A DNA stretch of 64,000 bases, taken from Prorocentrum cordatum (taxonomy: Eukaryota > Sar > Dinophyceae > Prorocentrales > Prorocentraceae). The notes below the pieces were generated by a model. The model did not search any database. It had not been told where the DNA came from and saw only the letters and a program-made list of their open reading frames with translations. This document shows, one piece after another, positions 1-64,000 of this stretch. The position numbers were made by a program, and so were the translations under genes. The stretch spans positions 84,890 through 148,889 of the forward strand of contig CAUYUJ010015685.1 in NCBI GenBank assembly GCA_963575745.1, written 5' to 3'. Each line of letters begins with the position of its first letter. Position 1 is the first letter of the stretch.

Positions 1-1428
1 TGCGTGTTCGGCATTTCCAGACAAATGGATAATGCGCACACAACCTTTATGCTGGATGCCGACAATCCTGAGACTGAGAGTGCGTCGTTGTACCTCTCAG
101 ATTCCTCAGTGGCAACAGCAGCAACAGCAGCCAGGGCCGTCGATTTCTCAGCTACGAACGAGGAGTTCGATGAGTGGTTGCAGTACAGGGATCACCTCAC
201 GAATGAGGGGTTGCAGGACATCGCCCTTCATTCGTATCTGACGCTGACGAGACGCACCACCCGCGAGCAGTATAAGAGCATACGTGATGAGTATGCCAAC
301 TGGCGGGAGGAGCGGGGCGCTCATGCTCAGAACGTGTCGTACTTCCAGGACATCGACATGGCACGTATGGTCGAAGGCAGGCTGGGTGCCAGCGTAGTGC
401 GGGGAAACCCGCCAGGGAGTACAAGTGAATCGCGGGGAAACCCGCCAGATGGCACAGCTGGCACTTCAGAAACAATGCACATCAAGCAACCGAGTAAGAC
501 TTTCTTGGAGGATGGTGGAAACTCTATCCTCATCGATGTAGGCTCGAAGATCAACATAATGGGAGAAATCACGAGCCGCAAGTTTGTCCAGGCTGCTGAG
601 GCACATGGCCGTTCTTGTACGTTCGAACCCCGTTCTCGTCTGAACATCAACGGGGTGGGCGAAGGGTCGGCCCCAGCGGATACCGTAGGCACCTTCAGTA
701 TTGTCTGCGAGTACCAGGGCTCGACCCAGCTCGATTCGTACAAGACGAACATTGTGTCAGGCTGTGGCAAAGACCTGCCAGCCATCCTCGGCCTCGATAG
801 TATGCAGGACAAGCGCACTATTATTGTGCTCGAGCGAGGCCAGGAGAAGCTGATATTCCCTGGAAAAGGACAGGTCAAGATGGAGCTCCCCGAGGGCTCC
901 AAGATCATGCCGACGACGAAGCTGCCATCAGGGCATCTGTCGATCAGGTGTGATCGATTTGGAGCTGCGGGGCAACCCGCCTCGAGCTCAAGCAGCACGT
1001 CATTTCAGACGGTGCTGACGGGCGAGCCGACCCCGGCGCAGGAGCGCAAACAATTGCAGGGAAACCTGCCTCAGGGGTTGATGGAGACGCTCGCCAAAGC
1101 TATGATGAGAGGCGATAGCGTCGACGATCTTGAGACGTTCGATTGCTTCGTAGCCAGGACACTGGCCCAGCATGGTGGAAGTGTACCCATGGACGCTGCA
1201 CGGTCCCGCCGGAAGATAGTGATGGGGTACACGAACCGTGAGCTGCAGACAGTCAGCGACGCGAGGACCAAAGGCGTGCTGAAGCAGCTGATGGATAATC
1301 CATCCATGCTGGCGGCATCTGCGGAGCAATCCGCCTCTGAAGCCACGGCGCGCTGCAGTGCTGAGCTCCAGCATCTGAGGGGGGCCCAGATGCTGGCAGA
1401 CATTGCAGGCGCATCTTCTTTATCTTGA
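1..1428 (+). CDS. Retropepsin-like (Gag/protease) ORF, 5' partial
   Basis: The frame is open at the window edge, so the true start lies upstream. The first 150 or so codons are polar. A retropepsin-like fold follows from about residue 170: the flap-side strand with ILIDVGSKINIMG (aspartate codon 535-537), then LPAILGLDSM near residue 263, a FPGKG turn, and the family signature LPSGHL...CDRF near residue 310. The family would process the retroelement polyprotein. The active-site triplet reads D-V-G-S instead of D-T/S-G, so catalysis is doubtful. The tail is Ala/Ser/Gln-rich and ends at TGA 1426-1428, but the same frame resumes 40 bases later. I am confident of the family and unsure whether it is expressed. 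Confidence 0.65.
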   Translation, partial: CVFGISRQMDNAHTTFMLDADNPETESASLYLSDSSVATAATAARAVDFSATNEEFDEWLQYRDHLTNEGLQDIALHSYLTLTRRTTREQYKSIRDEYANWREERGAHAQNVSYFQDIDMARMVEGRLGASVVRGNPPGSTSESRGNPPDGTAGTSETMHIKQPSKTFLEDGGNSILIDVGSKINIMGEITSRKFVQAAEAHGRSCTFEPRSRLNINGVGEGSAPADTVGTFSIVCEYQGSTQLDSYKTNIVSGCGKDLPAILGLDSMQDKRTIIVLERGQEKLIFPGKGQVKMELPEGSKIMPTTKLPSGHLSIRCDRFGAAGQPASSSSSTSFQTVLTGEPTPAQERKQLQGNLPQGLMETLAKAMMRGDSVDDLETFDCFVARTLAQHGGSVPMDAARSRRKIVMGYTNRELQTVSDARTKGVLKQLMDNPSMLAASAEQSASEATARCSAELQHLRGAQMLADIAGASSLS

Positions 1429-2820
1429 AGATGGCAGGGCGACGCCGCCCACTAGTCGTCTTGCCTGATGGCCGAAAGGCCAGGGGGTAACAAGGACAGC
1501 GGGGTGACCTGCCTTAGCAAAAGAGCTTTTGTCATTGAAGATACGAGAGAGGCTTGCGCCGACCTCCGCACCCGAGGTTATATCTGTGATCGTATTTCCT
1601 ACAATGAGCTTATGACGAGTGTGGGCACAGATTACCTGGGTGCGTTGATCAGTGGAGATTACACTCTCATATGGATTAGTACCCCGGGTGACTGGTATGT
1701 ACGAACTCCAGGGAAGAGAGTGGCTCCACGTTGGTCACGTATCCAAAACCTTTTGATAAAAGCCAGGAAGCTCCGTATGAAAATCTTAATATTTGGTCCC
1801 ACAGGATATGTTTGGAAGTTATCTCCAGTACGTGATACGCTGGAAGATCTTAAGTTGTCAGTGATACGGATGCGTTTGTGTCATTCCGGTATTCGGTTCA
1901 ATATGCAAGACAGTACACCGAAGGGTACTTATATGCAGGTGACTACATCAATACCGATTAACTCTAAGCTGTGGGCATGTACGTGCAAATTGGCGATACC
2001 ACAACATGTGTTGGATTGGTACGGCCAAACGGTACGGCATGCTGAATGGCGAGCTCAGACACGTACTACACTCATCCGTCATCTTAACGACAAAATCCTG
2101 GGAAACACCACCACGCACGGAAACGTGCCTATATACCTGAGCACCTATACACGTACGGACCACAACATCCATCACTACGTGACGACCAGCAAGGGAGGAC
2201 CGAAATGGTCTGATGTTATCCGACGTGTAACAATTAACCCGGATACCAATGCGGTTATACAGGATATCGCAGTAGCCGATCAACCAACAGGATATGATTG
2301 GCATGCACCACTACCTGCAGGGGTTGCCAACATCAGCACACGGTTGTATTGGCAACCCGAGGAAGCGGTCTTGCTCGGAAACGAGCCTACTCAATCACCA
2401 CAGAAACCTAGACGCGTCATCATAGATGACTGTTCTCTCCCCCTCCCGACTCTGGCGATTGACGCATGTGCCCACTCAACCGCGACGATGGGCACACAGA
2501 CCGGCGAACAAGACGAGCAAGTCTTACCTACGGAATCGCGTATCAAGCAAAAGGAAAGGCTCAAGGCCGAAAAGGAAGCAGGCATCAAGCCTCGCCGCAT
2601 CAAAAAGCACGTTGAAGACGGAAGCGACGATTGCGGCGATGACTTGTCAGGACTCGGACAGGATCTTATGGCGACCTGGAGCACTGACGTCCCGACTGAG
2701 CTGATAAGCTCCGATGAGGATGATGACCTGTTCCTTACCCTCCCCACATCTATGCCCGACACACACGCTGACATATACAGCATAGTCACTACTCTATGCT
2801 ATGGTCATAACAACTGCGTG

Positions 2821-3370
2821 GACATGTTGGAGCTTTGTGGCGGTGAGGCTGGCATTTCAGAGCTTGCCTTCTCAAGGGGACTCTCCTCAGGAGGCAACTT
2901 AGACAAGGCCACGTGTGTCGACCTGGGAGACCCCTCGGTGCAGCGGTCTGTAGATCACTACTTCGCAATATGCTACGTACGAGTTGCCATACTACAACCC
3001 AGTTGCCGCACCACAGGACCACCATCCTACTACAACTACAAAATCAATCACAATACTTGGGAACCGCACCACACATAAGATTTACCACACATAACTTACC
3101 GTGGTAAACTTGCTGTTGCTCAAGATGATGCACGGAGGTGGTTTATACGCGAGCAACCTACAGGAACATGGGTGGATGACATTTCCCCATGGAAGGAACT
3201 TGCCAACCGACCGCACATCACAACCGGACGCATTGATCAGTGTGCGACGGGACTCAAAGATACGGCTGGTGACTATATTAAGAAGCCGACAAATATCACC
3301 AGCAACGACGAGACGATTCTAAAACCTTTTGAGCGACTCAAATGCAACGGTCAGCATGTGCACGCACAAC
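2821..3370 (+). other. Cytosine-methyltransferase-like domain inside the copia-like ORF
   Basis: D-M-L-E-L-C-G-G-E at 2821-2847 resembles the SAM-binding motif I of C5 methyltransferases (normally D-L-F-x-G-x-G-G). A motif IV-like stretch QPSCRTTGPP lies at 2995-3024, with the candidate catalytic Cys codon at 3004-3006 and a P-S-C order where C5 enzymes have P-P-C. Downstream, past the stop at 3076-3078, the family blocks GKLAVAQDDARRWF.REQP, a DQCATGLKD motif and KKPTNITSN keep the same frame. Substrate and activity are unknown. Similarity is to motifs only, so a degenerate Rossmann fold without methyl transfer is possible. Confidence 0.5.
3076..3078 (+). other. In-frame TAA inside the methyltransferase-like domain
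   Basis: The codon before the stop ends ...EPHHT and the codon after starts DLPHITYRGKLAVAQ, in the same frame. Family-specific blocks lie on both sides, so the TAA is a point nonsense change, not a frameshift or deletion. Confidence 0.75.
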
Positions 3371-4236
3371 CGTGCAACAGAGAGCTTTCACTGGCACAAA
3401 AATACACTCGACGATTGCAGTCTGCCTTTGTGGAAGCCGTCTATTTGGCAAAAGCCATTGACACTGCGCGCGGAAACGCGCCTACACGCACCGCACATGC
3501 TTACCCTGCTGACCTTCCTGATCAAGCCGAACCGGGAGAAGGCGTGAGACGCGTCGGCGATCGTATCATCCCAAAAGTGGCTACATGCCCAGCATGCATC
3601 GACAATGTCCGAAAGGACAGTCCTAGCCACAACAGAGACCCTACGCAGTGTAAGTATCATGATTCTATCTCTGTATATTGGCCATGTCCCGCATGCCAAA
3701 GGGATCTTACGAGAAACAAAGGTGTTAAGAACCACCTCGATACCGAACCTGGTAAATGTCGTTTTGCTGAACCGTTTAAACTTCCAGACGATCATGACCC
3801 CGAAGGTAAGACTGTGCCAGCTTGGTGGAAACCCTTACCCAAACCTGGTGAGGGCCAAGCTTCAGCGTCAGGTGGCCGCCAAGGCGCGCACGCCAGGCCA
3901 CCGCGACCACGATCCTTCGGGAACGCTGATCCGACATCTGGTGCCAGCAGTTACGACACGCTACGAGACGCTCCCGAGCGTGGAAACACGCCTTCTGCGT
4001 CTTCTGGCGAACCGCCACAGGTAGCGGCCCGCCGCGGTCGCCTGCAAGGCGTACCACCACCACCAGATGCAGTTGAGGAAGGAGACCGACTGCGGAGAGC
4101 TACAAGGAACCCTCTTGCCTCCACCGGCTCGGGGGCTCCACGACTACCCGACTGGGCGAGATTTGATATCCAACGCAGTCTGCAAAATCTCCGTAGTCGT
4201 GAACCTCATGTCGTTAAAAAGGACGGTGGACCGCGT

Positions 4237-4282
4237 CTCTCCTCCTCTCCTCCTCTCCCCCTCCCCCCCTCCTCCTCCGCGC
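4237..4282 (+). repeat. Polypyrimidine tract preceding 90-bp array 1
   Basis: Almost pure C/T with repeated CTCCTC blocks, ending where the first 90-bp unit starts. A similar tract precedes array 2 at 7655-7718 in the same orientation. Confidence 0.7.
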
Positions 4283-5440
4283 GCCCATTTCGGCGCGCCC
4301 CTCGCGCGTTTAGTGGCCCCGTAAGGAGCTCCGCCGAAGGCCCCAATGGGCGTGCCCGCATGCGCCCCGCGCGCCCATCTCGGCACGCCCCCTCGCACGT
4401 TTCGTAGCCCCATAAGGGGGCTCCACCGAAGGTCCCAGTGGATGTGCCCGCGCGCGCCCCGCACGCCCATATCATCGCGCCCTTCATGTTTCGTGGCCCC
4501 ATACGGGGCCCCACCGAAGGTCTCAGTGGGCGTGCCCGCATGCGTCCCGCACGCCCATTTCGGCACACCCCTCGCGCGTTTCGTGGCCCCGTAGGGAGCT
4601 CCCTCGAAGGTCCCAGTGGGTGTGCCCGCGTGCGTCCCGCACGCCCATTTCGGCGCACCCCTCGCGCGTTTCGTGGCCCCATAGGGAGCTCCGCCGAAGG
4701 TCCCAGTGGGTGTGCCCGCATGCGTCCCGCACACCCATTTCGGCATACTCTTCACACGTTTCGTGGCCCCATAGGGAGCTCCACCGAAGGTCCCAGTGGG
4801 TGTGCCCGCATGCGTCCCGCACACCCATTTCGGCACACCCCTCGCACGTTTCGTGGCTCCATAGGGAGCCCCACCGAAGGTCCCAGTGGGTGTGCCCGCA
4901 TGCGTCACGCACGCTCATTTCGGCACACCCTCACACGTTTCGTGGCCCCATAGGGAGCCCCACCGAAGGTCCCAGTGGGTGTGCCCGCATGCGTCCCGCA
5001 CACACATTTAGGCACGCCCTCGCACGTTTCGTGGCCCCATATGGAGCTCCACCGAAGGTCCCTGTGGGTGTGCCCGCATGCGTCCCGCGCACCCATTTCG
5101 GTACACCCTTCACGCGTTTCGTGGCCCCATATGGAGCTCCACCGAAGGTCCGAGCGGGTGTGCCCGCATTCGTCCCGCACACCCATTTCGGCACACCCCT
5201 CACACGTTTCGTGGCCCCATAGGGAGCTCCACCGAAGGTCTCAGTGGGTGTGCCCGCATGCGTCCCGCACACCCATGTCGGCGCACCCCTCGCACGTTTC
5301 GTGGCCCCATACGGAGCTCCACCGAAGGTCCGAGTGGGTGAGCCCGCATTCGCCCCGCACGCCCATTTCGGCACACCCTTCACGCGTTTCGTGGCCCCAT
5401 AGGGAGCTCCACCGAAGGTCCCCGTGGCGCAGTCCGCACG
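4283..5440 (+). repeat. 90-bp minisatellite array 1, about 13 units
   Basis: Units start around CCCATTTCGGCACACCCCTC, run through CGTTTCGTGGCCCCATAGGG and GAGCTCCACCGAAGGTCCCA, and end GTGTGCCCGCATGCGTCCCG. Starts recur every 90 bases (4711, 4801, 4891 for the TGTGCCCGCA landmark). A few units have one- or two-base indels or diverged ends. Since 90 is a multiple of three and stops are rare, several frames stay open on both strands. I regard those ORFs as by-products of the period. The last unit fades at about 5440. Confidence 0.95.
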
Positions 5441-5995
5441 CGTCTCCCCCACCCAGCACACCTCCGTCGGAGGCCGTCGGAGTTCCGCGCCTCCCTCGCC
5501 TGTCGTCGCTCTGCCGGGCGGCAAGAGCTTTGCCCGCTATCAGCCAGCCAGCTAGCTCTCTTTGCTGCGCGCAGCGGACGACCCGCGCGCGCCGCTGGGA
5601 CCCTTCCGGGGCGACCTGCGCGCGTCGCTGGGACTCCGCGCTGCGCTGCGCCCGCAGCTTTGGACTTTTGAGTGCGCGGGCAAAGAGGGAGTAAAAGAAG
5701 GGGAGGAAGCGGGCGCGATCCTCGCGGTGGCGTCGCGGCGCGCGGGCGATGCCGTCCGGGGAAGCTCCTGGCGGCGGCCACGCCCAGCGTCACGAGTACT
5801 CAGAGGCAGTCATCCACAACTATTAGCATTCATATACAATTGCACCATTCATTGGCATACTCGCTTTCATGTACGTAGACTCGCTCGCACGCAGATTTAT
5901 TCACAGTCAGACGCACTCGCGCTCATATTCACCCGCGCTCAGTCTCCCTACGTACTCAGATCAATCGTTTTCGTTCGCGTTGTGTACCACGCCAT
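5441..5995 (+). other. Non-coding spacer after array 1
   Basis: GC-rich to about 5800, then mixed composition with CACTCG/CATTC-rich DNA. Open frames here show no family motif and overlap each other on both strands. No gene is supported. Confidence 0.5.
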
Positions 5996-6100
5996 TCATT
6001 TCGGCACACCACTAGCACGGTTCGTTGCCCCATAGGGATCACCACCGAAAAAGGGAATCACAATTGCGGTACTCACACCTGCATATGGTTGGGTCCTTCG
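5996..6100 (+). repeat. Solo 90-bp-family unit with the 3' tail
   Basis: A single diverged unit (CATTTCGGCACACCACTAGC, then GTTGCCCCATAGGGATCACC) is followed by a tail at 6058-6100 (TCACAATTGCGGTACTCACA, then GCATATGGTTGGGTCCTTCG). The same tail ends array 2 at 9507-9549. The shared tail suggests array and tail are parts of one dispersed element. Confidence 0.8.
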
Positions 6101-7654
6101 TCTGGCTAATTTCCACCTTCCTAGCCTTTGTTTAATCCTGAGTGTTATCGTTTGCCCATTCTTTTGCAGCGCCCCACCCCAATGTGTCGGGCAGCCCCCT
6201 CGGAGCGCGAGCAGTTGCTCGGGGTGGTAATTTCGTTTAGAGGAGAGGGTGACCTTGCGTCAGTTGTCCAGCCGTCCTCTGCCCAGCCTTCGGTGATGAT
6301 CCGGACTGCTGCCTATGAGTCCTGCGCGCCTGCTCGCGCGGACTCGCGATGAGGTGCAACAGTCAGAATTTATGTTTGCTTGCGTCTCTTTGTTTATTCT
6401 TGCCTCTGTCCATTAGCTGACCGCCCGTTGCCGCTTGGACCGCGCCGATCGCCGAGACGCGGCGGAACCTGGCGCCCGATGCGTTGGGGTCGATAGTTGC
6501 TATTTTTTCTGCTCTCGTAGCTGGGCCAGGGAAACGCGGGGATCGGTGGTGCAGTGGAGGGGACGCTCTGCGCAAAGGCATCGATTATGCGGCCTGTGGC
6601 CGCTGCAGGGCCAAGGTTTTTCAAAGCAAGAGGCCCTACCTGACTTCATTTGCCTTGCCTGGCTGTCCCCGCGGGTTTCGTGTGCCGTTTTTTCGCTCGG
6701 TCGCTGTCCCTCCTCTGTTGCGTCTTTCCTCTGGCCCTCGTTCGGTCGTCCTGTTGGGGCCTTCGTTCGGTCCTGTGGTGCTGGGGGGTGGCGCATGAGT
6801 TTAACCTGCGTCTGGAACGCAAAGGGCTTTTTCTTTTGCGACGAGAGGATGTCGGGAACCGATGAAACGCAAAGGTGAAACACGCAGTGGCCCCAGGACC
6901 TGTCCTGCGATGCGCGTTGATTAGAAGATGAAGTGGATCCAGCCGTGGCGGCGAGAGAAACTGTTCGGACGCCCGAAGAGGGCGAAGCGTTGCCAAGAAA
7001 CTTCGATGCTCGCGGGTCCGCCCTCTCGTTTTATGGTCAGATTTCTCGAGCGCGAAATATCGACCCCGTCGTGGCGGCTGCCCCGACGCGTGTTGCAAGA
7101 CGCCTGAATCAGCGGAATCCCTCGGGCTTGATCTTTTCCTCGATGTTCGATCCCCGAGGTTCGTCCCCCTCCCCCCTCTTCACCGCCCACAGAACCACGT
7201 CAACCCAGCCCGAAGGCTCTAATTTGCTCTGCATTCCAAGTGGTGGGGCATCGTTTTTTTCGGGTTGGGTTGGGGTGGTCTGGTGGGTGATCACGTCCCG
7301 CGCCGAGGGTGACGTGCTCGACCCGTGCGGCGGCGAAAAAGAGGATCCGCCCGCTCTTGCCGCGGCACCGCCAGCGGGGCCGCGCGAAGGGGCGGCTGGC
7401 GGGGCCGCCCAGCGGGCCTCGTCGGGCGGAGGGGCGGAGGCCAGCCTTCGAGAATGCACCTGGGCGCTCTCCGCCATGGGCCGATGGTTATGCAGCAGAA
7501 TACGATCCCTGACCATAATAACACAATGATCTTGTGGCCAGCCCCCCCTTAATGTTTTGGGTCCTCCTAACTTAAGTCCCCTCCCAAAGGATTTTGTGTA
7601 CTTTTTCCCAACCATCCTGTGGCGTTGGGTCCTCGTTTTGAAGAGACGTCGCCC
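6101..7654 (+). other. Intergenic DNA, no gene recognised
   Basis: Mixed GC-rich sequence. The longest plus frame (6933-7529) is low in motif content, is overlapped by a minus-strand frame of similar length, and shows no domain I recognise. I see no RNA gene. Confidence 0.4.
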
Positions 7655-9499
7655 CGCGTTCTCCTCTCGTCTCCTCTCCTCTCCTCTCCTCCTCCCCCTC
7701 CTCCCTCCTCCCTCCTCCATTTCGGCACACCCCTCACACGTTTCGTGGCCCCATAGGGAGCTCCGCCGGAGGCCCCAGTGCTGCCGCCCGCATGCGTCAC
7801 GCACACCCAATTCGGCACACCCCTCACACGTTTCGCGGCCCCATAGGAGCTCCGCCGAAGGCCCCAGTGCTGCCGCCCGCATGCGTCACGCACACCCAAT
7901 TCGGCACACCCCTCACACGCCCGTGTTTCGGGATAGGAGCTCCGCCGAAGGCCCCAGTGCTGCCGCCCGCATGCGTCACGCACACCCAATTCGGCACACC
8001 CCTCACACGTTTCGTGGCCCCATAGGGAGCTCCGCCGAAGGCCCCAGTGCTGCCGCCCGCATGCGTCACGCACACCCAATTCGGCACACCCCTCACACGT
8101 TTCGTGGCCCCATAGGGAGCTCCGCCGAAGGCCCCAGTGCTGCCGCCCGCATGCGTCCCGCACACCCAATTCGGCACACCCCTCACACGTTTCGTGGCCC
8201 CATAGGGAGCTCCACCGAAGGCCCCAGTGCTGCCGCCCGCATGCGTCCCGCACACCCAATTCGGCACACCCCTCACACGTTTCGTGGCCCCATAGGGAGC
8301 TCCACCGAAGGCCCCAGTGCTGCCGCCCGCATGCGTCACGCACACCCAATTCGGCACACCCCTCACACGTTTCGTGGCCCCATAGGGAGCTCCACCGAAG
8401 GCCCCAGTGCTGCCGCCCGCATGCGTCACGCACGCCCAATTCGGCACACCCCTCACACGTTTCGTGGCCCCATAGGGAGCTCCGCCGAAGGCCCCAGTGC
8501 TGCCGCCCGCATGCGTCACGCACACCCAATTCGGCACACCCCTCACACGTTTCGTGGCCCCATAGGGAGCTCCACCGAAGGCCCCAGTGCTGCCGCCCGC
8601 ATGCGTCACGCACACCCATTTCGGCACACCCCTCACACGTTTCGTGGCCCCATAGGGAGCTCCGCCGAAGGCCCCAGTGCTGCCGCCCGCATGCGTCACG
8701 CACACCCAATTCGGCACACCCCTCACACGTTTCGTGGCCCCATAGGGAGCTCCGCCGAAGGCCCCAGTGCTGCCGCCCGCATGCGTCACGCACACCCAAT
8801 TCGGCACACCCCTCACACGTTTCGTGGCCCCAAAGGGAGCTCCACCGAAGGTCCCGGTCGGTGTGCCCGCATGCGTCCCGCTCATTCATTTCGGCACACC
8901 CCTCACACGTTTCGTGGCCCCATAGGGAGCTCCACAGAAGGCCCCAGTGCTGCCGCCCGCATGCGTCCCGCACGCCCATTTCGGCACACCCCTCACGCGT
9001 TTCGTGGCCCCATAGGGAGCTCCGCCGAAGGTCCCAGTGGGTGTGCCCGCATGCGTCCCGCACACCCATTTCGGCATACTCTTCACACGTTTCGTGGCCC
9101 CATAGGGAGCTCCACCGAAGGCCCCAGTGGGTGTGCCCGCATGCGTCCCGCACACCCATTTCGGCACACCCCTCACGCGTTTCGTGACCCCTCACACGTT
9201 TCGTGGTCCCATAGGGAGCTCCGCCGAAGGCCCCAGTGGGTGTGCCCGCATGCGTCCCGCACACTTAATTCGGCACACTCCTCGCACGTTTCGTGGCTTT
9301 ATAGGGGGCTCCACCGAAGGTCTCAGTGGGTGTGCCCGCATGCGTCCCGCACACCCATTTCGGCACACCCCTCACGCGTTTCGTGGCCCCATAGGGAGCT
9401 TCACCGAAGGTCCCAGTGGGTGTGCCCGCATGCGTCCCGCACACCCATTTCGGCACACCCCTCACACGTTTCGTGGCCCCATATGGAGCGCCACCGAAT
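7655..9499 (+). repeat. 90-bp minisatellite array 2 with 5' polypyrimidine tract, about 20 units
   Basis: A CTCCTC tract (7655-7718) leads into about 20 units with strict 90-base spacing, for example the TTCGTGGCCC landmark at 8101, 8191 and 8281. Two subtypes are present. The left 13 or so units carry GTGCTGCCGCCCGCATGCGT and CCCAATTCGG. The right-hand units carry GTGGGTGTGCCCGCATGCGT and CCCATTTCGG as in array 1. Units near 7840-7945 have a one-base loss and a scrambled segment. One unit near 9170-9200 is truncated and restarted. Subtype blocks indicate local amplification. Confidence 0.95.
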
Positions 9500-9506
9500 A
9501 AGATAT

Positions 9507-9549
9507 TCACAATTGCGGTACTCACAATTGCATATGGTTGGGTCCTTCG
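9507..9549 (+). repeat. 3' tail shared with the solo unit
   Basis: Near-identical to 6058-6100, differing by AATT versus CCT in the middle. It follows the last 90-bp unit directly, as in the solo copy. Confidence 0.85.
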
Positions 9550-9811
9550 CCAGGATAATTTTGTTTAGCAGATGGGGTTCGGAAAACCGTTTTCGGGTGG
9601 CCTTGGATGTTCCCGAAGGCCTCTGGGCGTTGGCAGGTCCCCTGGGCTGCTCTCCTCCTTTGGTGGCCTCCGACTGGCCACCGAGGCCCATGCCGTGCTT
9701 GTACGCGAGGCCCATCACCGTCGGTAGCAACTCACGGAAGCCCTGTGTGTCCTCGAAGCTCCGTCTTTGCAGTGCATCAGTGTGCGCTAGCGTTCGGTGA
9801 TGGATGAGCAT
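9550..9811 (-). CDS. Unrecognised short ORF, minus strand
   Basis: From an ATG at the 9811 end, about 88 codons of mixed, non-repetitive composition (for example RRSFEDTQGFRELLPTVMGL) run to the edge of array 2, after which the frame enters tail and repeat sequence. The composition is more protein-like than the opposite strand, but I recognise no domain. It may be an old gene fragment truncated by the array. Low confidence. Confidence 0.25.
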
Positions 9812-10404
9812 GAGCCGCTTTGACGTCGATCGACGTGGATTCAGCGTCGGTTAGCGCCGTCTCGCTACAGTCAGCAAGATGTGTCATGGGAGGCTCCCGT
9901 GAGTTGCCACGGAAGGAGGGGGCGGAGGGAACCCCGAGATCCGTGGCCTCGCCTCCTAGGGATCGAGAGGCCGTAGTCTTCCTCAGCGGAAGGTGGCGGG
10001 AGGCAGGCGGAAGGTGGCAGAACATCAAAACGAGGGCGGCTCCGCCAGCGGCAGCCCACGGAAGCAACATATGCCCACCCAGGGGATGCCAACATTTTTG
10101 GACTCGGGGCTTCCGGAGTGGCCAGTGTGGGCGGCTTTCGCGTGCTCGGGGCCATGGGTGCTTCCAGTGAGGTTGCCCAGGCAGGAGATCCCCACCGCGA
10201 CGGAGCTACCCCACTTCGGCCACTGTTCCGCCAGGCGGGCAGTTCCAGGGGTACCCGCCGTGCCTCGAACGCCAGGAGGAGTCGAGCGGGATGGAGGCAT
10301 AATGCCAGGTCCGGGGCCGCCCCAGGCAGGGACGGATGAAGGAGTCAGGGAAGGATGCGGAGGAGGGAGGAGGACGGAGGAGAAACAGGGTGGAACCCCA
10401 CCCT
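9812..10404 (+). other. Intergenic DNA, no gene recognised
   Basis: GC-rich. Several overlapping frames are open on both strands without motifs. I see nothing else. Confidence 0.4.
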
Positions 10405-10559
10405 TCCCCCCGTCCTCGTTCGTTCGTCTTCGCCCCCTCCTCCTTCTCTGTCTCCTTCTCTTTCTTATCTCCCTCTCTCGTTGTCCCTCTTCGTCCTCTT
10501 CCTCTCTCGCCTCTGTGCAACCACACAACATGGCTACTTCTTTCCTTGATCCCCTGATG
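10405..10559 (+). other. Polypyrimidine tract followed by a short exon-like start
   Basis: A C/T-rich tract (10405-10515) is followed by ATG at 10530 encoding MATSFLDPLM, then GATG|GTGAGT, a good GT splice donor at 10560. A similar leader, MAANLDPLM, follows another polypyrimidine tract at 33877. This could be the first coding exon of a multi-copy gene. No second exon was found. Confidence 0.35.
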
Positions 10560-10677
10560 GTGAGTGGTGGTGACGCCGCCTCTCCCGTGTTTGGGCTTCA
10601 CGCTCATGATGTCGAACGAGTGGTCGCTACCATCTGTATTGCTTTGAGGAATGTGTGTTGCCGCTGCGGCATTGGGC

Positions 10678-10785
10678 GCATTTCGGCATCGGCGCTTTGC
10701 TCCCGTCGTTCGGAACCACGCTCTCGCCGCAGCAACGGACACGCTTCCAGATCCGATGCCTCCCTCGTCGTTGCCGTCCACTCTT
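10678..10785 (+). repeat. Dispersed repeat A, copy 1
   Basis: Aligns by eye with 33025-33135. Both contain TTTC..ATCGGCGCTTTG, CTCTCGCC, a GATTCGAT/GATCCGAT block and GTTGCCGTCC in the same order, with scattered substitutions. Confidence 0.6.
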
Positions 10786-11205
10786 TCCTCCTCCGCCCTC
10801 CCCTGGTCCTCCTGCTGCTCCCGCTAGCCGTCTTGGTCCTGGCGATTTCATTGGATTGGAACTGCGAACTTTAGGACGGCGTTGCAGTGTGGCGGGCCAG
10901 AGTGGCTCGCGGCCGATTTGCCTCTTTTTCTCTTGGTCCCAGCACGGCGCAGCCATGGCGGGCGGCAGCGGCAACGGATCTCCCTGTGGAAGGCGGCCCA
11001 TTATCGCAGTGGGCCGAGTGTGACGTGACCGCAGGGTCGGTGGAAATGCAGATGCAAGGAGTTTGGATGTGGGGAAGTACGTCGTGGCATTCTTGGTGAA
11101 GCAGCGCGGCCGCCCGAGGCAAGTGTTGTCCATCGCCGACGAGGCTCCCTTTTACCTAACAGCTTTTGCTGATAGGTTTCTAGTGGTACCAAAAGAGCGC
11201 ATCTT
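10786..11205 (+). other. Intergenic DNA, no gene recognised
   Basis: Mixed sequence with short overlapping open frames. No motif was recognised. Confidence 0.4.
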
Positions 11206-11370
11206 GACGCCCCAGGGGGGTCTGGGCGGGATCCGGACAGATCGGGACAAAAGGGTCAGCCCCAGGAATCCTGCCCCAGAGGGGTCTGGGCGGGATCCGG
11301 ATAGATCCGGACAAAAGGGTGCCCCAGGAATCCTTAGGAATCCTTATGAATTCTTAGGAATCCTTAGGAA
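11206..11370 (+). repeat. 64-bp tandem duplication and AGGAATCCTT block
   Basis: TCTGGGCGGGATCCGGA recurs at 11221 and 11285. It is followed by several overlapping AGGAATCCTTAGGAATCC motifs, which are nearly self-complementary. The same motif family appears at 12590-12680 beyond the next two arrays. Confidence 0.75.
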
Positions 11371-11374
11371 CCCA

Positions 11375-11998
11375 TTCCCAGAACACCATTCCCAGGCCAC
11401 ATTTTGAATGTCTGGAGCCAACTGTAGGCCACTTCGTGTTCTTCGTGTTCCCAGAACACCACTCCCAGGCCACATTTTGAATGCCCGGAGCCAACTGTAG
11501 GCCACTTCGTGTTCTTCGTGTTCCCAGAACACCATTGCCAGGCCCCATTTTGAATGCCCGGGGCCAACTGTAGGCCACTTCGTGTTCTTCGTGTTCCCAG
11601 AACACCATTCCCAGACCACATTTTGAATGCCCGGAGCCAACTGTTGGCCACTTCGTGTTCTTCGTGTTCCCAGAACACCATTGCCAGGCCACATTTTGAA
11701 TGCCCGGGGCCAACTGTAGGCCACTTCGTGTTCTTCGTGTTCCCAGAACACTGTTCCCAGGCCACATTTTGAATGCCCGGAGCCAACTATAGGCAAGTTC
11801 GTGTTCTTCGTGTTCCCAGAACACCATTCCCAGGGCACAATTTGAATGCCCGGAGCCAACTGCAGGCCACTTCGTGTTCTTCGTGTTCCCAGAACACCAT
11901 ACCCGTGCAATATTTTGATTGCCCGGAGCCAACTGTGGGCCACTTTGTGATCTTCGTGTTCCCAAAACACTTGTCTTGTGCCATACTTTGAGTGCCCG
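11375..11998 (+). repeat. 73-bp minisatellite, about 9 units
   Basis: The landmark ATTTTGAATG recurs at 11401, 11474, 11547, 11620, 11693, 11766 and then more diverged at 11839, 11912 and 11985, always 73 bases apart. Each unit contains CCCAGAACACCATTCCCAGG and CCACTTCGTGTTCTTCGTGT. 73 is not a multiple of three, so open frames here rotate and have no coding meaning. Confidence 0.95.
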
Positions 11999-12585
11999 AG
12001 CTGAGGCAGGCTGAGGCCGAGGCAGGCTGAGGCCGAGGCAGGCTGAGGCTGAGGCTAAGGCAGGCCGAGGCAGGCTGAGGCTGAGGCTGAGGCAGGCTGA
12101 GGCTGAGGCAGGCTGAGGCTGAGGCTGACGCAGGCTGAGGCCGAGGCAGGCTGAGGCTGAGGCTGAGGCAGGCTGAGGCTGAGGCAGGCTGAGGAGGCTG
12201 AGCTGAGGCTGAGGCTGACGCTGAGGCTGAGGCAGGCTGAGGCTGAGGCTGAGGCCGAGGCAAGCTGAGGCTGACGCTGAGGCAAGCCGAGGCAGGCTGA
12301 GGCTGAGGCTGAAGCTGAGGCTGAGGCTGAGGCTGTGGCTGAGGCTGAGGCAAGCTGCGGCTGAGGCAGGCCGAGGCTGAGGCTGAGGCAGGCTGAGGCT
12401 GAGGCTGAGGCCGAGGCAGGCTGAGGCTGAGGCTGAGTCCGAGGCAAGCCGAGGCAGGCTGAGGCTGAGGCTGAGGCTGATGCTGAGGCAGGCTGAGGCT
12501 GAGACAGGCTGAGGCTGAGGCTGAGGCTGAGGCTGAGGCTGAGGCTGAGGCAGGCTGAGGCTGAGGCTGCGGCAGGCTGAGGCTA
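11999..12585 (+). repeat. GAGGCT / GAGGCAGGCT short tandem array
   Basis: About 590 bases built from GAGGCT hexamers with interspersed GAGGCAGGCT decamers. Translations are Ser-Ala or Gln-Pro repeats, a consequence of the repeat. Confidence 0.95.
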
Positions 12586-12589
12586 AGGT

Positions 12590-12680
12590 TTCCTAAGGAT
12601 TCTTATGGATTCCCAAGGATGCCTAAGGATGCCTCAGGAATCTCTAGGAATCCTTAGGATTCCATTGGATCCTAAGGCCG
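12590..12680 (+). repeat. AGGAATCCTTAGG block, right-hand copy
   Basis: Multiple TAAGGATTC, AGGAATC and TTAGGATTCC motifs mirror the block at 11325-11370 on the other side of the 73-bp and GAGGCT arrays, so the two arrays are bracketed by the same palindromic motif. Confidence 0.65.
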
Positions 12681-12769
12681 TTGCCACTGCGGCTGTCATT
12701 GCGAGTGTGACTGCGACTGCGAGAACAGCAGAATTCTACAACTGGATTCTCACCTGAATCTTAAGGGGA

Positions 12770-13189
12770 ATGCTTCCAGATATGCTTAGGTTGCTTTGCC
12801 GGGGTAATTTTAGTTCCGGGCAACGCTTGCCTCCCAAGAGGCGGGGGCTGACCGACGCCGCGATTCAGGGGGCCAACTCGCTCGCCTGGGTGGCGTCGAG
12901 GTTCGACGCCGCGGCGGCCAAGTCGCAGTCTCAGGTCCCGTTTAAGCAGACGCAGGATGTGCTCAAGGGCCCCGCGGATGCGCTCTTGGAACGCCGGGCC
13001 GCCGAGGTGTGTCAGAAGACCAACTTCCTTGATAGGTGCCTCCAGAAGGAATTCTAGAACTTGGAGAAGCTGCGCCAGTGGCGCCAGGAGTGTGAGCGCA
13101 CCGCGGTCTCCGTCCAAACAGGGTCCGAGGCGCGCGGCGCGCTGCGCAAAGAGTTGGTTGCGAAACTGTATCAAATGTGCGGTGTGTGA
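12770..13189 (+). pseudogene. Coiled-coil ORF with an in-frame TAG
   Basis: Ninety-five codons end at TAG 13055-13057. The same frame continues for 43 codons to TGA 13187-13189. Both sides are helical and charged (KQTQDVLKGPADALLERRAA before, NLEKLRQWRQECERTAV after), so the stop interrupts one protein. It resembles the coiled-coil N-terminal ORFs seen next to dinoflagellate retroelements, and the break (..EF*NLEKL) parallels that at 51536. The function is unknown. The protein-like character is moderately convincing. Confidence 0.45.
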
Positions 13190-13959
13190 TAGTAGCCTCG
13201 CTCCTGGTGCTGCCAAAATTCGCAGCGTCATTCGCGACGCCACCGAAAACATGTTCGCGCCTTTGCCATCGACGATGGCCACGACATTATTGGATCTGGC
13301 CGCGCAGACTTGATTTGCCAGCAGGAGAAGGGCGAGCTCGATCGCCGCGCATCGACCCGCTGCTCAGGAATATTAGATGAACGTGCCCGCACATGGCTTT
13401 CACATGCGTTTGAAGCAGTCGAGCGTGCCATGCTGATCACTCTTCTCGCCGTCAGCGTTTGACCTGATCGACCGCCAGCGCATTCTCAGGCGTTCCCCCG
13501 CGAGACAGCATAGGCGTGGGCAAAGGAGTCCGCGGCGCCCAGGGAACTGGCGAGAGTTGCGCAGCAGCGGCGCGGCCTGACGCTTCAGCGCGGGCGAAGA
13601 CTGCGCTCGTGGAGTCAGCGCGCGCGGCATCTGATGCACAGCCGCGCGCGCGGGGGCGCCCCGCTGCGACGCGGGGCTCTCGAAGCGGCCGCTGCCGCGA
13701 TGGGGCTTTCGCAGCGCAGGATTTGCAGCAATTGTTGTCTTGCCCGAAGTAGCGAAACCTGTGCGCCTCCCCGCCCGCGCAAAGCCCCTCTGCGGGTCGT
13801 GGCGCCAGTCTCGAGGCTCCTGCTTGGTCGGTGCCCCACGGGTTTATAGGTGGGCCGATGAGATTGCAAATTCTCGGCGTTTCGCGCATCCCCGCCAGCC
13901 CATCCAGAAACGATGCCCATGAGAGCTGACGGGGAGAGGGGGGGAGAGACGCGCATCGT
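13190..13959 (+). other. Intergenic DNA, no gene recognised
   Basis: GC-rich, with multiple open frames in both strands and no recognisable motif. The first 120 bases may continue the decayed ORF to the left (frame changed). Confidence 0.35.
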
Positions 13960-14225
13960 CAAACAGCCGTCTCGAGCCGTCTTGGAGCCCTTCTCGTGGC
14001 GTCTTGGGGCATCTTGGGGTCCATCTTGGGGTCCACCTTGAGTTATCTTGAGCCATCTTGGTGGTCATCTTGGACTCTCTGATGCCGCTCGGGGGTTCTT
14101 GGGTGCCTCTCGGGTGCCTTTTGGAGGCCTCTCGGGGCTTCCGGGGGCGCTGTTGGAGCTCTCCTGGGGGCCGCTCGGGGGCCCTGGGGGGGCTTCTGGG
14201 GGCCACCTTGGAGGCGGTTGGGCAA
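13960..14225 (-). repeat. Degenerate CATCTTGGGG/Q-D-G-P-type interspersed repeat
   Basis: Short iterations of CATCTTGG and CTCGGGG-type words. The minus strand reads as Pro/Arg/Gln-rich peptide with PRKPREASKR and GLQDGSRR. The same flavour is found on the plus strand at 39400-40025 (QDGPRRLQD). I know this kind of low-complexity family from dinoflagellate genomes. Any translation is probably meaningless. Confidence 0.5.
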
Positions 14226-17200
14226 AGGGGGGGGCTACCCCCCCCCGCTGGAGCCGCGATCTTCGCGGGGGGTGTCGAAAGCGACCCTCCCGGGTCCGAA
14301 AGAGGACCTTCCGATGCATCGGTCTCCTTCGATGAACAGAAACACCGGGGAAGGGGGGATTCCCTTCCCCGAAGGGTAGAGGGGTCGTGGAAGAGGGGGG
14401 GGGGCCCTCGTTAGACAACTTGTCGCCCAGAGGGCTGGTGTGGTATTGCTCTGGGTAGTCTGCGACGACGGCTTGGTTTGACGGACTTCGGCGCGCGTCG
14501 TGCCCATGCGTGAGCGCCGCTTGGTCTCGTTCGACAGGGTGGGGTGTGCCTCTCGGCGGGCAGCTCTTTTGGCGTGTCCGTCGCGCATTTTTCCCGGGGC
14601 CTTCGGTGCTGACCAGGGCGCGGCCGGTGGCGCTTGTTTGGTCAGATTGACCCCTGCTGGTTTTTCATGGAGATGCGGCGACCGTCGCTCCCGTTCCACG
14701 ATCGTGGAGTCTTCTGCTGCGTTGGCGCGCCGCTTAGATTCTGAAGGCGTCTCGGTGTCTCGGAGTTTAACCGGGGGCTCGTGGCGTCGACGTGGGGGTC
14801 GCCGGCGTCGTTCCGTGGCCCCTTCGCTGCGGGGGCGGGCCCCCGGATGGCGAAGTCGCTCGCGCAGATGCAACGAGCTCACCGCGCGTTCCTGGGGGCT
14901 CAGGCGCGCCTTGCGACGTCGAAAGATGGGGCGAGTGAGCTTGGCGGCCCTGCGATTTCAATCGGCCTGGCGCGCGCCGTCAGAAGCGGCGCGTCGAGCC
15001 TTGAGGCGGCTGCGCAGCCGCGCGAGCGCATTCGAATATTTGTCTCCGGCAGATGGATGGAGTTCGTGGCAGCTTCTGGATAGAAATGTCATCGGCCCGT
15101 TGCCTGCGCCCCCGAATTGGGCGCGCCGCCAGTCTCGACCCTGCGCGATGGGCTTGGACTGGCCCGGGTCTCTCGTCTCGGGGGGCCGCCCCGAGACGCG
15201 CTGGTGCGCTCTGCGGGGACTGGGCTTGCAGATCCGAGGATGGCGCGCAGGCCAGTTTCGCGCGCATGTTCTTGGGATTTCCAGGTTTTGGCGGCGGGCC
15301 TAGACTTGCACCGCAAACGCGTCTCTCGAGCGTCGGGGAATCGCGTCGTCACTGCTCGGCGCCTCGTTTGTTGGTCGCCGCGGCGCAGGCTGGAGAGGGC
15401 GCCGGATTGTGGGGGGGGCGTGTTGGGCCGTGGACAGTTTCTCGATTGCGGAAAATGCTGCCGTGACGAGTGCTGGAATCTTGGCTGCTAGAGTGCGCCG
15501 GGTCGGTCGACCGCGAAGCGCCCCAGCGGGTCGCGGGGCGTGCCCCGCGGGCGCTGTCGTCGAGTCGGTCGCTCAGTGGCGACGAGCCAGCGGGCCCGCA
15601 ACCGCTGCGCGCGGATCGCTCGTTGGGGGCCGCCAGTCGCAGCCCCCGTCGAACGGTGTCTTTTAACCGACCGCTAGTCCCGTCCCCGCCGCGGTTCAGA
15701 CCCCCGCCACCTCGCCGCGCCCCTTGGGGGCGCACCTGTCGAAAACTGAATAAACTTCAACGCCTCCGTCCAAGGGGTAAATCGGCCGGCGTGGCCTGGG
15801 CCGCGCCCGCGTGGACAGGGCTCGGTTGAGTGATGCGCAGTCGTGCGCTGCGACCCGCTGCCGCTCGCGCCCCTGGGCAACCCCCGCAGCGCTGCGAAGC
15901 GCGCCCGGCGGGGGCTGCTGCGAGCGCGGGCGGGCCCTCATTTCGCAGCGCCTCAATGCGTGCCAGACAGGGCCCTCGCGGCTGTGATGCATGCCGGCGT
16001 CGCGGAGGCGACGGCGGTTCACTCTCGAGCGAGCTGAGGGGCGTAAGGAGGAGTGGGGGCGAGCGTGCGCCCGCGGCCGCGTCGGCTCAAGCGGCCAGCC
16101 GCCCAAATTTGACTGCGCCTCGCCGCGAGGCGCGCAATCGCTATCGAGACCAAAAGGATCTTCCTATTGCTTGAGATGGCATCTCCTCTCATACTGGGAC
16201 TATCGTTACTACGGTGCAACAGAGCGGGAGCTTGGTTTCGCCTGAGGCGAAGCTGTTGGCTGGGCCTTCCAGCTCCATTCAAACTGGTTCTCCCTGGTCG
16301 CGCGCGGGTTATTGTCGTTTCGTTGTCCCCGAGCCCAAGGCTGGCGAACCGTGTGGGCAGTCGGCGTTTGACCGTCGTCTAGGGGCGCGGCTTCGAAGGG
16401 GTTGCAGCGCGGCGTGGGCGAGGCATTTCAGATGGCCGCGCCCTGGGGCGGGAGCTTGCAAAGGCGCGGCTGGCGCGGCTGGGCCTGGGGGGCGGGTCGG
16501 GATCGGCCACTGCGTGCGATTATCAATTTCGCGCGCGCGGCGGCCGCGCGACGCGCGCGACCGCCCCCGCCGGGCCTCCAGCGCGGGCGTGGCTGCGCGC
16601 CGCGGGCTGCGATTCGCTGGCATCGCGGGCGCGGTCCATTCTGGGGGCCCGCGCGCCGCGCCGTTGGCGCGTGTGCGAGCCTCCCCCGTCGTCGATTCCC
16701 TGGCCGCCGCAGTGCGCGATCCGTCGTGCACTTTCGTCGGCAGCGATGGGGCTCGGTCTGCAGTTGCTGAGCGCGCGGTGGTCGGTCATGTCATGATGTT
16801 GACCCCCGTGGTCACTCCGTGCTCTTAGATGCATCCAGCGCGGGGCTTCTGATCTCGAAGTTTCGGTCGTCTGGTCATCGCAGTGCAGGGTCAGGGCACT
16901 GTTCGGGGTGCCTCGGGCAAAATGCGAATATTGGCTGCGCTGTCTTCTATTTCGGCGCCGACGACGCCGCGGGCCGCCCGGCGAGGCCGGCTATTCGTGG
17001 CTCTCTTGAAGCAGCCTGCCCCGTGCTCCGAGCAACTCTTTGCAGCGGGGCGCGGGGTTTGCGTTTGTCGGGTGTCCGCGGGGTCTTGGGTTCTGATTTG
17101 GCGAGGCCGAAGGGCGGGGGGGGGCGAGGGTCGTCTCGAGTGGGCGCCCTGAACGCGCGGTCGGGAACGAGGGGTGCAAGCCCCCCTGGGTTCTCAAATT

Positions 17201-18690
17201 GGGTTTGAAGTGGCTCCCAGCAGCGGCGCCCGTCGCCCGGGCGCTGCAGACGTCTGGGCTGGCCCGCTCGGGGCTTCGAGCGCCCCCCGCTTGTTGTGGG
17301 GCCGCGGGCGGTATCGGGTTTTGTTTGGTCTCAGACTAGTGCCATTGGCGGGCCATTGTGGACCGTCAGCTTCGTCTCCTGAAATGACCCGTTACAGCGC
17401 GTCGAACGGATTCTGGCGTCTCGCGCGGAGCTCGCGAATTTTTCGGGGTAGGTTATGGGGCGGCGCCTTTGTTTTCTGCGCTCGTCAAGAACGCGGTCGG
17501 GGGCCCTGGCCCGAGGAAGTTTGAGCAAGAGTCTAGACAGCCGCGCGGCGTCGGGTCGTTCGTCCCAGCGGTCGCGGCGCGGCTGGCGCGGAGCGGCGCG
17601 CCGGCTAGTTCTCCGCGCGCGAGGGCGGTCTTAATTGTAAGGCGGCCTGGGCCATGGATTGCGCCGGTTGCCAGCTCGAGTCTTGCTTGTGCCCCCGCTG
17701 TTGCGCGCCCTCTGATCGCGCCCGCCCATTCGCGCGGCTGCGTCGGGGCGCCCTTGGCCCGCGGGGCGAGCAAATGAGGTGGTGCAGCAGTTGCCCGATC
17801 CATTTTGATGGCGCCGAGCTAGTTTTGCGTCGCGAATGCGCCCCGAGCCTGGCGTCGCGCGACCCCGCCCCAGCGGTGGCGGGGGCGCGTCGATGTCGTG
17901 GGCGCGACCCCGAGCGGGAGGGCGCCGCCGTTTCAGAATGTATCTTGTTTGGCGGGAGCTGCAATCGCCGGGTGCATGCGGAGCTCCACGCATGAAGATG
18001 AGGGCATGCAGCTTGTCATCAGACAGGGGGGCTCGCCCACTTCATGCGAGGCCCCTCGTGGGCCCCGTTCGTTTCGACCAGCCGCGCTGGGGATTTTGGG
18101 GCACTTGTGACTTCTTCATGGCGCCCCGCGGGCCCTCCAATCGGCCGCGCGGATCGCTTGGGGGTTGCCGGCTATGAGCTAGGATGCCCGTCCGATGGCG
18201 CGGTCGCGAGGGCAGGTCTTTGCGGGCGCGAGGGTGCCCAATGTTTCGTTATTTTGGTTGACTTTGATATAAAACCAGACGCGCGTGCGGAGCTCGGAGG
18301 CGCTGCCCCCGCCGAAATATTTTCTGATGCGCGAGAATGAAACCGCTGGCGCGGCTGCCACGGCAGGCCCTTTTCTCCATCTTCAAGCCGCCAGGGGTAG
18401 GAAACATGTCCGATTTGGCAAGGTCGAGCTGCTGTGTCGGCGTGCGTGCTCGGAGTGCGATTTCGACAAATCCCTTGGCCGCGGCTCGGCCTCTCAAGAT
18501 CGGGGTTCCGCCGTGCCCTGCTTCCCCCCCGCGAAACAGGGCCTTCAGTTCGATTATGACTTGTCCTGGCAGGGTACTTTTTGCAATATCGGTGCTTGTG
18601 TGCGTTCGAAGCGCCAAGGTGGGGCCTTTTGGCCAGCGGCTGCTAGTGGGCGGTTCCCTCGGTGATTTTTGGCATGTGTCGTTCATTCTG
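14226..18690 (+). other. 4.5 kb GC-rich DNA without a supported gene
   Basis: Very GC-rich throughout. Long open frames (for example 14500-15303 and 16214-16828, plus strand) are Arg/Ala/Ser-rich and are overlapped by frames of comparable length on the other strand, as expected from composition. I found no catalytic motif, no tandem array and no RNA gene. An exon of an unknown gene could be hidden here. Confidence 0.4.
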
Positions 18691-19718
18691 TTCTTTTTGC
18701 TCTTGTTTTTGATGCCCCTCCTTCCTTTTCATCCTGTATCTCCTCCCGTTCATCCTCCTGGCTCGTTCGTGACCTCCCACGCCTTTTCTTCCAGTGTACA
18801 ATATCTCCTTTGCTGGTTTCGCATCACGCGATGGGACCACTTGGGGCATCAATGTTCTGTGGGTCCTTCAGGCAGGCGGATTGAAAACGAAGTGGGAACA
18901 TATGGGTGGGAACGGGTAGTATGTCAGATGCGGCGCGATCGCGTCTATTTCTCCTGTCCCATCTCTGTCCTTCTCCTCCTATATCCCTCCCCCTTGCCTC
19001 CTCGGTCCTCCTTCACCCTCTCTCTTGCCGTCTCCTCCACCATCCCGGGTCTTCCTTTGGGGTGTGTTTCGACGAGAGTTTCGGGGCCCATCCAGCTGTT
19101 GTGCTGACGGGCCTCTTCCGTCCCCCCCACCCCCCAGCCACGTTCAAAAGTGATAAGCATGTCAAAACCTGTATCTTCGGTCCCCGAGCATGGCCCCTCA
19201 TCCTCACCATTTTCTTCCTCCTCATCCTCCTCTTCTCCCAGTACCTCCTTCTTTTGCGTTCGTTTCTCTCCCTTTTTTCCTTCGCCCTCCCCTCTGATCA
19301 CGGCCGTCGTTTCCCCCGGTGGCCGTGCTGATCACACGGGCCACGTCCATGTGTGTCCACACGTGCGGGTGAACCAACTTTGCAGGAAAAGGGCGGCCGC
19401 TCCCTCGGGGCAGCGAGTTGCTGGCGACAAGGCCCTTTTGTGCTCGACGCGATTGGTGCACGACGCATGCATCTGCCGACGGAGGCACTCATTCCAACCC
19501 TGGTTCTTTCTCCCGACCACCATCAACTGGGGAAAATGTGGGTTTCGGCACCATTTTCGCCAATAGCGGGTTTCACAAGTCCAGGCCTTCCTTCCTCTCC
19601 CCAGCGCCTTTTTTTCCGCGTCCGAATGAATAACGCCTGTTTTTCTACCTGCCTGCTAGCTTGCCCGTCTGCATCAGTATGCCTCACACGGAATTTGCAC
19701 AATTCTGAGTGTGGGTGC

Positions 19719-19719
<1 letters not shown>
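18691..19719 (+). other. Polypyrimidine-rich spacer
   Basis: Long C/T-rich runs (18690-18800, 18945-19050, 19195-19300) alternate with normal DNA. Similar tracts at 32690-32830, 33390-33830, 57430-57600 and 59040-59180 lie near exon-like sequence, so these may be intronic, but no exon is convincing here. Confidence 0.4.
18839..18950 (+). repeat. Dispersed repeat B, copy 1
   Basis: Aligns by eye with 33290-33395. Shared words in order are TTGGGG..ATCAA, a GGTCC/GGACAC block, GGCGGAT, GTGGGAA and TGCGGCGCGATCGC, each followed by a polypyrimidine tract. Confidence 0.6.

Positions 19720-19753
<34 letters not shown>
19720..19753 (+). repeat. (GA)n microsatellite
   Basis: Uninterrupted GA dinucleotides, followed by a G run and A-rich DNA. 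Confidence 0.95.
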
Positions 19754-19756
<3 letters not shown>

Positions 19757-19819
19757 GAAAAAACAAAAACAAGAGAGAGAAGGTAAGGTGAAGAGGACGG
19801 GGTAGCTAGGAAGGAGGAG

Positions 19820-20030
19820 TGAGGGGGATTGGTGAGGTGAGGCGAGGTGAGGCGAAGTGAGGCGATATGAAGTGAAGCGAGGCGAGGCGACGCGCGGCGA
19901 GGGGAAGGGAGGGGAGGGCTCGGATGGGAGGGGAGGGGAGGGGAGAAGGAGGAGGAGGAGGCGGATGAGGAGGAGGAGGAGAAGGAGGAGGACGAGGAGG
20001 AGGAGGAGGAGCAGCAGCAGGACAGGAGTA
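19820..20030 (+). repeat. GAGGC and GGA simple-repeat block
   Basis: Degenerate GTGAGGCGA units pass into (GGA)n/(GAG)n. The minus strand is therefore polypyrimidine. Confidence 0.85.
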
Positions 20031-20259
20031 AACCCATGATGCGCCAACAATGCCGCAACACACCCTCCCGCCCAAGTCCCTTCCTCACAAGTCCTCACAA
20101 TCCTTCCATTTCACAACAAGATGCGCACACTTGAAATACGAGTACCAGGGGGGGCCTGCAATTCAGGCGAGAGTCTCGCTAGGAAAGAAACACGATGTGC
20201 ATCCTTGTACCGGGTTAATTGTATGGAATGCGAAGAGGCTGGATCATGAAGTTCAATGA

Positions 20260-20770
20260 GGTGTCTAATTATGGAGAGCCCCGGCTTGAAAACCAAACGC
20301 CCCCCGTCTGTAGAATTGCTGCGCAAGTTCAGGAAGTCTCTAGCGAGAGCTTGTTTTGAGAAAGAACTGCCTTGCATCTCTGGTGCGTTCGCAACTTGAT
20401 AGAATTATGGTCATTCAGTAAGAAGAAGCTTGAAGCGATAGTCACATGTTGAAAACTAACCGCCCACCGTAACTATATATTTTGCGACTTGTTGCGATTG
20501 TTGTGCGCGGCGCTGGGGCGACAACCCATTCGTTTGTAATGTACATGCCATCTGTGTTGCAGTTGCAAGTTTAGGAGACGAATGTTTGCGGTGCTGACAC
20601 TAAGACCGTGTGATCGTGATAGGCGTTTAAGAGGAATGTGTGGCGCTAAGGCGAGAGCTCAGTTTCGAAAAGGTACCGCCCTCCATTGTTCTAGCTGTTG
20701 AAAGGTGTTAAGACGAACGTGTGCGGCGCTACTGCGAGGTACCCATTCTTTACATGCGCTCCGGTGACCT
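20260..20770 (+). repeat. Diverged tandem repeat, units of about 50-110 bp
   Basis: Variants of TTAAGACGAACGTGTGCGGCGCT recur (around 20495-20520, 20570-20600, 20625-20655 and 20705-20735), most paired with a GGGGCGA/AGGCGA/TGCGAGGTACCCA-like block, and two TTGAAAACTAACCGCCCACCG-like blocks lie to the left. Old and degenerate. No coding signal. Confidence 0.5.
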
Positions 20771-21890
20771 GTGTAGCTGTCGGACATGTCAAGACTCAGG
20801 AATCTACGTTGTGAGGGGATGTCATGGGAAATGCCAGGCCCGCCCCACCGACATACCAGGTGGGGAAACAGGGAGGAGGTACTTGTAAGTCAAATGGAAC
20901 AGGGGAACCCGCCCTCAGTAAAGGAGGAATCGCGCGTCCCTTCTCTCTCCGGTGCCGCGGCAAGCCTCTCCCGCGGGTGGCCTTCAGGAGACGGCGACCC
21001 GCGCACCCGCGGCCCCTGCCGCTAAGCAGCAGACCCCGTCAGGCGCCGCCCGCGGCCGCTCCCCCCCCCCCCCTGCCCTCTCTCCGGGGCCGCACGGGGT
21101 CTCCAGTTGCCAAGGGAGTGGAAGTGTGACCTCCTGCCGCCCTCCTCCCTCTTCCCTGAGGAAGGGGGCCTTCTACCTCGGACGTGCGAGGTGCGAGGCC
21201 CGCCCTTCGAGATATTTGCGTTGCATGTCTGTGAACTGCCATGGAGGTTTTTCGTCGGATATCGAGGAGCACCAGGGGAATCGGATGCTCATGGGGGCAA
21301 AGTCCTCGGACAAAGAAGGAGGAAGGGCATTGTTTTAGGCCCCCCTGAGTCCATGGAGTAGTGGCTGCGTGAGGGCCAGGCGTGCACTCGCCGCTGCGCG
21401 CGCGGCCGCGGCGCCAAAAAGTATATGTTTCCTGCGGGTTTTCGGGCCTTCGGGGCGTTTTCAATCAGCCGCGCCACGCCGACAGCGCCTTTCCGGGGAG
21501 CCCAGGAGTCGTCCCGCACGGCCGCTCGATGCCCGAGCTGTGGCTCGGAGGCCGGCTGGAGGGTGCGGGCTGGACCAGAAAGTCGGCCTCCTTCGAGGGG
21601 GGTCGCGCGAAAGCGCCCACGTGATCGCGCCCTGCACCTCGCGCAGCGCGAAACGCGAGCTTGGGAGACCCAGCCCGCGCATTCGGCCCCTCTCGCAGGG
21701 GACCTCCGCTGAGGTCCCAGGGAGTTGCGCTTGCGCACTGCGCGGTACAAGTGTAATGCATCGTGTAATTATCGGAGGTTGGGGGGTGAGATCGTAGTAG
21801 AACGGAGCCCCCCCACCGGGAAATCGTTTCGTTTCGTTCGTGTCGTGCGTGCGGGCGAGGCGAAGCTGCGTGGGTTCGCGAGGGTAATGA
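20771..21890 (+). other. Intergenic DNA, no gene recognised
   Basis: GC-rich, with a C run near 21060 and no recognised motif. CCGTTGCTAGGGCGAAGTCA starts near 21895 and recurs at 21987 as the start of the next array. Confidence 0.4.
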
Positions 21891-22392
21891 ACCCGCCGTT
21901 GCTAGGGCGAAGTCAAGACAAATGATTCTTCCCCTTCCGCCCGTCCGGCGGTGGCCCGCGGTGTCCCGTGGTGTCCCGTGGTGTCCGCCGTTGCTAGGGC
22001 GAAATCAGGACAAATGATTCTCCCCCGCCCTCCCGTCCGTCCGTCCGTCCGTCCGTCCGGCGGTGGCTCGCAGTGTCCCGCGGTGTCCCGTGTCCCGTGA
22101 TGTCCCGTGGTGTCCCTTGATGTCCTGTGGTGTCCCGTTGAGTGAGATCGATAGTGAGATCGATAGTGAGATCGATAGTCAGATCGATACTGAGATCGAT
22201 GTGGTGCCCCGAGGTGTCCCGTGGTGTCCTATGGTGTCCCGTTGAGTGAGATCGATAGTGAGATCGATAGTGAGATCGACAGGGGTCCCGTGGCGTCCCG
22301 TGGTGTCCCGTTGAGTGAGATCGGTAGTGAGATCGATCGTGAGATCGATACTGAGATCGATGTGGTGCCCCGAGGTGCCCCGTGGTGTCGCG
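21891..22392 (+). repeat. Compound GTGTCCCGTG / GTGAGATCGATA array, left part
   Basis: Two copies of a CCGTTGCTAGGGCGAA..GACAAATGATTC block (21895 and 21987) lead into irregular tandem 10-mers (GTGTCCCGTG) and 12-mers (GTGAGATCGATA). The same array, in the same orientation, resumes at 31703, so the DNA between is inserted. Any frames here encode Arg-Ser-His-Tyr repeats without meaning. Confidence 0.9.
22381..22392 (+). repeat. Candidate LINE target-site duplication, left copy
   Basis: CGTGGTGTCGCG is identical to 31703-31714. Array units normally read GTGTCCCG, so the shared GTCGCG variant on both sides supports a duplicated target site. Confidence 0.65.
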
Positions 22393-22756
22393 CAAGCAAG
22401 CAAGAAGTCGTGCATCCATGAAGGACGCGTGGGCAGAAGTAGCAACTACAAAGTTGCCGCGGCCGCAGCGGCCGCTTCTAGGGGGGAGGAGGTGGAGGAG
22501 GCAAAATGCTTCGGATGCTCATGTGACCGAGGTTGTAGACGGACTGCGCCCATTCCTGCCTGGGTCTCCCTCTGCGCCGGCGGAATGCCCAATCTTTGGG
22601 CGATCCGTCTGCGTTGCACACCACCCGTTTCACCAAGGAATCGTCTGCTTATACAGTAAGTTTCCTATACAACTGGCATTGGCGATCACATAATACTGCA
22701 GAAAGCGGCTTGGATCCAGCACGCGTCAGAACGGATGCATTCGTTACTCTCGAAAT
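22393..22756 (-). pseudogene. LINE reverse transcriptase, C-terminal part (3' side of the split)
   Basis: Read on the minus strand from 22756, the frame gives ISRVTNASVLTRAGS, then QCQLYRKLTV, an in-frame stop (plus-strand 22649-22651), and continues with RRRGRPRQEWAQSV to a stop at plus-strand 22478-22480. These are the C-terminal features of LINE reverse transcriptases (an N-x-x-V-L helix, then R-R-R-G-R-P-R..W). The sequence continues exactly where the fragment at 30699-31702 stops, once the 7.9-kb insert is ignored. The LINE ends with CTTG repeats next to the candidate duplication, a typical LINE 3' tail. Confidence 0.85.
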
Positions 22757-22758
22757 AC

Positions 22759-22853
22759 GCGTTTTCAAAACACACTTTTACAGTAGCATCGTCAATGTTT
22801 CTAGCCGCCGAAATCGTCACCCTCTCACTGTTATATATGGCTGCAGTTTCGGC
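22759..22853 (+). repeat. Terminal repeat A1
   Basis: Ninety-five bases starting GCGTTTTCAA and ending GCTGCAGTTTCGGC. Differs from A2 by a two-base gap and a few substitutions. It contains TGTTATATATGG about 25 bases before the first ATG of the element, so it may hold the promoter region (inference). Confidence 0.9.
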
Positions 22854-22861
22854 TCGAGTGG

Positions 22862-25594
22862 TTGAGTGGCGGGGGATTCCCGCGATCTCGAGCCCTAGAG
22901 CACACCAGCCTTGAAGGTGTTCGAGGGGCCCGCGCGGCGCGGGCGATCGGGCCCGAGGGCCTGGGCGGCGCGCGCGGCCCAGGGCAGCGCTGGCGCCGCG
23001 TCATCACGGCGCGTGCTGGGCCCATCAGCTTGGCCCTGGCGCTGGCCGTCTTGGCCAGCGAGTGGGAGGCGCTGCTGCCGGGCCTCCAGACGAACGCGGT
23101 CGAGGAGGCGGAGGCCGACAGCGAGCCGCTCTTCGGGGAGCAGAGCGCGGGTGGCTCTGGCGAGCTGTTCCGAGGCTCGCGTGCGAGCTTCATGGCGCCG
23201 TGGGCGCGGTGGAAGAGGTTCTACCTTCAGTCGCAGACGAAGCCGACGGGGGTGGTGCTCCTCCTGCTCACCCGAGTGGGGGGGGCGAGGAGCACCGTGT
23301 GGACGGCCGTGGATCCGACGCAGAGGGTGGTGTTCGTGAACGTTCGTGACAATAAGTTCGCACTCAGCAAGCCCAAGCAGGGCATCGTCTGGACGGAACA
23401 CCCGGGTTTGAATGAGAAGCAGCGGGACGCAGCCCTGATCGCGTCGGAGCGGCTGATAGCTCGTTCGGAGTTGAAGGAGGCCGAGGCGAGGTCGGAGAAA
23501 GTCAAGACCGCCGAGCTGAAGCAGAACAAGAAGCTAAGCTCCAAGACGCAGACGGCGAGCTGGATGTTCAAAGGGGTGTCCACGGTCATGGTGGCTGGCT
23601 GGAGCTACCGCGCTGCGGGGGCCTGTGGCTCGGCGGCGTTCCTCGGCTGGCGGCTGTGGCGCTACTTCGAGCTCGGGTCCTGGCTGAGCAGCGGGTATCT
23701 TGCCGCTCGAGTGGCCTTCCAGGCCTTCGAGGACTTCCAGTCGTTCGTGGAGCTGGTCGGCGACATGTACGAGAATTGCGACCTGGAAAAGATCGCGTGC
23801 ACCATCGGGGTCCTCGCCGTGGCCGGGTATATGATCTGGATGTATATGAGCAGCCCTGGCGAGGACCGATGTGGCAGCTCGGACAGCGACAGCGGGGGCG
23901 AGGGCGGCGCGACGGTGATCGGCGGGCGCGACGCGAGCGACAGCGACGACGAGCCCGACGCCAAGGCCCTTTTCACCGAGCTGGCCAGGGGATAGGCGGA
24001 GCTGGCGTCGGCCATGATCGACTTGAAGGATAAGATGCGCGAGGAGGCGGGCGCTGGCCCTCCCATGCCCCCACCCCCCCACGCGCCGCCTCCTGGCGAG
24101 GAGCGGCGCGAGGGTGCCTCCTTGGGGGCAGGGGGGGCTGGGGGGGGCGAGCCCAGTGTCGGCGACATCGACGCCTTCATCAAGAAGTTGACCGAGCGCG
24201 TGAGTGTGGTCCAGAGGGACTCCGCCAGGGCGACCGCGGGCTCGCCATCGACTCCAGTCAGCAGCAGTGCCGGCAGTGGCTCCTGGGAGAAGATCAGTGG
24301 CGACTTCGGCGACCCGCTGAAGGACCAGATCGTGCAGTTGAGGCTGGGGGCGGCCAACCCCAAGGACAGCCTCCTGAGCGTGCTGCAGCAGTACAGGCCT
24401 GCCGTCGGTGCCCAGGTGGGCGGCGTAAGGACGAGGGTGGCTCCCACGGTGCTGGCGAAGCTTTACCAGGGCGGGCGGACCGCCCGTGTCGAGACGCAGG
24501 AGTGGCTGCGGGTCAAGGAGCTGCAGACGGCCTCGGTGGCGAACGAGGTGAATGCGCTGGCCATGGTGCTGGGCCGCATGGCGAGCTCGGGCGAGCGCGA
24601 CGCGCTGATCAACAGTCAGGCGACCGAGCTGACGTGCTTGCGGCTCTACTCGATCTGGAAGGCCTACGAGCGGGTGCAGTGCCGAGCGGACTGGCAGCGC
24701 CCCAAGGTGCAGAATGGAGGCAAGTGGAAGTCCAAGGTCGACTGGGGCCTGGCCGAGGAGCACCTGCGCTTGGATGGCGATCGGGACAGCGAGAACTTGA
24801 AGGCCGACGAGGAGGTACTGGAGAAGCTGAGGCGCCGCGCGACCCTAAACAAGCACCTGAGTCAAGGTGGTGGTAGGGGAGGCGGCGCAGACGGCGAAGG
24901 GGTCGCGGCCGGTGCGATCGTGGTAACCACTGGCCAAGAGCGTGCTACAGGCAATGCACCACGTTGCTGGAGCGGGTCGTCGACCCCTGCTCGCCAGCCG
25001 CGCGCCGCTGTCCTTGTCGGGCTCCTCGTGGGCCTGCTGGGTTGGGTGTTCTACGAGTTTTCCTGGAAGGAGCTTTCCGCCCAGGAGATTTTCGAGTCTG
25101 AGGAGGTCTGCCTTTACGTCCTCGAGGCCCCTCTACCGCGAGCTGGTCATCCAGTGCGTCGCGGTGCAGGTCACCAGGCGGTGCCATCCCTGGACGTCGT
25201 CAATGGATCTTCGGGGGCGCGACTCGCTGAGGATCTTGCCAGACCTCGCTTTTCTTATGACCACGAGGAGATCGAGTGCTGGACTGGGTTCTGCCAGCCT
25301 GCGCGTCACCTGTGGGAGGGTGGCGAGGGCGATCTCGGCGATCAAGAGCACGGTTGCGGGCTGTGCGAATGGCTGGCTGCCGCCGGCCCCCTCAGGACGG
25401 TGGGCGAGGCGAAGGAGAGGTGGGTGTCGAGCAGCCCGCTCCAGAATAATATCATCGGCGATATCTGGGACCGGCGCGCGTATCGGGCGAGCCGGGGCAA
25501 CATCAACGACGGGGGGGTGGCTCTGAGCCGCCTCGAGGAGACGCCAGGCAGCGGCTATTTTACGACAGGAGGAAGAAGGACAGCAAGCAAGTGA
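22862..25594 (+). pseudogene. Gag-like ORF of the tyrosine-recombinase element, in-frame TAG
   Basis: ATG at 22862 lies just after A1. The frame runs 377 codons to TAG 23993-23995, then continues in the same frame for over 520 codons. The N-terminal part has two hydrophobic segments (about residues 240-262 and 311-331), a Lys/Glu-rich helix near 200-225 and an acidic Asp/Ser tail. After the TAG comes a Pro-rich stretch and a conserved helical block (VRTRVAPTVLAKLYQGGRTA, then VANEVNALAMVLGRMASSGE, then LRLYSIWKAYERVQC) that I associate with the Gag region of dinoflagellate DIRS-like elements. From about 24900 the correct frame is uncertain. Role: likely nucleoprotein. The membrane-like segments are unexplained. 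Confidence 0.55.
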
Positions 25595-26645
25595 CGAGAT
25601 TCAAGAAGGGAGATCTGTGTCCTCTCCGAGCTGGGCAAGTCTCACTGCCCAGCCCAGGTGCGACGCCGCTTCGCGTCCAGGACCTCTCGGCCTGCGCGGG
25701 CAACTGCATCGATTCGTTCGAGAAGCTGATGATCCAGAGCACGGGCGAGGTGGGCAGGGAGCGGCGCGAGACCCCGAAGATTTACTCGCACCCGGCGCTG
25801 AGGAGCAAGGCCGAGAAGCTGGAACTCCTGTCCCGCATGTGCCAGGCGGGGGTGCTGGATTACGTGAAGGTGGTGCGGGCAAAGGTGGGAGTGTTCACGG
25901 CGGCCAAAGACGTCGACCCCGGCTCAGGGGATGCGCTGAAGAGTCGCCTGATCTGGGATTGCAGGAAGGTCAACGTTCTTTTTCGCGAGTCGCCGTGGGT
26001 GCCGCTTGGGAGTCCCGCAGGCTTTGCCCTGCTGGAACTGGACGAGGTGATCTTGCATGGGCGGCGGCTCTTCTCCTTCCAGGGCGACGTGCCGGACTGG
26101 TTCTATCGACTGCATTGGGGGTCGGAACTGGCGGAGTTCTTCGTCGTGGAGGGCGTCTCGCCGCAGGAGCTGCGCCAGTATTGCCAGGGGGAGGGGCTGA
26201 AGTTCAAGAAGCCCGAGCCCTCGGAGATTGGCCTTGGAGCAGCGAACCTGGTGATGGGCTCAGCCTGGGCCGTCTTTCCGGCACGTCCTTGTTTGGAGGC
26301 GAGCTTCGAGGCCCTGGGGCGCCGACAATTACGCGTGGGAGGCCGACCCCGAGCTTTCGCAGTCCGACACCCTCCACTCGACATTCGTTGCAGCAGAGGG
26401 ATCTTCCCTCGAGCGCGACCGAGGGGGTGGAGGAGGAGACGTCTGTGGAGGTGGCGGCGAAGCTCATCCTAATGCTGTGCGTCGACGACTACATCGGCTT
26501 TACCCTGAAGGGCCCCGGCGAGGAGGGGGAGATCTTGCAGGACGTGGAGGAGGTGAAGCAGCTCTTGAACCACAAGGGTCTCGCAATCCACAGTGAGGAT
26601 TGGGGGGGGGGCTCGGCGCGGGAGCGGGGCTCGCGATCCCGGTGA
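25591..26645 (+). pseudogene. Reverse transcriptase domain, frameshifted
   Basis: Frame 1 (25591-about 26270) gives the fingers: LRSKAEKLELLSRMCQAGVL, KSRLIWDCRKVN (the R-x-I-x-D-x-R-x-x-N motif) and palm motif A GDVPDWFYRLHW at 26083-26118 with aspartate at 26086-26088. Motif B-like MGSAWAVF is near 26250. The frame then shifts. Frame 0 carries motif C as C-V-D-D (26478-26489), where most families have Y-x-D-D, followed by a DVEEVKQLL helix. The domain copies the RNA genome to DNA in the family. The two-frame layout means it is inactive or needs frameshifting. Confidence 0.75.
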
Positions 26646-27010
26646 CGAGACCGTGTGTTCTGCGCGTCCAGGCGAGGAAGTTCGCGGAGCTGGTCTTGGC
26701 GACGGAGGCTCTCTTGCTGGAGAACATCGCTCTCCCCTCCGTTTTGGCGAGCTTGGTGGGCCATTGGGCGTGGGCGATGATGGTTTTCAGGCCCGCCTTT
26801 GCCATGTTGGACGAGACCTACAGGTGGGTCGGAAGCTACGAAGTGGAGGAGTCTGTCATGCCGCGCAGGTTACCCGCGATATTCAGGAGCGAGCTCTCGG
26901 CGGCGGTGAACCTCTCGATCTACGTGGAGTTGGACTTGGAGGCGTCGTGGTGGCCACGAGCCTACATGACCGACGCGTCGGGGAGTGGGCATGGATCTCT
27001 GGCTTGCGAT
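26600..27010 (+). pseudogene. RT connection and first half of RNase H
   Basis: In frame 2, VLASLVGHWAWAMMVFRPAF and RLPAIFRSELSAAVNLSIYV form the thumb/connection block known from DIRS-type polymerases. YMTDASGSGHG follows, with the first catalytic aspartate of RNase H at 26972-26974. The remaining acidic residues of RNase H are not adjacent but lie a kilobase downstream at 28024-28254. The frame changes from 2 to 1 around 27000-27100. Confidence 0.7.
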
Positions 27011-27099
27011 TGCGATCCCGAGGGGACACGCGCGGAGGCTGCTCGCGGGGCAGAGGGGCTCTGGGGCTCCAGGCGGAGGAGGCCCACGCCGAGATGGAG

Positions 27100-27900
27100 A
27101 GAGAGGTGGAGGCAGTCGGCGACGAGGAGGACCTACCTTCACGACCACGGGCGGGTCGCCTGGGTGTGCTGGAGCTGTTCTCGGGCTCGTCGAGGTTGCT
27201 GGATGCCGTCGAGGGGCTCGCGAACTCTTGGGGGGAGGCGTGGGGCACCTCGGAGGGGGTCGAGTACGACGTGCTGGTCAGCGAGAGCCTGGGGTTGTTG
27301 CTGAGGCGGCTTCGCCAAGGTTGGTTCTGGTGGGTGCATATCGCGCCACCCTGCGTTGCGTTTTCGAAGGCACGAACCCCACCTATGTGATCAGCGGAGC
27401 ACATCTGGGGCTTCCCCGACCTGGGCGGGCCGAGCCAGGCCAAGCTCGAGGAGGGGAATTTGCTGTGTCTGGTGGCGGTGGAGGTGCTGAAGATTTGCGG
27501 GGCCATGGCGATGCCCTTCGCGCTGGAGAACCCAGCTGGCAGCTACATCTGGGCCTTCCCTTCCCGCCCCTCATGGAGGTCCTATCGAAGGCGGACGTTT
27601 GGAGGGTGGAGCCGGGCTACTGCGCGTTTGGGGGGACTTGAAAGAAGCCCGCCGCTTTCGTCACGAGTGTTAAAGAGATGGCCAGCTTGGCGAGGAGGTG
27701 TACTGGTACCTTTTGTTGCTGCAGCCGCGCGCAGAAGCCTCGCCAAGAGCTGAGAGGCAAGTCGCCGCGTGGGCTCAGGTGGACTCAGCTGGCGTGTGCG
27801 TGCCCGCTCGAGCTGTGCAGATGCTACGCGGAGATCGTGGGGCAGTTCGAGCCCTACTGGGAGACGATACCATCAGGGGCAAGACTGAGGCTGAGAGGAG
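27100..27900 (+). pseudogene. C5-methyltransferase-like domain nested in RNase H
   Basis: Motif I GVLELFSGSSRLLDAVEG starts at 27163 (frame 1). Motif IV is IAPPCVAFS with the Cys codon at 27352-27354. An in-frame TGA at 27388-27390 interrupts a conserved PP-x-x-S-A-E-H block. The motif VI-like ENPAGS lies at 27526-27543. The frame then shifts to 0, where YCAFGGT is followed by TGA 27639-27641 at a position usually held by Trp, then KKPAAFVTS and the C-terminal ELCRCYAEIV. The motifs match cytosine-C5 enzymes with ENP for ENV, as in other dinoflagellate retroelement copies. Nonsense codons and frameshift make this copy inactive. Confidence 0.65.
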
Positions 27901-27957
27901 GTCGCCCACATATCGCCAAGGCGGCAGGTACCACCATTCCGCTGAAAGGGCTTTTGG

Positions 27958-28330
27958 TTGCAACACCGCTGGCACGTCTTGTTCTGCGGGAAGTGGGGGC
28001 ACCAGGGGCACGACAACATCTTGGAGCTACGGACGGCGGTGGCCACCCTGAGGCACCTGAGCAGGACATCTCAGGCCTGGGGCCACAGGATTTTGATTTT
28101 CACGGATTCGCTGGCGTCGTTGGGCGCGCTGCAGAAGGGCCGCTCATCGGCGAGGGGCGTGCTGCGCCTCTGCCGCATCGCGGGCGTCATCCAGATGGTC
28201 TGCAGGATCAGAGGCTACTACCGATGGGTCCCGTCGGAGCTCAACCTGGCGGACGGGCCTTCGGGGGGGTTGCCCATTGGTGCGGCGGAGGAGACGGTCG
28301 AGCTACACGTGTCCCGAGGCGCCCCGCAGC
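27958..28330 (+). pseudogene. RNase H, second half
   Basis: Frame 1 gives WHVLFCGKWGHQGHDNILEL with the catalytic Glu at 28024-28026, then ILIFTDSLASLGAL with Asp at 28105-28107, and WVPSELNLADGPS with Asp at 28252-28254. Together with the TDAS aspartate at 26972 these are the D-E-D-D residues of a DIRS-type RNase H, which degrades the RNA strand of the hybrid. The usual distance between TDAS and the Glu helix in DIRS elements is a few tens of residues. Here the methyltransferase-like domain intervenes. Confidence 0.75.
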
Positions 28331-28409
28331 AATCCAGCGGCTCTTGCACCAGCGGCAGGCTCACCAAGGCACCGCCGTTGGGTCGGCACATGTGTAGCCT
28401 TCGGGATGC

Positions 28410-29611
28410 TTGTGGCGCGAGGGGGAGCTGTGGGTGACAGGCATCCTGAGCCCGCGCTCAACCAGATCAAAGGGGACGAGTGCGCCGCCGCCGTTGGTCA
28501 AGAAAGGAGCGCGGACCTGGGGCGAGGCGCAGCGTGACAAGCTGCTCTACGCGAACCGCCTAGTCACCCACGCCGTGGATGACGCGACCAACCTGGTCTA
28601 CCAGAAGGCGGTGCACGAGTTCCTGGTGGACGTCGAGAGGAACCAGCTGGACTTCGACACCTTCGAGGCGAGGGGCCAGGCGCTGGCGGACTACATCTCC
28701 GACGTGTGCAACGTTCGGCAGCTGGGCTTCGGGCGGGCCAACATGCTGTTCAACGGTTTCATGCGCGTCTTTCAGGACCACCGGGGCCGGCTTCCGACGT
28801 CGGCCAGGGCACTGAGGTCGCGGCAGAAGCTGGGGCAGCTGGGCGAAGGCGCTCCTGTCCCCATGGAGGCGGTCGGTCTGGTCATCGGCAGGATGTTCCG
28901 CTCGGGTCGCTCGATCGAGGGCGCGGCGGTGCTCGCGCAGCTGAGCGGGTGGCTCAGGGAGCAGGGCTGGGGCCAACTCAGGGCTGAGGACGTGTCCGAG
29001 GGGCCTGGGGGCCAGCTGGCCTTCACCCTGGGCAGGCGCGAGAGAAGAGAGACGGTCAAGACGGGCGCGAACCAGGGCGTAGTGATCTCATGGCCGGTGA
29101 CAGCGGCCGTGGTGCGTGCTCTGCTGCGGGGCAGCGCCCGCAGGGACCTCGTCTTCCCCGTCTCGCAGGACAAGTTCAGGCGCGAGTGGCGCAAGGCGCT
29201 GGGCGACGAGGGGCTGGCTGGCACGGGCCCTCCGCATGCCGCGCGGCACTCGGGGGCTGCCAGCTTCGTGGCAGGAGGCGCAAGGGCAGTCGGCAGACGA
29301 CAGCAGCGCTGGCGCGCTACACGAAGACCCGCATGCTGATCAACCAGCCGGGCAAGATGGCGGACGAGCAGGCACGGGCAGGCGTAGGCTTTTGGGCGGC
29401 GCCTGCCGAGGCGCTGATTTCTTCCATCAAGGAGTCGCCCGCCGCCCAGACTCCGCTAGCGAAGCATCTGGTGGAGGAGCTGGAGCCGGCGCGCGGCCAG
29501 GAGGTCGAGCTCCCGAATTTCGAGGGGGGACGGGTGCTGACGACAGGCCGCCCTAGCACTGCCTCTCGCACCCGACACAGGCGCAAGTCGAGCGCCGCAC
29601 GAGAACCATGA
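28410..29611 (+). pseudogene. Tyrosine recombinase (integrase) domain, frameshifted before the catalytic Tyr
   Basis: Frame 0 (to 29339) includes an N-terminal core-binding-like part, then GWLREQGWGQLRAEDV with a candidate first Arg at 28956-28958, and box II PPHAARHSGA with His 29235-29237, Arg 29244-29246 and His 29247-29249. The frame then shifts near 29270, and frame 2 gives GSRQTTAALARYTKTRMLIN with the nucleophilic Tyr at 29318-29320. The family joins a circular DNA copy to the target. Conserved R-H-x-x-R-H-Y residues show recent ancestry from an active enzyme. A frameshift separates the Tyr, so this copy is inactive unless recoded. Confidence 0.8.
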
Positions 29612-29946
29612 TTGCTGGGCTTGACTGTTCTGCCCCGCTGATGCGTGTGTGTCGCCCAGCCCTTTTGGCTGGAGCTCAGCGCTCTCGTGTGTGTGTGTGT
29701 GTTGATGTTATTTTCAGCTCTATATTTTGATCTAGCCGGTGCGTGCCTGGAGGCAGGTTGACGTATCCCCTGTCCTCACCCGCTTTCCTCTAAGTGAAGG
29801 TTAGAACAACAATCGGACTGGGGTCTTATATTAACAGGGGGCTGGGGCACAACATGGATGAGTAACCCAATCCCTCCCTCCCTCATCTTGTTGCAAGGTT
29901 GGTGTTTAGGCAAGTATGCCAGTCTCGACCTGTTGGGGCTGGGACC
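29612..29946 (+). other. 3' untranslated part of the recombinase element
   Basis: Contains a short (GT)n run at 29690-29702 and a CAGCCCTTTTGGCTG hairpin at 29657-29671. No ORF. Confidence 0.5.
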
Positions 29947-30259
29947 GATGCGTTTCTGAGTTTCTTGCGGGCCCGTTTTGGCCTGGAGGCCAGATCAGGC
30001 ACCGCTCAAGGTTTGGGCCCAAGGTGGCTCGGCCACGCCTTCTAACACCTCGCGGGAGGACCTCCCCCTCTAGGCGCGCTCGCGGCACTCTCCTGGACGC
30101 ACCTGCTGCTGCGTCGGATGTTCTGGTGCCGTGGTTGAGTGTGCTCGTCGCTCTTGCTATCCTGTAGGGTTGTCGCTCCAGCTCCGCCTTCCCCCCAGTA
30201 GAGGTCCCCCCGAGCTCTCAGTACAAAGCTGGCCGATTATAAAGGCGTTAATGTAAATG
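29947..30259 (+). repeat. Terminal repeat B1
   Basis: Over 300 bases starting GATGCGTTTC and ending GTTAATGTAAATG, roughly 90 percent identical by eye to B2, and directly followed by A2. Confidence 0.9.
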
Positions 30260-30260
30260 C

Positions 30261-30353
30261 GCGTTTTCAACACACTTTTACAGTAGCATCGTCAATGTTT
30301 CTAGCCGCCGGAATCGTCACCCTCTTATTGTTATATATGGCTGCAGTTTCGGC
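30261..30353 (+). repeat. Terminal repeat A2
   Basis: Ninety-three bases matching A1 (22759-22853) in the same orientation, placed between B1 and B2. Confidence 0.9.
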
Positions 30354-30391
30354 CCCGCCACTCTCACCCTGGGGCTATCGCCCTTGGGGCT

Positions 30392-30703
30392 GATGCGTTT
30401 CCGAGTTTCTTGCGGGCCCGTTTTGGCCTGGTTGCCAGATCAGGCACCGCTCAAGGTTTGGGCCCAAGGTGGCTTGGCCACGCCATCTAACGCCTCGCGG
30501 AGGGCCCCCCCCTCTAGGCGCGCTCACGGCACTCTCCTGGACGCGTCTGCTGCTGCGTCGGATGTTCTGGTGCCGTGGTTGAGTGTGCTCGTCGCTCCTG
30601 CTATCCTGTAGGGTTGTCGCTCCAGCTCCGCCTGCCCCCCTTCAGAGGTCCTCCCGGGCTCTCAGTGCAAAGCTGGCTAATTATAGAGGCGTTAATGTAA
30701 ATG
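30392..30703 (+). repeat. Terminal repeat B2
   Basis: Second copy of B, ending at the junction with the LINE. Differences from B1 include several transitions and small indels, so the copies have had time to diverge. Confidence 0.9.
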
Positions 30704-31702
30704 TATGAATGAGGAATGCCTAAGATCTTCCGCAAGCACCTGCAATGAAAAGCGTCCAACCTTGCTCTATCAATCTTTAGCAGCCGCAGAGAGTCCAAGG
30801 AGTAGAGGACCTTGCTCAACACGCAGCTGGTGTAAATTTGCAACTTCTTTGTCCTGCTGATTGCAGCATGCTTCCGAATCTTGCGCAGCTGTTGGAATGC
30901 ACCTTTCTCTTCGCCCAATCGTCGGTTCAGTTCATTTCCCACTCGCCCATCGTGTGTGATCAAGCCTCCCAAGTACACTGCTTCTTTAACTCTGGTGATG
31001 GGCTCCCGGGTCGGCCTCGTTACCACTTTGTCTGACGCCGCTGGCATCTGCAGAGTCTTGTCCCAGTTGAGCTCCAGGCCATATTTGCGTCCTTCCAAAA
31101 CGACGGCATTGAGCAGAGCTTGGCAATTTTCCCCATGCCTTGAAAGAAGCAACGTGTCATCTGCGTAAAGCACGTTTCGGGTAACCACATAGCCGTGTTC
31201 ATTTAGTAGCTGGAGATTGTGGAATACATCATGGAGCATAACACTTTGAACCATAATGAACAAGTACGGAGATAAAGGACAGCCCTGGGCTATACCAGCA
31301 GCCTGCCGCCTTTCCGTAGAGCAACCGCAATGATCAACTATGGTGAATAAGCGCTCCGAGTATATGCCTTTGGTCATGTTTACCGTCGGAGAAGGAATCC
31401 CGAAACGCAGCAACGCTGCACATAAGCATTCCAACTTCAATCTGTCGAACGTTTTTGCCCAATCAAGCAAGAGTATCGTAAAGCCCCCGGTGTTGTCCAC
31501 GTTGGCTGCGTCGATGATTCGCCTGATCAGCATGAGGGCGTCGGCCGTTCCCCGCCGAGGCCGGAAGCCGAATTGAGATGCTCGCATTCGGTCTTCAGCT
31601 CCTCCTCGCAGAAGCCTTTGGTGGAGCATCGAAGCCAGTGCCTTGTAGCCAACAGTCAACAGAGAAATTGGGCGGTAGTTGCTAGGCAGCGTTGCTAGGC
31701 AG
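30699..31702 (-). pseudogene. LINE reverse transcriptase, 5'-truncated (5' side of the split)
   Basis: The minus-strand frame is open from the array edge to the insertion. It starts near NYRPISLLTVGYK and shows FGFRPRRGTADAL, motif A LLDWAKTFDRL, motif B AQGCPLSPYLF, motif C YADDTLLL (plus-strand 31156-31167), and the C-terminal FHCRCLRKILGIPHSY. It then meets the recombinase element at AAAT. Catalytic aspartates are intact. The endonuclease and the N-terminal part are absent, as expected for 5' truncation during target-primed reverse transcription. Flanking array and a 12-bp repeat mark its ends. Confidence 0.88.
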
Positions 31703-32115
31703 CGTGGTGTCGCGTGGTGACCCAATATGTGAGATCGATAGTGAGATCGATAGAGAGATCGACAGGTGTCCCGAGGGGTCCCGGGGTGTCCCGTTGAGTG
31801 AGATCGGTAGTGAGATCGATAGTGGGATCGATAGTGAGATCGATATGGTATCCCGAGGTGTCCCGTGGTGTCCCGTGGTGTCCTATGGTGTCCCGTTGAG
31901 TGTGATCGATAGTGATATCGATAGTGAGACCGATAATGAGATCGAGAGGTGTCCCGCGGTGTCCCGTGGTGTCCCGTGGTGGCCCCCGTGGTGTCCCGTG
32001 GTGTCCCGTTGAGTGATATCAATAGTGAGATCGATAGTGAGATCGGCAAGTGTCCCGTGGTGTCCCGTGGCGTCCCGTGGTGTCCCGTTGAGTGAGATCG
32101 ATAGTAATATCGATT
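31703..32115 (+). repeat. Compound GTGTCCCGTG / GTGAGATCGATA array, right part
   Basis: Begins with CGTGGTGTCGCG (31703-31714), identical to 22381-22392, and continues with the same 10- and 12-base units as the left part. Confidence 0.9.
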
Positions 32116-32200
32116 GAGTCAAATGTTGGTTTCCCCCTTTCCCCCCCACAACTTCCTTATCACCCGAAGGGTGGTCGTATCTGTATATGTATGTATATCT

Positions 32201-32201
32201 T

Positions 32202-32250
<49 letters not shown>

Positions 32251-32251
32251 G
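32201..32251 (+). repeat. (TCTG)n microsatellite
   Basis: About a dozen uninterrupted CTGT units, followed by T/G-rich degenerate versions to about 32460. Confidence 0.9.
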
Positions 32252-33024
32252 TGGTCCAGCTGGTCTGATTCCTGTAAGTGTACGGGTCAGACCTTCCCGC
32301 TTTGTCGTCGTCATCGTTGCCGTCACTTCTGGTTCCGTCACAGTCTTTGCGTCTGTCTTTGTGTATTCCTGTCGGTTTGACCGAGCGCCTGTCTCTGTCC
32401 GTTTCTCTGTCTGCGACTGTCTCGGTCTCTGACTTTGTGTCTGTGTCTGTGCCGGTGTTTGCGTCCGCGTCTGTCTGGCCGAGTCCGTGTCGGCCTCTGC
32501 CCCTGCGTCTCCCTTCGTCCCAGTGGCAGGCGGAGCTTCCGTACCAGCAGCTGCAGGTCATGATAGCAAACCGCCGCAGGCGCGCTCTACTGCTCAGCAG
32601 TGTGGCAGAGCGCACAGCGCATAGTGCTTGATGTGTTCCTACTCTCGAGCTTACTGCGCCGTCTTACTTACGTAGTCGATTTCCTATTATCCTTCGTCTT
32701 CCCGTCTTCCTTTCCTCTTCCTTCTCCCACCTCCCTCCCCGTTCTCCTCGTCCCTCCCCCCCTCCCTCCGCTTCCCCCTCTCCCCCCCTCTTTCCTCTCC
32801 CCCTCTGCTCTGCCATCCCTCTCTCCCTTTCACAGTTTGGCTGTGTGAGTATTGCTCTTCTCTTCCCCCGATCTTGTCGCAGCGTTCTCCCATGTATTGT
32901 TTTCACGCGCAGGACCTGCGCAGGATGTCCTTTTTGGTATTTCCCATACTTTTTTTTGTTATTGTCTTTTTTGATGTGAAGGTCCGCGGTCCTTCATATC
33001 TATTTGTCCCGCTGCAGCGTTCGC

Positions 33025-33135
33025 CACATTTCAGGATCGGCGCTTTGACTCGTGTCGTTCACAACAGTGCTCTCGCCCCAGCCTGGGCTACATTTCTGGA
33101 TTCGATTCGTTCCTAGTTGTTGCCGTCCCCCTCTT
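33025..33135 (+). repeat. Dispersed repeat A, copy 2
   Basis: Counterpart of 10678-10785. Same order of conserved words, with more T-rich substitutions. Confidence 0.6.
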
Positions 33136-33289
33136 TTCCCCCTGCCAGCCCCCTCCCTGCAGCTCCTCCTGCTTGTACTGCTGCTGACGCTTGTCCTCCG
33201 TCCTCCTTCCTCCTCATCCTGATCCTCCTGCTTACCCTCTTGCTCATCTTATCCTCCTGATTCTGCTCATCGTCATGATAGAGTCATTT

Positions 33290-33395
33290 TGGGGATCAAG
33301 GCCCTTTAGGACACCCCAGTCGGCGGATATAAAAGAATTTAGCCCAGTAGGGAGGGATAGGTGGGAAGGGTAGGATGCTTGCGGCGCGATCGCAC
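33290..33395 (+). repeat. Dispersed repeat B, copy 2
   Basis: Counterpart of 18839-18950, ending in the shared TGCGGCGCGATCGC word before a C/T tract. Confidence 0.6.
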
Positions 33396-33876
33396 CTAGC
33401 TTGCTTACCCTCGCTCTCCCTTCTCCACCTTTGCTCCCATCTATCCCTCGCCCTCTTTCCCTTTTCCCATTCTCCCCCCCTCCCACTTCTTCCCGTCCCC
33501 CGCATTCTCCCCCCTCCCCCTCTCCTCCCCCCCTCCCCCCCTACCACCGTGTGGTCCATACTCGATTCCTCCCTGTTCTTTCCCCCTCCTCCCTCCCCTC
33601 TGCCTTCATCTTCCCAAGCTCATGGCAATCAGCTCACACTGCCGCTCACTCCTGACTCCCGCCGTGGGACTGGGCCCCTCCCTCCCCCTCCTCCTGCTCA
33701 GCCCGCGTGCGTGGATTGTCTTCTCGTGTTCTCGTTCCGCCCCGTCCATCTCTCCTGCGCGCCGCCGCTCCACGCTTCCACTCCTCTATCCCTCCCCCTT
33801 TTTTCCCTCCCTTGTCCATGTTCAGACAGCTGGTTGTTGCGAGCTCAGGAGGGCGGAGCAGGCAGCCACCCTCACT

Positions 33877-34080
33877 ATGGCAGCCAACCTGGACCCGCTC
33901 ATGCTCTTGGCAGACGCAGCCGACGACCTTGATACAGCCAATCTCCTGGTCACGACCAGCAGTAAGCAGAGGGCAGTTGCCCTGTCCGACTGGGACGCGC
34001 GAGCAGGGATGGCGCTAGACGTCGCGTGGCACGACCGCCGCACGTCAGCTCTGAGAGGGCGCGACGGCGCACCACGTTCG
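33877..34080 (+). CDS. Exon-like ORF start, MAANLDPLM family
   Basis: ATG at 33877 after a polypyrimidine tract encodes about 68 codons of balanced composition (MAANLDPLMLLADAADDLDT, then ALSDWDARAGMALDVAWHDR) before the frame becomes Gly/Arg-rich. The first nine residues resemble MATSFLDPLM at 10530. The function is unknown. A multi-exon gene or pseudogene start is plausible. Downstream exons could not be located. Confidence 0.35.
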
Positions 34081-36794
34081 ACCTGCCCTCGCTGTCAACC
34101 TGGGGGCTGCGTCTTTATCAGGGGCGGCGCTGGCGCGCGCAGGTATGCCTGCTGGCGCGCGCAGGCCGACGAGCAGGGGGGGCGGCTGCTGCCTGATCGC
34201 CGCTGGGGGATGGTTTGTAGGGCCAGTCGAGGAGGTGCGCAGAGGGCCGCCTGTGTGTGCGAATCAGCGCGTTCTGGCTGGCGACCTGGGACCGGCCTGG
34301 CAGCGCCTGTCTGTCGTGGCCCTCCAGGAGAGGCAAGCCGCTCGGGGCCTCCATGGGCGATGCCGCCGAAGCGGCCCCGGCCGAACCATTGCGTTCGGTA
34401 GCCGTCGCCGCCCGCCCCTCACTGGGGGATGGGCAGCGCGCGGCGGGGGCAGCGTGGAGGCTTCGACATGCAATTTGGTCTGAGTCCGGACGGGCCGGCG
34501 GTCGGTGGCAGTGGAGCTCTTGCGGGCGAGGCGACCAGAGACAACCAGTGTGGGCGCTCGCGGGGCTGGGGCGCGCGGGGAGCAGCCAGAGAGGCCCCTG
34601 GGCGGAGGGGATGGGATGGCCCCTGGGATCGCCCTGTGCCGCAGCTGCAAATTGGATGTCGATTGGAACGCAGCGCGGCAGCAACAACTGAATTGCCGGA
34701 GCCAGGCAGCTGGGAAGGGGCGTGGGGACAAATGGCCCAGCGAATCGACCTGGCCCAGCGGGGGCCCGTTCCAGCTACGCGGGCTCTAAGGGCGGCAGCC
34801 GTCAGCGGCCCGCAATTATTTGGCCCGCTCGACGCGACCGCGAAAGATCTTGGCTGTGACGAGGGCGTGGTGCTATGCGCCCCGGGAGGTGCCCGCTCCT
34901 TTTCCGCTTGTCTGCGCGCCAGGAAATTTGGTGCTTCTTTACCAGCGCGCCTCCCACCCTGGGGGGCGCGCGTGGCCCGGCGCCCTCCCCCCTTCGGGGG
35001 GCGCCCTGCCTTTGCCCATCCGGTCTTCGCGCCAGTCTTGGCGCGCCTCCACCCCGGATTGTGCGCGCGCCGCCTGGCCCCAGTCGCGCCGCCCACCCAG
35101 GTTGGTGAGCTTTGATGCTTTGGGCTTGGGCCTCTGTTTCTCCATCTGTCTGTGCACCAGTTAGGTGGGTTCCCTCGGCGCGCCTCCCACCCCCAGTGGC
35201 GCGTCGGCTCTTTGCTTCCAGGTGCGCCAAGCACCCTGGGTGGCGCGCCTGGCTGGCGCTGGCCGGCCCCTGCTCTGTCGACTTGGTCGCGTTCCAGTTC
35301 GGTGCTTTCCAGCGGGCGCGGCGCCCGCCCCGGGCGGCGTGCCCTCGCCTGGCCCTGGCGCGCCTCGCCCCGGCGGAGCACCCCCGCCTGCCCGCCGCCG
35401 GCTGGCCAATTCCTGTCTGTCCTGCAGACGCCTCCCCGCGCGCCGCCCAGCTGGGTTTGCGCGGCGCGGCAGCCCGCCCTGGGGCTGCGCCCCGCGCTTC
35501 TTGGGCCTCCTTGCCCGCAGGACGTGTTGGCGCTGGCTGCGGGGCAGTCGCTCCCCCCCGCGCTGGCGCGGCTGCCCTTGCGGCGCCGCGCCCGCCCCGC
35601 CCGCTGTCGGCCGCCGCCGAGCGTGGCCGGGCCCCGCGTCGACGTGGAGTGCCCGCTGCCCACCCACTCCTCCCTCGGCTCTGCAGGCGGGCCGCCGCCC
35701 CTGCTGGCAGCTCGTCTCCCCCTTGCTTGGGGGCGCCTCCATTGCGACCCTCCCCTCGATTTTGCTCCCCCGCCTGCTGGGGGCCCGCGCCCGCTCTCTA
35801 CGCCACCCTGCCCCTGGCTGTGATGCGTGCGCCGGCCCGTGGCAGGCTCCTGCTTCTTCGCCCCCTCCCTGCCTTTCCGCCCACAGCCTAGAACCGCGCC
35901 GCCTGGCTGCCCGTGGCGCTCAGCTTCCCTGGCGCCCACCGCGCCCTGCCGCGTCGGCCCGCCCCCCCGCGGCTGCCTCGGCGCCCGCCGCGCCGTGCTT
36001 GCCTGGCCAGTCCGCCGCCGCGCGCCCCAGCTGCCGCCTCCCCTCCGCGGGGGGGTCCCCGTCCCCCCCCGCCGAGGCGCCTCTGGTCTTCCGGCCGCCC
36101 TCCGCTCCCGCCCTTCCCGTTTGCCGGGCCCTGCCCGCGCTGCGGCTGCTGGCCCCGCCCCTGGGCGCGCCCGCGGCGCCGCCCCGGGCCGCCGCCGGGG
36201 GCCGCCCCGCAGCCCGGCCTCCCCGCGCGCCCCCCCGCGGCGCCGCCGTGTGCCAGCGCCCCCCGCGCTCCCCCCTTTTCTTTTTCTCTGCAGCGGCAGC
36301 CGATCTACGGCATTGCCGGGCGCTCTCAGGCGCCCGTAGGCCCGCGCCGAGACGGGGAAGAATGTGGTCTGTAGCTCACAGGTGGTCTGTAGCTGCTCGA
36401 GGATGCTTTGATTCGAACGGTTCATCGCTTGAAAGCGCGCGGGCACGAAAGGCCAGCATCTCTGATTTTGAAGAGGCTCATCGCCAGAACGCGGAACGTC
36501 AGTTGCTTGAAAGCGCGCCCGCTGCGAAGTGGCGACGACCTCGATTCGCGGCGCCAGCTGCTTGAGAACGAATTTTGGAAAGCCGATCGAGGAACCGGCG
36601 AAGGCCTCACATTGAAACGGTGTTGGCTTGATATTTGGCAGGTTCGGGGCGACGATGCTCTCGTCTGCGTCGTCAACCGCGCAGCGTACAGTTTTAAACG
36701 GTGACGAAGATGAGGCTGAGGAATGAGCGGAAACGAAGAGGAACGGGAAGTAAGAGTTCAAGAGGAGGGGGGGATCACGACGAGGGGGAGGATA
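34081..36794 (+). other. C-rich block without a supported gene
   Basis: Strong C bias on the plus strand between about 34900 and 36300 leaves many frames open, including an 815-codon minus-strand frame that is His-, Arg- and Gly-rich low complexity. Recurrent GCGCGCCTCCCACCC-like words lie at 34947, 35177 and nearby. At 36400-36600, CTTGAAAGCGCGC occurs twice and a TTGAGAACGAA variant once, a small diverged repeat. Confidence 0.45.
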
Positions 36795-37022
36795 TTGTTG
36801 ATGATGTTGATGATGATGATGATGATGATGCTGATGCTCATGATGATGGTGATGATGCTGATGCAAGTGCTGATTACCATGCTGGTGATTATGATAATGG
36901 CGATGCTGGTGATGGTGATGTTGATGTTGTAGTTAATGATGATGGTGCTGTTGTTGATGATAATGACGACGATGCTGATGGTGATGATGATTATGATGAT
37001 GGTGATAATGATGCTGCTGGTA

Positions 37023-37088
<66 letters not shown>

Positions 37089-37129
37089 CTGATGATGTTG
37101 ATGAGGATGATGGTGATGATGATGATGAC

Positions 37130-37164
<35 letters not shown>

Positions 37165-37165
37165 G
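36795..37165 (+). repeat. (GAT)n microsatellite, imperfect
   Basis: GATGAT runs interrupted by GCT, GTT and GGT triplets, with the purest part at 37023-37086. It translates to poly-Asp, poly-Met or poly-Ile depending on frame and strand. Confidence 0.95.
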
Positions 37166-37615
37166 GGAGGAGGAGGAAGAGGAGGAAGAGGAGGAAGAGG
37201 AATATGAAGAGGATGAGGAGGATGGGGAGGAGCTGGAGGAATGCGAGGCGGAGAAAGGGGAATCAGGAAAGGTAGGCGGGACCCTTCCCCCCTGCGGTTT
37301 CCTGCTCCTGCCCCCGCTCCCGATCCTCCCTATCCTCCTTGCTGCTGGTCCTGGCCCTCTTCGGAACTCGTTGTTGGGCCGCGAGAGCGCGCTGGCAGGA
37401 TCACGCATCTGGGGCATTGGTTGCAGAAGTCTTCTGATGATGAGGATGAGGATGAGGATGCTGGTGATGGTGATGGTGATGGTGATGGTGATTGTGATGT
37501 TGATGGTGATGGTGCTGGTGCTGGTGATGGTGGTGGTGGTGGTGAGGAGGAGGAGGAGGAGGAGGTGGAGGAGGTGGAGGAGGGGAGGAGGACGAGGAGG
37601 GGACGAGGAGGAGAA
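37166..37615 (+). repeat. GAG/GGA and second GAT/GGT block
   Basis: (GAG)n-rich at 37166-37260, unique DNA to 37430, then GATGAG/GGTGAT units to 37540 and (GAG)n to 37615. Confidence 0.85.
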
Positions 37616-38390
37616 ATGAGATTGGCTTCCTCCCTGAGGTCCGATGCCATGTTCTTGGCTGTACGGGATCCCAAAAGTCCTGACCCTTCCTCTGAGGCCA
37701 ACGTTTCCTGTCGAGTCGTTTTGTGACGGTCCAGGGGCGGAGCGAGTGCCCCAAGAGGCCGACAACAGCAGATTGCAGTGGATTGTTGAGATTGCGACCT
37801 GCCTGAACTCCTTGCTGCGGTAAAGGAGGCCGGGATCGGAATTCGGTTTCACACGGAAAGGCAAAGGGATAGCCGAGAAATCCATGCCATCAACAGTGCG
37901 GTCAAGATGGCGTGGAGATTTGTTGTTATTGCGGTGCACGATGAAAGGCGAGAGCGAGTTCGATAGCTACGGGAACTCATTCTCAAAGCTAAGCGTCAAC
38001 GGAGCGAGCGACGTCTGCAGCAGATCTCGAGGTCTGGTGGTTCTTCGAATCTCCCAGTGACGTTGAACATCAATTGGACTCGCACGGCGAAACGGGATGT
38101 ATGAAAACAGGCTCTGCGAGAATTCGGCAACCAGCGATTCAGTGATAGGTGCAATACTGCAGCTACTCAGGAATACCGACTTCGCTGTTTGTCGCGGGTG
38201 CGTCGTAACAGCCGCAAGGATGGACGAGCGCATCCCGGCATCAAGCCTTTTGACTTGCTCACGCCTCGAGCTAGATTGAAAGGCTGTACATCTCCAGGAA
38301 ATGGCGGGGAACCACCCGAGATGTACAAGGCATTGCCGCTGATGTGCGTGTACCGGTATTGGCAACTACTCCAATACATATACGTATATT
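37616..38390 (+). other. Unique-looking DNA, no gene recognised
   Basis: Balanced composition and modest open frames on both strands (for example 37967-38365 minus), without motifs that I know. Confidence 0.4.
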
Positions 38391-39375
38391 TATAAAAATG
38401 ATAAAACAACACATTTGTACATATTATAATATAAGATAATATGCTACCATATTATATCATATTATAGAACGTATCATATGGCATAACATGTTTAGTATAC
38501 CATGCTGTAACATAGTGTAATATCATTTCATATGGTATACCATATTTTGAATATGATATAGTATAATAATTAGGTATAATATTCTATAATATAAGATAAG
38601 ATCATATATCACAATCCACTATATAGTACACCAGAATATATCACAACATAGTATACAACAATATCTGCTAGTACGCTATAATGCAATTTAACGTTGTATA
38701 TTGTAATACAGTAGCATACAACACATATATATATATATTACAACATGTTATAAACTATTATATTACATTGTTGTGTGCTGTGTTATAGTTCATTATAGTA
38801 TCGTAGGGCAACACTATATAATATAGCACAACTTATTATTACAATGTAGTGCGATATAAGTACTATTATATTATGTATTACATTACGTAACGCATTATTA
38901 ATACGAGCAATACGATACAACACATTTCATATTGCAATCTTATATTGAGATGTTCTATAGTTTGAATATAATACGATCACATGTGAAATAATATGTCACG
39001 AATCATGATAATGTAATACAGGCACTGTAATACAGTATATAACAAGACGATTCGGTATACTCTATTTCAATGTAGTTAACTGTAACGCATCATAGCAAAA
39101 TCCAGCGTACGATAATATATTAACATATGATATAATGTAACTCATTACAAGACAATGCAATGCCATACAGTCCAATATGCCGTACTATAATGTAATATAA
39201 TGTAATATAATTGAATATGATACAATATACAGTAACATCTTATACGGCCATCTATTATAATATATGGTAATATATCACAATGTACTATACTATAATATGC
39301 TATATTATTAAACAATGTAAAATAATATAACACGTGGTAATATTATAGAGTTTATTATCGTATCGTATGAATAAT
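38391..39375 (+). other. AT-rich island of about 1 kb
   Basis: Roughly three quarters A+T, against a strongly GC-rich background. Built from degenerate ATATTATA, TATAATAT and CATATTATA words and an (AT)n run near 38727. No ORF of note. It does not resemble organellar genes. Boundaries are abrupt, especially on the right, where GC-rich DNA resumes at about 39376. Confidence 0.85.
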
Positions 39376-40025
39376 ACCGCCCCCCAGCCCTGGGTGCCAC
39401 ACCTCCCCGTGACATCTCGGGAACGCTCCCGGTGCCGCTCCCCCGGGCGTTCCGGGGAGTCCCCACAGCGTTCCTGGATGGCCCAAGACGACCCTAAGGA
39501 CCCCCCATAATGCGAAAGGATGGTCCAAAACGCTCCCACGTAGCCCAAATCAGCCTTCCGACGGCTCTCGAGGCTCCCAGGTGACCTCAAAGAGACCCTA
39601 AGAGAGGTCCGAGAGGCGCCCCGTGACGGGCCGAAGAGGCCAACATTGTAGATTTGATGTTTTTTTTCCACTGGCTTCTCGCGTTTTCGAGCTTCCAACG
39701 CTCCAAGAACACCGAAGAGCCGCCCAAGACCGCCTCAAGACAACCCAAGAGACCTTCAGGACGGCCCCAAGATGGGCCAAGAAGGCTCCAAGACTGCCGA
39801 AAAAGGCGCCCAGGACGGCCCCATACCACTCCAGAGCAGGCCCATGATGGGCCCACGAGCGGGAGCAGGAGGCTTCCAGAGACCTCCGAGAGGCTTCTGG
39901 GACCTCCCAGAGGCCTCTAACACACCCCCGATCCTTGAGAGGCCCCCAAAAAATCCCGACGATGCTCCAACAACAGCCCAAGAGAGCTGCGAGAGCCGTC
40001 CCGAGAGAGCCCAAAGAGGGTAACA
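39376..40025 (+). repeat. Q-D-G-P-type interspersed repeat, plus orientation
   Basis: Iterations of CCAAGA, GGCCCA and GACCTCC-like words reading as TASRQPKRPS, QDGPRRLQDC and similar. Opposite orientation to the related block at 13960-14225. A TTTTTTTTCC run at 39660 and TTTTTCTAATCC at 40040 break it into segments of about 380 bp. Confidence 0.5.
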
Positions 40026-40079
40026 TCGCTGATTTCCAACAGTTTTTCTAATCCTTTTCGGCGTCTCACGTTTTTCCGC

Positions 40080-40162
40080 TTCTATATATATATATATGTA
40101 TGTTTGTATATATATATATATATGTATGGTTTTGTGTATATATATATATAAAGAAGAAAAAT
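40080..40162 (+). repeat. (TA)n microsatellite with TGTATG interruptions
   Basis: Three TATATATATA runs separated by TGTATG-type spacers. Confidence 0.95.
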
Positions 40163-40844
40163 CATGCTTTCTTTTTTGAGAAAGATAACCGTGTGACTTC
40201 TACTCGGGGGTCCTACACATCCCCATGACATCTGGTCGGTACCGCATCACCCGGTTTCCTGGGGTGAGACCCCAAAACGCCGAAGGACAGCCCATGACGA
40301 CCCTAATGAGCTTTCAGAACGTAAAGCACGGCCCAACGCCCCCGCGCAGCCCGAGACACTTCTCCGACTGCTTTCCAGGCCTCCTGGATGCCTCCAGAAC
40401 CCCCAGGGGGTCCGGAAAATCCCACACCCCAGAGGGGTCCGGTTAACAAAACCAGCGAGGCACAAACAAAAAACAGTACCGAACAGCGCCCAGGAATTGA
40501 AAAATCATGGCAGTCCCACGTTCCTTTTTTTTTCCCCCAAGTTTGCCCCCCCGTCTATTCTTGCGCAACATACCTCAATTCAGACCCCCCTCACTTCCCA
40601 AAGGAGAACCCAGGAAGTTTTTGAAGGCCCCAAGTCATTGAATACCTAGAAGAAATTCATGACTTGCGTTTCCGCATTTCCCCTCTGATACCATTCCGAG
40701 GCTTGCGCAGAGCCTCCAAGGGAGTCCCTGGACGCAAGAAGCGACCGACACGATAATACATGGTTTAGCCTGTCCAACCTAGCTAGAATTGAGCGCGAAA
40801 CGCGCGCGATGGTTCTAGTGTATAGATGTATGCATGTGTACTCG
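40163..40844 (+). other. Intergenic DNA, no gene recognised
   Basis: Pro/Arg-type low-complexity DNA continues to about 40450, including CCCCAGAGGGGTC, also present at 11275. Then unique sequence. No coding support. Confidence 0.4.
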
Positions 40845-40851
40845 GTGTATG

Positions 40852-40883
<32 letters not shown>

Positions 40884-41009
40884 TGTATGTAGGTAGGTAT
40901 GTATGTATGTATGTATGTATGTATGTATGTATGTATTTATGTATGTACGTATGTATGTATGTATGTATGCATGCATGCATGCATGCATGCATGTATGTAT
41001 GTATGTATT

Positions 41010-41045
<36 letters not shown>
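40845..41045 (+). repeat. Compound (GTAT)n-(GCAT)n-(AT)n microsatellite
   Basis: GTAT units at 40852-40966, GCAT at 40967-40990, GTAT again, then AT at 41016-41043. Confidence 0.95.
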
Positions 41046-41047
<2 letters not shown>

Positions 41048-41268
41048 AGTTGTTCCGGAGGCTTTCTGGAGTTTCGTCCTGGACAGCCCATGATGCCAGA
41101 CACCTCAGCGTCTCCCGCGGCCGTTTGGTTCGGACAGGGGCCTCGTCCCCGTGGAGGGATTCACACGTGATCGAGTCTAGACTGAAAGATCAGACATCCC
41201 ACGGGCTTGCGCTTCTACTGCCGCTCCGCCAGATTCGGTGGCAGCGGAGCTGGCAAAAACTTCACGAG

Positions 41269-41672
41269 TTAACATGCTCCTCTCCGCATCCTCTCTGTTG
41301 CCGCTGCCGCCGCCGTTTCGCTTCATTAGGTTGACTGACATATATATATATATACACAATCGCTGATCTATCGATGATGCATGCATCAGTACTGTCTGCA
41401 GCTATCTTTGTGAGTCAAGTGGAGAAAAAAAAGTCTCCGCGCGCTTGCTTCCCCTCGCCCTTCGGCCGGCCAGCTCGGCGCGTGCGCACGTATTCACATA
41501 TTGCTTAACGGACTTTATTGCTGCCAAAGCCATGGTTCTCCCCAGTAGTTCTCTCCCTGAGCTTCCCCAGGATACATCTACGACCACACATAGTAAATCC
41601 CCAGGTTTGACTATGGAAGATCATGAGACCCATGCTCTTGTTACATTCAACTACGATTCCCAGAGGAACGAC
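41269..41672 (+). repeat. About 400-bp direct repeat, left copy
   Basis: Matches 50909-51303 from TGCTCCT.TCCGCATCCTCT through a (TA)n run, CGCTGATCTATCGATGATGC and GCCAAAGCCATGG to CCCAGAGGAACGAC, with an estimated 85 percent identity. The copy contains an ATG (41532) and its first 45 codons. Confidence 0.88.
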
Positions 41673-41846
41673 TGGTTATCAGCCGAAACCGACGACCGAG
41701 TCGTTTTGGGTTCGATGAGCCATGTTCAGGCAGTAGATTTGCTCGACGCATCACAATCACAACATCACGTTGAGCAATTTCGGAAAAGGACGCGGCCTGA
41801 AGGGCCGCCCTCCGCCATTCAACCTCTCGAATGTTCCTCGGATTGA
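41532..41846 (+). CDS. Short ORF starting in the left direct repeat
   Basis: ATG in a GCCATGG context opens 104 codons (MVLPSSSLPELPQDTSTTTH). The first 47 codons lie in the repeat and are shared with the ORF at 51161. The rest is unique. No domain. Substitutions between the copies (for example Asp/Asn, Thr/Ala) keep the frame open, which suggests the N-terminus was once under coding constraint. It may be the amino end of a Gag-type protein. Confidence 0.4.
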   Translation: MVLPSSSLPELPQDTSTTTHSKSPGLTMEDHETHALVTFNYDSQRNDWLSAETDDRVVLGSMSHVQAVDLLDASQSQHHVEQFRKRTRPEGPPSAIQPLECSSD

Positions 41847-41972
41847 TCTGTCCCTCGACGATTCCCAGAGAATAGGAAGTTAGAGGAGAGGGATCAGACA
41901 CCCGGGAGGCAGACCGGCCAAGCCAGCGCTGCGAGACGGAGGCCATTGTCTAGTTGGTCTTCTTCGCATTGA

Positions 41973-42884
41973 GTGCCGGAGAGCCCGCGAATCTTGAGGG
42001 GCAAGGCTCCTACGATTGATTTGTCTCACAACGATACCCCAGGGCGTTCGTTACTGGAGGATCGGGCCCAGACCCCCGTGAGACAAACCGGCAAAGCCGG
42101 CGCTGTTCGGCGCAGAGTTTTTGCATCCTGGTGCAGCCCTACGCAGCCCGGCCAATGGAGCCCCAGGGTCGCTGGCCCAGCCAGTGGAGCCCACGACGAG
42201 GACGAGCAACTCGGGGATGCCCCCGTCGCCCCGGACGATCGGGACGAACCCCGGGGCGCTCAGGTCGTTCCAGTTGCTTTGGACGGACAAGACGGTCACG
42301 ACAGTGACGAGCAATTAGGAAACGAAAAAGACGCAAACTCATATGAAGGTAACTTCGAGCTTGCTGATTTCCACACGTCTCCAGGTCGGGTTGACCCAGA
42401 GCTCCCACTCCAGGACCCAATCGGTTGCCCCGTCCTAGACGGTGAGCTATCCGAGGCAGAAACAGTCGATTATCAACAACACGCTGACCTCGGACATGCC
42501 CTATTGGAACCAGAGGGTGGACAGCCGCCCTCCTCAGATCATGTTACCCTTTCGTGGCAAGGACCGACGGCCCCCGACCCAGTCGGCGCGGTCGAAGGTG
42601 CCTCAGAACCCTCGGGCGCGAATCCGGGGCAAGCTGAGATCCCGCCTGAGGTTCGCCCACCACTTCTTCCGACAAGCAGGACCCCGACCAAGTCGGAGGA
42701 ACCCTCGTCTAGGTCTATTCCTCCGTCTAGGCATGTTAAGGTAGCCTTAGGCCGCGCGTCAGTTCCGCAGATTAAGAAACACGAGAGTGAGGACGACGAT
42801 TCTTCAGGCGTGTCATCGGTTCAACTGACTGGCAGCCTACGATCCCTGAGGCAGCGGAAGCGGACGAGGCCGAAGACCCCATAA
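41973..42884 (+). CDS. Acidic, low-complexity ORF in the 41-51 kb element
   Basis: A 303-codon frame rich in Asp, Glu, Pro, Ser and Gln, with no folded domain apparent and a basic tail (RSLRQRKRTRPKTP). It precedes the Cys-rich ORF by 14 bases in a different frame and contains several of the triloop hairpins described separately. Possibly a linker region of a decayed retroelement polyprotein. The function is unknown. Confidence 0.35.
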   Translation: MPESPRILRGKAPTIDLSHNDTPGRSLLEDRAQTPVRQTGKAGAVRRRVFASWCSPTQPGQWSPRVAGPASGAHDEDEQLGDAPVAPDDRDEPRGAQVVPVALDGQDGHDSDEQLGNEKDANSYEGNFELADFHTSPGRVDPELPLQDPIGCPVLDGELSEAETVDYQQHADLGHALLEPEGGQPPSSDHVTLSWQGPTAPDPVGAVEGASEPSGANPGQAEIPPEVRPPLLPTSRTPTKSEEPSSRSIPPSRHVKVALGRASVPQIKKHESEDDDSSGVSSVQLTGSLRSLRQRKRTRPKTP

Positions 42885-42898
42885 CATCATGTCGCCAG

Positions 42899-43996
42899 TT
42901 GGTTGAGCGTGATGAACAAGACGAGCCAGCGGCTAAGCCGTCTGAGCCACCTCAGCCGCCAAGTACTGCTCATTTGGGGCCCACAGAGGCGCGATCTCCA
43001 GCTTCGAGTCGAGCCAGACCTCGGATCCATAGGTCTGGAACTCGATCAGGTTTTGGGTCGTCGCGAAGTTTCAGCACGATTTCCATGCGTGATGCTTGTC
43101 GGGATCCGGGGCCAATGTGCCCGCCTCGAGCTGAAAACAGATGCCCGGGGAAAACCCACAAAACGGGGGGGCCCTGCAAACGCCCCGTTTGCGGGCAATG
43201 TTCAGAGGTTTGTCCCAGATGCAGCCTCAGTTGGGTTTGTCGTGACTGCATCAATTTGGAAGAGCCTAACTGCCAGCATCTTGTGATCCAGGCCATGCCA
43301 GAGCAAGCCAGAGCTGAGAAGGCCCAGAGAGATGAACAGGCCAGGATCGATCGGGTTCGGATGGAAGCATTTGTTGAATAAGCTCAGAAGGGGCTCTCCG
43401 CGTCAGACGCCCGGAAACTTGCTATCGTCCGTCAGTCCACGGCCGAGGGCGAGAAGATCGCGATTGCCCAGGCCGCCCAGCAACGTGAACAGCAACTCGA
43501 GGCTCAGTTCTCCGAGAAGGCTGCAGCTGCCAAGCAGCTTGCGGTGCAGGCGGGGGTTAAAACAGCGGAGATAGCGAAAGAGGCTGAGCAGCGACCCGCA
43601 CTCCAGGCTGCGTGCCCACAGGCTCAGCCGGCAGGGATGCAGGGGCAGCAACCGCCAATGGCCAAGCCGCCAAGTGCCAGTAACCAGGCCTGGTCTAGTT
43701 TGGCCCTTCCCAAGGGGGGGCCGCCCTTGCCCCCGCCTCTCAAGGCGCCGGCACCGGCCGAGCCGGCGGTTGTCCAGCCGCCTCCGCAGTCAACCTTTGA
43801 TTGTCCCTTGCGTGTTAAGGCTTTCCCACGGCCTCAGCCCATTCGAGGGGGCCGTGACGAAAGCTGCTACATTTGTACTAAGCCAAAGATTGGATGTTGC
43901 ATGATTTGTGGCTCTCCCAGCTGCAGAGAGCATTTCGACATAGGCACGAAACGATGTACTGCTCGTGCTCAAAAGAAGACCTTTGCCAGGGGCTGA
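42899..43996 (+). pseudogene. Cys-rich and coiled-coil ORF with an in-frame TAA
   Basis: Frame 2 is open from 42899 to TAA 43379-43381, then in the same frame to 43996. The first part ends with a Cys cluster (CGQCSEVCPRCSLSWVC, then C..C near 43250-43282) and a Glu/Gln-rich helix. After the stop come AQKGLSASDARKLAIVRQST and further coiled-coil residues, a Pro-rich spacer, and a second cluster CYICTKPKIGCCMICGSPSC at about 43864-43923. Two putative zinc-binding modules joined by a coiled coil suggest a nucleic-acid-binding structural protein, by inference. Not assigned to a named family. Confidence 0.45.
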
Positions 43997-44240
43997 GGCA
44001 GCTTGGGATGAACAGTGGAAGCGCGACAGCAGAGATCCCCATCTTTTGGCCAAGCAACAGAAGCTTCTCGTCGATATTCATGCCGAGAAAGCTGCCATGA
44101 AAAGGTTCGCACAGCAGGCCAAAGACCAGCTCCGTCGAAGCTCTGAGACATCAGCAACCGACATTCTTGCAAAGGAGGAGGCCTTGGCTGCAATGGCCGC
44201 TGACGAAGCTGCATCTGACAGAAAGGTGCTCGCCCTATAA
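43965..44240 (+). CDS. Helical ORF downstream of the Cys-rich ORF
   Basis: Frame 0 gives 91 codons of Ala/Lys/Glu/Gln-rich helix (AKQQKLLVDIHAEKAAMKRF, then AKEEALAAMAADEAASDRK). It overlaps the end of the previous frame and so may be its frameshifted continuation. It ends at TAA 44238-44240. Confidence 0.35.
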   Translation: MLKRRPLPGAEAAWDEQWKRDSRDPHLLAKQQKLLVDIHAEKAAMKRFAQQAKDQLRRSSETSATDILAKEEALAAMAADEAASDRKVLAL

Positions 44241-44639
44241 GCGGCCATCGCTGAGCCCCTCAAGCAAAAGGACCTTTGCATGCAGTCTTGGTTTCAATCA
44301 GTCACTTTAGACCGCCATTGAATCCCCATTTCACCGTGACAGGACCCGCGTTGGAGAAACCGTGCCAGCCGGGTGTGTCAGGCAACAACGTAGTTTTCTA
44401 CGCCGAGCTCTATGGCGTGGCCGACGACTTGATTTTTGCCCATTTTCACCATTTCACCCAAGACCCGCCGCGGAGGACATCAGCGGCCCAGCCATCAGGT
44501 GTTGGTGGGGGCGGGGCGCCAGCGGCCAGGCCGTCGGGCGACGCAGGAGGTCCAAGCCGACCTGGGCCCCCGGGCGGTGGAGACGGATCGGGCGGGCCTA
44601 CCGGCCCGATAGACCCCGACAGATCTAATCCGTTGGACC

Positions 44640-45758
44640 AGTGGCGACAGGCTGGCAACAACACAGAGGTCGGTCCGCGAGTGGCAGATGCGCGCCATCC
44701 GAGCTGTGGCGGGATCCTCTCCTGAAACTCACGAGGCCCAGATCTGGGTCATGCAGGCCATGGGCCCTGCTGTTCCAAAGGGGGCCCGTCGTGGCCCAGG
44801 CCGCTTTCCGCGCCTTGACCTCATGATTGCCGCTAACTTGATCGAGAAGTTTGCGAAACTCGCTCGATCTCGCAACCTTTCTGTTCATCATCAACACTTT
44901 CTTGCACAAATAAAGCGTGTGGAATTCACCGCTCAAGACGAGATGAGGTTATTGACTGGCCACGAAATGATCAGGGCCATATGTTATTGGTGCTCTGTTA
45001 GGTCTGAGCTTGGACAGCATCGCATTTCTCGTGATATCTTCAAGGCCGTTCTAGATCCCAATCGCCCAGATGCTGATCTGTGCCATTTCTACAATGAATG
45101 GGCGGATGTGCGCCAGCAGCTCTATGGCGCGCGACCCCCTTCCGACGAGATGCGAGCTTCGATCCATGCCAACTTCCTCGATCAGTGCAGGAAACCAGAG
45201 AAGCTGAACATGGCTTGCCAGTTCTACGATATGTCCTCAGACAAGCCCGGCGCGGGCATGCGTGCATACGAGTGGCTCATAGCTCAGATTGAGATGCTTT
45301 TGTTGCGAGAGATGGAATATCATAACATCGACAAGCACGAGTCGACCCTTAATCAACGAGGCCGGGTTTGGGGTGGATCGCCTGCCGGCCCAGCCGGCGG
45401 AGGCGGAGGCAGGCAGAGCGCTGCCCCGGCTCAGCCGACGGCAGGAGACGGACGTTTTGCCCAAGAGGGCGCAGACGACGAATTGGTTGTCCCAGATGAC
45501 CCGGCGAGCGATCAGATCGACGCCGCGTGCCAAGAGGGCGCAGACGACGAATTGGCTGCCCCAGAGGACCCGGCGAGTGAACCGATCGACGCCGCTGCTA
45601 AGGAACCGGCCAACAGCGGCAGCTCGCGTAAGGACCGCCGTAAGGGCAAAGGCCGCGGCAAAGGCAGAAGGAATATCTGCTACGCTTTCAGGGGCGCGGG
45701 CGAGTGCCCGCGCGGCGAAAAGTGTTGGTATGCCGCAAGTGCCCCAGGCCACCTTTGA
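44640..45758 (+). CDS. Gag protein of a dinoflagellate copia-like element
   Basis: The first ATG is 44688, but the frame is open and family-like upstream (RSVREWQMRAIRAVAG), so translation may start earlier or be spliced. The conserved capsid-like helical domain covers the first 200 residues: SPETHEAQIWVMQAMGP, RLDLMIAANLIEKFAKLARS, QDEMRLLTGHEMIRAICYW and HRISRDIFKAVLDPNRPDAD, then DEMRASIHANFLDQCRK. A Gly/Ala linker with a 69-bp duplication follows, then a basic stretch and a C-x8-C-x5-C finger (CYAFRGAGECPRGEKC) near the end, where the final His of the usual CCCH is displaced. This is the best-preserved protein of the 41-51 kb region. Role: packages the element's RNA. Confidence 0.75.
   Translation, partial: SGDRLATTQRSVREWQMRAIRAVAGSSPETHEAQIWVMQAMGPAVPKGARRGPGRFPRLDLMIAANLIEKFAKLARSRNLSVHHQHFLAQIKRVEFTAQDEMRLLTGHEMIRAICYWCSVRSELGQHRISRDIFKAVLDPNRPDADLCHFYNEWADVRQQLYGARPPSDEMRASIHANFLDQCRKPEKLNMACQFYDMSSDKPGAGMRAYEWLIAQIEMLLLREMEYHNIDKHESTLNQRGRVWGGSPAGPAGGGGGRQSAAPAQPTAGDGRFAQEGADDELVVPDDPASDQIDAACQEGADDELAAPEDPASEPIDAAAKEPANSGSSRKDRRKGKGRGKGRRNICYAFRGAGECPRGEKCWYAASAPGHL
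45461..45598 (+). repeat. 69-bp in-frame tandem duplication in the Gag linker
   Basis: CCAAGAGGGCGCAGACGACG starts at 45461 and 45530. Each unit encodes 23 residues (QEGADDELVVPDDPAS against QEGADDELAAPEDPAS). Confidence 0.9.
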
Positions 45759-48700
45759 CGTTGGCTGGGCACTGGCGGCCCTGCCGCCAGTGCCAGGGGG
45801 GGGCTGGAAGATCAAGGCAAGCCCCTCGCGCTGTTTCTCATTCCCCCCGTGCAATAGACATGTCGATGCCTGCGTCGGCCAAGCCGGTCGCGGGCGGGCG
45901 AGAGACAGACCGCTGGTCCAACCGGTCCGGGCGCCTACGCGTGCCCAGCCCCGCTCGCGCGGGGCGCCCGAGAGCTGAGGCAGGCCGGCTCATATTTGCC
46001 ACGGGCCTCTGGTAACGCAAATGGCAGTGGTATTAATTATTTCTCCTGCGGCTGCTCCCGCCTCTGGTTGGTGACCCCAGGGCAGTGTTCGTTCGAGGTT
46101 GTTGAAAACCTTAGATTGCTGAGCTTGTGCGCGGATGTCTTGTCGGCGCCGGTCAGAGTGTGCCGGCGGTCCTGTTTGGTCGGGCGCCGGTGCGCGCAGC
46201 CGGCAAGCTGGTGCACCCGGCCCGGGCGCTGTGGTGTTCGTGCGCCTGAACATTCAGCTCGTTTGCAGGAAACGCACAGAATTGTGGGGTTTGGCGCCAC
46301 AGGCGCCACATTTCGCAGCCGCAGGCGCCACATTTAACAGCCGCATACGCCACATTTCACTGCCACAAAGAACGCAAGGAACATGTTGGAGAGCTTGTCC
46401 GAATCCCTGTTCTCTTGCCCCATTTTTCTCGGAACGCCGCAGTTAGACGCTTGCTTAGCTGTGTTGTGGCCGAGTTTCCTCAGTGCGCTGTTTTGTGGAG
46501 TGCCCCAGTCAGAATTGTCTCCGGTCCACCAAGAGAGATCGTTGCAGCCTCCGCGTCCGAATCGATCCCTCGATCGCGGAGCCCGCCATCGCTTGACGGA
46601 AGGTGCGCCGCCGCGGCCTCATTGGGCTGCCGTTGAGTGCAAAGAATAGGTGGTAGTTCCGTCCACCACAGCGTGGTGGGCACCGACGTGCGTCAAACCT
46701 TGTGAATGGATTTTGGCTGGCATTGTCGATGGAGGCATCTCGCGGGGAGTCATACCTTGCGAGTGGATTTTGGCACCCATAGTTGGAGCCCGAGGGGCGA
46801 CATGTTGTTGTTTCGCACGGCTCAGCCGTAGTGGAGTGAGTGCAAGGGCGCAGGCTCTGTGTACCCCCAGCCGTTGAGTTTCATTTTTGACGCAGGGTGT
46901 GGGCGCAACATTAGTGCGGAAAGTTTTGTTGGTGGAGATGCGATGAGTTTGGTCTGCAGGCTCTGCAGTCGGTCGCTCTGAATACTTCCGTAGGTCCACC
47001 TTGGCCCTCGGCGCCTTCGGTTCAGTTGCATCGCCAGTCTTAATGTTTAACTTTTGCCCAACGGTCTCAAGTGAGCCAAACCGTTGTGGGCAAGTCTTCG
47101 TACTTGACCCTATTTGGCAAAGAGGCGCTGGGTCAATAGATGCGCGCGGTTGCCGCCGGTAAGTCTGCGACTCCCGGGCGGTTGTGTTGCGTGGCGCCAG
47201 GTGCTGAGGCATTTCTGGACGATGTGGATTCGGTGGGAGGCTCCCCACCCCGGTCAGTTCAGAGTCACGTGTGACCATAGACTCGCAAACACATGTGTTG
47301 ATTGGCTCCCGCAGCTACATTGGCGGGCGGACGGCTGTGTCCGCGTCCCGTTTCCCGCCCTCGTTAGACTCTGTGCCTGCCGTCATCTACTTCTAATATT
47401 CGCCTCGCTAGGCACCCGAACGCGGTTGGAATCGGACACCCACCGGTGTCGCTGCCTTTGTAAGCCTCTCTCAGTCACCCGGCCGTGGCCAAGCCACAGG
47501 CTGCGTGGGCGCACGCAGCCCGGCTAAGCCGAGGACTGCGCCGCCGCGAATAAGAGCCCTTGTACATGCGAGATCTCAGGATGCCTGCTTTTCGACGCGG
47601 ATCAGAGGTTGGACTCCGACGCGTGTGACGCAGCTAACGAATCAGTGGCTGTTGACTGCGAGGGCTCGGACGGCGCTGGCGCGGCCAACGTTGGCGAGTC
47701 CTCTGAATCAGACCCAAAAGTTGCTGGGGTTGAGGTGTCGGTATCTCCTGCCGAGCGATTCGCAACGGTCGCAGCCTCCCTCGCGCGCCCCCCAATCCGT
47801 AATCCCAGGAACCCTTTTGTTCGGTGTGTATCCGGGCTGAGGCAATATGGCGCTGATTACGTGGATGACGCGCAACAGAGGAGAATTTTTACTGGTTTCT
47901 TTATCTGTGCCTGGTTGATTTGGCAACGTTTGTGTCCTCATTTCCTCCTCATGCCCATCTGACGCAGGAAGGAAAATTATGCGGACAAGAATTGTTCTTT
48001 TGTACATTTGTATTTTGTCTGTGTCACACTGCGAGGACCCCTGAGGGTGGCTCAATGGCCAAGCCGTCGTAGCGCCCCAAAAGGTACAACAGTTTTCTTC
48101 CACTTGGGCTTTTGGGCCCAGACGGTTGCGCCGATTTGTGCACGTTTGGGTGCGCCACTCACCCTTTCCGAATCCTATATGCGCTATATGCCACGCCGGA
48201 GTAATTGTTCAGAGTTGTCATCGCTGGACGTGTGCTGATCACAAAGATGTACCCAGGGTATGTCCACAAAGCGGGGGGTATGCGTGGGCCAGAAAGTCGC
48301 GTCGCGCCGCTGGTGTTTGACCGGCAATTTACCGTATTTCCTTAGACGGTACCGCAGAGGACCGAAAACTCAAATTTCCCATGAGGAAAGCGTAACAAGA
48401 CCATGACCGAAGTGCGCTCAGTGACCATCCCGTCTGCTGCGGCCTCAGCCGTCGCAGACTGTGCGGGGGCCAGGCCTAGCGCACAATCGGCCAAGCTGTT
48501 TTGTGACGAAGACCCCGGCTTGCCACTGCCACCGCTTCCACTAGGAGGCGAGGCCGCGCCGCGCCACGACTCCGAGGACGAGTCCAATAATGACAGTCCG
48601 GGGGGAGTGCTTGTGGATGACAGGCCTGTGGCCATGTGAGGCCGGGGTCGCCAGATAGATTCCAGACCGACTCAGTCGGCGAGGACCTTTGGCTCAAGGG

Positions 48701-50908
48701 AGGTCCACCGACCAAGTCGGCGAGGGCTGGGGAGGCAAGCCGTTCCTCGAGATCGGCGGCCGCCGTCCTGCGGCGTAGCGTGCCTCGTATGCCGTTGCAG
48801 CTCTGCTCGGCTACCTTGCACAGTCACTCAGACAACGACAGACTGGCTACCTTGCCCAGTCACCTTTATCTTGCCGATTACCGAATCGCATTCGACATGC
48901 ACTTAGCTGCCATATTGGGTCTTGCTTAGAGCACAGATCCCACGTATAATGCCGATGTGGAGCGGTCTGCGATATCATCTGCGCAGGGGGAGTCTATGAT
49001 ATTTTAGCACCTCCCTTGCGCTCATCGTTTTGACGCCGCTGCCGTATCTGTGCAATTTCCCCAGGTATGTTGGAACTCTATTTTCCGACAGCGTTTCCCC
49101 GAAACCCGGGGGGGGTGCGGAGAGGAGTTGTTGTGTTAAGCAAACCAATGAACTACGATTGGAGGCAGTGCAATAGGGGGTCGGCCGACAGGCCATCAGT
49201 TGCAGTAGACGTAAACGAATGACGCTATGCTGTGCTCGTGGTTCACCCAGTGTAGCTGGCGACTTATTTTCTGGCAAATGCAGCCACCGAGCTTGAAGCC
49301 AGACGCAGTGTCAAGAGGAAGCTCACAGAGCGCTTTACACGTGGTGTTTTCCCTGCGTTGGATGCGCAGGAAAACCGCCGGCGCTCCTGGCCAGACCAGT
49401 TAGTGTAGAGCCAGCAACTCCCTGCTGCTCCCGCGCCCGGCCAAGCCGATCATGCGAAAGGCACAACACCTTCTCCAGAAGGTTTCAGGAAAAACTCCGT
49501 CAAGCGAATAATTGTGTGCATACTCTAAGATTCTCTTTTAGAGCATGTTGTAACGGTCAAAGGAAGAGAGCACCATGCAGTAGTGACCCTCGAACGGCAC
49601 AAGCGTTTGTTGATGGAAGGGAAAAAGGCCCCAAAATGTGCGGCAGTTTTTCTTCCACTCGTGCGTTCGGTGGAATCAGTCAACGCCATCATATCAGCGA
49701 AATTCGTGACATTTTCGTTGCGTCTTGCATTCGGGTGCGACTTATTCCTCTTCCCGTGGCCGGATGTGTTTTCCCAGCTTCAACTTACAAGTGATGCTGG
49801 ATCTGTTTTTGCGGTATGCCAAGCAGTGGCGCGAGGCCCGTGAGAACGATGATCAGATTGTAGGTGACTCTGACGGCCAAGCCGTTCAGGGGGCGGATGC
49901 CGACATGACGCCAGCGGCCTCAACGCCCCCTGCGTCGCCGGTCGGCCAAGCCGCCCCGGGGGCAGCTGCCAGCGCGGCGGTTCTACCGCCCACTCCGCCT
50001 GCTGTGCCCATCATTCTAGCCCCCTCAGCGTGGCCTTGGGCCGGCCAGCGGCCCAGCCGCCGCGGCCAGAGGCAGTGCCCACTTGCGGTCTCGTGCGCCA
50101 GCGTTGCCAAAACGTTTTGAGGAATTGATTTGATCACCATTGTTACTTGAACGTTGGCAACACAAATTTTGATTTGATTTTGGACAGCATGCGCATCCCA
50201 TCTCAATGCGACATTCTTTTCTTTGCCAGCCTTGTTAGCTCGATTTGATTTCGCCTGATCTCCCAATTCGTGTTTCTCCGTTTGCTCTATGCCCGGTGTG
50301 GTTCTTCCAACGTTTTATGGAGTTTGCCCGCGCTGTTGGCGAAGCGGGGGGGCACTGTTTGTCTTGATTCCTCGTGCCTCTCATTATGCGTGGGCGACCA
50401 GCGGTCAAACCGCGACGGTCGCAGGAATGATGGCCGACCGTCATCGGTGTCATCGGCCGCTTTTTCTGCGCGACCTCGCTATGCGTGGGTCGGCCAATGT
50501 CTGGGCGTCAGGCTGATGAACGCTATTCCTCGGCGCCTCCTGGCGGCGCCGCCTCGGCGCCTTCCTGGCGAACAAGGACAAGAGCAAGGCGAAGCCAGAC
50601 TAGTATCACCATAAATATGCACATTCTTATGATTCGGACCGTTGCTGGCAAAAGAAGAGATGGTAGTCAACTGTGCGGCATAACCATCAACAGGTCAACC
50701 CTTGGCGACTCAAGTGGAAGATCTTTTAGAAATGAATGGCCGGCTCTATGCGGAGGTGGGGCACGTCGGGTTGCTTCGGTCTTCCGCCCCCTGGCAACCA
50801 CCGTTGAGCGGTAAAGTGCTTTTGGGTTTCGCTCCGGTGGCTGTGCATATGTACAGGCCAGGTGGGTTGGGGGTCGGGGCGATTCTGCGCACCCCGCCGC
50901 GGGGGTAG
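45759..50908 (+). other. 5.1 kb mostly non-coding part of the 41-51 kb element
   Basis: No reverse transcriptase, integrase or protease motif was found in any frame. Contents: triloop hairpins, a short tandem CGCCACATTTCGCAGCCGCA repeat at 46295-46365, a two-copy GAGTGGATTTTGGC block (46703 and 46759), and scattered frames such as 47609-47962 (DSDACDAANESVAVDCEGSD) and 48403-48639 that may be exon remnants. Confidence 0.45.
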
Positions 50909-51303
50909 TTAATGTGCTCCTTTCCGCATCCTCTCTTTCGCCGCTGCCGCCGCCGCTAGGTTGAGTGTATTTTATATATATATATATACACAATCGCTGA
51001 TCTATCGATGATGCATGCATCAGTACTGTCTGCAGCTATCTGTGTGAGTCAAGTGGAGAAGGTCTCCGCGCGCGCGCCTCCCCTCGCCCATCGGCCGGCC
51101 AGCTCGGCGCGTGCGCGCGTATTCACATATTGCTTCATGGACTTTATTGCTGCCAAAGCCATGGCTCTCCCCAGTAGTTCTCTCCCTGAGCTTCCTCAGA
51201 ATAGATCTACGACCGCGCGCAGTGAAACCCCAGGTTTGACTATAGAAGATCATGAGACCCATGTTCCTTTTACATTCAACCACGGTTCCCAGAGGAACGA
51301 CTT
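50909..51303 (+). repeat. About 400-bp direct repeat, right copy
   Basis: Same orientation as 41269-41672. Lacks a short A run and a GTTTCGCTTCATT segment present in the left copy. Also contains the ATG (51161) and N-terminal codons. Confidence 0.88.
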
Positions 51304-52084
51304 CGCGCGGAGTACCAGCGCGCTTCAGGGGTGGAGTGAGTTCACGTACGTCGGTTTCAGGGCGACGAGACAATCATGCTGGAGCGGCGGAAATCGTGAC
51401 GACGATGCCCGTGTGACCGAGCAGGAGATGAATAGGATATTGAGGAGGACCGAGAGTAGGTGGCTCCAGTCGGGCGCGATGGTGGAAACGCCCCAGCAGC
51501 GCTCGATGAATATCAAGAAGGCTCTCGACCGTCTGTAGAAACTCCAAGTGACGCTGGACGATGCGCGGGGCTATTTCCTGGCGCGCAATGCGAAGCTCGA
51601 CCATGCGGAGCGGAGGGCGGTGGTCCTACAGGCGTTTGGCTCGCTGGCCCATGAGGGCGCGCGGACGGCGCTGAAGGGCTGCCGGGGCAACGGCTCGCTG
51701 GAGCAGACGACTCGCGGCTACCAGGGCGACGGCTCGGGGCAGGCAAGCGTGGCGAAGGCGTGTCAAGTCGACGAGGAGGGCGACTATGAATTGGACGACG
51801 ACCCGATCGCGCAGGTTCTGATCGCGCTAGAGGGCTCCGAGCTGGGCGACGACATCGCGGCGGAGGACGTGATTGACGAGGCCGAAGCCTACGCGGTGCT
51901 GGCGGCTTGGCAGGCGGGGCCCGGGGGGCGCGGAAGCTGGCGGGAGACCGGGGGGGTCGTGCGGGGCCGCGCAAGACCTCGAGAGGATGCGGGGGCGTCG
52001 GCGCGCCGATGGGGGAGGCCAGCGGACTGGGCGAGGGCGGCTTCGATTGCCGGCGGGGGGGCAAAAATAATATCGAGTAGCTGA
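51161..52084 (+). pseudogene. ORF starting in the right direct repeat, in-frame TAG
   Basis: MALPSSSLPELPQNRSTT parallels the left copy for about 47 codons, then diverges completely. The frame reaches TAG 51536-51538 and resumes without shift (KLQVTLDDARGYFLARNAKL) for 182 more codons, helical first and acidic later, ending in Gly/Arg-rich sequence. The layout recalls the coiled-coil ORF at 12770-13189, also broken by TAG before a charged helix. The function is unknown. Confidence 0.4.
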
Positions 52085-52843
52085 AACGGAGGGCGCGCTG
52101 TCGCCGGTGCGACCACATCGGCCGCTGGGCCCATGATCGGTTGGCCATCCTAGCAATCATCAGCAACGTATATCAACAAGTCAAAAGTGTTTCAAGAAAA
52201 CGTACGAAAACAATCAAAACAACAATATCACATCCAGAGCGCGACGTCGCACAATCAACAAAACAAACAACCGAAAAAAAAACGCAAACTTCGCGTAACA
52301 ATTGCCACTTCAAAGCACGGCTCACTAAGAGGATGGGGCAGTTATTGAATAGAGGGAGGGGCGCAGAGAGAGACGCGCATCAGGTTTCGAGCCAGACAAG
52401 TAGGTGATGTACGCATCCGCCGATGTTCACATATTTGTTGTCGATTGTCGTCGACCTTCGATCCTCGACGGCGTTCCTTAGATTTCGGCCTCTAAGTGCC
52501 GCCGATGTTGACATTGGTGGTTGCGTCAGTGATGGCATCGCTGGTGTATGCAACGGTGGTTTGCATCGGTGGTTGCATCGCTCTCATGTGCCTCTCGGGT
52601 AATGCATCGGTGGTTGCATCGCTCGCATCCGGGTGATCGCATCGGTGATGGCATGGCCCACGCGCATCGGTGATGACTCTCATGTGTGTGATTGCGCTGC
52701 GTCGTTCTCATGTGGGTGACTGCGTCCTTCATCCGTTTCCATTTTGTTTTAAACTTTGTTCCGCGACCGTCTCTCAATGAAGTTTCTCGGCGGCGGGGCG
52801 GCCCGGCGGCCCATGTCTCGTCGTCGGCGCGCCTGGCGCGGCG
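52085..52843 (+). other. A-rich spacer and CATCGGTGGTTG short repeats
   Basis: 52180-52320 is rich in AAAACAATC/ACAAAC words and shares 25 bases, CGAAAACAATCAAAACAAC and on, with 63577-63602. At 52515-52670, GCATCGGTGGTTGCATCGCT units recur about four times. No gene. Confidence 0.6.
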
Positions 52844-55800
52844 ATGCCTGCGCGGTCTGTTCGTGGCCAGGGCAGGGGTGGTGTTCAGAAGTGGCCCGCG
52901 GCTCGAGGAGTCGTAGGCCGTGGCCCTGTGGCAAGAGTGGAGCCTGCTGTTGAGCAGGCGGTGCAAGGCTCGTCAGCAGGACGTGTCTTGCGGGTCGGAT
53001 GGCCATTGCTGCAGCACTTTCGGCACGTGTGCAGTTTGGTGGCCACCGCAGACGTCGCAGTTCAGTTGGACTCGCCCTTCTACAGGGTCGCCGAGCTGTG
53101 CCTTCTTCAGACTTCGAAGAAAAGGCGCAGAGTGCTGGGAAAGGGCATGCTGTCAGAGCTGGCCCAGGTGAGCGATAGGAACTACGGGTCGTACTTGCAG
53201 TGCCTGGCCAGTGCCCTACTCCACGTTTATCGGCTTCAGCGGCAGATCGTGGAGTCCACGGTTGCAGGGTCCGTGCCGCCTTTGCAATTGCTCGAGTATG
53301 AGGATGTCTGCCGCCACGACGAAACTCCCATCGCATTGACGAGGGCTGAGTTCGCGTCCTTCGCTCAACTGCCTGTTGGTGGCCAGCAGATCGTGCAGAC
53401 CGCCACTGTTGGCCAACAGATCGCACATGCTGTGCCGACACGGTCGTTCAGCAAGCATTCTGGACGCTTTCCTAGCAAAGTCTTGCAGAGCGAGTCCACG
53501 TTCGGCATGCTTGTCGACCACGGGGAGTTCATCATGTCGGTCGTTGGGGGCACGCTCGCAATGCCGCAGCTTGTCGACAGGACTTCTGGCGAGTGCTTGT
53601 TGTACGCAGAGAGGTTGCGCAGTTGTGTGAGCGATGCGGCCTCGTCGTTCAGGTTCCGAACCCGTGGGATATGCCATGACAGAACTGGGCAGAATGATCG
53701 ATCAGAGCGTGGATTGATGCAACTCCCTGGCAAGAACGGTTGGCGTCATACTCGCAACAAGTGTGAGTTTCACATCATTGTGGTAGGGATGCAGAAAGCT
53801 TTCGGTTTGTATGACATATTGATAGCTGCACACATTCATTTCGCCCTGGTTGTGAACGAGGGCACTAACATGATACGGTTGGGCAGGGTCGTCGTGGAGA
53901 AGGTCAAGGGGCTGTTGGGCGTTCGTTTCGGTCGACCTCCACGCGGTGCTCGACAATTTAAGCGTCAAGTTGCAGCCCTCTGTTTCACGGGAGTTTCGAG
54001 GGGCGCCGTGAAGTTGTTGCACGCCCACGCATTGCCCAACGGTGATTGGCGAGATCATAGAAGTGTGCAGATGTATCTTCCCCATGGTAGCGTCTACGAC
54101 AGGGATGCTCTTGACGAGATGGTTGGCAACAGTATCGTTGAGATTTTCTTGAGCGCACTGGCCCCGATTTACAACCGACACCGTCTTAAGAGTTGCAAGG
54201 AGAGCATCGGCACGTTCGCGATGTTGGAGCCGATCCATGGGCTGCTGACGCACTGCTTCCCCGAGTTCGCGAGGCGGCTGCGGGTGAACCAGAGGCCTGG
54301 TGGCGACGCGGGCGCGCCGCGCCGACGGCGAGGTGCCAATGGACCTGCGCCGGCGCCCGGGGCCGCCGCGCCTGGTGAGGCCGCAGATGGAGGAGGGGGA
54401 GGAGGAGGAGGAGGAGGAGGAGGAGATGCGCCAGATCCAGCGCCACCAGGAGCCGCAGTTCATGGCCCAGACGGCGGCGCTCTTGTACCCTACGTCGCGC
54501 CCCCTGATCAGGGCCCCCCTCACGGCCGTGGGCCAGATGGTCAGGGCACCAGGCGCGACGAGTTCCGCGCTTCGGTTACCAAAGTGTTGGGCTTGATTGC
54601 TGCTTCACCTGATTGGGGGATTGATCTCGTCGTGTTTCGCCAGAGCATGGTGCCATACTCGCGGCTACTTGACGCCCGCACTTCTTCCGTCGGCGAAGAT
54701 GGTGAACTCCGCAGGAGAGTCCGCGAGGCGAAGGTTTGCATGGGCACGGCATCTGCAGCTGACGCCGATCTAGCTCAGTTGTTTCCTGTTCAGTGCGCGC
54801 TCCAGGTGAATGAGAATAGGTGTTTCAGAGACTTGGACTTGCTTCTGGACAGCGAGAGATTGCGGGAGCACGTCGCCCCTCTGAGATGCCAAACAACTCA
54901 GCGACGGCTCGATGCATTCAAAGGTTTGGTTTCAACTGCGTGCATCGTCGAATATACCTTGGTGGAAGAGCATTCCTTATATCCGACACGAGTCTTTCTG
55001 GCGTTAGCATCCGACGATGGCGCCAGAGTAATTTTACGTGACAGTGGTGATCACCCATGCCTCTTCGACGATTGGACTCGGGAGTTTGTGGAGACGCACA
55101 GTGGTGGGCCAGGAGGTCTCAGAGGGAGGGGGCCGCAGTCTCGTTTGAGATTCAAAGCCCGATTGGAGAAAATATGCATTTTGAAAATCGAATCGGTTCA
55201 TGCAGCCTTCCGCCGTCGGGTCCACGTCAGAGGCACTCAATCCAAAGGCGAGACCTTTCCAGAGCTGTGCGCAGATTGGTTGGTTCAAGCAGCGAGGAGT
55301 CGGAGGGATTACGTTGAAGACATCTTGAGCACGACGACGGCTGGTGATGGAGCTGATGGCCAGGGGCAATCACAGTTCCAGCTGGCACCGAATGCATGGA
55401 ACTTGTTCTGTCGTGAATGCAGTGTCGATACGGTCGGTCGATTCCAGCCTCATCTTCTCAGCCTCGCACGCAGATCAATGGGCGGCGGCGAGCGTGCGAG
55501 CTTGGAGGGGCGCGCTCGGAATGCAGCTGCGCCGGCGCCACCTGGCTCTGATCGGATCGGTCGCTTCGGAGGGTCATTCAGGGAGCGGGCCAGGGCAGCG
55601 GCGCGGCAAAGAGCGCTGCAGCGCACGCAGCAAGTCTCCTCTGCTCTGGCTTTGCAAGGTGATGACGTGTACGAGAGGAGCGCATGTGAGCAAGCTATTG
55701 TGGCTAACACCTTGTCCAATCTAGCTTTGACCACATTGCCAGATATGGTAGAATCGATGGAGAAGGATTTGAGGGCTCTATCTTTGCTTCGAGCTGCTCG

Positions 55801-56182
55801 TCATCGAGAGGACATGCGATCCCTTGCCCTGTGGACGAACACTGTTGGCGCTCAGTAGAAACAGAAGTTCTTGGATGCGCACCCGCAGCTCGGGTACCTC
55901 GCCGACTCCATTGTCATGGTACCGGACAGGCAGGATGTTGTAGTCGAGTATCGTGGTGAAACTGTTCGGTCGGTTTTCGCTAGCAGCGCATTGACTCCAG
56001 AAGTGCGGGGTCTTGTTGAGACAGACTTCCAGACTAGGTGTCGTCCGATCATGCGCGACGACGTCCCGAAAGTAGTTGATCCAGCAGAGAAGAGGCAGCC
56101 AAGTCTCCTTGCAACGTCATCGGTATGTGCCAGTGCAGTGATCGGGGCACTGAGGTCTATCGCATGCGCAATGCGTTCTTGA
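52844..56182 (+). CDS. Large DDE-transposase-like protein of a dinoflagellate multi-copy family, in-frame TAG
   Basis: 1,004 codons run to TAG 55856-55858. The frame then stays open with protein-like sequence (KQKFLDAHPQLGYLADSIVM) to 56182. Candidate acidic residues are Asp in C-R-H-D-E-T-P (53318-53320), Asp in T-G-Q-N-D (53696-53698), followed by NKCEFHIIVVGMQKAFGLYD with a Cys-x2-His pair as in hAT-like enzymes, and Glu in ILKIESVHAAFRRR (55190-55192). Between D2 and E lies a long insert with a 12-Gly run near residue 515. I recognise the blocks from a dinoflagellate-wide family, but its function is not established. Transposase is an inference. No terminal inverted repeats were located. 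Confidence 0.5.
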
Positions 56183-56595
56183 GGCGCATGAAGCGCATCA
56201 TCAACAATGATGCCATGACGGATCTAGTTGACGATTGTTCTGTATTCGTTGAGCTGACTGGCTTCAGAGCTGCAGTTCTGGAGAATGGCGGCGGCGTTGG
56301 CGATGGTGTCATGGCCGAGCTCAGCGCCCTCTTCGGGGGCCGCGCCGACGAGCATAATCGGGTCCTGTGGTATTGCATCGGCAACCAGTCTTGGAACCCG
56401 TACAGGCCAAATTTCCAGATGATGCGGGTGAGGGCCGACGAATACGAAGGTCGTCTTAGCGATGCTCATGTATTTCTTGAGGTTCGGGGCTGCCACGGGG
56501 TCAATCAACAAAGCCTTCGGGGGTGGAGGGAAGGGCGAGACCGAAACATCCAGGCGTTGAGAGATTCAAAAGGTTGGTTATATTACATCCGCTGA
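56101..56595 (+). CDS. Continuation of the transposase-like gene in another frame
   Basis: Frame 1 is open from before 56101 through MCQCSDRGTEVYRMRNAFLR, DDCSVFVELTGFRAAVLENG and NRVLWYCIGNQSWNPYRPNF to a stop at 56593-56595. Balanced composition and direct abutment with the previous frame suggest the same gene after a frameshift or a tiny intron (GTATGT at 56122, CAG at 56132). Not assigned to a domain. Confidence 0.4.
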   Translation, partial: KSPCNVIGMCQCSDRGTEVYRMRNAFLRRMKRIINNDAMTDLVDDCSVFVELTGFRAAVLENGGGVGDGVMAELSALFGGRADEHNRVLWYCIGNQSWNPYRPNFQMMRVRADEYEGRLSDAHVFLEVRGCHGVNQQSLRGWREGRDRNIQALRDSKGWLYYIR

Positions 56596-57605
56596 AGGTC
56601 AAGATTTGGGGTTTGCTTTGACGGGCCCGTAAGGAGGACGATTAGAGATCAATCCCACCAGCCCTCTTCCAGAAACCCCTCCAGGGCGTTCCCTCTTCCA
56701 GAAACCCCTCTCCCCGCCTTCTCCCCTGGGGTCTGCCCCTTCCCCCCCCCCCTCCCCCCTCGCCAGCCCCCGCCCCCCCCCCCCCCCCCCCCCCCCCATC
56801 TCTCCCCCCCCCCCCCCCCCCCCCCCCCGCACGCACACCACCACCACCTCCTCCCCCTCCCCCTCCGCCCTCCTCCACCCCCCCTCCACTTCCCCCTTCC
56901 ACTTCCCCCTCTTCTCGTCCTCATCCTTCTCGTCCTACTCCTCCTCCCTCTATGCCTGGGTCTATCATTGATGAGCGATCTGAGTGTTCCGAGGCTGAAG
57001 CTGCCCATGACTCGCATTCGGCCTTGCCGTCGGGGTCTCCCACCCCATCCGCCGCATCTCGAAAACTCGACATTGGAAAACTGTTCGGGAGGAGCTGCGG
57101 CTAGACAAGTTCGCGATCATCCGAAACACTGGGCGAAGGAACGTGGGGCCACGCAATTTCACGATACAGTTTTTACACCGCGGGGGAGAACGCACAAACC
57201 ATCGTTTGCCCACCGTCCTCAGCCCAGGCTCCTTACTCCTCCCTCCTCCCTCCACCTCCCTCCTGAATTCTACGTTGTTTTCTATGTGGGGGTAGGGCCT
57301 CTCTGGTCAAGCCGAACGCTAAGTTTGAGATGAAGTGCCAGGTTTGAGTTTCGAAAAGGTTTCGGAGCTAGTTCAATCGGCTGGTGTTGCGATGGCTCCC
57401 CATCTGAGAGCTTCCAGCAGTACGTGCATATATTGTCACTGGTGCGCTCCTCCACCTCCACTCCTTTCTCCCCCATCGTCACTCCCTGCCGCATCCCATC
57501 GTCGCCTTCATCGCCCTCTCCGTCCTCGCCTGCTCGGTCCTCGTCCACCCCTCCAGTCCTCCATCCACTCCTCCATCCCCCCCCCCCGCGACCCACGCCT
57601 GTGCG
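56596..57605 (+). other. Poly-C and polypyrimidine spacer
   Basis: C runs of over 20 bases at 56772-56797 and 56803-56828, further C/T-rich tracts at 56840-56950 and 57430-57600, and unremarkable DNA between. Assembly or sequencing of the homopolymers may be inexact. The right tract could be the polypyrimidine tract of an intron ending near CACCAG 57630 or GCGCAG 57645. Confidence 0.55.
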
Positions 57606-59022
57606 TTGTTTTGTTCGCCCTGCCACCAGTCGAAGGTGGCGCAGGGGCGGTTTCGGGGCTACTTCGGCTTCGCTGACCTCGATCCACCCATGGTCTGGAA
57701 GGCCCGTTGGTACCAGGCAGACGACGAGAATCAGTTCCTGCCGAAGTTCATGCCTCGGCACGTGGTCGTCACGCCTTTCTCGGAGAGCGTGACCTGGTGG
57801 AATGCCCCGCGGCGTCGCCGCGCGCGCGCGCCTGCGGCTCCTGCTGCTGCCGTTCCTGCGCCCGGCGACGACGATCCCGACGAGGCCGACGTCGACGTCG
57901 AGGGCGCCCCCGAGGAGGTCGGCGAGGTCGAGGGCGACGAGGGGCGCGAGGGTGGCGCCGAGGCTCGGGCAGGCCAACAAGCAGCGTTGGAGTCAGTGCC
58001 TCCTGCTACACCCTTCGGCCTCCTTGCGGTAAGGGGCCGTTCGGCCCCCATGCCAGTTGCCCCCCCCCTGCTAGACGATTCGGCCCCCTCACACATACCC
58101 TTCCCCCCTGTTGGGGTCCAGGGGTGCGGCGAGGGGGGCGCCCTGGGCCATCGGAACTCTCGGGTAATTTGTTGTGTTCCGTTTGGACGGGCCATTGTAT
58201 GATCATTGGCTCTGCGCCCCGGGACCAATCAACGTTGGCAGGAGTTCTGGAGTGGCCCACAACTCATCTGGCCACCTAAATCATTTTGTATGCCAACCAA
58301 CCAGCCCGCCAGCCAGCCAGGCCAAGTTGCCAACCAGCCAGTCAGCTATCAGCCGAGTTGCTATTGATCGCAGCAACGGTGAACAGCCAATCAACCAACC
58401 CAAACAAGTCAACCAACCCAGCCACGAATGCTGACAATCAACATGGGGACTGTGCCAGGGGCGAAGCCCGTGCGTGATTATTGCTCCGCTCTCTCCTCAG
58501 GGGGACGGGGCCCTGGACGAGCTCGACGACGACGCTGCCCTCCTTGCGCTGGAGGCGTTGGAGGAAGAGCTCGTCGACCACGCTGCTGGTGCTGGTGACC
58601 GCGGCGTTCCCTTAGGTGGTGCGGGCGAGCCCTCGACTCGAGTGGATCTGCCTGGTGGCTGGGTCCAGTTCTTCCCCACCGACGGCCGCTTCCAGGCGAC
58701 GTGCGCAGATCCGAGGCACCAGTTGGAAGGGAACCCTTGTCGGATGACACGTCAGAACACGCGTGCGGCAGGGGCCGACACCGCTAGCGGGAGGCCGCGC
58801 GGCCTCATGTCCGGGTGGATCGAGATCAGCAGGGACTTCGCGACGCGGGCTGACCACAGGGCAGTGTTCATGGTCATGACCATCCCCCGCGCAGATCGAG
58901 AGGCAGCGCGGGGCAGGCTCATGGCCCGCGCTGGCGGGCCCGAGGTCGTCTCGCGGGAGCGCCCGCGGGATATCCCTGGTGGCGAGCCCGAGGGGCCGAT
59001 CAATGTCCCCATGGGTTGGTGA
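57606..59022 (+). CDS. Unknown two-exon gene segment (intron 58029-58500)
   Basis: Exon 1 (57606 or a little later to 58028) encodes GRFRGYFGFADLDPPMVWKA, HVVVTPFSESVTWW and an acidic tail. The donor GCG|GTAAGG at 58029 and the acceptor CTCTCTCCTCAG at 58489-58500 join phase 0 to phase 0, giving FGLLA then GDGALDELDDDAALLALEAL. Exon 2 continues with GGWVQFFPTDGRFQATCADP, CRMTRQNTR, GRPRGLMSGWIE and a basic tail to TGA 59020-59022. Blocks of the G-R-F-x-A-x-C..P-x-H..T-R..G-R-P-x-G-x-L type recur in dinoflagellate proteins of unknown function. No catalytic motif is evident. Confidence 0.5.
58029..58500 (+). other. GT-AG intron, phase 0
   Basis: GTAAGG donor and pyrimidine-rich CAG acceptor. 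The interior includes CCAG/CCAACCAG-rich DNA (58280-58400) and lacks coding character. Both flanking frames are open exactly to the junctions. Confidence 0.55.
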
Positions 59023-59745
59023 TTAAAGCAATCCTCGCCGATTCTCCTCTTCCTTGTTCCCCCGCACCCCTCCTCCACTTCTCTCCTTGTTCTCACTCTA
59101 TCTCTTCCTCGCCCCCGTCCTCCTCCCCCTCCTCCCTCCTCGGCCCTCGTCGTTCACGCGCACCCTCGTAGTTCTTCTCTTTCTGCCCCGTGCAGCTTAG
59201 TAAAACGTTAGCTCCTATGTCTCATGCGAGTGCTACTTCCCTGGGCGTTGACACTCTGCGTTGTGCCGCTGGTTTCTCCCAATCATCCTGCTCGGCATTT
59301 TCGCTTGTCCTTGCCCGAGAGGGGTGGCCCAGCGGGCCCCGATGGCGCACCTGGGAGACAAGTGACAAATGATTTGGAGGAGGAGGAGGAGGAGGAGGAT
59401 CATATAGAGATAGGAGTGGTGAGGAGGAGGATAATAAGGAATGGCCAACAAGAGCGTGTGGACAGAGAGGCACAACGGATGCGCAGCCGATGCTGCAATA
59501 TACCCCCCCGCCCGCGGCTTGCTGGATAGACTAAGGATGTTGCAGTGCATCCTTCCGACGTGACGAGAGGTGAGTCCAAACTACGCGGACGGCAACGACT
59601 GATGCTGCAATGCGCCCTCCACCTCCGCGCCCAACTTAGTGGGCCCCCTTCCATCCGCGTAGCTGTGCGACGCCTGCGGTGGCCATCCACAGAAAGGGTT
59701 CCCCCTTCCATCGCGCCCCGTGGCACGCCGTGCAGGGTCAGGAAA
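59023..59745 (+). other. Polypyrimidine and GGA-repeat spacer
   Basis: C/T-rich 59040-59180 with GTGCAG at 59190, a (GAG)n run at 59375-59400, and otherwise no gene. It may be an intron between the two neighbouring gene segments. Confidence 0.45.
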
Positions 59746-60561
59746 ATGTCGCGGAGCGAGGGCCAGGGCTCTGACTCGGGCTCGAATGGATCGGCCATGG
59801 GCGTGGAACCCGAGGCCGATCACCCTGGCGAGGTAAGCATTATCTGGAACTTCGAGGCGAATGCTCCCAGGGTGCACGCGGTGTTCCCAGTGAGCGGCAG
59901 GGAGCTCGTCCGAGAGTTCACCAAGCAGGAGCTCGGGGCCCATGTATTCCTGGGGGTGTTCGGGCGACCAGGGGATGAATTACGCAGCCACCGATCAATT
60001 GTTCCCTCCATCTCGTCTCTCACGCCCTTCCCTGCCCTTCCCCCCGTTCCAACAGGGCGCCCGAAATCTTCTCCTCGTGGCCTTCAGTGCCTCCTCATGT
60101 TTCTCACCCTTACCCTTCTGGCCATATCCCGTGTTCTTCGTCTTCCCCCCACATCCTCCCCTTATCTTCGATCCTACCGTAACCGCCCTTCGTGCCCGTC
60201 GCACGCACTCCTCCAATTGCAGGAGGCTATGTTCTTCGTCATACTGTACGTAGAGTGCTTGGATGAACATCCAGACGCAGGCTTCCGCGCGCTTCCGAAG
60301 ACTGGTTTCCTTTTCACACCGGACGAGATTGCCGAGCGCATGGCTCGGCGGCAGCGGCTTCCACTTATCGATCCAATCATTGAGGATGCCATCATTCGTT
60401 TGCTGCGCTCCATTCGAGAGGACATGCGGGATTGCAAAGAGAGAGACATATATAGTGTTTTCCCCGACGTGAGGAGGAGGCAAGGAGCCTTATGTTGTTT
60501 TCTACACCAAGTCACTTGGTGTAAAAAGCAACATAGGGCTCACCAGCTGTTTACCCCATAG
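59746..60561 (+). CDS. Unknown gene segment with intron 59833-60222
   Basis: ATG 59746 opens MSRSEGQGSDSGSNGSAMGV to GAG|GTAAGC at 59833. Acceptor CTCCAATTGCAG at 60211-60222 leads to EAMFFVILYVECLDEHPDAG, RALPKTGFLFTPDEIAERMA and DPIIEDAIIRLLRSIREDMR. Both junctions are phase 0. The 390-base intron is a multiple of three and open in the same frame, so it can be missed. The second exon is predominantly helical and resembles C-terminal blocks of dinoflagellate multi-copy proteins. The last 20 or so codons fall in a palindrome, so the real end may be earlier. Confidence 0.45.
   Translation: MSRSEGQGSDSGSNGSAMGVEPEADHPGEVSIIWNFEANAPRVHAVFPVSGRELVREFTKQELGAHVFLGVFGRPGDELRSHRSIVPSISSLTPFPALPPVPTGRPKSSPRGLQCLLMFLTLTLLAISRVLRLPPTSSPYLRSYRNRPSCPSHALLQLQEAMFFVILYVECLDEHPDAGFRALPKTGFLFTPDEIAERMARRQRLPLIDPIIEDAIIRLLRSIREDMRDCKERDIYSVFPDVRRRQGALCCFLHQVTWCKKQHRAHQLFTP
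59833..60222 (+). other. GT-AG intron, phase 0, length divisible by three
   Basis: GTAAGC donor, C/T-rich second half (60000-60180) and TTGCAG acceptor. Confidence 0.5.
60488..60537 (+). repeat. Near-perfect 50-bp palindrome
   Basis: CCTTATGTTGTTTTCTACAC...AAGT pairs with ACTTGGTGTAAAAAGCAACA...TAGG across one central base. Mismatches are confined to about three positions. Confidence 0.9.
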
Positions 60562-61210
60562 ATTGCACCACGCAGTCATTCGCAACGTAGATTGCATCCC
60601 GCAGCTCCCATCACCTGTGTTGCACAACATAGGTGGGCCACATAGAGGGAGCCCCAAATAGCGCCCTAGACATCATTCATCACTTCATTGGGCTCGCAAC
60701 GTAGCTTCGCCACCTAGATTGCATCAGCAAGTTTACGCCGCTTCGAATACGCCAGCCCCGATTCCATCACATGTATTGCACAATCACATATATTGCACCA
60801 CATTGTAATTGTAAGAGCATTGTCCGTTGCAGTCTGTTGGGCAATCCATGGGCCCTTCTACCCCTCCAGCCCGCTCCCATTGAACCCGCCCAGAGTCTGG
60901 GCGCGGATGTGCTGGGGGGGGGGGGGGCGGGGGGGGGGGGGGCTTGGGGGAAGTACCGCAGCCCCCGAGTCCAGGACGAGGCTGCGGACCTGAGGACGAC
61001 CTCGTGGGTTCGCTCAGCCTAGCTACAGTCGCCGCGGATTCGGGCGGCGCGCCGCGAGGTGCTCTGAGCGACGGCGTTGCCAGACCGCCTCATCTCTCTC
61101 CTCCTCGTCGTCGGTCGTCGTCGTTGCCGTCGTCGTCGTTCGTCGGTTTTCGGTCTTCGGGCGTCGTCGTCGACCGTCGTCGTCGTTTCGATCGTCGCAC
61201 GGGCGTTTGC
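60562..61210 (+). other. Spacer with GTAGATTGCATC-type repeats and a poly-G run
   Basis: ATAGATTGCACC, GTAGATTGCATC and TAGATTGCATCA recur at 60560-60735, and CACATGTATTGCAC/CACATATATTGCAC near 60770-60800. A G run with one C spans 60914-60942. CGTCGT-rich DNA lies at 61100-61200. No gene. Confidence 0.6.
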
Positions 61211-61434
61211 TTTCTTATGGTAGTTTGGTTTCTTAAGGTAATGTGGTTCCGTCTGGGCCCTAATGAACCAGATTGCCATGATAAACCAAGCTCCCATAAG
61301 AAACCAAACTGCCATAATAATCCAACTTACCATGAGAAACCAAACTACCATAAGAACCAAACTGCCACAATAAACCACACTACCATAAGACACTAACCCT
61401 TAAGACGCCGACCTACCTTAAGAAACCACATTAC
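61211..61434 (+). repeat. Inverted repeat around ACCAAACTACCATAAGA tandem units
   Basis: The left arm 61211-61248 (TTTCTTATGGTAGTTTGGTT, then TCTTAAGGTAATGTGGTT) is complementary in its first half to 61336-61356 and in its second half to 61414-61434. In between, 18-20 base units of the ACCAAACTGCCATAATAA type are tandemly repeated. Confidence 0.8.
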
Positions 61435-62306
61435 GCTAATGAACCAAACTGCCTCAATAACAAATACAATACGGAACCGAGATACCTTCAACACAACAGT
61501 ACTACCTGGAAGGTGTATCGATCTTGCGCTTCTGCGTTGTACCACCCAAAGGCCCAAGGGGCACTACATAGATTGCACCACGTACCTTATACCATATTAT
61601 CATACGTTGTGCCACATAGCGTAACCACATGTCTTAACGATGTTAACATACCTTGCACTACACAGCTTAACCAACTAGTTTAACCATCTTCAATAACATC
61701 GCCAACACCACGTAGCTTGACCACGTACGCTGCACCATATTCCTAACGTCGCAACACACGGGTATATCCAGACTGCGCGCGCCACTTGAACCAACGCGTG
61801 GAACAGCCTCACACAAGCGTCAATACATCCTGTCATTTTGCAACACGCCGAAGTTGCACACATATGATACCTGCTAAGCGAAAGGCAACGTTCTTTATCC
61901 CTCGGCGTATACAGCCCCCAGGCCCAACACATGAAATAACGCAATCGTAACCTTGCACGATTGTTCTTCGCTCAAATAAATACAACGCTGTAGCGGTTGA
62001 CGTCGGTGCATGCATCCGCGCGGGCTTAACTGGTCGTGGCGCAGCGCCTGGCGCCGTGCCCTCGCACCACCGCCATCGTGTGCAGCGCCCTCGCCATGCT
62101 CCAGCCAACGACGGCGGAGCCAAACATCACTTCATCATCGCCGCCACCACTCAATCGACATCCATCGCGCCGTTCGGGAAGTCGTGGCTCCTTTGGCCGC
62201 GCGTGGCCACAACGTGCCTTCTTTCCAACAGCTTCCAGCGCAGATCATAGCTGCCCCTTTTGGTTCGAAATGCAAGGGGGTCACCTAGGTGACGCGGGTT
62301 AGCGAC
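61435..62306 (+). other. Intergenic DNA, no gene recognised
   Basis: Moderately AT-rich to 62000, then GC-richer. CCACGTA/CCACATAG words recur. No coding support on either strand. Confidence 0.45.
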
Positions 62307-62745
62307 GTTGCAGGGACGTCAATCTTGCAAGTTGTGTGTTCAAAGGTTCACAAGAGGGACGGCGACAGCTACAAGAAGTTCGACGATGAACCCAAGAAGG
62401 GGGTTGAAGAATCAACGACTGCGATTGTGGGTTCAAAGAAGCTTGTTGGCACCAGCACAATGGGCGGCGTTTCCACGAAGGGGGGGCCACCTGCGCAGCA
62501 ATGCGCGGCCGAGCCCCCTTCTTGATCGCCTTCCTGATTTGGCCGCTCGGACGTCGAGTGGTTTGATTGCTGGCAGGCGAACTGCGACGGCGACGCTGGG
62601 GGGGGGCGCCAATATTGCAGTTGGCGTGTTCAAAGGTTCACAAGAAGGACGGCGACATATTCAAGAAGTTCGACGCTGAACCGAAGAATGGGGGTTGCAG
62701 AATCAACGACTGTGGGGTCCAAGAAGTTGTTGGAAACCAGCGCCA
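62307..62745 (+). repeat. Two direct copies of a 150-bp unit, possibly coding
   Basis: 62318-62470 and 62614-62745 share GTGTTCAAAGGTTCACAAGA, GACGGCGACA, AAGAAGTTCGACG and AGAATCAACGACTG. In the first copy, frame 3 (62289-62525) reads VCSKVHKRDGDSYKKFDDEP, and in the second CSKVHKKDGDIFKKFDAEP. The amino-acid similarity with synonymous differences hints at an exon duplication. The second copy soon loses the frame. Confidence 0.55.
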
Positions 62746-63079
62746 TGGCTGGATTGTCGCGCGCAGTGATTGGGTCTGTCAGATTGGGCGTGGTCGGTGC
62801 TTCTGATTGAGGTCGCCACCCTGCACTGCCCGCTCGATCCTCGAGCGGCTTATTTGTCCAACAAAGGGCATCGTTCCGTCGCCGCATTTCCGCGCCGACA
62901 GCACCGTGGCCTGCGTTGCACACATGGGCCGTGCGACAGCCGAGGGCGGTGTCTGTCGCGGGAGGGTGCCTCCGCCTCGCTTCGCGTGGCTGATATCTCT
63001 GTCTGCGGATTGTGGTGCGTAACCCATCGGCCTCGCAGATTGAAGTCAGCGGGGCGTCCCCGCAAAGGGTCTATCCCGT

Positions 63080-63640
63080 CGTCCGCGCTCGGCGCCGCCC
63101 AAAAAAACAATCCCTCGTTGGAAACCTGCGAAGTCGTCCCACCGTGCCCGCTTCTCAAAACAATCATCTGACGTGTCCCACCAGGACGTACGGATTCTGC
63201 GCCCCCAAAAAACAATCTGATTCGGCGACGGCGTTTGCGTGGGTCAAACAACAATCTGATTCGTCGATGGCCCGCGTCTACCGCATAAAAAACAATCACA
63301 TTCGGCGTTGCCATTTTGTTGGCCCATAAAAACAATCAAACACAACAAAAACAATCAAACATACATAAAAACAATCCGGTTTTCGACAATGCTTTTTTTT
63401 TTTTCGCATCAAAAAAATCAATATGATTTTCCCATCTACCAAAATGTGGTTTAAAACCAACCAAAGAAAAAATCCCATGTCGCGGGTGACCGCGTAAAAC
63501 AATCAACGCAAACAATCCCGCGCTGCAGAGCGCGCAACAAACAATCTGACGCACCAATCTGATTGCGATGGCGTCGGCGAAAACAATCAAAACAACAATA
63601 TCCGTTCAAAGACTTCCAACCGAAAAACTCCTGCAACAAT
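63080..63640 (+). repeat. AAACAATC-rich dispersed motif cluster
   Basis: AAAACAATC or ACAACAATC occurs more than a dozen times, several followed by TGATTCG or AAAC, separated by GC-rich spacers of about 30-60 bases. The 25 bases at 63577-63602 are identical to DNA at 52204-52230. Confidence 0.75.
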
Positions 63641-63649
63641 CCAGCCCCA

Positions 63650-64000
63650 GGACGGCGCCCGTCTTCGAATCTACCTCGTCGTCGGGCGCCCACCTGGGCA
63701 GCGCCCCCCCCATCGATCCAGGTGTCGGCGAACCTGCCGCGGCGCGCGGCAAGAACCCCCCCCATCCCTGCGCTGCCAGTGACTGCCAGTGCGGCAATCC
63801 CCCGCGCGCGCTGTCCCCCCCCCCATCCCCCGCCCTGCCAGGGCGGCGATGTCCCGCGCGCCCTAAGTCCCCCCCCCCTTCCTGCCACCCCCCTTCCCCC
63901 CCCCTTCCCCAGTCGCCCCCGCCGCGCCCCGCGCGCCCTGAGTCCCCCTCCCTGGCGCGCGCGCTAAGCGCCCCCCTCCCTGCCTTGCCAGGGCGGCGAT
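63650..64000 (+). repeat. C-rich diverged repeat of CCCGCGCGCCCTGAGTCCCCC type, right partial
   Basis: CGCGCGC.CTG/CTAAGTCCCCC and CTGCCAGGGCGGCGAT units recur with irregular spacing (around 63790, 63832, 63855, 63930, 63957 and 63985) and run off the window end. Confidence 0.75.

What the first reader, a model, noticed from the sequence alone, without database searches (positions are those of the whole stretch)
399..3991. Eleven GNRA-tetraloop micro-hairpins with covarying stems inside one retroelement ORF
Seen: 14-nt modules, 5-bp stem plus GAAA/GCAA loop, at 399, 432, 967, 1056, 1321, 1469, 2115, 2373, 3468, 3606 and 3978. Nine different stem sequences all pair perfectly, and the loop is always GNRA on the sense strand. 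Random expectation for a perfect 5-bp stem with a GNRA loop in 4 kb is well below one. GNRA loops are established RNA-stabilising and receptor-docking motifs. Inference: either a swarm of minimal mobile insertions tolerated in frame, or RNA-level signals (packaging, recoding, protection) scattered through the genomic RNA. I know of no described family like this.
Basis: partly seen in the sequence, partly recalled or inferred. Interest (0 to 1): 0.92.

Follow-up and report, generated by a model that had tools for sequence, protein, structure and literature searches.

The report
Repeated tiny hairpins in coding sequence
A 4.2-kb stretch of protein-coding sequence, apparently part of a mobile element of a single-celled eukaryote, carries eleven copies of the same 14-letter hairpin design, always on the coding strand and with stems that differ yet still pair perfectly, which points to a small RNA module spread through the gene rather than to chance.

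Summary
All eleven hairpins are at the stated coordinates: Watson-Crick 5-bp stems, nine GAAA and two GCAA loops, all on the + strand of 1-4234, none on the - strand. Shuffled sequence gives 0.15 on average (maximum 3 in 2,000), synonymous-codon shuffles 0.63 (maximum 4 in 1,000). Of 12 sense GNRA hairpins with at least 3 bp, 11 have 5 bp and none 6. Nine are one unit, GCnnG-G[A/C]AA-CnnGC, always followed by C; two are TGnCC-GAAA-GGnCA.

My reading: an in-frame cassette of about 15 nt, seen in this window only in this element, whose pairing is kept by selection on the sense RNA; most likely repeated binding sites for an element-encoded protein during packaging. Unit, strand bias and pairing are shown; insertion, selection and packaging are inferred. 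A selfish palindromic micro-insertion is the main rival.

The 'one ORF' is three frame-1 ORFs, and no profile confirmed a retroelement. No relatives were obtained: the protein database was off, the genome search did not complete (9 attempts), six contig scans found none. Presence/absence at single sites is untested; everything rests on one locus.

The parts
399..412 (+). type I hairpin, GAAA loop
   Evidence: codon phase nnG Cnn GGA AAC nnG CCn
432..445 (+). type I hairpin, GAAA loop, same stem as 399 (possible local duplicate)
967..980 (+). type I hairpin, GCAA loop
   Evidence: low predicted folding in context (stem probability 0.06-0.30)
1056..1069 (+). type I hairpin, GAAA loop
1321..1334 (+). 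type I hairpin, GCAA loop
   Evidence: stem probability 0.92, 0.12, 0.73 in 100, 200, 400 nt
1469..1482 (+). type II hairpin TGnCC-GAAA-GGnCA, overlapping the first ATG (1468) of the second frame-1 ORF
2115..2128 (+). type I hairpin, GAAA loop
2373..2386 (+). type I hairpin, GAAA loop
3468..3481 (+). type I hairpin, GAAA loop
3606..3619 (+). type II hairpin, GAAA loop
3978..3991 (+). type I hairpin, GAAA loop
1153..1166 (+). possible further type I member, perfect stem, GACA loop (not GNRA), followed by C
   Evidence: not counted among the 11
1499..1512 (+). possible further type I member, GTGA loop, one G.U pair, followed by C
   Evidence: not counted among the 11
1..1428 (+). first frame-1 ORF, open at the window edge; residues about 170-270 look retropepsin-like by eye only
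   Evidence: no Pfam match above cut-off
1468..3078 (+). second frame-1 ORF, 536 aa
   Evidence: no Pfam match above cut-off
3172..4407 (+). third frame-1 ORF (frame open from 3079, GTG start at 3172); Cys/His-rich stretch; the element seems to end near 4234, where C/T-rich sequence and then 90-bp tandem repeats begin (end judged by eye)

Best explanation
The hairpins are copies of a discrete cassette of about 15 nt (14-nt hairpin plus one C in type I) that entered the coding sequence of this mobile-element-like gene several times without shifting the reading frame. They are kept as exactly 5-bp, G[A/C]AA-capped hairpins because the folded sense RNA does something for the element. The likeliest role is a set of repeated recognition sites for an element-encoded RNA-binding protein, acting together in RNP assembly or packaging. 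SHOWN: the repeated unit, strand specificity, the restriction to GNRA loops, exact stem length, stems that differ while pairing, predicted local folding for most copies. INFERRED: arrival by insertion, selection on the RNA fold, and the packaging role.
For: Strand: 11 sense, 0 antisense. Discreteness: sense GNRA hairpins in the element number 12 at 3 bp or more, 11 at 4, 11 at 5, 0 at 6. Hairpins with one non-Watson-Crick position are near the shuffled level (4 against 2.3 +/- 1.5; of the four, one is an offset reading of the 3468 copy and one is the look-alike 1499), so there is no graded or decayed tail. Pairing: among the 9 type I copies 3 of 5 pairs change and always on both sides, and 0 of 500 shuffles reach the covariation score; that 45 of 45 cells pair follows from how the copies were picked. 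Fixed frame: GC ends in 9 of 11 (these define type I), and a following C, not used in the definition, in 9 of 9 type I. Unit-like peptide: all 7 GAAA type I copies share one codon phase (P 0.0014 if phases were equally likely) and encode x-G-N-x-P. Folding: stem probability 0.85 or more for 10, 8 and 9 of 11 in 100-, 200- and 400-nt contexts. Specific to this element within the window: 0 sense hits in the 11 other long ORFs tested, and no GC-skeleton hairpin with a GNRA loop and a following C in the other 59.8 kb on either strand (one search list). For yeast Ty3 both UTRs and POL are reported to be needed for RNA localisation and packaging (PMC11381356, passage), so signals inside coding sequence have a precedent.
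Against: No relative was found, so neither insertion nor conservation is observed. No consistent target-site duplication. Allowing G.U pairs adds only one hairpin (1499) against about 0.9 in shuffles; RNA-level selection would tolerate more. (The eleven themselves were picked as Watson-Crick, so their lack of G.U is by definition.) 967 is predicted mostly unfolded in all three contexts; 1321 (0.12) and 3468 (0.53) are low at 200 nt. Non-GNRA hairpins can fold as well: 2698 reaches 0.96, and 1153 reaches 0.96, while 5 others are at 0.60 or below. Of the four shuffle measures of covariation, 30 of 500 and 63 of 500 shuffles reach the observed counts of double-change pairs and of pair types. No GAAA-receptor pair of motifs was found (TATGG 4 times, CCTAAG absent; motifs recalled). 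A minimal Ty1 helped in trans needs only 380 nt of the 5' end and 357 nt of the 3' end to transpose (PMC4974528, passage), so internal sites are not general. No Gag or RNA-binding domain was identified.
Confidence: 0.4

Rival explanations
1. Selfish palindromic micro-insertions: a minimal mobile hairpin, tolerated in frame in linkers, with no function for the element. Stem variety reflects many source copies, and perfect pairing reflects recent arrival or copying of one arm from the other.
For: Sharp, discrete unit with no partial forms; GC ends and a following C; shared codon phase and peptide; flanks of the 9 type I copies slightly richer in small/polar residues (one-sided p 0.016, but hydropathy p 0.32); allowing G.U adds only one hairpin, which fits DNA palindromes. 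Allomyces mitochondrial hairpins also lack flanking duplications, and an RNA intermediate was suggested for them (PMC2800124, passages).
Against: No unit with GNRA loop and following C in the remaining 59.8 kb (one search list); none on the antisense strand of the element; no decayed copies above the shuffled level; the loop is restricted to G[A/C]AA, which a mere palindrome would not need.
Confidence: 0.3
2. Fold-back copying during reverse transcription or repair makes the hairpins: a nascent strand snaps back and copies its own end, giving perfect arms around a constant tetraloop.
For: Would explain perfect Watson-Crick arms, paired variation without selection, and strand bias (inference; no call tests it).
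Against: Does not explain the recurring GC...GC-C frame, the exact 5-bp length or the restricted loop; perfect stems with other loops on the same strand are at most mildly above shuffles (4-nt 7 against 4.3; 3-nt 9 against 3.9).
Confidence: 0.12
3. A protein-level motif (x-G-N-x-P, for example polyprotein cleavage sites) that happens to be encoded by a hairpin.
For: 7 of 7 GAAA type I copies encode G-N-x-P in one phase; 5 further GN dipeptides in frame 1 are outside hairpins and none of those is G-N-x-P.
Against: Synonymous shuffles give only 0.63 hairpins on average; the codons on either side of GGA AAC are reverse complements in all 7 (sequence); the other four hairpins (967, 1321, 1469, 3606) do not encode the motif.
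Confidence: 0.07
4. Chance or assembly artefact.
For: Single locus; no independent copy seen.
Against: 11 against 0.15 expected, maximum 3 in 2,000 shuffles; nine different stems at irregular spacing do not look like an assembly duplication.
Confidence: 0.02

Closest known systems
Hairpin-forming mobile repeats of mitochondrial DNA (Allomyces double-hairpin elements, sponge RHE, yeast GC clusters)
   Same: Short palindromic units in many copies; Allomyces copies lack flanking duplications and an RNA route was suggested (PMC2800124, passages).
   Different: Those in the passages are organellar, the sponge ones largely in intergenic regions, and the sponge RHE keep the stem and vary the loop; here the stem varies and the loop is kept, in frame in coding sequence, on one strand. 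Double-hairpin elements carry two hairpins (by name); here there is one.
Coding palindromes of Nematomorpha mitochondrial genes (PMC6649704, abstract and section list)
   Same: Perfect inverted repeats inside translated genes.
   Different: Those are long (up to 284 bp) and both arms encode conserved protein; these are 14 nt with a nearly fixed tetraloop.
Dispersed RNA packaging signals of RNA viruses (PMC6281560, passages)
   Same: Many stem-loops spread through a genomic RNA, sequences varying around a shared recognition motif.
   Different: There the affinity for coat protein is the defining fact; here the unit is far more uniform (my judgement) and no binding protein is known.
Rickettsia palindromic elements (in-frame insertion recalled; only a search listing seen)
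   Same: Palindromic repeats inserted in frame in protein genes (recalled).
   Different: About ten times longer (recalled), bacterial.
Introner elements of dinoflagellates (PMC10666404, passages)
   Same: Inverted repeats spread through coding genes.
   Different: They are introns, found by searching for 8-20 nt inverted and 3-5 nt direct repeats near both ends; these are 14 nt, inside open frames and without consistent direct repeats.

Membership tests
Mobile mitochondrial-type hairpin element (DHE/RHE/GC cluster) | Discrete repeated palindromic unit | tested here: met
Mobile mitochondrial-type hairpin element (DHE/RHE/GC cluster) | Presence/absence variation between related copies (mobility) | not testable with these tools
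   no relatives obtained; genome search unanswered
Mobile mitochondrial-type hairpin element (DHE/RHE/GC cluster) | Organellar location | tested here: inconclusive
   the window holds a LINE-like reverse transcriptase ORF (PF00078) and long tandem arrays, which suggests nuclear DNA; no direct test
Dispersed RNA packaging signals | Multiple stem-loops with a shared loop motif on the sense strand | tested here: met
   11 sense, 0 antisense, G[A/C]AA loops
Dispersed RNA packaging signals | Specific binding by the coat/Gag protein | not testable with these tools
   needs a binding assay
GNRA tetraloop hairpins | GNRA loop on a paired stem in the RNA | tested here: met
   sequence; predicted stem probability 0.85 or more in context for 8 of 11 at 200 nt; not probed
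Introner elements | Intron with inverted and direct repeats at its ends | tested here: not met
   14-nt hairpins inside open frames; flank repeats not consistently above background
LTR retrotransposon | Recognisable protease, integrase and reverse transcriptase domains | tested here: inconclusive
   no Pfam family above cut-off in the three ORFs or pieces of them; retropepsin-like pattern by eye only; 5' end outside the window; single-sequence models too poor to use (pLDDT 32 and 34)

The most novel reading that the evidence does not exclude
A previously undescribed class of minimal (about 15-nt) hairpin cassette that multiplies in frame inside a nuclear mobile element's coding sequence and is held, by selection on the element's RNA, to one strict architecture (5-bp Watson-Crick stem with free inner pairs, G[A/C]AA loop, outer GC and a following C): in effect a repeated RNA address label inside a gene.
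Probability: 0.35. Interest if true: 0.85.

Novelty: new variant of a known kind. Interest (0 to 1): 0.68.

Why it matters
If the hairpins are RNA signals, this would be an unusually clear natural case of many uniform hairpins with different stems around one loop in a retroelement-like coding RNA, making it a ready test of whether dispersed RNA signals guide particle assembly in retrotransposons. If they are insertions, they would be very small mobile units, in frame in what looks like nuclear coding sequence. Either way the sharp design (exactly 5 bp, one strand, one loop type) makes a genome-wide test simple.

Tried and rejected
Chance and composition: rejected by dinucleotide and synonymous shuffles. 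General excess of hairpins: rejected as an explanation; only GNRA loops are strongly over-represented, though 3-nt loops are mildly so. GAAA 11-nt receptor docking: CCTAAG absent from 1-4234, TATGG present 4 times (motifs recalled). Target-site duplications: flank repeats not consistently above background for units of 13-17 nt; one site (967) shows a 5-nt flank repeat if the unit is taken as 17 nt. Known RNA family: none at gathering threshold in the window or at E up to 1 in 1-4300. Second copy of the element in the window: none beyond matches of the third ORF's tail to the tandem repeats. Relatives: none confirmed in viral contigs, genome contigs (25, 50) or phages by DNA (63); these are viral and prokaryotic collections, so the misses say little. 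Protein structure: single-sequence models of two pieces were too poor and no fold search was run on them. PDB sequence search: nothing convincing. A weak match of residues 51-85 of the first ORF to PF20915 (VPg, E 0.0007 on the fragment, below cut-off) was set aside as likely compositional, and one of the second ORF to PF19381 (E 0.0011, below cut-off) was not followed. Cytosine-methyltransferase capture, known from Symbiodinium retrotransposons (PMC5890265, start of abstract and one passage), came to mind for the end of the second ORF, but no Pfam profile matched that piece. Dinoflagellate spliced leader: no match with up to 3 mismatches. Ten paper searches showed nothing that describes this pattern in the rows listed (0 to 20 per search, of up to 292 papers found).
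Full report
CHECK OF THE OBSERVATION. All eleven 14-nt hairpins are at the stated positions with perfect Watson-Crick 5-bp stems; loops are GAAA (9) or GCAA (2), and there are nine different stems. In positions 1-4234 there are 11 on the + strand and 0 on the - strand. Two thousand dinucleotide-preserving shuffles give a mean of 0.15 and a maximum of 3; one thousand shuffles of synonymous codons give 0.63 and 4. The rest of the window (59.8 kb) has 6 and 4 on the two strands against a mean of 2.2 in 100 shuffles. Eleven other long ORFs, picked from the 33 (14,019 nt summed, two of them overlapping), have 0 sense and 3 antisense.

WHAT IS SPECIAL ABOUT THEM. The strong excess is limited to one kind of hairpin. 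For perfect 5-bp stems on the sense strand, non-GNRA tetraloops number 7 against a shuffled mean of 4.3, 3-nt loops 9 against 3.9 (the one other class above its shuffled maximum, 8), and loops of 5-8 nt 3-7 against about 4 (60 shuffles). GNRA hairpins in the element number 12 with at least 3 bp, 11 with 4, 11 with 5 and 0 with 6: the eleven stand apart as a discrete design with nothing in between. GNRA hairpins with one non-Watson-Crick position are near the shuffled level: 4 against 2.3 +/- 1.5, one of the four being an offset reading of the 3468 copy and one the G.U-bearing look-alike at 1499.

ANATOMY. Nine copies are type I, GCnnG-G[A/C]AA-CnnGC, followed by C in 9 of 9 and then by A or T in 9 of 9. 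The base before the stem is never G, so the outer position never pairs. Two copies are type II, TGnCC-GAAA-GGnCA, preceded by A and followed by G. In the nine type I copies three of five pairs vary, always on both sides; 0 of 500 shuffles reach the covariation score, though 30 of 500 reach the count of pairs with double changes and 63 of 500 the number of pair types. That all 45 cells pair, and that none is G.U, follows from picking perfect hairpins; the unbiased statement is that allowing G.U adds one hairpin (1499) against about 0.9 in shuffles. These are copies within one element, not homologous sites across species. The copies at 399 and 432 share stem, loop and the next three bases and may be one local duplication. 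Two look-alikes were not counted: 1153 (perfect stem, GACA loop) and 1499 (GTGA loop, one G.U pair), both followed by C. In the rest of the window no GC-skeleton hairpin has a GNRA loop and a following C, on either strand (one search list).

CODING CONTEXT. Frame 1 holds three ORFs separated by stops at 1426, 1453 and 3076. All seven GAAA type I copies lie in one codon phase and encode x-G-N-x-P; the two GCAA copies share another phase. The element's GC3 falls from 0.66 in the first ORF to 0.53 and 0.45 in the later stretches, yet hairpins occur in all three. Flanking residues of the type I copies are slightly richer in small/polar types (p 0.016) but not more hydrophilic (p 0.32). The 14-nt hairpin plus its C is 15 nt, which would leave the frame intact; this is the basis for calling it a cassette, and it is an inference. 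Flank repeats were not consistently above background.

FOLDING. Each hairpin alone has a predicted free energy of -6.2 to -9.3 kcal/mol. In context, mean stem probability is 0.85 or more for 10 of 11 (100 nt), 8 of 11 (200 nt) and 9 of 11 (400 nt); 967 is low in all three, 1321 and 3468 are low at 200 nt. Of the seven perfect hairpins with non-GNRA tetraloops, six were used as controls at 200 nt and one of them (2698) reaches 0.85; the seventh, 1153, also does.

WHAT THE HOST SEQUENCE IS. No Pfam family passed its cut-off in any of the three ORFs or pieces of them. By eye the first ORF has a retropepsin-like pattern (IDVGS...ILGLD), with the catalytic D[S/T]G reading DVG; this is recalled pattern knowledge, not a test. 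The window's G+C, 59.8% (base counts), is close to the 59.7% reported for Prorocentrum cordatum (PMC10666404, passages), and I suspect a dinoflagellate, but no tool named the organism and the spliced leader was not found.

MECHANISM. The repeated frame, shared peptide and absence of partial forms speak for arrival as a unit. The strict loop, strand and pairing speak for a function of the folded sense RNA. I therefore favour insertion followed by selection, with packaging or RNP assembly as the likeliest use, at 0.4. The rarity of G.U pairs and the lack of any identified binding protein keep the selfish-insertion rival close (0.3). No relative of the element could be found, so neither step has been observed.

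COMPARISON WITH WHAT IS KNOWN. Mitochondrial hairpin repeats share the short palindromic unit, but the sponge ones keep stems and vary loops (PMC2800124, passages). Nematomorpha coding palindromes are much longer (PMC6649704, abstract). Dispersed packaging signals share the many-site design (PMC6281560, passages). Yeast Ty1 helped in trans needs only its two ends to transpose (PMC4974528, passage), whereas Ty3 packaging is reported to need both UTRs and POL (PMC11381356, passage). Passages of PMC5910586 and PMC7218506 on organellar palindromes showed nothing closer. Ten paper searches listed nothing matching in the rows shown; the library is limited to open-licence papers.

Noticed in passing
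4277-5427 and 7717-9498: 90-bp tandem arrays; the 30-codon period keeps long frames open on both strands, giving ORFs of up to 756 aa that are probably spurious.
   Followed up: partly
30604-32118 (-): LINE-like reverse transcriptase ORF (PF00078, E 1.2e-31) overlapping 12-bp AGTGAGATCGAT arrays that also occur around 22141-22361.
   Followed up: partly
1-1425 versus 1468-4233: GC3 falls from 0.66 to 0.53 and 0.45 across the frame-1 stretches, as if the element were composite.
   Followed up: partly
1468-1482 and 3605-3619: Both type II hairpins overlap an ATG; the first is the start of the second ORF, the second is in another frame.
   Followed up: no
1-4234, sense strand: Perfect 5-bp stems with 3-nt loops number 9 against 3.9 in shuffles (maximum 8 of 60), a mild excess beside the GNRA one.
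   Followed up: no
28398-29336 (+): ORF that looks like a tyrosine recombinase by eye; no Pfam match up to E 0.1.
   Followed up: partly
11375-11970: 73-bp tandem array, about 8 copies, followed by a 6-bp GCTGAG array at 12000-12588.
   Followed up: no
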